33,986 nt of DNA from a virus. Under the pieces are notes generated by a model. The model was not told the origin of the DNA. It was given only the letters and a program-made list of their open reading frames with translations, and searched no databases. Positions 1 to 33,986 of the stretch are shown in pieces; position 1 is the stretch's first letter; the number at the start of each line of letters is the position of its first letter. Made by a program: the position numbers and the translations under genes. The stretch covers positions 1 to 33,986 of IMG/VR virus record IMGVR_UViG_3300025889_000056; one strand, given 5' to 3'.

Positions 1-127
1 ATCATGGCTGTTACTATTAAAACCGAACAGATTCGCAATACCGCAGTTACCCCTGCGAAGATTGACTTAACCCAAACCTTTAGTTTCGCTTCAGGTATTC
101 TTCGTGCAGCAACACCTGCAGGAGATA
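1..127. repeat. Terminal direct repeat, copy 1 (circle closure)
   Basis: These 127 bases are identical to 33860-33986. An exact overlap of the two ends means the molecule was assembled as a circle and cut arbitrarily inside the fibre gene. A length of 127 is also a common maximum k-mer in short-read assemblers, so the repeat is more likely an assembly overlap than a biological terminal repeat. It fits a circularly permuted, terminally redundant genome. Confidence 0.95.
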
Positions 128-1650
128 GCGATGTAGCAACTAAGCAATATGTAGATGGATTGATTTCTGGTCTACATTGGAAAGATAGTGTACGTGCTGC
201 AACTACAGCAAACATTACATTATCTGGTACACAAACTGTAGATGGTGTGTCATTGTCTGCTGATGACCGTATCTTGGTAAAAGACCAAACAGACAAGACT
301 GAAAATGGTATCTATGTGGTAGCATCGGGATCGTGGAGTCGTTCATCGGATATGAATGAAGGTTCTGAGTTTCCATCTGCTGCTGTATTCGTACGTGCAG
401 GTACTGTTAATGCAGACCTTGGTTTTGTATGTACCAATGACAGTGACCCAACATTAGGTTCTACTGATATTTCATTCACTCAGTTCAACGGTGCTGCTAA
501 TATTACAGCAGGTGATGGTCTTTCTAAGACTGGTAATACTTTGTCTGTAAATGTAGATGATTCATCACTTGAGATTATCGGTGATGCTCTTCAAGTTAAA
601 AGTGGTGGTGTTACCAATGATATGTTGGCAGGTTCTATTGCAAACGCAAAATTGGCCAACAGCACTATCTCTGGTGTTGCTCTTGGTCAGAACCTGAACT
701 CATTGTCTGCTGCTTCTACAGGTGGTATTACACTGACTGCATTCAATGGTTCTGCTGCTGTTGCTGACTTGGCTATTAAATTAGATGGTTCTTCTTTATC
801 TACGGGTATTTCAGGTCTTAAAATTGCAACATCTGGAGTAGATACTCTTCAACTTGCTGATGCTGCAGTAACAACAAGTAAGATTGCATCGTCTGGAGTT
901 GAAACTAGTAATGTAAAAGATTCAGCAATTACTACTGCAAAGATTGCTGCAGATGCAATAGACGCAAGTAAGATTGCTGATGGTGCGGTACAACGTGAAC
1001 ACTTGAACAGCAATGTTGTTAACTCTGCAGGCGCATTGGGTCTTGATCCAACCAATAATGACTTGTTAGTAATCGTTGATGATTCATCTATTGAGATTAC
1101 TGTAAGCAATGATTTGGCAGTTAAAGCAGGTGGTATTTCTACTGCTAAGTTAGCAGACGCATCAGTAACTACAGCCAAACTTGCTGCAGATGCAGTAGAT
1201 GCAAGTAAGATTGCAGACGCAGCAGTGCAACGTGAGCATCTAAACTCTAATGTTGTTAATGCAGCAGGTGCATTGGGTCTTGATCCAACTAACAATGACT
1301 TGTTGGTAATCACTGATGACAGCACTATTGAGATTAATGGTGAGAACAGTTTGGCTATTAAAGCAGGTGCTATTGATGGTGGATTGTTAAAGTTCGCTCC
1401 AAGATACATTAGCCTATCTGGAATGAATGGAAGCAAGACTGCATTCGATTTAACACTTGAGATTGATGCTGATTTGGTATCTGGAACTATTGTATACTTA
1501 AATGGTATTGCTATCGAAAAAGTTGCTTCTGCTCCAAGTACAGACCAGTATACTGTTAGTGCTAATGGTGGTACTGGTGGTGTTGGTTTGGTAACTTTTG
1601 GTACTGCTCCTGCTTCATCTGATACTGTAACTGTATTGTTCTTTGGATAA
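4..1650 (+). CDS. Tail fibre protein with repeat-rich shaft
   Basis: A 548-aa protein that looks like a trimeric receptor-binding fibre. Residues 1-160 form an N-terminal module of a type common in phage fibres (motifs ATKQYVDG, HWKDSVRAAT, DDRILVKDQT, ENGIYVV). The middle is a low-complexity shaft of repeats of the type TTAKIADAAV with DASKIADxAVQREHLN, including a 79-aa unit repeated in tandem (nucleotides 931-1374). The last 85 residues form a separate beta-rich domain resembling the 86-aa protein at 33593-33853. The start ATG at 4 has its SD (AGGAG) in the matching sequence at 33852-33856, so the full context is seen only on the circle. It ends before a strong terminator. Function is inferred from composition and position at the end of the tail module. 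Confidence 0.85.
   Translation: MAVTIKTEQIRNTAVTPAKIDLTQTFSFASGILRAATPAGDSDVATKQYVDGLISGLHWKDSVRAATTANITLSGTQTVDGVSLSADDRILVKDQTDKTENGIYVVASGSWSRSSDMNEGSEFPSAAVFVRAGTVNADLGFVCTNDSDPTLGSTDISFTQFNGAANITAGDGLSKTGNTLSVNVDDSSLEIIGDALQVKSGGVTNDMLAGSIANAKLANSTISGVALGQNLNSLSAASTGGITLTAFNGSAAVADLAIKLDGSSLSTGISGLKIATSGVDTLQLADAAVTTSKIASSGVETSNVKDSAITTAKIAADAIDASKIADGAVQREHLNSNVVNSAGALGLDPTNNDLLVIVDDSSIEITVSNDLAVKAGGISTAKLADASVTTAKLAADAVDASKIADAAVQREHLNSNVVNAAGALGLDPTNNDLLVITDDSTIEINGENSLAIKAGAIDGGLLKFAPRYISLSGMNGSKTAFDLTLEIDADLVSGTIVYLNGIAIEKVASAPSTDQYTVSANGGTGGVGLVTFGTAPASSDTVTVLFFG
931..1374 (+). repeat. Tandem 237-bp (79-aa) repeat in fibre shaft
   Basis: Two in-frame adjacent units begin at 931 and 1168, exactly 237 bp apart. 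Both encode TTAK(I/L)AADA(I/V)DASKIAD followed by AVQREHLNSNVVN and ALGLDPTNNDLLVI. The second unit is slightly shorter at its end. Third-position differences are frequent, so the duplication is not recent and protein similarity is being maintained. Confidence 0.88.
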
Positions 1651-1669
1651 TCTGTTAGACTAACCGTGC

Positions 1670-1707
1670 AAAGGGGTCTATACTACGTGTAGATCCCTTT
1701 GTTGTTT
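1670..1707 (+). terminator. Rho-independent terminator after the fibre gene
   Basis: Left arm AAAGGGGTCTA (1670-1680) pairs with TAGATCCCTTT (1690-1700), 11 pairs with one G-T wobble, loop of nine bases, followed by T-rich GTTGTTT. It lies 20 bp after the fibre stop codon and just before the SD of the next gene, so some read-through would feed the downstream genes. Confidence 0.8.
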
Positions 1708-1719
1708 GGAGAGTGTGTT

Positions 1720-2043
1720 ATGGAACCAGATGTCATGCAAATGATTATGAGTGGTGGGGCCAACCTGGCTTTTGCTATATTCTTGTACCAACAGAACAAG
1801 GACTTGCAAAAACGTGCCGATGAACGTGAAGCCAAGCAAGACCGAAAAGAGGAAGCATTGCGGCAGCGATATGACCAAGTAATATCTGAGCTTCAAGCCA
1901 AAGAAGAAAATCTACGCAAAGAGTTGGTAACGGATGTTAATAATTTAGAACGTCGAATGTCATTACTTGAGCAGAAAGTAGAAATGGTAGTTACAATAGT
2001 GAATGAGATTAAAGCCAAATTCGTGAGAGTTAGTAATGCCTAG
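1720..2043 (+). CDS. Holin-like small membrane protein with coiled coil
   Basis: A 107-aa protein. The N-terminus (about residues 4-24, VMQMIMSGGANLAFAIFLYQ) is a single hydrophobic segment, followed by a long charged helix rich in K, E, Q and R (residues 25-100) predicted to be coiled coil. This layout, one N-terminal membrane segment and a charged helical tail, resembles BhlA/UviB-type holin-like proteins. I chose ATG 1720 because GGAGAG lies 7 bp upstream; an upstream TTG at 1699 would sit in the terminator. It follows the fibre gene and overlaps the next ORF by 8 bp. The only clear lysis enzyme, the amidase, is far away at 16167, so the holin role is an inference. Another membrane-anchored virion protein is possible. 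Confidence 0.55.
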   Translation: MEPDVMQMIMSGGANLAFAIFLYQQNKDLQKRADEREAKQDRKEEALRQRYDQVISELQAKEENLRKELVTDVNNLERRMSLLEQKVEMVVTIVNEIKAKFVRVSNA

Positions 2044-2293
2044 TAAAACACCATCAAAAGGAAAACGGTTTGTCAAGGTTGTCAAGAATCCAAAGACTGG
2101 TCGCACAAGAAAGGTGTCCTATGGGCAAGCAGGCAAGTCTAAGAGTGGCACGGATCGTATACAGCCAGGTACAAAGAAAGGAGATGCCTATTGTGCCAGA
2201 TCAGCCAACATTAAAAAGTGCAAAAATCCACCGTGTCCAAATGACCTTTCACGTAAAAAGTGGAAATGTGTAGGAACAAAGAGTAGACGATGA
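2036..2293 (+). CDS. Small basic Cys-containing protein (conserved phage type)
   Basis: An 85-aa strongly basic protein. The N-terminal half is K/R/S/G-rich (KGKRFVKVVKNPKTGRTRKV). The C-terminal half has AYCARSANIKKC, then CPNDLSRKKWKC, a four-cysteine pattern. Short proteins with CARS and LSRKKWKC motifs recur in phage genomes as conserved hypotheticals. The cysteines and high charge suggest a small zinc-binding, nucleic-acid-binding or virion protein, but no function is established. The start overlaps the previous gene by 8 bp and the stop overlaps the next start (ATGA), so the set is translationally coupled. Confidence 0.75.
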   Translation: MPSKTPSKGKRFVKVVKNPKTGRTRKVSYGQAGKSKSGTDRIQPGTKKGDAYCARSANIKKCKNPPCPNDLSRKKWKCVGTKSRR

Positions 2294-2643
2294 GTAAGAA
2301 AGATGCATGCTACAATAAAGTAAAAGATAGTTACAAAGTGTTTCCATCTGCTCGTGCTTCTCAGGCTATAGCCAAGTGTCGTAAAGATAAAGGACAGGTT
2401 AGAAAAACCGAAAAAGGCTCTAGTCTTAAACGATGGGAAAAAGAAGAGTGGAAGGATCAGTCTGGTAAACCATGCGGTAGCAAGCGCACCAGTACCCCAT
2501 ATTGCAGGCCTAGCAAACGTGTTAGTAGTAAGACACCCAAAACACGTTCTGAGATGTCTAAGGGGCAATATCGCTCCAAGGTTAGTCAGAAGAGTAGTGT
2601 TGGTCGTGGTAGAAGAGTAACCCCATTAAGGAGAACAAAATGA
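2290..2643 (+). CDS. Small basic protein, DUF5872/DUF6321-like modules
   Basis: A 117-aa very basic protein in two parts. Residues 1-40 carry ACYNKVKDSYKVFPSARASQ followed by AIAKCRK. Residues 50-85 carry SLKRWEKEEWKDQSGKPCGS, then YCRPSKRVSSKTPKT. Both patterns are familiar from small uncharacterised proteins of phages and large viruses; I associate them with DUF6321 and DUF5872, from memory only. Conserved Cys residues and high charge suggest nucleic-acid or virion association. It shares ATGA overlaps with the genes on both sides. Confidence 0.75.
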   Translation: MSKKDACYNKVKDSYKVFPSARASQAIAKCRKDKGQVRKTEKGSSLKRWEKEEWKDQSGKPCGSKRTSTPYCRPSKRVSSKTPKTRSEMSKGQYRSKVSQKSSVGRGRRVTPLRRTK

Positions 2644-2816
2644 ATCAAGACCTTTTAGCATTGACACCAGAACTGGTGTTGTTTGTTCGTAAGTTAGTCC
2701 AACATTCACGTGGTGGATTGACCCAAGCAGAACGACAAGAACTTGTACAAGACTTGTTAGAACTGTTGTACAAGATTCTGAAAGAACTTGTGGACGTAGA
2801 CGCAACGACCCGTTAA
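2640..2816 (+). CDS. Small helical protein, unknown
   Basis: A 58-aa ORF starting at an ATG that overlaps the previous stop (ATGA, 2640-2643). It is rich in Leu, Glu, Gln and Val and reads as two amphipathic helices (DLLALTPELVLFVRKLVQ, then TQAERQELVQDLLELLYKIL). I do not recognise it. It is the last gene of the plus-strand unit before the terminator at 2856. The coupled start and acceptable composition support it as a real gene. Confidence 0.68.
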   Translation: MNQDLLALTPELVLFVRKLVQHSRGGLTQAERQELVQDLLELLYKILKELVDVDATTR

Positions 2817-2855
2817 GAATAGAATACAGATTGTCTGTATTTGATTGGTTTCTAT

Positions 2856-2894
2856 AAGGCGGCTCCAGTTACTTGGGGTCGTCTTTTGTTTTTT
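2856..2894 (+). terminator. Terminator between convergent transcription units
   Basis: AAGGCGGCTCC (2856-2866) pairs with GGGGTCGTCTT (2875-2885), 11 pairs with three G-T wobbles, 8-base loop, followed by TTTTGTTTTTT (2884-2894). It ends the plus-strand fibre, holin and small-gene unit. The stop codon of the converging minus gene (2869) lies in the loop. A second weaker hairpin, AATACAGA-TTG-TCTGTATT (2823-2841), lies just upstream and may serve the other direction. Confidence 0.78.
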
Positions 2895-3177
2895 GGAACC
2901 TGGCTTCCATCTGCTGCAGGTCATTCATACTCATGACTGCTTCCTGCATGAGTTCTACTGGTGAACGGTTCTCAAGTTTGGCCAACACACCAATGACTGC
3001 AATGAGATTGAATAGGCGCATACTGGTTTCACCCTTAATGCATGCGTGTAGTGTGTTGTGGTGTAGTCCTGCTAGGTGTGCAGTTCGATGGATGGATATA
3101 CCGTTACGTGCCACAGCATGTGAAAGCCATCCGCCTAAGGTATTACAGGGTGTTCTATCTTGCACCACCACCACCAC
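2869..3177 (-). CDS. HTH (Cro/C1-like) DNA-binding protein
   Basis: A protein of about 102 aa with a lambda-repressor-like HTH: LSHAVARNGISIHRTAHLAG, then LHHNTLHACIKGETSMRLFN fits helix 2, turn and recognition helix. The C-terminal part (LMQEAVMSMNDLQQMEARFQ) looks helical. The start is uncertain. The frame is open to a TTG at 3201, but that lies in the terminator hairpin 3178-3221. No ATG is available before the HTH, so one of five consecutive GTG codons (3163-3177) is the likely start, although no good SD is visible. The terminator upstream suggests low or conditional expression, as expected of a regulator. A Cro- or repressor-like role is inferred. Confidence 0.62.
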   Translation of the reverse strand: MVVVVQDRTPCNTLGGWLSHAVARNGISIHRTAHLAGLHHNTLHACIKGETSMRLFNLIAVIGVLAKLENRSPVELMQEAVMSMNDLQQMEARFQKTKDDPK

Positions 3178-3221
3178 TAATAAAAGATGACCACGGGGCA
3201 ATGAGGAACCCCGTGATCATC
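3178..3221 (-). terminator. Minus-strand terminator or attenuator between two HTH genes
   Basis: Read on the minus strand, GATGATCACGGGG (3221-3209) pairs with CCCCGTGGTCATC (3198-3186) in a 13-bp stem with one wobble, 10-base loop, then TTTTATTA. It lies after the 3246-3530 gene and directly before the 2869 gene, so it ends the early operon or attenuates transcription into the last HTH gene. Confidence 0.82.
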
Positions 3222-3245
3222 TAGATAACAACCAATAGTATTCTA

Positions 3246-3530
3246 TCAGTTATTTTTTGCTTTGTCCAGTATCATCATATTGGACAGTTTATATAGCATT
3301 CGTTGACTGTCCTTGGGCCACAGCACTTTAACTAGGGCCAACAGGTTTGGAGCAGTTGGTATCCTTTTACCTGTTCTGTAAAAGTCAAGGCAACTCTTTG
3401 TAACGCCCACTCGTCTTGCCAGTTCAGACAGACTTGGCCATTCCTCATTGAAGCCTTCATCAATGCGCTCCTGAATCAGTTCATGCCAGGTTATTACTGT
3501 TGATAGTGGTAGTGGTGGTAGTCCTTTCAT
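3246..3530 (-). CDS. XRE-family HTH regulator
   Basis: A 94-aa protein with an HTH at about residues 33-62: SLSELARRVGVTKSCLDFYR, then TGKRIPTAP is a textbook Xre/Cro-type HTH and its trailing wing-like segment. The N-terminus (MKGLPPLPLS) is proline-rich. The ATG at 3530 has GAGGTG 4 bp upstream and overlaps the stop of the 59-aa gene before it (ATGA). As the last gene of the minus operon before the terminator, it is a likely phage repressor or early regulator. Its operator is unknown; the repeated elements in the divergent promoter region are candidates. Confidence 0.8.
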   Translation of the reverse strand: MKGLPPLPLSTVITWHELIQERIDEGFNEEWPSLSELARRVGVTKSCLDFYRTGKRIPTAPNLLALVKVLWPKDSQRMLYKLSNMMILDKAKNN

Positions 3531-3706
3531 GCTTCACCTCTTGACAGTTTTATAATTTCATTGAATGACTGTTTGACGTATATGCAATTCTTTGTGGTCA
3601 GTTGAATCAATGACCATCCATCGTCTGATATTTCTACACACACGATATGTGCTGTGTTCACTATGATGTCAATGTCATCCAGTCCTGTAAGTCTAATTAG
3701 TTTCAT
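3527..3706 (-). CDS. FlbD/SwrD-like small beta protein
   Basis: A 59-aa ORF starting MKLIRLTGLDDIDIIVNTAH and ending SFNEIIKLSRGEA. The order of elements (hydrophobic first strand, middle VNTAHIVCVE, then a LIQLTTKNCIYVKQSFNEII-type strand, turn and terminal helix) matches the layout of FlbD-type proteins (short T/G-x-I/V-V segment, 'L...G....V.ES..E.'). Evidence that it is a gene: the start has GAGGAC at a good distance, it overlaps the SWIM gene by 14 bp, and its TGA overlaps the next ATG. Phages carry such small proteins without flagellar context and their role is unknown. The family call is from pattern recognition only. Confidence 0.62.
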   Translation of the reverse strand: MKLIRLTGLDDIDIIVNTAHIVCVEISDDGWSLIQLTTKNCIYVKQSFNEIIKLSRGEA

Positions 3707-4001
3707 TGTTGTCCTCTGGTTGTTGGAACTCTTCGCTCCAGTTCTTAGTCACTTGTGTGGCTACAGCACCAAGGTGCTTGCATTGACTGCCACGATACTG
3801 ATGGTCGGGGCAGGTACAGGTGTACCCGTTCTCATCGATGACACATGTCCACTTGGGATAGTGTCCGACGATAGAACCATCAGGCCCCATCGTCATTCGA
3901 AGCTGCTCCAGTGCCATTTGGAGCAGTTGTTGTTTGTCGTCGAACACACTGCGGAGTCTCCACAACTCCGCAATGTCCTTGATGGTTTCGGTGATTGTCA
4001 T
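3693..4001 (-). CDS. Small SWIM zinc-finger protein
   Basis: A 102-aa protein with a clear SWIM-type zinc motif CxCx9CxH: C62-T-C64 and C74-K-H76 in YTCTCPDHQYRGSQCKHLGA. The N-terminal 40 residues are helical and charged. SWIM modules occur in recombination and transposase-associated proteins and bind DNA or proteins; here the domain is nearly the whole protein. The ATG at 4001 overlaps the upstream TGA (ATGA) and is preceded by AAGGGG. A role in early replication, recombination or host takeover is inferred from the operon only. A 16-bp repeat (3905-3920) shared with the control region 6582-6597 lies inside this gene. Confidence 0.8.
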   Translation of the reverse strand: MTITETIKDIAELWRLRSVFDDKQQLLQMALEQLRMTMGPDGSIVGHYPKWTCVIDENGYTCTCPDHQYRGSQCKHLGAVATQVTKNWSEEFQQPEDNNETN

Positions 4002-4483
4002 AGCAACCCCTTGGATACTAGGTATCGTCTACCGTTCTCTACCAGTGTGTGAAGGCAGTCACCCTCATCGCACCACATTTCACTTGGTGTATATATGACT
4101 AGGTCGTAGTGCCATCCAATTATACTATCGCATATATGTAGTGCATGTGGTGTGATCCAGTTAGGATTCACGTACTCTGGAAGGCCATTGTAATTGGCAG
4201 GCCCATCACCTGGCTGCCAACCCAAGTCGATGACTTGTTCGACGCAAAAATCCCTCATTGATTGACCCTTCTGGGTCTTATCCAAGATGGCGAATATTCT
4301 GGCTGTTTCTGCCTTTTCTAGTTCTGCATTCAGAACTGCTTCACCCATTTGTATAGCCAATACGTTCATGGCTACTTGGGCACGTTCGAATATATTGCGC
4401 ATTGCAGGGTCAGTTGCCCTGTCGATGAGTTTAATAAAATCAAAGTTCATTTCATCTAGTTTATGGTATGTGCGTGTACGCAT
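3998..4483 (-). CDS. Early protein of unknown function
   Basis: A 161-aa protein. The first 75 residues are helical (NFDFIKLIDRATDPAMRN, IFERAQVAMNVLAIQMGEAV). The second half is W/D/P-rich (LGWQPGDGPANYNGLPEYV) with two cysteines in MWCDEGDCLHT. I do not recognise the family. The ATG at 4483 is chosen because TTGAGGAC lies at the right distance; a TTG at 4498 in the same frame would include that SD. The upstream gene stops at 4495, 11 bp away, and the stop overlaps the SWIM gene start. Its position suggests an early accessory role. Confidence 0.75.
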   Translation of the reverse strand: MRTRTYHKLDEMNFDFIKLIDRATDPAMRNIFERAQVAMNVLAIQMGEAVLNAELEKAETARIFAILDKTQKGQSMRDFCVEQVIDLGWQPGDGPANYNGLPEYVNPNWITPHALHICDSIIGWHYDLVIYTPSEMWCDEGDCLHTLVENGRRYLVSKGLL

Positions 4484-4494
4484 GGTTGTTGTCC

Positions 4495-5283
4495 TCAATG
4501 GTTGCGCCAGAACTCTTGGTCTGACATTCCACCATGTTGATTGGTGGTTGGTTGTTTAGATAGTGTTGGTTGTGGTTGTGGTTGTACGTTTGGTCGTACA
4601 GCAGGTTGGTCGGGTGGTACATGTACCTCTCCAACAATGTTGCCTTCGTTGTCCAAGGTCAATCCTGCTGTGCGAACCATATGTTGCACAGACCATAGCC
4701 ACGGGTTGAATAGTTTTGTTGATTCCTCTTTCATTGATTCTTTCACCTTGGCATCGAACTCGGGGTTCCGAACCGACTCTGGTAGAACCAATAGGCGACG
4801 ACTGGTCTTATAGAAATGGTCAAGACGTAGACGTGTATCCATCTCCATCTTGTCCTTCAACTCCACCCAAGTGGACAGTTTAGACTTTCCGAACTTCGCT
4901 CTAGCACCTTCACAGGTACATGAGCATCCTGCATTGTACACCTTGTACTGGTCTTCCTCTATCTTGAGAAAGTGAGCAGAGATATGAACAATACCATTGT
5001 ATCGCTCACAGTCAGCACAGAACTGAAAGATATTTCCTGTCAATCCAGTACCACCCCGTTCTTTGACGATAGCCTCACATTCAGCCACAACGTGGCCTAG
5101 TTTGGGAGGATACTCCCATATTTCTCGGCTCATTCTTTTAATGGCGGTGACCAAGTCAATATCTGTCGTTTGGGAGAATGCATCCTCCCAAACGGATTCT
5201 ACCGTGCCTGCCCATTGCCCATTCAGATTGAATGATGCAGCGAAGACATTGAGTGCATGTTTTAAGCCGTGTCTTGTCGTCAT
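4495..5283 (-). CDS. Possible replication initiator or helicase-loader-like protein with Cys cluster
   Basis: A 262-aa protein. Residues 25-75 (VWEDAFSQTTDIDLVTAIKR ... EIWEYPPKLGHVVAE) resemble the N-terminal helical part of phage helicase loaders and replication organisers, where a run 'W...F......A........PP..G.+' is common. A central Cys cluster (C89, C92, C120, C122, C124) looks like a zinc site. The C-terminal 50 residues are P/Q/T-rich and probably disordered (QPQPQPTLSKQP), ending DQEFWRNH. The ATG overlaps the preceding stop. This is the only recognisable replication candidate in the genome. The assignment is weak and rests on pattern and operon position. Confidence 0.6.
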   Translation of the reverse strand: MTTRHGLKHALNVFAASFNLNGQWAGTVESVWEDAFSQTTDIDLVTAIKRMSREIWEYPPKLGHVVAECEAIVKERGGTGLTGNIFQFCADCERYNGIVHISAHFLKIEEDQYKVYNAGCSCTCEGARAKFGKSKLSTWVELKDKMEMDTRLRLDHFYKTSRRLLVLPESVRNPEFDAKVKESMKEESTKLFNPWLWSVQHMVRTAGLTLDNEGNIVGEVHVPPDQPAVRPNVQPQPQPTLSKQPTTNQHGGMSDQEFWRNH

Positions 5284-5933
5284 GGTAACAATGCTCCCGT
5301 GTCAGGACAGAACCTAACCTCAGTAGTGGTTGACTGTTGTTGCATTTCTAGTTTGGCTTGTTGGGCCATTGCGTAGTTGCCTGTTCTGCGGCTTGCATTT
5401 AGAACCGTGGCAGGGTCTAGCATACCCTTATCTCTAAGGTACTTGGCCCTGTAGTGGTTCGATGTCCACTGCCATTCGAGGATGTCTAGAGCTTGTTGTA
5501 CCCAGTCATTACTAACACAGGAGCATATCACACCTACGTTCTTTTCTGAGATTATGGTTGGGTACGACCCATAGTGTTGGTTGTGTAACTTGAACCAGTA
5601 TTCGATGATTACATAACATTTACTGTTACTGGTTAGCATTGTAACCAGTGATGGTGCAGTTGACGGGTCTATGGAGATAGTTTGCTCCAGTACCTGAATT
5701 TTCATCGATACAACACCACCACCACTATCTCTTTGAGACTGTGTAAGTTGCTGTGGCTGTGACTGCGCTCCAGTGCCAGATGCCATCATCGCCATTACCT
5801 GGCTGAATCCTTCACTGACGATGAACCGCTCGCCCCCTGAACTGATGACTACTGTTGCCTGACCCTTGGGCCACGCACTGTCAATCTCCCGTACATACAC
5901 AGGAGTTTTATTGTCTACTTTTGTTAGAATCAT
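5280..5933 (-). CDS. Early protein with FlbD-like N-terminus, unknown
   Basis: A 217-aa protein. Residues 1-55 (MILTKVDNKTPVYVREID ... ATVVISSGGERFIVSEGFSQ) follow the FlbD-like layout also seen in the 59-aa gene at 3527: a first strand, then V.I.SGG..F.VSEGF. A low-complexity Q/S/G linker follows (residues 55-72), then a second domain with several W residues (DILEWQWTSNHYRAKYLRD). I do not recognise the second domain. The ATG at 5933 has GGAG 6 bp upstream and lies 1 bp after the preceding stop; the longer open frame lacks an SD. Its stop overlaps the next ATG. Confidence 0.7.
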   Translation of the reverse strand: MILTKVDNKTPVYVREIDSAWPKGQATVVISSGGERFIVSEGFSQVMAMMASGTGAQSQPQQLTQSQRDSGGGVVSMKIQVLEQTISIDPSTAPSLVTMLTSNSKCYVIIEYWFKLHNQHYGSYPTIISEKNVGVICSCVSNDWVQQALDILEWQWTSNHYRAKYLRDKGMLDPATVLNASRRTGNYAMAQQAKLEMQQQSTTTEVRFCPDTGALLP

Positions 5934-5934
5934 A

Positions 5935-6285
5935 TCAAGCTCCTGCCAATAACCAGATTGTACGTTGAACGAATACCACGATGTCTGGCTTGGAAAGGAG
6001 TACAGCCCCACGTTGCTCTTCTCCCATTCGTTGTACCTGTACGATTGGTAGACACTCGATATCCATTGACACTGTTTGTTTTGGGCTACGGGTCATCGAT
6101 GTCACATGGATGGTCACTACACTGCCTTTGATGTCAGCTTCAACAAGTATGTCCTCGTTGTCACCGAAGAATGCTTGTAGCATCCCTGTGTCGTTAGGTT
6201 CGAATGTGAGTTCCCATAGGGCAATTGTAATGTGTTCTTCTACGTTATATTGCTGTAGAATCTGTTGTCTAAAGTCATTAGTCAT
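5935..6285 (-). CDS. First gene of the minus early operon, unknown
   Basis: A 116-aa protein beginning MTNDFRQQILQQYNVEEH. It is acidic and looks mixed alpha/beta (ITIALWELTFEPNDTGMLQ, then DILVEADIKGSVVTIHV). I do not recognise it. The ATG at 6285 has GAGGA 6 bp upstream inside the leader element AACCAACCAATGAGGA, which also precedes plus-strand early genes. The promoter at 6332-6360 is about 40 bp upstream. As first gene of an early operon it could be a host-takeover or anti-defence protein, but nothing in the sequence proves this. Confidence 0.75.
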   Translation of the reverse strand: MTNDFRQQILQQYNVEEHITIALWELTFEPNDTGMLQAFFGDNEDILVEADIKGSVVTIHVTSMTRSPKQTVSMDIECLPIVQVQRMGEEQRGAVLLSKPDIVVFVQRTIWLLAGA

Positions 6286-6331
6286 GACAGTCCTCATTGG
6301 TTGGTTGTTCATACCTGATTGGTATGTATAC

Positions 6332-6360
6332 AGTTTATTGCATTGAAACCATAGTGTCAA
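6332..6360 (-). promoter_or_regulatory. Sigma70 promoter for the minus early operon
   Basis: On the minus strand: -35 TTGACA (6360-6355), 17-bp spacer, -10 TAAACT (6337-6332). The -35 and spacer (TTGACACTATGGTTTCAAT) closely match the divergent promoter at 6860-6888 (TTGACACTATAGTTTTAAT), so the pair probably shares timing and control. It reads into the gene starting at 6285. Confidence 0.8.
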
Positions 6361-6581
6361 GTAAAAAAGTATAAAATACTAATTATAATTTGAAACTTTT
6401 TTCACCACCAACACCACTATCCAGAATCTCTCGATACTATATACATGTTCTGTTTGTCTTACATTTTTGATAGTGGTGGTGGTTGTATAAGGGGAAAATA
6501 TCTCGCCCTATATATATACTAATATAATTACTATTATAGCAAGAATCATGCCAAACTTGAATCAGGACTATTTTGGCCTTG

Positions 6582-6610
6582 GCTCCAGTGCCATTTGCGC
6601 TCCAGTGCCA
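6582..6610 (+). repeat. Two GCTCCAGTGCCA boxes 17 bp apart
   Basis: GCTCCAGTGCCA occurs at 6582-6593 and 6599-6610. The same 12-mer also occurs at 3905-3916 (followed by TTTG, as in the first box) and at 5767-5778 (preceded by TGC, as in the second box). Both outside copies are inside minus-strand early genes. The pair may be protein-binding sites. Confidence 0.75.
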
Positions 6611-6623
6611 CGTACGCACCTGG

Positions 6624-6639
6624 GCGTGCGCGCGCACGC
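6624..6639. repeat. Perfect 16-bp GC palindrome in alternating Pu-Py tract
   Basis: GCGTGCGCGCGCACGC is its own reverse complement. It sits in a GC-rich tract of mostly alternating purines and pyrimidines (about 6610-6655), in sharp contrast to the AT-rich flanks. Such tracts can form cruciform or Z-DNA structures. No function is known here. Confidence 0.85.
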
Positions 6640-6859
6640 GCACAGGCACGCGCGTAGATAGCGTTTTTTGGGGGTATAATAACCTGGAATACCGAAGGAA
6701 CCGGGCTTCTAGCATGTTGGCTTCTATGTGTTTTATAGGCCTAATTTAGTTGAATTTGGCTATAGTATCGACTGAATCGGAATATCTGTCAGGGGTGATT
6801 TTTTATGCAGCTGTTACAATTCTTTTTTGATTTATTTTGATTCTTTTTTGTTGCTTTAC

Positions 6860-6888
6860 TTGACACTATAGTTTTAATCATGTATATT
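6860..6888 (+). promoter_or_regulatory. Sigma70 promoter for the plus early unit
   Basis: -35 TTGACA (6860-6865), 17-bp spacer, -10 TATATT (6883-6888). It is a near copy of the minus promoter at 6332-6360 and is followed by the leader CAACCAACCAACAAT (6910-6924) before the gene at 6935. Confidence 0.85.
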
Positions 6889-6934
6889 GTATATATCCAC
6901 AACGGATATCAACCAACCAACAATAGGAAGTATC

Positions 6935-7099
6935 ATGTATACAAATATCATATATACACGGCTAGAAAAAGGTCGCTATCAAGTGACCTTTACACAACAC
7001 AACACAACCGGATTTATGGGGCTTACTAAGTGGTGTATCTATTTTGATTCTTTAAAAGAGTTAAAACAACAATATCCAACAGCTCAACCAAAGCAATAA
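6935..7099 (+). CDS. Small early protein, unknown
   Basis: A 54-aa ORF, MYTNIIYTRLEKGRYQVTF..., with two beta-like stretches and a helical end (FDSLKELKQQYPTA). It reads like a small beta-beta-alpha protein but I do not recognise it. The ATG at 6935 has AGGAAG 4 bp upstream within the repeated leader; an in-frame ATG at 6887 overlaps the -10 box and cannot be the start. It is the first gene after the plus early promoter. First early genes often act against host functions, but this one has no diagnostic motif. Confidence 0.68.
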   Translation: MYTNIIYTRLEKGRYQVTFTQHNTTGFMGLTKWCIYFDSLKELKQQYPTAQPKQ

Positions 7100-7127
7100 C
7101 AACCAACCAACAATGAGGACTATAACA

Positions 7128-8264
7128 ATGACAAAGCTAACTGAAAAACAAAAGCGTGAAATCACACTTAGAACAGTACGACAATACATTTTAACCGATA
7201 ATATTAGAACCTTTAGACGTTCAATGACTAACAACCAACTTATAGGAAGTGTCAATGGGCGCCCCAGCTGGGATTCTTTAATGTATACCACAACCCAACG
7301 AGAGGTTAACGGAAAATTAAAGACGTTTAAGAATAGACGTTCAATACTGTCTAGTAGTGTCAAGTTTGCTAAAACACACAAAAATATTGGTGTGACCGGT
7401 ATGTATCTAGCCCCTCACACTATGGTAGCCGGTCTAAATACTTGTAAATTTGCCGGTAAATGCGCTAAAGGGTGTATCGCCTTTACCGGAAATATGAAAT
7501 TTAACGGATTGACCTTTCAGAATCGTTTAAAGGCCTTGTATAATCATACTGAACGATATCTAACCGAAATGCTAGCCGACTTAGTAGAACTGACAGAAAA
7601 GTTAGAAGACGGCAAAAAGGTTATGGTACGTCTAAACGGGACCAGTGATTTAGATTTTACTAAGGTTATAGATATGCAGGCCTTCATAAGAGACTACCCA
7701 AATGTATTGGGATTCTATGACTATACAAAAAGACCGGTTAATATTGGTATCGATGACGTATATCATCTTACTTATTCATGGTCCGAAAGGTCAACAATTA
7801 AACAGGCTAAACAATTCGATAGGGTGGCTGTTGTAGTGTCTTCTAAGGATATTGATTGGCTAGTTAATGACCCTCTTATAGGCCATCTATGGAGTGATGG
7901 AGATGAGCATGATCTAAGACCTTTAGACGATACTAAGCTTGTATATCTAAAGGCTAAAGTCGCAGCTTCTTTAACGGATCCCAATATCGGTATAGATGAG
8001 GACTTTATAACAACACGTGAACAATTGCATATGTTAACCGTGTGTATGTATCCTGAATTCTTTCCTTTGCTACGTGAATATGTTTTGTCAGAACTTTCAC
8101 GTTTAGGTTTTTGGCACATGTTGGATGGTATCAAGTTTGATACATGGGATATAGAGACGTGTATAAATCATATTGATATGTCTAAAAGTCTAAACACTAT
8201 TACTGACTTAGAATACCACTATCTCAATCATCTTGTAAAATGTGTTTTGGGGGTGACATGTTAG
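7128..8264 (+). CDS. gp88/DUF7227-like phage protein
   Basis: A 378-aa protein. The key block is residues 93-205: LAPHTMVAGLNTCKFAG, KCAKGCIAFTGNMKF (C106, C112, C116), then a helical stretch and MVRLNGTSDLDF, IRDYPNVLGFYDYTKRP. This order (Cys-rich 'C..aG.C...C.a..G...f', then 'vR..g.sD.....y', then 'P...fY.YTK') is the pattern of the phage 'gene product 88' or DUF7227 family, whose biochemistry I do not know to be established. The three Cys suggest a metal site. The start at 7128 has GAGGAC at good spacing; an ATG at 7113 overlaps that SD. It is the main gene of the early unit from the 6860 promoter. Confidence 0.75.
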   Translation: MTKLTEKQKREITLRTVRQYILTDNIRTFRRSMTNNQLIGSVNGRPSWDSLMYTTTQREVNGKLKTFKNRRSILSSSVKFAKTHKNIGVTGMYLAPHTMVAGLNTCKFAGKCAKGCIAFTGNMKFNGLTFQNRLKALYNHTERYLTEMLADLVELTEKLEDGKKVMVRLNGTSDLDFTKVIDMQAFIRDYPNVLGFYDYTKRPVNIGIDDVYHLTYSWSERSTIKQAKQFDRVAVVVSSKDIDWLVNDPLIGHLWSDGDEHDLRPLDDTKLVYLKAKVAASLTDPNIGIDEDFITTREQLHMLTVCMYPEFFPLLREYVLSELSRLGFWHMLDGIKFDTWDIETCINHIDMSKSLNTITDLEYHYLNHLVKCVLGVTC

Positions 8265-8404
8265 GATTCTTAGATACTTTTAAGCGGCTTTTAAATGATA
8301 GTCCTACTGTTAAGATAGGGTTTATGTTTAACATCGTTTTATGGGGGTGTTTTGGCCTCTTAAAGGGTCTGTCTTGGCTTGCTACCCTCCTAATAGGGGG
8401 GTAG
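8258..8404 (+). CDS. Small single-span membrane protein
   Basis: A 48-aa ORF starting at an ATG that overlaps the end of the gp88-like gene by 7 bp. Residues 1-18 are charged (FLDTFKRLLNDSPTVKIG). Residues about 20-47 form one hydrophobic segment (FMFNIVLWGCFGLLKGLSWL). The overlap start and clear membrane segment suggest a real early membrane peptide, for example a superinfection exclusion or lysis-timing protein. No family is recognised. Confidence 0.58.
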   Translation: MLGFLDTFKRLLNDSPTVKIGFMFNIVLWGCFGLLKGLSWLATLLIGG

Positions 8405-8405
8405 T

Positions 8406-8465
8406 ATGAACAAATTCTATTTTTGGATGATAGTTTTTATCATATTCAATAGTTGCAAGTGCTAG
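8406..8465 (+). CDS. Possible 19-aa lipoprotein-signal-like peptide
   Basis: A tiny ORF encoding MNKFYFWMIVFIIFNSCKC. It has the form of a type II signal peptide: a positive N-terminus, a hydrophobic core, then a Cys preceded by small residue S. After the would-be lipidated Cys there are only two residues. A G-rich stretch precedes the start and a terminator follows 22 bp after the stop. It could be a micro-lipoprotein or a chance ORF. Confidence 0.32.
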   Translation: MNKFYFWMIVFIIFNSCKC

Positions 8466-8487
8466 TACAAAATATCTAATCACTTTG

Positions 8488-8517
8488 AACCCTTGACGAT
8501 TCAGTCAGGGGTTTTTT
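8488..8517 (+). terminator. Terminator ending the plus early unit
   Basis: AACCCTTGAC (8488-8497) pairs with GTCAGGGGTT (8504-8513), 10 pairs with one wobble, 6-base loop GATTCA, then T6. It is a strong canonical rho-independent terminator that separates early genes from the repeat region. Confidence 0.9.
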
Positions 8518-8628
8518 GTTGCGTGTGCATTAATCCACCTGGATTTTTTCAACACAATTCGTATGTTGCATACACAGCAAAATGACACAACTGCAATATA
8601 TGCAAACACAGCAAAATATATACTGCAC

Positions 8629-8657
8629 TTGCAACACCACAACCACCACTATATTAT
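8629..8657 (+). promoter_or_regulatory. Possible promoter for the 108-aa gene
   Basis: -35 TTGCAA (8629-8634, 4 of 6), 17-bp spacer, -10 TATTAT (8652-8657, 5 of 6). The spacer contains an ATAGTGGTG-type element on the opposite strand, and a TGC-N10-GCA motif covers the expected start site. It is weaker than the other promoters called here. Confidence 0.42.
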
Positions 8658-8738
8658 GCTACTATTACAGCATATGATACAAATTGTTGTAAATGCAGCA
8701 CTCCGAACCTCCAATAACTCATTAAGTAAGGGGTACTA

Positions 8739-9065
8739 ATGAAAGGTACAAAATCCGCAAGGCTAGAAGCTCCGAAAACTCTAATATCTAGAAGCATTCG
8801 AAATAGGAATATCAACGGGTTACTATGGGGGTTTATCACCTTAGCACATGAGGAAATTAAGACAGCTGGCCATATTGAAACCTTTTCAGGCTCCGATATA
8901 AGGGACTTTGTCAAGCTGTTGCATGCTAGAGAGATTGAGAGCAAACTACAAGATGACGCAACGACAGCAATGTCCACTAGGCAACTGCAGCAATGGATTG
9001 ATGCAAGTGCAGCACAGGAAACCAATGTTGCAAAATCAGCATCCAAGGCCACGAAATCCAAATAA
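8739..9065 (+). CDS. Small helical protein, candidate small terminase or repeat-binding protein
   Basis: A 108-aa basic protein: N-terminus MKGTKSARLEAPKTLISRS, central helices (NGLLWGFITLAHEEIKTA, DIRDFVKLLHAREIESKL), and an A/S/K-rich tail ending KSASKATKSK. I do not recognise a family. The ATG has AAGGGG 6 bp upstream. Its gene lies inside the TGC-N7-GCA array and upstream of the large terminase, and no other small terminase is visible. In P22- and SPP1-like phages pac lies in or near the small terminase gene, so a TerS role with the array as its site is an attractive inference. A replication initiator or regulator is the alternative. Confidence 0.6.
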   Translation: MKGTKSARLEAPKTLISRSIRNRNINGLLWGFITLAHEEIKTAGHIETFSGSDIRDFVKLLHAREIESKLQDDATTAMSTRQLQQWIDASAAQETNVAKSASKATKSK

Positions 9066-9280
9066 CGCGCCTGCAGCATCAGAGGGGCCACGATGTTGCA
9101 AGCGCAGCATCCCTGATTGGCTGGGTCCTCATGCTGCATCGACAGCAGCTGGTCCACAATGTCCTTGTCATCTTTGCAGCAATATCTAGGCAGGGTGAAG
9201 GGAGGGGAATTCGGATGGTAACTAAATACAAGATTCAATTGCTGTCAAGGCAGCAATATCCAGTGTAGGGATCGGTCGGG

Positions 9281-9323
9281 TTGCTACGTTCACAGCACGA
9301 ATCCCTTCGTGCTATAGTAGCAA
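9281..9323. repeat. Interrupted inverted repeat forming a large hairpin
   Basis: Outer arms TTGCTAC (9281-9287) and GTAGCAA (9317-9323) pair perfectly. Inner arms AGCACGAA (9294-9301) and TTCGTGCT (9306-9313) also pair perfectly around TCCC. They are separated by an asymmetric internal loop (6 and 3 bases). No T-run follows, so it is not a terminator. The arms include array motifs. Confidence 0.8.
9289..9318 (+). promoter_or_regulatory. Possible promoter with palindrome in its spacer
   Basis: -35 TTCACA (9289-9294, 5 of 6), 18-bp spacer, -10 TATAGT (9313-9318, 5 of 6). The spacer is almost entirely the perfect inner hairpin. It could drive the DpdA-like gene, terminase and downstream genes. 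Protein binding to the dyad or flanking motifs would directly affect it. Confidence 0.5.
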
Positions 9324-9404
9324 TACCCGATAAGATCCCGAAACGGATATTGCGTTTACAGCATCTTGGTTTTTGATATTGCATATGCAGCAAAGTGGAG
9401 TAAC

Positions 9405-9432
9405 CGATACGTAACTGTATAGTTATGTATCG
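9405..9432. repeat. Dyad, possible operator upstream of the DpdA-like gene
   Basis: CGATACGTAAC (9405-9415) and GTTATGTATCG (9422-9432) are inverted with one mismatch and a 6-bp centre TGTATA. The size and form fit a dimeric regulator site. Confidence 0.6.
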
Positions 9433-9525
9433 AGTTATGAAAACGACCGTATAAAACTATATTTATCGTAGCTGTTATTCTCTGTATCTGTTACGATAGT
9501 TTTACAACCAACTACAGAGATATTC

Positions 9526-10185
9526 ATGCAAGTATACACAGCTGCACTTCCTAACAAGCTTTGTCAAGAATACATCGATGAACACTACCCAGAAATGCGC
9601 TATATGCTATCCCCTGTGTGTGTACGGTCTTTTGGTGCTAGTAGATACCATATTGTTAGAAGGGGATACGCAATAGACAACGGTGCGTATGGGTATCATG
9701 TCAAGGGTGTACCATTCAACGATAAGGCCTTTATAGACCTGCTAGAAAAGTGGCATGATGGGTGCGATTGGATAGCTATACCTGATAGTGTGGGCAATTG
9801 GGTAGAGACAAAGAAACTACTAGATATATGGGTTCCTAGACTACTACCCTATAACAAACCTTTATTAATGGTAGTACAGGATGGATGTGAGAAAGGCAAC
9901 TATAAAGACGTCTATAGGCTACTAAATAGAAAGGCTATATGTGGGTTATTTGTAGGGGGTACTACAGACTGGAAACTACAACATATGAGCAAGTTAACAG
10001 AGATAGCACACCAGTATCATAAGACCATACATGTAGGTAGAGTTAACAGTGGTAGACGTGTACAGTTATGTTTCAACAGTGGTGTAGATAGTGTAGACGG
10101 TAGTGGTATGAGTAGGTTTATAGCGACTACTAGAGTAGTGTGTAATACTATAGTAGAGATTGATAGACAGTTGAAACTATTTTAA
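9526..10185 (+). CDS. TGT-superfamily base-exchange enzyme, DpdA-like
   Basis: A 219-aa protein with the pattern of phage DpdA-type members of the tRNA-guanine transglycosylase fold: YAIDNGAYG (D51), DWIAIPDSVG (D87), LLMVVQDG (Q118), GLFVGGTTDWK (140-150), IHVGRVNSGRR (168-178) and GVDSVDGSG (186-194). In TGT-fold enzymes the two aspartates act in base exchange, the nucleophile lying late and the acid/base early. DpdA puts a 7-deazaguanine base into DNA in place of guanine. At 219 aa it is far shorter than bacterial TGT (about 370) and lacks the zinc Cys cluster. No FolE, QueD, QueE or QueC gene is present, so the base would come from the host. The ATG has AGAGAT upstream. Specificity for DNA rather than tRNA is inferred. 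Confidence 0.78.
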   Translation: MQVYTAALPNKLCQEYIDEHYPEMRYMLSPVCVRSFGASRYHIVRRGYAIDNGAYGYHVKGVPFNDKAFIDLLEKWHDGCDWIAIPDSVGNWVETKKLLDIWVPRLLPYNKPLLMVVQDGCEKGNYKDVYRLLNRKAICGLFVGGTTDWKLQHMSKLTEIAHQYHKTIHVGRVNSGRRVQLCFNSGVDSVDGSGMSRFIATTRVVCNTIVEIDRQLKLF

Positions 10186-10187
10186 TA

Positions 10188-11708
10188 GTGGTGGTGTTGG
10201 TGTTAGAACAAGTAAATACAATATTTAGTGACCCATTTCAGTTTATTAGTAGGCTACAGATAGTCGATAAGAGTGGTAGGGTAGTTCCTCTTAGACTGAA
10301 TGCAGAACAGATAGACATTATCAATGGATTACAAGAGGGTGATGATACACTGATATTGAAGCCTAGACAGATAGGTAGTAGTACGGTTGTATGTGCTTAT
10401 ATGTTTTGGAAAGCATATACAGCAACAACACCACTAACCTGTGTAATCTTATCGTATAAGATTGCTAGTTCGAAGCATTTATTGCACATACACAAGAGGT
10501 TCTATCAGTATCTACCAGAGGTATTGAAAAGGCCATTGGATGTAGACAATACAACAGAGTTAGCCTTTAAAGGAGGGGGTAGGATTGTAGCAGCGGCGGC
10601 CACACAGGCAGGAGGATTGCGTTCATATACGTGTTCTATGCTTCATATATCGGAGTATGCTTTTGCAGAGAATCCAGAGGAGTTAAAGGCTACAGCGATT
10701 AGTGCATTGAATGATGGACAGTTAGTTATAGAGTCTACAGCTAACTATTACAATGATGCATTGTGGAAGGAGATACACAAGTATCATACAGGAGAAGCGC
10801 ATTGGAAATATTTGTTCTTTCCTTGGTATATGCACAGTGAGTATAGTATGGAGGATATTGGGCTTGAGTTGACTGATGAAGAGACTAAGTTGCAGTATCA
10901 GTATGGTTTGACACTGGGTCAGATAGCATGGAGACGTGAGAAGATTAGTAAGTTGGGATGGGAAAAGTTTGTACGTGAGTATCCTTTGACTTTGGATGAA
11001 GCATATAGGATTAGTGGGAATACATACTTTACAGCACAGGACTTTGACCATGTGAATGTAATACAGGTACAGCCTAGTGAATGGACAACATTTGAAAATC
11101 CTAATCCAGATGATTCGTATGCTGTGGGTGTAGATGTTAGTGGTGGTGTTGGTAGAGATTATGCTGTAGTGTTCTGTGTATCTAGGATGACCTTACAACC
11201 TGTATGTATATATCGTAGTAATACTGTAAGTCCTGTACAGTTGGCCGATTATATCTATGATATGAGTGTAACGTATAACAATGCATTGGTATTGGTGGAA
11301 AGTAACAACTATGGATTGGCTACCATTCAGGAGTTAAAGCATCAGGGATTCCATCGGTTTTGGTTGGATGCTCATACAGGTAAAGACTTTTTGACGACAG
11401 GTAGAACTAAGCCATTGTTGTTTGAGAACTTGAAGAAGGGCATCCAGACTGGTAGTATCCACATGATTGATAATATTACTGTGACTGAGTTGCGTAGTAT
11501 TACGGTAGATGAGAAGGGTATTTTGCGGTTTGGTGATGACATGGATACTCACTGTGATAGTGCGATGGCGATGTCATTGGCATATTGGTGTTTGAATAGT
11601 GTAAAGTTAAAGCAGAATGCATATTTGCCAGATTGGATTATTGCACAGAAGGCAGATAGGGTACAACAAGCAGGTGGTGTAAGTCCACAGCTGCATCGGA
11701 GATATTGA
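10188..11708 (+). CDS. terL: Terminase large subunit
   Basis: About 506 aa; the DNA-packaging motor ATPase and headful nuclease. ATPase: Walker A-like KPRQIGSST (58-66), Walker B-like SMLHISE ending in catalytic E156, and coupling motif IEST (181-184). RNase H-fold nuclease: D316 in YAVGVDVSGG, E371 in ALVLVESNNYG, and D457 in the C-terminal HCDSAMAMSLAY. The start is uncertain: the frame opens with GTG GTG GTG TTG GTG and no ATG or clear SD, 2 bp after the DpdA-like stop, so coupling is likely. The start region carries an ATAGTGGTG-family element. The stop overlaps the methyltransferase start (TGATG). Confidence 0.95.
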   Translation: MVVLVLEQVNTIFSDPFQFISRLQIVDKSGRVVPLRLNAEQIDIINGLQEGDDTLILKPRQIGSSTVVCAYMFWKAYTATTPLTCVILSYKIASSKHLLHIHKRFYQYLPEVLKRPLDVDNTTELAFKGGGRIVAAAATQAGGLRSYTCSMLHISEYAFAENPEELKATAISALNDGQLVIESTANYYNDALWKEIHKYHTGEAHWKYLFFPWYMHSEYSMEDIGLELTDEETKLQYQYGLTLGQIAWRREKISKLGWEKFVREYPLTLDEAYRISGNTYFTAQDFDHVNVIQVQPSEWTTFENPNPDDSYAVGVDVSGGVGRDYAVVFCVSRMTLQPVCIYRSNTVSPVQLADYIYDMSVTYNNALVLVESNNYGLATIQELKHQGFHRFWLDAHTGKDFLTTGRTKPLLFENLKKGIQTGSIHMIDNITVTELRSITVDEKGILRFGDDMDTHCDSAMAMSLAYWCLNSVKLKQNAYLPDWIIAQKADRVQQAGGVSPQLHRRY

Positions 11709-12307
11709 TGAAGGTATTGGTTGCTTGTGAAGAGAGTCAAACAGTTACCAAGGCATTTCGTCGTGTTGGTGTTGAAGCATATAGTTGTGATATTCAGGAG
11801 TGTTCTGGTGGTCATCCAGAATGGCATATCCAGGGAGATGCATTAGAGCAGGCTTACAGTGGTGAGTATGACTTAATGATAGCGCATCCTCCTTGTACGT
11901 ATCTTAGTAAAGCAGGGGCCAGGTGGATGAAACCCAAAGGTAGCATGGTGTGTCAGATTCGGTTTGCATTGGCTATGCAGGCTAAGGACTTTTTTATGAA
12001 ACTGTTGGATGCTCCAATACCCTATGTAGCGGTAGAGAATCCAATACCTTTAAAGATTTGTGGGTTGCCCAAGTGCACACAGATAGTTCATCCATATCAG
12101 TATGGTGACCCGTATTCGAAGACAACGTTGCTTTGGTTAAAGAACCTTCCTGAGTTACATCCAACCAATGTGGTTGAGCCTATTGGTTCCTGGACAGAGT
12201 TGAATCGTAAGGTGTCAAAACGTTCGAAAACGTTTAATGGTATTGCAGATGCAATGGTTAATCAGTGGTTAAGTTTTATAGGAGATAGTAATGGCATTTT
12301 GTCCTGA
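11708..12307 (+). CDS. C5-cytosine DNA methyltransferase-like protein
   Basis: A 199-aa Rossmann-fold protein. The SAM site is KVLVACEESQTVTKAFRRVG (2-21), then AYSCDIQECSGG (24-35). Motif IV is IAHPPCTYLS with the catalytic PPC (61-63, C63), and motif VI-like VAVENP (107-112). The late block HPYQYGDPYSKTTLLWLK (128-145) is typical of the short phage Dcm-like family. It is far shorter than full C5 methyltransferases and lacks an obvious target-recognition domain, as is usual in that family. The ATG at 11708 overlaps the terminase stop and has GGAG upstream. Likely roles are protecting phage DNA from restriction or marking DNA for packaging; activity is not proven. Confidence 0.82.
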   Translation: MKVLVACEESQTVTKAFRRVGVEAYSCDIQECSGGHPEWHIQGDALEQAYSGEYDLMIAHPPCTYLSKAGARWMKPKGSMVCQIRFALAMQAKDFFMKLLDAPIPYVAVENPIPLKICGLPKCTQIVHPYQYGDPYSKTTLLWLKNLPELHPTNVVEPIGSWTELNRKVSKRSKTFNGIADAMVNQWLSFIGDSNGILS

Positions 12308-12560
12308 GTGTGGTGAAAGTCCGTGTAAGTGTGGAACTATACCATGTAAGAAGATTGGTGATATGGACTTAGTTCGATTAGAATATTATGTTAATGGTCA
12401 AAAGTTTCTATTGGTATTGCCTTTTGACTTAGTGCATCAATACTATGAGTTGTATGATAGTATACGGTTAATGGATGCCAAAGGTAACATTATTGAGTAT
12501 AGTAGTGTTAAAAATAGTGGTGTTGGTGGTAAGGAGAAAAGTAATGGCACGAACCAGTAA
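12291..12560 (+). CDS. Small zinc-ribbon protein, unknown
   Basis: An 89-aa protein with an N-terminal Cys cluster C4-x2-C7-x4-C12-x-C14 (FCPECGESPCKCG), followed by a beta-rich body (LVRLEYYVNGQKFLLVLPF). It overlaps the methyltransferase gene by 17 bp and the portal gene by 17 bp, and has GGAG upstream of its ATG. A structural or regulatory zinc protein is likely; no family is recognised. Its end carries the element ATAGTGGTGTTGGTGGT (12514-12530), which also occurs in the control region. Confidence 0.72.
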   Translation: MAFCPECGESPCKCGTIPCKKIGDMDLVRLEYYVNGQKFLLVLPFDLVHQYYELYDSIRLMDAKGNIIEYSSVKNSGVGGKEKSNGTNQ

Positions 12561-14190
12561 AGAGATTGTACACTTGATTCGTACAGTGTTGGATGAGCAT
12601 AATGATTTCTATGACCAACAACGAGCAGAACTGAAGCGATATCGTGATGTATATGAGAACAGGTTTTGGCAGTCAGAGTATATGGATGACACAATGGTGC
12701 GAGTTGAGACAGCTGACTGTTTTGGTTACGTTGAAGGTTTTATTGCCAGTTTGTTTAGTCGTAATCCTGCGGTTGTGGTGGCCAAAGATACATCTATTAT
12801 TGAGGGTAATGCATTGATGGCCCAAGAGGTTGTCAATAGATTCTTGTTTGACAAACGTGAGCAGTTAGAGATTGCTAGTAGACTTGCCTTGATTTATCCT
12901 TCATCGTTCCTCAAACTGTCCCCCACAAGTAGCACGGATATGCTTGAAAAGGTGTCTATCCGTGCTATTCCTTGTTGGGAGATTATACGTGACTTGGATG
13001 CCAGTAGTTGGGATGAGCAGCGATATGTAGCCCATGCGTACTACTTGAGTGTACCAGAAGCAAATGAAAAGTTTGGTAAGAAGAAATGGACTGCTATACC
13101 TAAGGTAGATTACTTTACACCACAGGAAAAGTATACTGGTGTTAGTGAGGATTTACCAGATGATTACTTGTATATACAGGTAGTGGAGTTCTATGACATG
13201 GCTTATGACATGTTGTATTTTTGGACACCGAATCATGGTGATGGTGAGTCGTTGTTAGAAAAGTCACAGATACCCATCCGTACTTATGATGACAAGCCTT
13301 TAAGTCCTATCTGTCCGTTGTATTATGCACGTAGACCAGAGAAGCCTATGTTGGGTATGAGTGCTGTTAGTCGTGTGTATGACCAGTTCTATGAAAAGAA
13401 TATCTTACGTACATACTGGGCCAACTCAGTACGTCGAGATTCTCGGCAATATCTGTACAAAGAAGGGTCACTAGATGAAGAAGCATTGGCAAAGATTACA
13501 GCAGGTATTGATGGTGCAATGATTCCTGTTGATGAACCTGTCCTCGATGGTATTATCCGTGCTGTGGGTGTAGAACCGTTGAGTGGTAACTTTGACCGAT
13601 ACTTAAACTATATTGAGCAAGACATTAATCGTGGTAGTATTTTGGCCCCATTTAGTCGGGGGGAAGCGACTAAGGCTACTGCTACTGAGGTTACTGCGCT
13701 TGCTCAATATTCTGCTAGTGAGATTGGTAAGTTGGCCCGTGAACGTGACAATGCTATTGAACGATTGTCATTGGTGTATTTGCGTACGATTAGTTTGTTG
13801 GCTGAAGATAATGAGCAAGCTGTGATTGAGATTAACAAGTTGCCTAAGGTGATTACTGTACAGGACTTGGATGCTAAGTTCCGTATTGTTGCGCTTGACC
13901 AGTCAAGTACACCGTTGTCTGAAGCATTGAAGCGTAGTAACTTAGTTCAGTTGCTTCCAGTGCTTACACAGTTGGGTGTGTCTCCAGAGAAGATTAAAGA
14001 AGAAATTGTACGTCTTTATGACCTACCAGAATCTTTTATGGAAACACCACCACCACTACCCCAACAACCGCAAGCAGGATTGGGTGGCGCACCAGAGGAA
14101 ACAGCCATGAATACTTTGCCAGGTGACATAGGCGCACAAGGTGAGGTTCCAACACAACAAATTGCACAGATGCTTGGTGGAGGTATCTAA
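12544..14190 (+). CDS. Portal protein (podovirus type)
   Basis: A 548-aa protein placed directly after terminase and before scaffold and capsid genes. N-terminal helices (residues 1-60) precede a wing-like alpha/beta region. The stretch RDSRQYLYKEGSLDEEALAK, then IDGAMIPVDEP fits podovirus portals. A long helix, EVTALAQYSASEIGKLARER, then DNAIERLSLVYL, resembles the portal stem/crown helix with the usual 'TATEV' lead-in (GEATKATATEV). The C-terminus is P/Q-rich. The ATG has AAGGAG 7 bp upstream; the frame extends further upstream but with no better start. The dodecameric head-vertex role is known for the family; the assignment rests on length, order and helix pattern. Confidence 0.85.
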   Translation: MARTSKEIVHLIRTVLDEHNDFYDQQRAELKRYRDVYENRFWQSEYMDDTMVRVETADCFGYVEGFIASLFSRNPAVVVAKDTSIIEGNALMAQEVVNRFLFDKREQLEIASRLALIYPSSFLKLSPTSSTDMLEKVSIRAIPCWEIIRDLDASSWDEQRYVAHAYYLSVPEANEKFGKKKWTAIPKVDYFTPQEKYTGVSEDLPDDYLYIQVVEFYDMAYDMLYFWTPNHGDGESLLEKSQIPIRTYDDKPLSPICPLYYARRPEKPMLGMSAVSRVYDQFYEKNILRTYWANSVRRDSRQYLYKEGSLDEEALAKITAGIDGAMIPVDEPVLDGIIRAVGVEPLSGNFDRYLNYIEQDINRGSILAPFSRGEATKATATEVTALAQYSASEIGKLARERDNAIERLSLVYLRTISLLAEDNEQAVIEINKLPKVITVQDLDAKFRIVALDQSSTPLSEALKRSNLVQLLPVLTQLGVSPEKIKEEIVRLYDLPESFMETPPPLPQQPQAGLGGAPEETAMNTLPGDIGAQGEVPTQQIAQMLGGGI

Positions 14191-14663
14191 TGCCACGATA
14201 CACTTACGGTTGTAGATTATGTGATTTAGAACACACTATGATAGTTAAGTTCAGCGACCCAGACCCACAGGTTTGCGGTATGGATACTCCCAATAGTGGT
14301 TGTGGTGGTGAGTTATATAGAATGTTACGTGCTCCCAGAGCACATAGTAGTTGGAATACTACTGGTAGATATGGTGTCAATGGTTATTATAGCAAGGCCC
14401 TTGGAAGGCACATTGAGTCTCCACAGAAGGAGAAGAAGATAATGGAGTCACGGGGTTTTGTGTGTGAAGCGGATCTCCCTAAAGACCGATGGGATAGTGC
14501 TGTAGAGACTCAGAAGCGACGTGTAGCCGAACAGGATAAAAGCATAGAAACCTACACAGAAGCCTTAAAAAGTGGTAAAACAAAAGAAGAAGCCGTTTGT
14601 GCTGCATTTACAGCAAGTGATGCAGTCAGTGGTAAACTAGATGAAACATGGGGTAAAAAATGA
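14190..14663 (+). CDS. FmdB-like zinc-ribbon protein
   Basis: A 157-aa protein. Residues 1-46 (MPRYTYGCRLCDLEHTMIV ... CGMDTPNSGCGGELYRML) have C8, C11, C29 and C38, matching the FmdB-type zinc ribbon 'MP.Y.Y.C..C...'. The rest is charged and helical (SAVETQKRRVAEQDKSIETY). FmdB-like proteins are common in phage head modules with no defined role. The ATG overlaps the portal stop (TAATG) and the gene overlaps the next by 4 bp. Confidence 0.8.
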   Translation: MPRYTYGCRLCDLEHTMIVKFSDPDPQVCGMDTPNSGCGGELYRMLRAPRAHSSWNTTGRYGVNGYYSKALGRHIESPQKEKKIMESRGFVCEADLPKDRWDSAVETQKRRVAEQDKSIETYTEALKSGKTKEEAVCAAFTASDAVSGKLDETWGKK

Positions 14664-15172
14664 AAGAAGAAATGATGAACCAAGGCCAACCTTCAATGGA
14701 AATGGAGATTGAGATTCAAGGTGCTGAACAAGAAGATGAGTCTATGTTTGGTGAAATGGCACCCAAGGGTCGATTCACTGCTAAGGCTTTAAACAACTTG
14801 GTAAAAGCAACAAACCGTTTGCTGCCATTGTTTGACCAAACACCTGACTATCCATCGTTTGACCAGAATATTACTGAGTTTCCAACGGACTTTGTTCGTG
14901 TATTGGCTATGTTTAATGGTGCTGTTAGTGGTGCTATTGAAGAAAACTTGATTGATGAAGAACTAGACTTTGACATGTCAGAGATTACTGGCGATGAGAA
15001 TGTCAATATGTTGGCAGGCAAGTTAAACCGTTTAGTGAATGACCGTTCATTTAAAAAGTATCTTAAAGGCATGTCAGATGATAAAGGTGAATCTATGGAA
15101 GAAGAAGAACCTGAATCAGAACAAGGCATGCAAGAAGAAGATGTAGATGCTTTGTTTATGGAGCGGATGTAA
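14660..15172 (+). CDS. Acidic head-module protein, unknown
   Basis: A 170-aa very acidic protein with Met/Glu-rich ends (MEIEIQGAEQEDESMFGEM at the front, SMEEEEPESEQGMQEEDVDA at the back). The folded-looking middle is residues 35-135 (GRFTAKALNNLVKATNRLLP, LFDQTPDYPSFDQNITEFP). I do not recognise it. It lies between portal and scaffold, its start overlaps the previous stop (ATGA) and its stop overlaps the next start. A head-assembly or internal scaffold-like role is plausible but inferred. Confidence 0.75.
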   Translation: MKEEMMNQGQPSMEMEIEIQGAEQEDESMFGEMAPKGRFTAKALNNLVKATNRLLPLFDQTPDYPSFDQNITEFPTDFVRVLAMFNGAVSGAIEENLIDEELDFDMSEITGDENVNMLAGKLNRLVNDRSFKKYLKGMSDDKGESMEEEEPESEQGMQEEDVDALFMERM

Positions 15173-15327
15173 TGCCCATACATAAAACCAAAGGTGGATA
15201 CAAGATTAAAAACGTTAAAGGCACATCGCCAACCAAAGCGGCTGCCAAGAAACGATTAAAGGCTGTAAAAACAAGTCAGGCGGCCAAGAAGAAAGGTTGT
15301 TCCTGTCATAAACCCAAACGGAGATAA
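15172..15327 (+). CDS. Small Lys-rich basic protein
   Basis: A 51-aa ORF beginning MPIHKTKGGYKIKNVKGTSP and ending CSCHKPKRR, about one third Lys/Arg. It resembles the widespread short phage proteins that begin 'MP.HK.KGGY' and continue with a KA.AK+ helix. The start overlaps the previous stop (TAATG) and the scaffold gene starts 1 bp after its stop, so the coupling is good. It is probably a nucleic-acid- or virion-associated peptide. Confidence 0.75.
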   Translation: MPIHKTKGGYKIKNVKGTSPTKAAAKKRLKAVKTSQAAKKKGCSCHKPKRR

Positions 15328-15328
15328 C

Positions 15329-16159
15329 ATGCAAAACACTACCTCTAATGAGACTGTTGAAGCACTAGAAACCACAGAAGCAGTTGAAACTACCGAAACA
15401 GTAGACCCAAATGCAGATACTGTATCTATGACACTTGAAGAACTGTTGTCGATTGATGACCTTATGGACATTGATGAAGAACAGTTTGAAGAGTTTACAG
15501 ATGATGCCAACCACAAAGGCATGAAACCACTACATGAGTGGATGCAACATATTCCAGAAGATGTACGCAAACATGTAGCCAATATTCGTTCATCGTATAC
15601 ACGCAAGACACAAGAACTTGCTCAAATGCGCAAAGAACTAGAATTAGAACGACAAGCATTGATGGCCCAAGAAGAACTGGCTGTGAATAATCCATACTTG
15701 CGCCAAGCAGAACAAGTATTGGCCAATGAAGAAGAGTATGACTTATATACTCCAGAAGGCATGCAAGCAGAGATTAAACGTCAAGCGGCACAAATGCTTC
15801 AAGAAATGATGAAACCTGCACAGCAAGAAATGCAGATGAAACAACGCAAGATGCAACTAGAGCAGTTTAAAAGTGATAATCCAGAGTTAATGGATGATGC
15901 TTACCGCCTTCCTGTTGCACAGATGCTTCAAGAACGACCAGAACTTAAATTGGAAGATGCATTCTACATTGTAAAAGCCAAGGTAGATGCTGAACGATTA
16001 AAGTCTGAACGTGCGCAAGTAGCACAACAACGGTCTGAACGTCGTGAAACATTGCGTAAAACCTCTACTGGTAAATCTGTAAGTCCATCTGGAACTCCCA
16101 AGTTTCGTGATGCATGGGAAGCATACCAGTACCATAAAAGTCAAAACGCAAAGAAATAG
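15329..16159 (+). CDS. Capsid scaffolding protein
   Basis: A 276-aa highly charged, almost entirely helical protein. Residues 1-60 are acidic with TVEALETTEAVETTETVD and EELLSIDDLMDIDEEQFEEF. Residues 85-180 are long E/Q/K-rich coiled coil (RKELELERQALMAQEELAVN, QQEMQMKQRKMQLEQF). The basic C-terminus (TSTGKSVSPSGTPKFRDAWE) fits the capsid-binding helix region of P22-type scaffolds. It has GGAG before the ATG and sits upstream of the capsid gene, with only the amidase in between. The role is inferred from composition and synteny. Confidence 0.82.
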   Translation: MQNTTSNETVEALETTEAVETTETVDPNADTVSMTLEELLSIDDLMDIDEEQFEEFTDDANHKGMKPLHEWMQHIPEDVRKHVANIRSSYTRKTQELAQMRKELELERQALMAQEELAVNNPYLRQAEQVLANEEEYDLYTPEGMQAEIKRQAAQMLQEMMKPAQQEMQMKQRKMQLEQFKSDNPELMDDAYRLPVAQMLQERPELKLEDAFYIVKAKVDAERLKSERAQVAQQRSERRETLRKTSTGKSVSPSGTPKFRDAWEAYQYHKSQNAKK

Positions 16160-16166
16160 GTGATAT

Positions 16167-16589
16167 ATGCCCAAAGGAAAACGTGATGTATCGAAGATTA
16201 TTATACACCATACAGCATCTCCAAGATCGACGACGGTTGACCAGATTCGTGACTGGCACGTCAATGGCAATGGGTGGAGTGATATTGGGTATCACCTCAT
16301 TGTGTTGGGTGATGGTTCACTCGCCAAAGGTCGATCAATAAATAAAACTGGAGCGCATTGCAAAGGCCACAACCAACGGTCTATTGGTATCTGTGTGACT
16401 GGTAATACATCACAAGAACCACCTACAACTGCTCAGGTGGAAACTTTATTGGGCACTTTAAATAGACTTATTGAAGAGTATGGATTGACTCGTCAAGATG
16501 TCTATGGTCACCGAGATTTCGGAACTACAGAATGTCCCGGGAATTGGCTTTATGCAATTTTAGGACAATACAAACAAGGGTTGTCTTGA
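16167..16589 (+). CDS. N-acetylmuramoyl-L-alanine amidase (endolysin)
   Basis: A 140-aa T7-lysozyme/amidase_2-type zinc enzyme that cuts the MurNAc-L-Ala bond of peptidoglycan. Visible: KIIIHHTASPR (zinc ligand among H14/H15), WHVNGNGWSDIGYHLIVLGD (30-49), NQRSIGICVTGN, and the C-terminal zinc block YGHRDFGTTECPGN with ligands H115 and C123, and T121 in the position of T7 K128. No signal peptide, so holin-dependent release is expected; the holin candidate is distant at 1720. AGGTGA precedes the ATG. Its site between scaffold and major capsid is unusual. Its TGA lies inside the -35 box of the capsid promoter. Confidence 0.95.
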   Translation: MPKGKRDVSKIIIHHTASPRSTTVDQIRDWHVNGNGWSDIGYHLIVLGDGSLAKGRSINKTGAHCKGHNQRSIGICVTGNTSQEPPTTAQVETLLGTLNRLIEEYGLTRQDVYGHRDFGTTECPGNWLYAILGQYKQGLS

Positions 16590-16614
16590 CAATCCAATAA
16601 CCCAAATGTATGAT
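16586..16614 (+). promoter_or_regulatory. Sigma70-like promoter for the major capsid gene
   Basis: -35 TTGACA (16586-16591), 17-bp spacer, -10 TATGAT (16609-16614). The amidase stop codon (16587-16589) is embedded in the -35 box. A leader of about 90 bases follows before the capsid ATG. With the terminator at 18245-18278 it defines a two-gene capsid/decoration unit suited to high expression. Confidence 0.82.
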
Positions 16615-16714
16615 ACTATTGTTCGATGGACTTTTAAAGCACCCTGACAACAGACATTCCGAATGGAACACGTTTAGACTCATACAAAGATAATAAACTT
16701 TAATAGGTGATAAA

Positions 16715-17719
16715 ATGGCTATTTCTAATGATTTGCTATCGTCAACCTTGTTCTCCATTCGTGATGGCGAAGTTGACGAACTCTTTCAAAAAGTCGCATT
16801 CCTTGATAATGCGAAACGATTCAACGGTATTGAATATGAAGATGGTGGTATCAAAATCCAACGTCCTCTTAGTATCGCTGAACACTCACAAATTACAAAC
16901 CTTCCTACTGGATACGAAGCTGTCAACTTGGCAGTTAAAGACGTATTGCAACCTGCTATCTATGAGTGGGCTGACTTTACTGCTCCTATCGTAATTACCA
17001 AGAAAGAAGAACTTGAGAACAAAGGCGAAAAGGCTATTGTTAAGATTGTTGAAGCACGTATGCGTTCTGTAATGGGTATGTTGCGTCGTGAACTTAACAA
17101 GCAAATTCTTGCAGGTTCATCTAGTATCTTGACATCTGTGAATACACTTAACGGTAACGTAAGTGGTGGATTCTTCGAAGCAGTAGCAGTTGGTTCTCAA
17201 ACCAATACTGTTGGTGGTGTTTCAAAGTCTACTTACCAATCTACTACTGGTTGGCAAAATCAGTTTCAAGATGTAGGTTCTGCTTTTGGAACTGATGGTA
17301 TTCGTTTGATGCAACAGTTGGCTATTCAAGCAGACACTGTAACTCACATGGGCCAAACTCAATGTGTATTGATGTCTGAAGCATGTATGGCAAACTATCG
17401 TCGTGCTTTGTTTGCACAAGAACGATACATCAATGAAAAGACTCTTGATGGTGGTCGTATGCAACTTGCCTTTGGTGGTGCTGTTGTTGAACAAGACCTT
17501 GAACTTGGTTTTGCTTACGGAGTCAATAAAGTATCTGCATATTTCTTGAACTTTGATGGTGTCAAGTTGTGTATGCATAAAGATGCTGACTTTGCTGTAT
17601 CTCCATTTGAGCATATCTCAGGAACTACTGCACGAGCAGCACAATTGTATGTTAAGATGCAATTAATCGCTGACCATCTTGGTTCTTGTGGTATCCTGAC
17701 TAACGCTGAAACTTACTAA
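16715..17719 (+). CDS. Major capsid protein (HK97-fold expected)
   Basis: A 334-aa protein with its own strong promoter and good SD (AGGTGA), immediately followed by a decoration-type gene. Residues 1-60 (AISNDLLSSTLFSIRDGEVD) form an N-arm. Residues 70-130 carry long spine-like helices (GEKAIVKIVEARMRSVMGML, RRELNKQILAGSSSILTSVN). A Gly-rich loop region, AVGSQTNTVGGVSKSTYQ, follows. The C-terminal half (VLMSEACMANYRRALFAQER and GGAVVEQDLELG) resembles the A-domain of major capsid proteins of this size. The family is inferred from order and helix pattern; the sequence is not close to a model capsid protein I can name. Confidence 0.87.
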   Translation: MAISNDLLSSTLFSIRDGEVDELFQKVAFLDNAKRFNGIEYEDGGIKIQRPLSIAEHSQITNLPTGYEAVNLAVKDVLQPAIYEWADFTAPIVITKKEELENKGEKAIVKIVEARMRSVMGMLRRELNKQILAGSSSILTSVNTLNGNVSGGFFEAVAVGSQTNTVGGVSKSTYQSTTGWQNQFQDVGSAFGTDGIRLMQQLAIQADTVTHMGQTQCVLMSEACMANYRRALFAQERYINEKTLDGGRMQLAFGGAVVEQDLELGFAYGVNKVSAYFLNFDGVKLCMHKDADFAVSPFEHISGTTARAAQLYVKMQLIADHLGSCGILTNAETY

Positions 17720-17730
17720 GGAGGTTTATC

Positions 17731-18216
17731 ATGGCTACACAAAATATTATTCAATATCTTGAAACTACTCAATACTATGCAGATCAACGTGATGGTTCTA
17801 CTGTTGCTGTTGGCCCTGCTGCTATGAATCGTCGTCAAGTTGAAACCTACATTGCTTCTGAAGCCATTGCTGTTGGTGAAGCGGTATCTTTGGACTTGTC
17901 CAAGACTGCTGAAGGCGACATCATGATTCATGTAAAAGTTGCTGACAATGCTACTGCTTCTGCAGTTGCTTTTGCAGGATTTGCTTTGACTGCTGCAACT
18001 GCAGCAGGTGAAACCTTAGATGTTTGCATTGCAGGTGTCTGTGAAGGTCTATTGGCCAATGGTGTTGCTGCAGGTGACTGTTTGCGTCTTGATACAGCAG
18101 GTTCTGTAGATGTTTATGGTAATACTGATGTATTTCCTATTGTCGCTTATGCTGTAGATGCTAACAGTAGCGGTTCTGCTGCTAATGGAACTGTAGTAGT
18201 TATCAAACAGATGTAA
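17731..18216 (+). CDS. Capsid decoration protein (DUF2190-like)
   Basis: A 161-aa protein rich in Ala, Gly and Val. The middle and end read AGETLDVCIAGVCEGLLANG, VAAGDCLRLDTAGSVDV and NGTVVVIKQM, matching the DUF2190 layout: 'AGE.V.V...G.V.....G.VAAGD.L....G.V', a set of short beta strands. Such proteins cap capsid hexamers or bind between capsomers. AAGGAGGT is a very strong SD 6 bp before the ATG, fitting a protein made in large amounts. It is followed by a terminator. Confidence 0.8.
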   Translation: MATQNIIQYLETTQYYADQRDGSTVAVGPAAMNRRQVETYIASEAIAVGEAVSLDLSKTAEGDIMIHVKVADNATASAVAFAGFALTAATAAGETLDVCIAGVCEGLLANGVAAGDCLRLDTAGSVDVYGNTDVFPIVAYAVDANSSGSAANGTVVVIKQM

Positions 18217-18244
18217 ACTTAGTTTCAATCCTTGTTGTTTATGG

Positions 18245-18278
18245 AGGGTGGGTGTGTACGCATCCACCCTTTTTATTT
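18245..18278 (+). terminator. Terminator after the capsid unit
   Basis: AGGGTGGGTG (18245-18254) and CATCCACCCT (18261-18270) form 10 pairs with one wobble, 6-base loop TGTACG, then TTTTATTT. It is strong and canonical. The next gene's SD follows directly, so the long tail module needs read-through of this terminator or a promoter not recognised here. Confidence 0.92.
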
Positions 18279-18287
18279 GGAGACGTT

Positions 18288-19784
18288 ATGGCCAACTTAA
18301 AAGCATTGCGTGAAAAGGTAAAGAATATTACTGACTATTCGCCTGAACTACAACAGTTCAATGACCAGTTGGATGAGTTAATCAACGATGCGTACTACTG
18401 TATCTGGACTATGAAACGGTGGAACTTTGCGACTAAGTTAGATACGTTGCGTTTCCATGTGGATATTACAGCAACAACAGACTTAGAGAATACTGCGTTG
18501 TCTGCTGTAAATATGAACATTACTACAGGAGAACGCAAGGCTACATTAAGTGCGGCTATTGACCGATTGCACAACCCAGATATCTGGGAAGGTCAACCTA
18601 TTGAGATTGATACTATGGAGTACACTATTTCCAAAGTAATATCTCGTACAGAAATATTATTAGACAGAGCATACGAAGGTACAAGTTACAGTGACTACAC
18701 AGGTTGGAAGATTAAAAAGCGATGGTATGACCTTCCAGAAGATTGTTTGGAACTGTTGTATTTAGGCCATCGTGACTACCCGTATGTGTCTGTAACTGGT
18801 TCACAAAACCCTTATGGTAAGTCTACTGCCATCCTTCCTCGACGTGAAGAAGACTTAGACTTGCGTGTAGACTATGATAGTTCTTATGCAGAAGGATATA
18901 TTACCAGTCCATCATTGTCTATTGCACCAGCTGAAAAGATTAAACTTGCACCTGCTGAAACCTCAGGAAACTTTACTGGTGGTAAGTCGTATGAGTTCTG
19001 TTGGGCATTTATAAAAGATGGTAAAGTTGGAGCATTGTCAGAATCAGAAATTATTACACTTGGTGATGCAGATACAAGCATTAATGTAAAGTTTGTATCG
19101 TGGGATGATGAGGTAATCCAAGCAGATTCTTATAATAACAAAGACCAAGTAGCATCCCAATGGGAAGGTTACCGTAAAGTAATCTTATGGAATAAGAACT
19201 TTAATAAGGCAACTGGAGAACGTATTGGGCTTCCATGTTGGCTCTATGTTACTGTTGGTGGTAGTAATAGAAATGAACTAGACTACCTGGATATTTTGAT
19301 TGCCAAAGATATTGACAGCAACATTGATATCTTGAATACAAACCAACTGGACAATGGTTCACGTCGATATATTGAGATTGATGGATTACACCAACAGATA
19401 CGACCATATCCACGAGTCAATGGATATGACTTTGAGGTAGACCAAGTATTAGATGGTGCTGAGATTGTAACCTATCATGATTATGTACGTGATGGTGTGA
19501 TTCGATATCTTGAGAAGCCTAGAGACTTGTTGCTGTCTACTGATGTGCCAAAGATGCCTTTTGAGTTTCATCAGTTGATTGTTTACAAGGCCCTTGAAGA
19601 CATCTACTTAAAGTTGGGTCAACAAGGACTGGCAGCAACGTATGAAAAGAAATACATGAAAGAGGTAAACAACCTTGCCAAACGGTATGTCGATAAGATT
19701 GACCAAAGAATGGTGAGGGGTCGATTTCACATGGCTTACGGTAGACCCACGTATGATGGTTCTACGTTAAGGAGATTATCGTGA
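18288..19784 (+). CDS. Head-tail adaptor (P22 gp4-like) with inserted beta domain
   Basis: A 498-aa protein. N-terminal helices (ANLKALREKVKNITDYSPEL, QFNDQLDELINDAYYCIWTM) and a beta hairpin region (DRAYEGTSYSDYTGWKIKKR, WYDLPEDCLELLYLG) are typical of podovirus connector/tail-adaptor proteins. The C-terminal LIVYKALEDIYLKLGQQGLA, then YEKKYMKEVNNLAKR helices are the part that docks on the portal. Residues about 205-345 are extra: a beta-rich, probably Ig/Fn-like insertion (KSYEFCWAFIKDGKVGALSE). Plain gp4-like adaptors are roughly 160-250 aa. The ATG at 18288 has GGAGA 6 bp upstream. It overlaps the next gene by 4 bp. Confidence 0.72.
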   Translation: MANLKALREKVKNITDYSPELQQFNDQLDELINDAYYCIWTMKRWNFATKLDTLRFHVDITATTDLENTALSAVNMNITTGERKATLSAAIDRLHNPDIWEGQPIEIDTMEYTISKVISRTEILLDRAYEGTSYSDYTGWKIKKRWYDLPEDCLELLYLGHRDYPYVSVTGSQNPYGKSTAILPRREEDLDLRVDYDSSYAEGYITSPSLSIAPAEKIKLAPAETSGNFTGGKSYEFCWAFIKDGKVGALSESEIITLGDADTSINVKFVSWDDEVIQADSYNNKDQVASQWEGYRKVILWNKNFNKATGERIGLPCWLYVTVGGSNRNELDYLDILIAKDIDSNIDILNTNQLDNGSRRYIEIDGLHQQIRPYPRVNGYDFEVDQVLDGAEIVTYHDYVRDGVIRYLEKPRDLLLSTDVPKMPFEFHQLIVYKALEDIYLKLGQQGLAATYEKKYMKEVNNLAKRYVDKIDQRMVRGRFHMAYGRPTYDGSTLRRLS

Positions 19785-21976
19785 AACCACAACGTCTACG
19801 TTCTTTTGTTCCTTGTAATGGTATCAACCAAGTATTGACACCACAGTTAGGAGATGCCAACAAGATTCTAAACTGTCGGTATTCTCCAGAAGGTGGATGG
19901 GTTGGTGACATTGGTTTTGAATCTTGGTGGAAAGCCCCATCTAGTTGGACAGTTAGTACGACTATCTTACAGGACTATTTTGCTGCTAAGGTGGATTCAT
20001 GCTACCAATGGAAAAGACAAGGCACAAATGATGTTTATACGTTTGTGGAACAAGGTGGGAAACTTTATTACGTACTTGGAAACAAAGGTCAAGGTTCCAC
20101 TTACACTGGATCATTTTACGATAATGATCTTGTGGTTGTTGATAGTAATCGTTATGTTCCTAAACTGGGTGACATTGGCAGCCAGTATATTAACCTTGGA
20201 ACCCAGTTACTTATTATCAATGGAAGGGATAGGGCCATTCTTTTCAGCGGAGATAAAGTTTGGCGTGATTTTGGTTATGTTATCTTTACTGGTACTCTTG
20301 ATCCACAAGATGTAGATACAGGCTATCAAAATAATGATATTCTTACTGCACCTGCTATATGGTTTACCAAAAATAGTGTTCAAGGCCTTGGAGACGTTAC
20401 AGAAGAGGTAACGTATGAATACCAGTATAAAGTGTCGTATATTAGTGACCTAGGTGCTGAATCGCCACTGAGCGACTTGCAGACTGTAGATTGGGAACTG
20501 CCTAAGAATAGTCCTGATTATAGATATGGTGTGGCTATAGATTTACCAGTAGGCCCAGAAGGTACTGTTGCACGTCGAATCTATCGCACCAAGGATGTAA
20601 ACAATGTTGGTGCTACATTTTACTATGTGACCCAGATTAACGAGAACTCAAGTAGATTCTACATTGATGCTTTACCAGATAGATACTTAGTTGACACAGC
20701 ACCACCACTAACTGAAAGTGCGCCTATCAATACAGATTACAAATATGGTGAGGTCTGGGATAATAGACTGTGGTTAGCCAAAGGTGACAAACTAATCTAC
20801 AGTAAGTCTGGTATCTTTGAACAGTTTGGACTGGTAGATTACTTTATTGTGCCAAGTGCGTTTGGGGGTGATATTACTCAAGTGCAGGCATTCTACAATA
20901 ACTTGATTGTATTTAGAGAATCTGCAATCAATATTGTGTCGTTTGGCGATAATCAATATTACATGTCTACTATTACTAGTACCATTGGAACTACTGCACC
21001 TAATAGTGTAGTGGTTATTCCACAGTTGGGTGTTGTGTTCATGAATGAACAAGGTATCTACATGCTTACTGGAGGATTGAACGGTGGTTCGAGTTTAGAC
21101 GTTCAAAAAATTAGTGGTGGTGTTGATAAAGAACTCAAACGACGTAATATGCCTTTATTGCATAAAACTGTAGCGGCATACAGTGCAAAAGAACGTGAGG
21201 TTTGGATGCACTATCCTACTGATGATAGTACTGTACCAGATAGTGGTGTAGTACTACACTTGACTCCACAAGTTCCTATGTGGTCATTTAGAACCAATAC
21301 AGAAACTCCAGAAGCAGGTTACTGGTCAGCAATAACAACTACTGTTGATGGTTACTTTCTGTTGGGTACAGCACCTGAATGGACTATTGCAACAGACCAA
21401 ACTACTAATAAGTTTGGCCCATTACAAGTAATGTCTAATAGTAATACGTGGGGTCAAAAAGCAGAGATTACATCTAGTGGTGATGTAACGTCTACACTTA
21501 CTGTATCTAATGTGCCTAACTGCGGACATACATGGGAATCTGAATGGTATGGCTACAACGACAACTCAGTAAAAATTCGATACTTTAGTGTTGAACTACG
21601 TATTATGTCTTATGGCGACAATGGATTTAACTTTTACTACTCTACTGATTATGCTTTTGAAGAAGAACCTACGTCGACACAAAAGCAAGCCAAATCAGAA
21701 ACAGTGTTCACGTCAAAGGAAGATGCAGTATTTGGTGAGGTGGATGCATCCATAACCAAAGTTCCATTTACCGTCGATGAGAGTATATTACGGGTAGGAA
21801 GATTGATTACTTTAAGATATGACGTGAACACGCAACTAATAGACCAGTTCAAGTTTGGTATTCGGACAACAAATGAGCAACAATTTCACCTGGTTTCATT
21901 TAATTTGTTGTCAGATGCTGTTGGTATGCCATCATTGAATCAGTCTACACGAGTACAAAAGGGGCAGTCACGATGA
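19781..21976 (+). CDS. Tail nozzle/stabilisation protein (P22 gp10-like)
   Basis: A 731-aa, almost entirely beta-rich protein. Features: start MKPQRLRSFVPCNGINQV; GRDRAILFSGDKVWRDFGY; YEYQYKVSYISDLGAESPLS (Fn-like loop with 'GAES.LS'); DNRLWLAKGDKLIYSKSGIF; the block GDITQVQAFYNNLIVFRESA; then INIVSFGDN and GVVFMNEQGIYMLTGG. This resembles beta-propeller nozzle proteins such as P22 gp10 ('LAKG..L.YS....' then 'v.a....LvvF.....'). It sits right after the adaptor, as in P22-like order. ATGA overlaps exist on both sides. The family call is by pattern. Confidence 0.7.
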   Translation: MKPQRLRSFVPCNGINQVLTPQLGDANKILNCRYSPEGGWVGDIGFESWWKAPSSWTVSTTILQDYFAAKVDSCYQWKRQGTNDVYTFVEQGGKLYYVLGNKGQGSTYTGSFYDNDLVVVDSNRYVPKLGDIGSQYINLGTQLLIINGRDRAILFSGDKVWRDFGYVIFTGTLDPQDVDTGYQNNDILTAPAIWFTKNSVQGLGDVTEEVTYEYQYKVSYISDLGAESPLSDLQTVDWELPKNSPDYRYGVAIDLPVGPEGTVARRIYRTKDVNNVGATFYYVTQINENSSRFYIDALPDRYLVDTAPPLTESAPINTDYKYGEVWDNRLWLAKGDKLIYSKSGIFEQFGLVDYFIVPSAFGGDITQVQAFYNNLIVFRESAINIVSFGDNQYYMSTITSTIGTTAPNSVVVIPQLGVVFMNEQGIYMLTGGLNGGSSLDVQKISGGVDKELKRRNMPLLHKTVAAYSAKEREVWMHYPTDDSTVPDSGVVLHLTPQVPMWSFRTNTETPEAGYWSAITTTVDGYFLLGTAPEWTIATDQTTNKFGPLQVMSNSNTWGQKAEITSSGDVTSTLTVSNVPNCGHTWESEWYGYNDNSVKIRYFSVELRIMSYGDNGFNFYYSTDYAFEEEPTSTQKQAKSETVFTSKEDAVFGEVDASITKVPFTVDESILRVGRLITLRYDVNTQLIDQFKFGIRTTNEQQFHLVSFNLLSDAVGMPSLNQSTRVQKGQSR

Positions 21977-22692
21977 AAGTATATACTCAACATGGTCAAA
22001 AGCGGTTTGATCAAGTTAAGCCTGAAAGTATTAATGACAATACCAAAGAGACTATTGGTGTATACAATGGTCGTTTGGATGGCCAGAACATACCTGTGGC
22101 TAGTATTGACAATACTAAGTTTATTCCATGTGATGTAACGGACAACAGCACATCGGATTTGTATGCGTTTGCTTGGTCTGGTCAAACTCAAGACTATTAT
22201 TTTATTCGACGTTGGCAAGACCTTGAAAAAACTACTGATGGTATCCACAAACCATTAGTGTATTTTGATTTACAGACAGAAGATTGGTCTAGTGGTTGGA
22301 ATAACTTAACAGAGGTAGATACAACATTTGAAGAGTTTATCTTAAACTTTAATAGTCAATCTGGTACACTTAACGGATGTGTTGATGTAAACTTTCGACA
22401 TGGAGTTGATGTTCAAACTGTATCAACTGTGGTTTATGTTGTTGGTATGGATTGGTGGACTCGATGGGGTTTGTTTTGCAATGATGTATTGATTGCAGAA
22501 TCTGGTCGAGTATATCCACGTTTGGAAAGTTTAAGTATTCCGTTTAGTATCTCGGTAGGTTCTCAGCCAATAAAACTTGAATTAAAATGGCAAACAGTAA
22601 GTACCGATGACAAGCCTGCAGGAGGTACTGAACCTTATAGTAAACTAGAAATATATGGTGCTTCTATATGGGCCTGTAATACTAAGAGGTAG
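21973..22692 (+). CDS. Tail-module structural protein, unknown
   Basis: A 239-aa beta-rich protein. The start (MKVYTQHGQKRFDQVKPESI) and the middle (YFIRRWQDLEKTTDGIHKPL, VDVNFRHGVDVQTVSTVVY) suggest a beta-sandwich rather than an enzyme. It is followed by two similar-sized proteins whose N-termini and beta-rich bodies share the same style. Placement after the nozzle gene makes a tail-tip, fibre or needle component likely. It overlaps the upstream gene by 4 bp. Confidence 0.72.
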   Translation: MKVYTQHGQKRFDQVKPESINDNTKETIGVYNGRLDGQNIPVASIDNTKFIPCDVTDNSTSDLYAFAWSGQTQDYYFIRRWQDLEKTTDGIHKPLVYFDLQTEDWSSGWNNLTEVDTTFEEFILNFNSQSGTLNGCVDVNFRHGVDVQTVSTVVYVVGMDWWTRWGLFCNDVLIAESGRVYPRLESLSIPFSISVGSQPIKLELKWQTVSTDDKPAGGTEPYSKLEIYGASIWACNTKR

Positions 22693-22694
22693 TT

Positions 22695-23363
22695 ATGTCG
22701 TTGATTGGTAATCAATACTTTGAAGATGGTAGTAAGCCTACAGCAGTCCAGTTAAATTCTGTGTATGATAGTGTTGTTGGTGATGATGTAGAAGATGCTA
22801 ATGCTCAGGTAGACTGGGCAAATCGTGAACACTTTAGTACGTCTAACCGCATTGTAAAACTAGATACGTTTGATTATGATGGTCAAGTAGATTGGGCTAT
22901 ATCTAACACCACCTACACCACTATTGAAAATGTTGCAGCAAGTCCAAGTGAGGTTGCGCCATCATATACTACTCATGGCAAAGCATTGATACGTGTACAT
23001 GCAAGTGGTTTGATTAGTACAATAGACATTGGCGATGATGACGGTGACGGTACAGATGCACAGATACCGTACAACACTTATGCATTTCGATTGAAGATGA
23101 CACTAAATAGCGGTGCTTCTACAGTAACATTGGCTAACTGCACATATAGTTTAACAGCTCGTGCTGCATTAACAACAAGTACAAGTGGTTTGAACAAGAA
23201 TACTTATGGGATTCAATGGAGAAGTTTTGCATTTAGTGGCTTGTATACATTAGCAGCAGGTGATGTTATAGACAAGATTGAGTTGCAGGCTTGTATCGGT
23301 CAATCTGGAAATGTTGTAAATGTAAGGCATAATCACATTCAGATGATTGTAGTGGAGAACTAA
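22695..23363 (+). CDS. Tail/fibre-related structural protein
   Basis: A 222-aa beta-rich protein. The N-terminal FEDGSKPTAVQLNSVYDSV segment resembles attachment segments of fibre proteins, and the body (YTTHGKALIRVHASGLISTI, GASTVTLANCTYSLTARAA) reads as a beta-sandwich. The ending VVNVRHNHIQMIVVEN parallels endings of the adjacent genes. GAGGT precedes the ATG 3 bp after the prior stop. A paralogue set with its neighbours is possible; no family is recognised. Confidence 0.7.
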   Translation: MSLIGNQYFEDGSKPTAVQLNSVYDSVVGDDVEDANAQVDWANREHFSTSNRIVKLDTFDYDGQVDWAISNTTYTTIENVAASPSEVAPSYTTHGKALIRVHASGLISTIDIGDDDGDGTDAQIPYNTYAFRLKMTLNSGASTVTLANCTYSLTARAALTTSTSGLNKNTYGIQWRSFAFSGLYTLAAGDVIDKIELQACIGQSGNVVNVRHNHIQMIVVEN

Positions 23364-24088
23364 TGGGATACACAAAGAGTTATACGTATGTAGCAGGTTC
23401 TGTTTTAAGTGCTACTGATCAAGCATCGAATGAAGATGGATTACGTGAGTATGTCAATCAAGAGATATTGGCTAGTGATATTGGTGCAGACACACTGAGT
23501 GGTGAGGTTATTGCGCTGCCACGGATTATCTCTACTGTATACACTACTGACTTTGTGACTAAGACATTACAAGGTCAATCTAAGTTGCGTGTTAAGCAAC
23601 AGTATGCTTGGTTTACAAGTACAACTAAAGGCATTAACCAAGTATCTACTACTGTACAGGATTTTCAAAGTATGTATGATACTGGTGCAGAGGTATACAT
23701 TCCAAAGGATAATACAACAGTAATGATTACAGTGTACATGAAAGCCTTTGGACAAGAAAACAGTACAGTAACAGAGGGCCAAGGAAATGGTCGTTGGAGT
23801 AACCAATTTAAGTTACAGTATGAAAAACTGGGTTTGTATCAAAGATATGATGGAACACGACAATATGTGTTTGAGAATACTACTGCTGCTGATAGTGCAT
23901 CTGAACCAATCAAAACAGGATTAGATGGTGGTGAAAGTGGTGTACCTGCAGGACATAGAAGCATAATGGTTACACGTATGCTAACATTAAATGCAGGTAG
24001 ATATCGGTTTACAATGGTAGTAAACTCTAAGGTAGAGAAAGGTAACATTAACTCTCAGTCATTTACGATTGAGACTTTTCATGTGTAG
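23363..24088 (+). CDS. Tail/fibre-related structural protein
   Basis: A 241-aa beta-rich protein starting MGYTKSYTYVAGSVLSATDQ, with the same 'F/Y..G..l.A.q.n.' style of N-terminus as the 22695 protein, suggesting they attach to the same partner. The C-terminal half (RMLTLNAGRYRFTMVVNSKV, INSQSFTIETFHV) looks like a jelly-roll or carbohydrate-binding sandwich. It starts with a TAATG overlap. The role is inferred from context. Confidence 0.7.
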   Translation: MGYTKSYTYVAGSVLSATDQASNEDGLREYVNQEILASDIGADTLSGEVIALPRIISTVYTTDFVTKTLQGQSKLRVKQQYAWFTSTTKGINQVSTTVQDFQSMYDTGAEVYIPKDNTTVMITVYMKAFGQENSTVTEGQGNGRWSNQFKLQYEKLGLYQRYDGTRQYVFENTTAADSASEPIKTGLDGGESGVPAGHRSIMVTRMLTLNAGRYRFTMVVNSKVEKGNINSQSFTIETFHV

Positions 24089-24094
24089 GTGAGT

Positions 24095-25177
24095 ATGGCG
24101 GCATTAAGTCCTTTGGTTATGGCAGGTATTTCAGCAGGTGCAACAGCAGCAAAAGCAGGATTACAGGCTATTCCAACTAAGTTTGAACGTGAACAAAAGA
24201 AACGACTAGCAGAGTTACAACGTAAACAAGAACTAGGCCTGTTGGGTTTAACGGAAGCAGAACGGGCACAGATTGAGTCTCAGTTACGTGCGCCTAGAGA
24301 ACAAGCACAAAGACGTAGCGATGCAGAGATTGCACGTTTAAGCACTCCTACAGCACAATCTGGACAACAACTACTGGCAGCACAGTTGGGTGCAGAAGGT
24401 CGACAACGTATGGAAGCAGACTTGGCCAGTCAGTTGCTTGGTATGGACATTCAACGTCAACGTGAACAGGAAGCAGATATTGCAGCAATGGAAGCAGGAC
24501 AAGGTTTAAAACAAGATGAAATGCGTGCCAGTCTTGCTGCTATCCCAATGGCAGGTGCTGAAGCATACATTGGTCAGATGGGTCTTGAGCAGTTGATTAA
24601 CGTTTCAAAGATGACTCCTCAACAGCGCAATACTTACTTAAAGAATGACTTGCAACTGGATGATACAGAAACATCTTTGCTACAGTTGGATGAGGTTGTA
24701 GACCCTAGAATCATTCCTATTTCACAACAGGTTGATGGTTTGTTTCCACAAGGTAAGTCAATGCCATCTACTGTTCAACAAGTTGAACAACCACGTATTC
24801 AACCAATAGCACAAAAAACGGATGGTTTGTTTCCAGAAGGCATGGATATGCCGCAGCTTCAATCTAATTATAATAATTACGATATATTAAATGTTAGACG
24901 TTTGCTTAATAATCCCAATATTCCTGATGATGAAGCATTAGGTATTCAACGTTTGTATCAATATTATGTTGATACAGGTTTACAAAGTACATTTGGATTA
25001 TCAATGGCTGATGTAGCAAAGATTTATTACAACCTCCCTAGAGGTACTTATACTGATAGACAATTTAATCAAAGTATGAATATACCTAGCGACCAAGTGT
25101 CTATGATTAATCAGACTGCGTTTCCTGCATTAAGTGGTCGTATGAATGTAACTAATAGTCGTGGACAGGAGATTTGA
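24095..25177 (+). CDS. Probable internal/ejection virion protein
   Basis: A 360-aa protein. An N-terminal Ala-rich hydrophobic segment (LSPLVMAGISAGATAAKAGL) is followed by a Q/E/R-rich helical region (residues 30-140: FEREQKKRLAELQRKQELGL). The second half includes a 21-residue repeat (about residues 204-224 and 233-253) of the form PRI.PI.Q..DGLFP.G..MP. A membrane-active N-terminus and long helices fit podovirus ejection proteins. ATG 24095 is preferred over GTG 24089 because AGGTGAG would overlap the GTG. The stop lies 1 bp before the next start. Confidence 0.65.
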   Translation: MAALSPLVMAGISAGATAAKAGLQAIPTKFEREQKKRLAELQRKQELGLLGLTEAERAQIESQLRAPREQAQRRSDAEIARLSTPTAQSGQQLLAAQLGAEGRQRMEADLASQLLGMDIQRQREQEADIAAMEAGQGLKQDEMRASLAAIPMAGAEAYIGQMGLEQLINVSKMTPQQRNTYLKNDLQLDDTETSLLQLDEVVDPRIIPISQQVDGLFPQGKSMPSTVQQVEQPRIQPIAQKTDGLFPEGMDMPQLQSNYNNYDILNVRRLLNNPNIPDDEALGIQRLYQYYVDTGLQSTFGLSMADVAKIYYNLPRGTYTDRQFNQSMNIPSDQVSMINQTAFPALSGRMNVTNSRGQEI

Positions 25178-25178
25178 T

Positions 25179-26996
25179 ATGCCTATTCAACAGATTGGTG
25201 GCCGCAACGTATATGTTATAACTGGTACAAATACAGACCCAAGTAAAACGAGTACTGGACAGTCATGGGCCAACCTAGTAACACAGCAAAAGTACATGTT
25301 GTTTCAGGAAGCACAGAAGCAAGCATTGCAAGAACTGCAACGTGCGGATGCTGACTATCAGACTCAAGTACGTATGGTTCAAGATCAACGTAAAGCATTG
25401 CAAGATGAGATTAAACAACATAGAGCTTATGTACAAAGAATGCAGTCACAAGAATTGACTCTTAATGATAAACGTGAACGTCAAAATCAAAGTCAAGCAA
25501 ACAAAGGCATGCGCACTACTACTAGTGGTGGTGGTGGTGGTAGAGGGCCAACTCAAATAGCTCCAAATATTTCAGATGTAGATGCTTACTATCGAAAACT
25601 AATTCGTGATGAACAAGCTGATATTGATGACATTAAAAAAGATATTCGTGCAAAAGAAAAAATATTAGAAACTTATCGTAGTGCTAATGACCCTAGTACA
25701 AGTCGAGGTCAACGTAAAATACAATTATTAGATGAACTAGATCAACTAAATATTAAATTAGACAAAGCACAAACAGATCGAGGTCTAGTTGAGTCTGAAA
25801 GAGATGATGTGATTGCACAATACTCTACTAACAAACCAGAGTTTGATAGAAAGTATCGTGAGTTATTTGGTATAAAATATCAAAGTGATGGTCGTGCTGC
25901 TGCTCCTACTCAAACAACACAGGCTGTAGATATAGAGGAAACTCAACTTGAACCAGTTGAACTAGATGTGTCTCCATCTCAAGAGCGCATCAAAGAACTT
26001 GAAGCTGAGTTGGGTGCATTGGAAATGCCTACTCGTGAATCTGTAGACTTGATTCCACGTCAAAGTGAAATCTATCAACAATACTTTGGCCAAGGTGCAG
26101 CACAAGTACCAACAGATAGACGTTCAGAAATGGATGTGTTGGGTGTAACTCCTGAAGAACCTGTAGCAGTTCAACCAAGTCCTGAGGTTGTTGTAGAACC
26201 GCAACTAGAACCTGTTATAGAAGAGACAGTTGTAGAAGAGCCACAACCACGTACATATACTGTTCAACCTGGCGATACTTTAAGTCAGATATCACAAGAT
26301 GTATATGGTACTCCAAGTCGTTATATGGACATTGCTGAAGCAAGTGGTATACAAAACCCTGATGTGATTAGAGAAGGACAAGAACTTACTGTACCACCAT
26401 CACCAACACCAACACTATCTGATAATCGTGAAGCATTAAACAGGATTCGTGCCTTGCGATTACAGCCACAAAGACTGTCTAGTATTGGTCGTCGTATGCG
26501 TTTGGATGATATGCAACAACCAACTGCAGTAGAGTCGCAACAATCAACTCTTAAACAAAAGTTTGAAGCAGTTGCAAATCAACATCCTAATCAAAAGAAA
26601 TTGTTGGCTATGCAATTATTACAAGAATATGCACGAGACTTGGGTGTAACAAGTCCTGAATATGCAAAAGCAAAGAAGCAGGTGTTGCAACAACTACAAC
26701 AATCATTAGACCCTAGCAAAGCACGTCAGTTAAAGAAGATTCGCAAAAACCAAGAAGAGTCTCCAGGTAATTACTACAACTTAGGTTCTATGATTAGTGG
26801 TGTTAGTGATGATAGTAAACGTCTTGTTGCTTCATTGTTTCCAGTATCAGATGATACTAGAGTAGATGAGATTGAGTCATTGTACAAAAATGCACAACAA
26901 CAGATTAAACTTGGTATTAAAGATAATACTCAAAAACGCAAAGCCCTTGAGTTATTAGACTTGCAATACTTGGCGGTACTTGAAGATAAAAGGTGA
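25179..26996 (+). CDS. Internal virion protein with LysM domain
   Basis: A 605-aa protein. Residues about 25-95 and 140-225 are long coiled coils (QMVRDQ/K-rich; DEQADIDDIKKDIRAKEKIL). An S/T/G-rich linker (TTTSGGGGGRGPTQ) lies near residue 115. A LysM domain at about 357-405 (TYTVQPGDTLSQISQDVYG ... REGQELTVPP) would bind peptidoglycan GlcNAc. The C-terminal third is Q/K/L-rich helix. LysM in a large helical protein beside the 2028-aa protein suggests it anchors or guides the ejection apparatus in the cell wall. AGGAGAT precedes ATG 25179. Confidence 0.8.
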   Translation: MPIQQIGGRNVYVITGTNTDPSKTSTGQSWANLVTQQKYMLFQEAQKQALQELQRADADYQTQVRMVQDQRKALQDEIKQHRAYVQRMQSQELTLNDKRERQNQSQANKGMRTTTSGGGGGRGPTQIAPNISDVDAYYRKLIRDEQADIDDIKKDIRAKEKILETYRSANDPSTSRGQRKIQLLDELDQLNIKLDKAQTDRGLVESERDDVIAQYSTNKPEFDRKYRELFGIKYQSDGRAAAPTQTTQAVDIEETQLEPVELDVSPSQERIKELEAELGALEMPTRESVDLIPRQSEIYQQYFGQGAAQVPTDRRSEMDVLGVTPEEPVAVQPSPEVVVEPQLEPVIEETVVEEPQPRTYTVQPGDTLSQISQDVYGTPSRYMDIAEASGIQNPDVIREGQELTVPPSPTPTLSDNREALNRIRALRLQPQRLSSIGRRMRLDDMQQPTAVESQQSTLKQKFEAVANQHPNQKKLLAMQLLQEYARDLGVTSPEYAKAKKQVLQQLQQSLDPSKARQLKKIRKNQEESPGNYYNLGSMISGVSDDSKRLVASLFPVSDDTRVDEIESLYKNAQQQIKLGIKDNTQKRKALELLDLQYLAVLEDKR

Positions 26997-26999
26997 TGT

Positions 27000-29900
27000 A
27001 TGAAGCCAACAGATAAAGAACTAGCCTTGTATGAAGGTGAAGAACTTTTACCAATATCAGAAGAACTTGAGATTACAGATGAGAAACTTAGAGAAGAGTT
27101 TGAGTTACTTGTTGAGTATGCTATTGAATTCAAAACTATTTCGGAAGGTCGTTCTCTTAGTACCGATGAAATAGAACAGATTAAAACTGACTTGCGTAAT
27201 GAGGTTAGTAAAGGAAGGCCATCGGGGTTTGGAGCCAAGTTTCAACCAGCTGCATTGCCAATGGAAACACAAAGACCACCAAGTGACAAGCCTACACTTG
27301 GTGAAGCAATGTCAATGCAACAAACAGTTGGTGCAGGTAGACAAACACCTGCTACCTATAGTCCTACTCTTGACTTAAATCTTCAAACAAAACAAAAGCT
27401 TATTGAAATGTTTAAGGCTTCTCAAACACCAGATGCAGGTGTGTTATCTTTAGAAGCTTTAAAACAAATGGAACGTGATGCTGAAACCGATGCTGAAAGT
27501 TTGGTGTTTGCATATGACCGTTTAACAGAACAGTTTCCAGGGATGTCTCCTGAACAAAAGATGGAAGAGATTATTTCTGCGTTGCAAACAATGAATGACG
27601 TTCCAAGTGTAAAAGAATCTGCTTTAGACCCAGAGATGATAGAAAAGTTTAAGGGTCAAGATTGGTACGACAAACTTGCAAAGGCTTTGTCTGGACAAGT
27701 TACTGAGGGTAGTTTTAAAGCATATACTCCAGTTCAAGCAGACATCTTGTCATATCAGATGAAAGATAGGATTGACCGATATGCTGATAGAGTTTATTCA
27801 ACAATGTTTCGAGAACCTGCAGACTTAGTTTCTGTTAAGTCTCCCAAGGGTAACTTTGTTGTTCCTAGAGAGGTGTTTGAATACATTGGAGAGGTTGGCC
27901 TTGGTACTATCTATGACAATGAAACTGACCTGGCTATTCGTAAAGCATATTTGGGTGAAGAGGGTCAACATTATGGCATGCGTGGTTTTGAAGGCCAAAC
28001 GATTGCTCAGGCTCCACAAAAACGTGACCATGCATCGGCATTGTCAAAGGTTCGTGCCTATAGTCGTATTGATTATGATTGGACATTAGACAATGATAGA
28101 CGACAGTTTATTGTTGATCACTTAGATGATTTTAAGAATGAGGGTTGGTTTACAACGACAACAGCATTCGGTGGTGTGTCTGAATCAGGAACCAGTTGGC
28201 TATTGCGTAATGCTTTGGCTCTTCCAAATGCACTTACAGGTGCAGGCATTTCTGTAGCAAAAGATATAGCAGATGTTGGTATTGAATTGGCTACGGGAGA
28301 AGAAGCTCCACTAGCAAAAGCTACAATTTCTGAACGTCAAGCCAATGCTCCAATATATGCTGAAGATTCATTTATGGCCGACATCTACGATTCTGTTGCT
28401 AGGAACAAAGGATTTTTAGATGAGAGTGATATTATAATCGAAGCGTTTGGTATTCAAGACCCTTATGCAAAAGGTGTTATTTATGGTACGTCGGCTATTG
28501 CAGACTTTTTGAATCCAGACTTAGACATTTTATCAGGCGGCTTAAAAGGCACTCAGAAGGCCGCTCGTGCTATTCAAGCTAGCCGTAGACTATATGACAG
28601 CACAGACTACACACAGGCAGCCAAAGCTTTTGCAAAAGGCTTTAGTGATGAGGTAATGGATAGTACGAATCTTATCTCTATCACCAACAACACTATTAAA
28701 AAGGTTGGCGGCAAAACAGTAGACAATCTAACCGATGGTGATATTCGTTTAACGTTTGGTCAACAGGTTGCAAGGAACCTGGAAGCACAAGATTTAATGA
28801 ATGCTCGTAAAGAAGAAGAATTGCTTCAACTAGGCTTAGATGACACACCATATTACAAAAAGGTGCAGGAGTCTGGTAAGGAACAAGCTGATGAATACTT
28901 TTTTGGTAATATTCTTCAGAATAACAATGCTAGAAATTTGTATACAGAATACCAAAACACTCAAAGATTCTTAGATGATGTTGAGCGGTTTGATTATGAT
29001 ACTGCAGTTAAACGTGCAAAAGAACAAGACTTGAATATTAACTTAAAAACAATAGATGATATTGTTAAGTCTGAAGCACCATTGTCAATAGAAGATGCTT
29101 TGCCATCCATTCGAAAAGGTGTTGCATCTGTATATGGTCGTGCGATTATGTTTGAAATGGCCCCTTCTATACGTGATATGGAAGCGGTTGTACAGGTTAC
29201 TCCACGTTTGTATGCAGGTAAGAAAATAGCAGATGAGATTCGTATTACAGCATCTTTAACAGATATTGGAAAACGTTTGTACAACATTACTAAACTTGCG
29301 TTTGGCGAGGATATTAAGCCTGCTGAGGCTGCTGCTACAGAGTTGTTTGGTACTCCTGTTATTAAAGAAGGAAGGCTAACTAAGTTCTATGACTTATCTG
29401 AGTTGAGTGCAGAAGATAAGTTTCAGTTAAAAATAGATTTGGATTACTTGGATATAGCACCAACAAAACGCGCACAGATTATCGAAGATATTGACAACAA
29501 CAAGTTGTACAATGATGACCATCGTATGATTGTTGACCGCAATACAGAACGTGCATTGTTAACAGATGGTCGAGTTGCAACCGTTGATGATATCAACAGA
29601 TTAGATGCTGTAGAACAACGAAAATTGTTAGAAGCAGCAGATACAGCCGCAAGGTCTGGATTAAGAGAAGGGCCTATAATGCAGGCTACTAAAAGTTTCT
29701 TGTCTAATCTTATTGGAGAACAAATTGTTAGATATATTCCAGATTCATTGGGCAAAGCCAGAAGAGTTTGGAACAACAATATGTCTAAGATTATGACTCC
29801 TCAAGTTGAGTTGAGACGTAGTTTTAACATTCAACAATCTACTGCATTACGAAAGGCTGAAGGTCAGATACAAACTTTGGAGCTTAGAGCGCAAAGAGAA

Positions 29901-32900
29901 TACGATAGACTAATAAAAGTAATGCCAGCTGATGAAGCAGTGTCACACATGATTGTTGGATTACCCCAGAGTGAACTGGGTCAGATTAGTCAGATGGAAA
30001 ACATTGAAAATGCTTTAAGTTGGATGATTGACCAGTTGTTTGTGCGAGTTGGCACTACAATCAATGCAGATGCTAGTGCGCAATCTCTTATTAGTGGTTA
30101 TGCCGCAAAGATTAGTAATGAAGTCTTTTCTGCTAATGGACTAAGATACAAAGAATATCTATTAAAAGAGGTAGTAAAGAAGGCCATTCAAAACCCAAAG
30201 ATACTTTGGGCTGAAATGGAAAATGTTATTCTCAAGTTAAATGATGGTTTACGCAAGCCTACAGTTACTTACATAAATGAAGATGGTGTTAAGCAAACAG
30301 TTCGAGTGCGTGGTGTAACAGTTAAACCAGATGAGATACAGTTATATCGTGGTAGAAACCTTGAAGATGGTATGGCTCAAATTGCTTTGGGTACATACAT
30401 GGCTACAGAGATTCGACGCATTACAAAAGAGGTTATTGTTGATCAAATTGATGAGCAACTTATCAAAGTATCTGTAGACAATGTTTTGCCTAATATTGAT
30501 ATTAAACAACAAGAGTATGCAGACTTATTAAGAGAAGCAACTCAGATATTGTATGTAAATCGCAATGCTACGTATGGTCAATCTATAGATGATATTGGTG
30601 GTGTTGTTCAACAATATTATCGTCAAAAAACTTTGAATGCATTGAATGAACTAGATCCAGACTTTGATTATACAAATATCAGACCTGAAGTCAAAAAGGT
30701 TTTGGACTCTTTTAAAAAGAATATAAGAAGCCAAGGTAAGAATGACAAGGCTTTATTCAAAGAGTTAATGGGTGATGACATCAAAGATAAGGTTCAAAAA
30801 TACAATGAACTCATTGATGAGATGTATCAAACCGATGTAAAACGCATTAAGCAAAGTGGCATAGACTTAGTTACAAAGTACAAGAAGCAAAAGTTTGAAG
30901 AGTACAATGTAGAAATCAAAAAGTACAATCGCAAAAAGGACAAAGAGCAGATAAAAGAATTGCGAGCAAAACGCAATCAAGAGATAGCTGATTATGCTGA
31001 ACAAGTGCGACAACAGAAGAATGCTGAGATTTCTATGCTTGGAAACAAGAGAACTGAAAGCAAACGTCAATATCTTGAATCATTGCGTGAATACCAGGTT
31101 AATACGATTGCTCAAATCAAATCAAAGACTCAATCGGCTATTGAAGGATTAGATGAATCATGGGCCGCAACAGAAGGCATGTCTGATGTTCAACTTATTA
31201 AGTGGCTTGAAGACAATGACCTTCCATTATCATTCCAAATGCAGCAGTTAAAATCTGTAATGGAAACAGACTTTGTATCATCTGAAACAAGTAAGATTAT
31301 ATCTGAGCAGTTGTACGACCAGTCTCAAGTAGTAATGCGGAACAATCGACTTAACAATGACCATATTGTACCTGCTAAAGACATGGTTGAGTTGTTTGAT
31401 TCAATGTTTGGTAAAGAGAATGAAACCTTATTTAAGGCTTTACTTGGTGAGGATGTTTATGATGACTTGCTTGAATCTCTTCAGAATAGAGGATATGGGT
31501 TTGTGCAGGACAATATTAGAAAGGTATTGCAAGCAGATCCAAATCTATTCGATGCTGTTGACAAGATGCATGGATATATGAAAGGTGCATTTTATACTGC
31601 TATTCTAGGTTATCGAATCAAATATCATACTCAGAATATTATTAGTGCGCCTGCTATTATCTATCAAACTCTTGGTAGCAACAAGTTGTTCAATGGATAT
31701 AATATTAAAGAGCTTACTACAAAATCCAGGTTGATTGTTAAAGATGGTTCAAGTATTGGCTCTCGCAACTATAACAAAGTTGCAGTAACAACTAAGGATG
31801 GTAGAAGTTACACATACGGAGACTTGTTCGAAGCACTTGAAGAAACTGGTGCTAAGACTGAATTTACATATATTATGTCTTCGTTGCGTGATGGTCAACT
31901 ATTAAAAGATATTCAGTATGCTACACGTAAACCTGGTGTCGGTATTGGTGATAGTACCATGAATGTTTTAACAAACATGGGTAGAAACATAAATGCGTTG
32001 GGTGATTATGTTACTGGTTTTGCCAGCAACTGCGACATGACATTTAGAGCAGCTGTATTAATAAAAGGTTTAGAAGATGGAAAAAGTTTAGATGAGTCTG
32101 CAAAGTTGGCTTCTCGCTCTTTGTTTGACTATAACGAGATTAACTTCCAAGGTATTGGTGGTCGTATAGTTAACAGTGCATTTGTGTTTACATCATTTTT
32201 TATTTCAAACAACTTTGACTTGATGCGTGCATTTAGTGACCCTAGCATACTCAAACGGTATGCCTATACATTAAAGGTTACTCGTGATTTAAATAAGCTT
32301 CAAAGAGTAATGAATGATGATCAAGACTTGCCTTATGATATGTACTATCCAGAGTTTGCGCAATCACGAATCAGATATGGATACAAAGAAGACAAACTAG
32401 GTAGAGATGCACATTTTAAAATGCTACCACCACTACCTGCAATAGAAGCATTACAATTTCAAAGTGCTTTATTGTATGCTAGTTTGGGTAGCGCAGTAGG
32501 TCATGATGTAGCTTATACCGATGTAGCAGAACAAATGTTAAATATGCTAGACCCGCTTCTTAAAACTGTTTCTGATGTAGTACTAGATACTAACTTTGCA
32601 AATGTATATTCATATACTCCATTGAGTTATGTGCAACTGTCATCGACTATGAGTAATGGTGACCCACAAGATATTGCTGCTCAGATTGAATGGTTAACTG
32701 GTAGCCAGGTGTATCCTCAATATGTTGGCCCTGATAAGTTAAACAACCACAATGGATACCTTTATAAATTCAAAGACAAAGAACAAGCAAAAGTTTTTAA
32801 AAGTAATTTTATTCGTACCTTTGGTAGCTTAACAGGTGCTGAAACTATGATTAATGCTGCATTGAGGCCTTTTGCACCTCAAGGTAGTACCTATGGCGAA

Positions 32901-33086
32901 CTAACAGATACAGAACGTTTGGGTGCATTGTTGGGATTCTTTACTCCTGCTCGTATGGAAACTCCAGAAAAACAACAACTAGAGTTAATGAAAGGAACGT
33001 TGTCTAATATTCGCAAGATGAAGAACCAATATGAAAAACAAATCTTTGATGAAGAACTAGCACCAAAGAATACAGATGAAGATTGA
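27000..33086 (+). CDS. Giant internal/ejection protein (2028 aa)
   Basis: At 6.1 kb the longest gene, about 18% of the genome. It is largely helical, with acidic start MKPTDKELALYEGEELLPIS; a semi-hydrophobic stretch at about 395-430 (LLRNALALPNALTGAGISVA); a long K/E/R/Q coiled coil at about 1287-1370 (KKQKFEEYNVEIKKYNRKK); and late segments FTSFFISNNFDLMRAF (about 1728), which look membrane-interacting. I saw no RNA polymerase, transglycosylase or protease motif that I could defend. Large proteins after the tail genes in podoviruses are typically carried in the capsid and ejected into the cell (gp16-like), so that role is inferred. It ends in TGA within the -35 box of the next promoter. Confidence 0.8.
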   Translation: MKPTDKELALYEGEELLPISEELEITDEKLREEFELLVEYAIEFKTISEGRSLSTDEIEQIKTDLRNEVSKGRPSGFGAKFQPAALPMETQRPPSDKPTLGEAMSMQQTVGAGRQTPATYSPTLDLNLQTKQKLIEMFKASQTPDAGVLSLEALKQMERDAETDAESLVFAYDRLTEQFPGMSPEQKMEEIISALQTMNDVPSVKESALDPEMIEKFKGQDWYDKLAKALSGQVTEGSFKAYTPVQADILSYQMKDRIDRYADRVYSTMFREPADLVSVKSPKGNFVVPREVFEYIGEVGLGTIYDNETDLAIRKAYLGEEGQHYGMRGFEGQTIAQAPQKRDHASALSKVRAYSRIDYDWTLDNDRRQFIVDHLDDFKNEGWFTTTTAFGGVSESGTSWLLRNALALPNALTGAGISVAKDIADVGIELATGEEAPLAKATISERQANAPIYAEDSFMADIYDSVARNKGFLDESDIIIEAFGIQDPYAKGVIYGTSAIADFLNPDLDILSGGLKGTQKAARAIQASRRLYDSTDYTQAAKAFAKGFSDEVMDSTNLISITNNTIKKVGGKTVDNLTDGDIRLTFGQQVARNLEAQDLMNARKEEELLQLGLDDTPYYKKVQESGKEQADEYFFGNILQNNNARNLYTEYQNTQRFLDDVERFDYDTAVKRAKEQDLNINLKTIDDIVKSEAPLSIEDALPSIRKGVASVYGRAIMFEMAPSIRDMEAVVQVTPRLYAGKKIADEIRITASLTDIGKRLYNITKLAFGEDIKPAEAAATELFGTPVIKEGRLTKFYDLSELSAEDKFQLKIDLDYLDIAPTKRAQIIEDIDNNKLYNDDHRMIVDRNTERALLTDGRVATVDDINRLDAVEQRKLLEAADTAARSGLREGPIMQATKSFLSNLIGEQIVRYIPDSLGKARRVWNNNMSKIMTPQVELRRSFNIQQSTALRKAEGQIQTLELRAQREYDRLIKVMPADEAVSHMIVGLPQSELGQISQMENIENALSWMIDQLFVRVGTTINADASAQSLISGYAAKISNEVFSANGLRYKEYLLKEVVKKAIQNPKILWAEMENVILKLNDGLRKPTVTYINEDGVKQTVRVRGVTVKPDEIQLYRGRNLEDGMAQIALGTYMATEIRRITKEVIVDQIDEQLIKVSVDNVLPNIDIKQQEYADLLREATQILYVNRNATYGQSIDDIGGVVQQYYRQKTLNALNELDPDFDYTNIRPEVKKVLDSFKKNIRSQGKNDKALFKELMGDDIKDKVQKYNELIDEMYQTDVKRIKQSGIDLVTKYKKQKFEEYNVEIKKYNRKKDKEQIKELRAKRNQEIADYAEQVRQQKNAEISMLGNKRTESKRQYLESLREYQVNTIAQIKSKTQSAIEGLDESWAATEGMSDVQLIKWLEDNDLPLSFQMQQLKSVMETDFVSSETSKIISEQLYDQSQVVMRNNRLNNDHIVPAKDMVELFDSMFGKENETLFKALLGEDVYDDLLESLQNRGYGFVQDNIRKVLQADPNLFDAVDKMHGYMKGAFYTAILGYRIKYHTQNIISAPAIIYQTLGSNKLFNGYNIKELTTKSRLIVKDGSSIGSRNYNKVAVTTKDGRSYTYGDLFEALEETGAKTEFTYIMSSLRDGQLLKDIQYATRKPGVGIGDSTMNVLTNMGRNINALGDYVTGFASNCDMTFRAAVLIKGLEDGKSLDESAKLASRSLFDYNEINFQGIGGRIVNSAFVFTSFFISNNFDLMRAFSDPSILKRYAYTLKVTRDLNKLQRVMNDDQDLPYDMYYPEFAQSRIRYGYKEDKLGRDAHFKMLPPLPAIEALQFQSALLYASLGSAVGHDVAYTDVAEQMLNMLDPLLKTVSDVVLDTNFANVYSYTPLSYVQLSSTMSNGDPQDIAAQIEWLTGSQVYPQYVGPDKLNNHNGYLYKFKDKEQAKVFKSNFIRTFGSLTGAETMINAALRPFAPQGSTYGELTDTERLGALLGFFTPARMETPEKQQLELMKGTLSNIRKMKNQYEKQIFDEELAPKNTDED

Positions 33087-33111
33087 CAAACCCTTGTAAT
33101 CTTTGTATAGT
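33083..33111 (+). promoter_or_regulatory. Sigma70-like promoter for the fibre unit
   Basis: -35 TTGACA (33083-33088), 17-bp spacer, -10 TATAGT (33106-33111). The stop codon of the 2028-aa gene (33084-33086) is inside the -35 box, as with the capsid promoter. A TGC-N7-GCA motif (33120-33132) lies right at or after the expected start site. It drives 33162 and 33593 and, over the junction, the fibre gene. Confidence 0.83.
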
Positions 33112-33119
33112 TACGATGT

Positions 33120-33132
33120 TGCAATAGCAGCA
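33120..33132. repeat. TGC-N7-GCA motif beside the fibre promoter
   Basis: TGCAATAGCAGCA, preceded by TT, fits the consensus TTGCANNNNCAGCA of the array at 8567-9392, 24 kb away (or about 9.3 kb across the circle junction). Its place just downstream of a promoter is typical of an operator. Confidence 0.6.
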
Positions 33133-33161
33133 TAACCATATCGGAAGAAGAAGGAGAAGAT

Positions 33162-33593
33162 ATGCCTAAGTTTGGAAAATATTATCATAGTAGTACAGTA
33201 ACATTGAATGTTGCCAGTATTGGAACATCATTTGATAAGACTAAATTACATACACATTCATTGTTAAACAACTCTACTGACTTGAATGAAGGACAGCGTT
33301 TTAGAGGGTTTATTGAAGGATTCTACATCCGTGTAACAAACATTGCAGGTGGTAGTGCTACTCCAACTGTAACGTTACGTGTGGCTTGTGATGCCGATGG
33401 AGATTACAGTTTCTTTCCAGATACAGATGGTGAGTTAGCATTGGGTCTTAAAGATACTGCTAGCGGTGTTGCTGTATATCAGTTCCAACTCCCATTACAA
33501 CAGTTCTTTGGTACAGATGAGTTGTACGTATTTATTAAGATTGACCAGGGTACTTGTACACTTGCAAACAGTTGTATTGTTTGGAGTGAATAA
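33162..33593 (+). CDS. Beta-rich virion protein, unknown
   Basis: A 143-aa protein, mostly beta strand (STVTLNVASIGTSFDKTKLH; IAGGSATPTVTLRVACDADG; YVFIKIDQGTCTLAN). It looks like a small jelly-roll or decoration/fibre-cap protein. AAGGAG is 7 bp before the ATG. It is the first gene after the 33083 promoter and overlaps the next gene (TAATG), in a unit with fibre genes. A fibre-tip, chaperone or decoration role is possible; no family is recognised. Confidence 0.72.
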   Translation: MPKFGKYYHSSTVTLNVASIGTSFDKTKLHTHSLLNNSTDLNEGQRFRGFIEGFYIRVTNIAGGSATPTVTLRVACDADGDYSFFPDTDGELALGLKDTASGVAVYQFQLPLQQFFGTDELYVFIKIDQGTCTLANSCIVWSE

Positions 33594-33853
33594 TGCCAGT
33601 CGCCAATCCCTTCAAACCTGAAGGTGATGGCGGAACTGTAAACTTAGGCAAAGAAGAACTTACTAGCCAATGTGATGGTTCGACTCAAAGTTTTACAGTT
33701 TCTGTGCCATACAAAGCAGGAACTCTTCAGGTATATTGGAATGGGCTTCAACAGACCTCGACAGAGATTACTGAAGATTCCCAAACAACGTTCTCTACAG
33801 ACTTTACCCCAACTAGTGACGATACTCTCGTTGCAATATTCATCCAAAAATAG
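33593..33853 (+). CDS. Small fibre-associated protein like the fibre C-terminal domain
   Basis: An 86-aa protein. Residues 29-86 (DGSTQSFTVSVPYKAGTLQV, YWNGLQQTSTEITED, DFTPTSDDTLVAIFIQK) align by eye with the last part of the fibre protein (NGSKTAFDLTLEIDADLV, GTIVYLNGIAIEKV, FGTAPASSDTVTVLFFG): same strand order, 'NG' turn and 'TP/APxSxDTV' ending. The stand-alone copy therefore probably shares that fold and may bind or cap the fibre. It has a TAATG start and the fibre gene follows after 9 bp, with AGGAG in the gap. Confidence 0.72.
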   Translation: MPVANPFKPEGDGGTVNLGKEELTSQCDGSTQSFTVSVPYKAGTLQVYWNGLQQTSTEITEDSQTTFSTDFTPTSDDTLVAIFIQK

Positions 33854-33859
33854 GAGTCT

Positions 33860-33986
33860 ATCATGGCTGTTACTATTAAAACCGAACAGATTCGCAATAC
33901 CGCAGTTACCCCTGCGAAGATTGACTTAACCCAAACCTTTAGTTTCGCTTCAGGTATTCTTCGTGCAGCAACACCTGCAGGAGATA
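33860..33986. repeat. Terminal direct repeat, copy 2
   Basis: Exact copy of bases 1-127. Joining 33859 to 1 restores an uninterrupted fibre gene with its SD (AGGAG at 33852-33856). Confidence 0.95.
33863..33986 (+). CDS. Tail fibre gene start, partial copy cut by window end
   Basis: The first 41 codons of the fibre protein repeat the sequence at 4-127 exactly. It is not a second gene: it is the same gene seen again because the circular genome is written with overlapping ends. Its SD context (TAGGAGTCTATC before the ATG) is real and complements the entry at 4-1650. Confidence 0.9.
   Translation, partial: MAVTIKTEQIRNTAVTPAKIDLTQTFSFASGILRAATPAGD

Follow-up and report, generated by a model that had tools for sequence, protein, structure and literature searches.

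The virus record IMGVR_UViG_3300025889_000056, analyzed over its full 33,986 bases (hereafter the window), encodes a 219-residue protein that is probably a minimal, one-domain DpdA-type transglycosylase inserting a host-supplied 7-deazaguanine into phage DNA. By sequence, it belongs to a compact subfamily (phrog_15826) that is distinct from canonical DpdA. By analogy, the reaction is likely the base exchange known for tRNA-guanine transglycosylase (TGT); we infer catalytic activity, a DNA rather than a tRNA target, the inserted base, its supply by the host, and a benefit against restriction. The window carries an exact terminal repeat of 127 bp, and its end-to-start junction is spanned by a contig of a relative (L005), which indicates a circular, complete assembly and supports the original prediction, which had spoken of a complete genome.

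Family assignment and predicted catalytic layout

The candidate enzyme is encoded by the following open reading frame:

9526–10185, plus strand: compact DpdA/TGT-like transglycosylase gene (ATG start, 219 aa)

Judged by sequence comparison, this is a real gene under purifying selection. Its start codon coincides in the alignment with that of a 67%-identical homolog in the sister phage L014, and the pair shows a dN of 0.26 at a dS saturated at about 4.7. Viral contigs yielded 480 loci with relatives, and 80 of these were retained; relatives also occur in 23 records of isolate phages and at 47 loci in bacterial or archaeal genomes.

The protein has no match among the Pfam or NCBIfam models. Among the PHROGs profiles, it matches phrog_15826, whose function is not known (E 2.5e-28), and weakly phrog_887, annotated as 'queuine tRNA-ribosyltransferase' (E 7e-5 over 54 residues). 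For comparison, canonical DpdA proteins match phrog_887 at E 1e-45 and 1e-96, a level of membership in the canonical family that the window protein does not reach. A profile of canonical DpdA scores it at E 2e-4, and a profile–profile comparison against eight DpdA proteins of the canonical type yields a probability of 95.5% (E 1.3e-8), with a confident match that spans only about residues 16–162. The corresponding match to Escherichia coli TGT is weak (E 0.07), and direct searches of the PDB with the sequence returned chance matches only. The matches to phrog_887 and canonical DpdA, together with the predicted fold, bear out the TGT-like nature proposed originally. Assignment to the compact subfamily is based on the phrog_15826 match and ten invariant residues, which are also present without exception in Sonali gp81, StevieRay gp54, and Aoka gp40 (27–31% identity). 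Members of this subfamily typically comprise about 200–220 residues; the length of 219 residues, previously considered to be among the shorter forms, is thus typical of the group and no sign of truncation.

The ten residues (D51, N52, P86, D87, Q118, G144, G145, K150, H169, and D191) do not vary among the 71 representatives of the family clustered at 70% identity, although this invariance is partly built in because the seed patterns used for finding loci include P86-D87 and G144-G145 (and, in the genome scan, K150); that of D51, N52, Q118, H169, and D191 is unaffected. The original set of catalytic candidates, D51, D87, and D188/D191, holds for all but D188, which is variable and replaced by histidine in L003 and in the Rhodococcus phage ReqiPine5. 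An AlphaFold2 model based on a 59-sequence alignment (pLDDT 96.2, pTM 0.92) predicts an eight-stranded TIM barrel (strands at residues 2–5, 25–28, 48–50, 80–84, 113–117, 138–143, 167–170, and 189–192) with D51, D87, Q118, G144-G145, H169, and D191 located at the ends of strands 3–8 or immediately past them. Such an Asp-Asp-Gln/His-GlyGly-Asp series at the strand ends of a TIM barrel is characteristic of the TGT/DpdA superfamily; with the fold predicted at high confidence, the model suggests that the catalytic layout of TGT and DpdA has been kept. The predicted roles are acid/base for D51, base recognition for D87 and Q118, and nucleophile for D191; G144-G145 and H169 complete the predicted site.

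Structural searches of the PDB with Foldseek placed aldolases at the five best E-values (TMq 0.55–0.56), followed mostly by TGTs (TMq up to 0.65), which form the majority among the PDB matches listed. Among viral models, the matches include the DpdA-type proteins of Sonali, Mufasa8, and Megan, a protein of nt-1 (R9TGF0), and a 240-residue BFVD entry (M1Q6Y4) that is probably the DpdA of Cellulophaga phage phiSM. In the profile alignment onto the DpdA of phage 9g, D51 and D87 correspond to D72 and D114, and, in the second half, which was aligned with a permissive setting, H169 and D191 correspond to H196 and D215. H196 is the conserved histidine of DpdA that is absent from DpdA2 (PMC6884629); its counterpart H169, aligned under the permissive setting, is invariant among the 71 representatives.

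The compact form therefore shares with the DpdA of phages (9g, CAjan, and the Rosebush group) the TIM barrel, a D-[NS]-G-A motif, the second aspartate, the GG loop, the H196-equivalent histidine, the terminal nucleophilic aspartate, and, in its relatives, a linkage to Que genes. It differs in being about 100 residues shorter, in the glutamine (Q118) that takes the place of the canonical histidine on strand 5, and in signatures of its own (HxGRVN and DSVDG[ST]); its similarity to canonical DpdA is near the detection limit, and both types occur in the genome of Sonali. The DpdA of phiSM (240 aa) is also short and has QueC close by, but scores E 2e-86 with the canonical profile, which included phiSM, versus E 0.006 with the compact profile, and shows no pairwise similarity. 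Bacterial TGTs (E. coli, Zymomonas mobilis) have the same fold and the same order of active-site residues, whereas the window protein has no zinc domain, is little over half their size, and shows no significant sequence match. Neither profile matched the halovirus HVTV-1, which has about 30% dPreQ1 and no known DpdA, in the 100,000 of its 102,319 bases that were searched. On visual inspection, its protein HVTV1_69 resembled the motif, but its score did not exceed that of shuffled sequence, and it was rejected.

Queuosine-precursor genes around the compact relatives

When all genes within 9 kb of the compact transglycosylases were clustered into families, the commonest neighbors were QueC, QueE, and QueD. 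QueC, QueD, QueE, or FolE occur in the flanks of 25 of 52 viral clusters (36 of 79 viral-contig loci), usually adjacent to the transglycosylase, versus none of the 80 loci of a control family, GP88 (Fisher p 8e-13 on clusters; the sets were of equal size, 1.01 Mb for the transglycosylase and 0.94 Mb for GP88). In 26 clusters, the transglycosylase is overlapped by a Que or transporter gene or has one no more than 60 bp away; several of the overlaps are of 4 bases, for example in L015, L018, and L026. Overlaps were measured on the longest open reading frames and are possibly overstated where translation really begins further inside. At the level of whole records, 12 of 56 have QueC and 6 of 56 have the queuosine-precursor transporter Vut_1, with no record having both. 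The Vut_1 gene is located directly upstream of the transglycosylase in Rhodococcus phage ReqiPine5, Arthrobacter phage Aoka, and Mycobacterium phage StevieRay; import would make sense in the last of these because mycobacteria lack the preQ0 pathway (PMC6884629). A separate canonical DpdA (phrog_887) was not detected in the 35 records tested beyond weak self-matches (many are contig fragments, in which an absence carries little weight), whereas the positive controls Sonali and Escherichia phage SHIN8 were recognized.

The window itself encodes neither QueC nor Vut_1 according to Pfam models, and custom-built profiles detected no QueC, QueD, QueE, FolE, or transporter, which confirms the reported absence of all four synthesis genes. 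The preQ0 synthesis genes expected in the same genome as a phage DpdA are thus missing here but present near 25 of the 52 viral clusters of the subfamily. In this respect, the window differs also from StevieRay gp54 and Aoka gp40, which belong to the same subfamily but adjoin a Vut_1 gene, and from Sonali gp81, whose genome has the full preQ0 pathway and a canonical DpdA. In a phylogeny of 70 representatives, the protein of the window groups with those of L014 and L003 (support 98). The trio lies inside a clade of seven (support 93); the remaining four, L015, L018, L020, and L022, all have QueC, two of them together with QueE. The presence of Que genes requires at least 17 changes on this tree, which indicates that synthesis genes have been gained or lost around a stable transglycosylase; in the simplest reading, the lineage of the window relies on the host for its base.

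The original prediction implied that a transglycosylase without synthesis genes is an oddity. The observation is true of the window but not new in itself, because a published group 3 comprises 76 phages that have DpdA but lack preQ0 genes (Hutinet 2019, PMC6884629). Two of them were assayed: the modification was absent from Mycobacterium phage Orion, and Salmonella phage 7-11 had about 0.02% of G as dADG (PMC6884629). In Pantoea phage MED16, which carries dpdA only, dADG amounts to about 0.13% of G, and supply by the host has been proposed (PMC8306585). These singleton-DpdA phages resemble the window in having a transglycosylase without preQ0 synthesis and an apparent reliance on the host, but they are not among the records matched by the window protein and therefore probably represent other DpdA groups. 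The presence of dADG in MED16 and 7-11 provides a precedent for the DpdA reading, whereas the absence of the modification in Orion and its scarcity in the other two argue against it, as do the confident DpdA match limited to about residues 16–162, the aldolases leading the PDB matches, and the TGT-like Q118.

Since Que and Vut_1 genes serve also tRNA queuosine, the protein might instead be a phage tRNA-modifying TGT that introduces 7-deazaguanine into host or phage tRNA and tunes translation during infection. The fold and catalytic layout are the same as those of TGT, and Q118 lies in a VQDG motif that resembles the VQGG motif of TGT. The zinc motif of TGT, however, consists of three cysteines and one histidine in the C-terminal region behind the nucleophilic aspartate, and the window protein has only 28 residues and a single cysteine (C206) beyond D191, so that its length and model indicate the lack of a zinc-binding region. 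The profile match is far better with phage DpdA (E 1e-8) than with E. coli TGT (E 0.07), the DpdA histidine is kept, and no tRNA gene was found in the window genome. In two related Gemmataceae MAG homologs (L125, 9851–10984; L126, 9875–10945), the transglycosylase is fused to a C-terminal zinc ribbon of ISL3-type transposases (PF14690), which suggests contact with a DNA target. A role in tRNA modification is therefore considered unlikely.

Slightly less likely still is that the linkage seen among the relatives does not hold for the lineage of the window, and that the enzyme acts on a base other than 7-deazaguanine or merely removes guanine as a glycosylase. The lack of any synthesis or import gene in the window would fit such an activity, as would the HxGRVNS...DSVDGSG signature, which is unlike that of canonical DpdA, and the nearly or fully invariant T147 and K150, for which no TGT counterpart was identified. 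But the catalytic-site positions of the window protein all match those of Que-linked relatives, including L015 and L018 of the same clade, whose genes overlap QueC. Of the two options offered by the original prediction, a base diverted from the host or another substrate, the neighborhoods of the relatives point to 7-deazaguanine and disfavor the latter; the preferred hypothesis is that a host precursor is diverted.

It is improbable that the protein is a degenerate TGT relative that has lost catalysis and been retained for some other role. Catalysis in the subfamily is a prediction, and SHIN8 has a split copy beside a full DpdA, but none of the predicted catalytic residues varies, and purifying selection acts on the gene. 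In SHIN8 (L009, 7854–8500), a Seuratvirus with full DpdA and Que genes, the compact transglycosylase is divided between two overlapping open reading frames between the clamp and DNA polymerase genes, which reflects either decay or a programmed frameshift; phage phiG7 was also matched.

Several other features of the neighborhoods were observed. The isolate phage Sonali (L010) encodes both the compact gp81 (7878–8495) and a canonical DpdA, gp87 (10865–11755), together with QueC, QueD, QueE, and GTP cyclohydrolase. PAPS-reductase-like genes recur near the transglycosylase (L006, L007, L011, L031, L032–L035, L039, L054, and L095; raw occurrence). The GP88-family protein of the window (PF17338, 7113–8264), which is widespread in viral contigs, has invariant cysteines (C111, C117, and C121) and RLNGTSD and FYDYTK motifs and, judged by eye, looks like an iron-sulfur or radical-SAM-like enzyme. 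It was rejected as a partner enzyme, since GP88 occurs in only 2 of 56 transglycosylase records and none of 80 GP88 loci has a transglycosylase or Que genes; the family then served as the control.

The accessory cassette next to the terminase

The transglycosylase gene is part of the following arrangement:

8739–9065, plus strand: 108-aa open reading frame, conserved in L004 and L005, no PHROG match
9448–10200, plus strand: accessory cassette of 753 bp (transglycosylase and upstream region), 22 bp instead in L004 and L005
10188–11708, plus strand: large terminase subunit, TerL (phrog_2, E 3.8e-30), directly downstream of the transglycosylase
11705–12307, plus strand: DNA methyltransferase (phrog_757, E 4.7e-52), overlapping the TerL stop

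The gene was correctly placed right before the terminase, whose GTG start lies at 10188 or, more likely, at 10200, as judged from the alignment with L004 (open reading frame 7002–8510). The 108-aa protein is a possible small terminase by position only. In a similarity search for host assignment, the best matches of TerL reached only about 27–29% identity.

Both L004 and L005 align collinearly with the window (about 78–89% nucleotide identity), and BLASTN collinearity equates window positions 9447 and 10201 with positions 6980 and 7003 of L004. Both relatives are fragments and lack the transglycosylase gene at this site. In the sister phage L014, TerL is followed by an unrelated methyltransferase (3332–3979; phrog_67, E 8.7e-40) that replaces the phrog_757 type, so the methyltransferase is probably a second, swappable DNA-modification gene. 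The 22-bp site and the methyltransferase swap together suggest that the transglycosylase is optional cargo beside a swappable modification gene, a status that fits anti-restriction better than packaging. The proposed link to packaging, by which a modification at or near the terminase gene would mark the DNA, is the least probable explanation: the gene abuts TerL in the window and precedes it in L014, with a repeat array just upstream, but L004 and L005 keep array and TerL and do not carry the gene at that point, L014 is the only other locus among those inspected that has the gene next to TerL, only 9 of about 70 clusters show a terminase-like gene at a distance of up to 9 kb, and the transglycosylase is located away from TerL in R6L, Sonali, StevieRay, and L018.

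The repeats are copies of an imperfect palindrome (TGYTGCA-N4-CAGCA), which matches the window 112 times with up to three mismatches (25.5 expected). They are clustered at 8517–9392, upstream of the transglycosylase, with scattered copies at 195, 861, 945, 1182, 1251, 14600, 17991, 23162, and 33117. L014 has a cluster at 239–604 (14 matches, 1.0 expected), and CAGCA/TGCTG is dense at the equivalent place in L004 and L005 too. The cluster might function in packaging or partition or serve as an array of operators. Elsewhere in the window, two overlapping open reading frames on the minus strand (4495–6011; 262 and 243 aa) showed no convincing match to any family.

Proposed mechanism and implications

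In the preferred reading as a DpdA-type transglycosylase, the enzyme would bind phage DNA, and D191 would attack C1' of the target deoxyguanosine, releasing guanine. The vacated position would be filled by a free 7-deazaguanine, either preQ0 or a closely related base, that D51, D87, Q118, and the G144-G145 loop would hold, and the resulting nucleotide would blunt host restriction. Because the phage has no genes for synthesis or import, the base would have to come from the preQ0/queuosine pathway of the host. The gene itself would be optional cargo in this phage group, carried beside the swappable methyltransferase.

Forty-eight phages have pathway genes but no DpdA, for which 'undetected 2'-deoxyribosyltransferases' have been allowed for (Hutinet 2019, PMC6884629). 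On balance, the compact subfamily may well be such an enzyme: an unrecognized class of DNA 7-deazaguanine transglycosylases of about 200 residues that is the sole inserter in many environmental phages with preQ0 genes but no canonical DpdA, supplied by their own synthesis, by import via Vut_1, or, as in the window, by the host. A distinct compact class linked to Que and Vut_1 genes was not found in the literature consulted, supplements aside, and its novelty is provisional. If the assignment is true, many phages with modified DNA escape the usual DpdA searches, since Pfam and NCBIfam offer no model for the subfamily and its similarity to DpdA is weak; the compact form would then also represent a minimal one-domain scaffold for exchanging a base in DNA. 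Sonali would be a good genetic system for separating the roles of the compact form and canonical DpdA, and the two modes of supply among the relatives, synthesis and transport, make the supply by the host that is proposed for the window directly testable.
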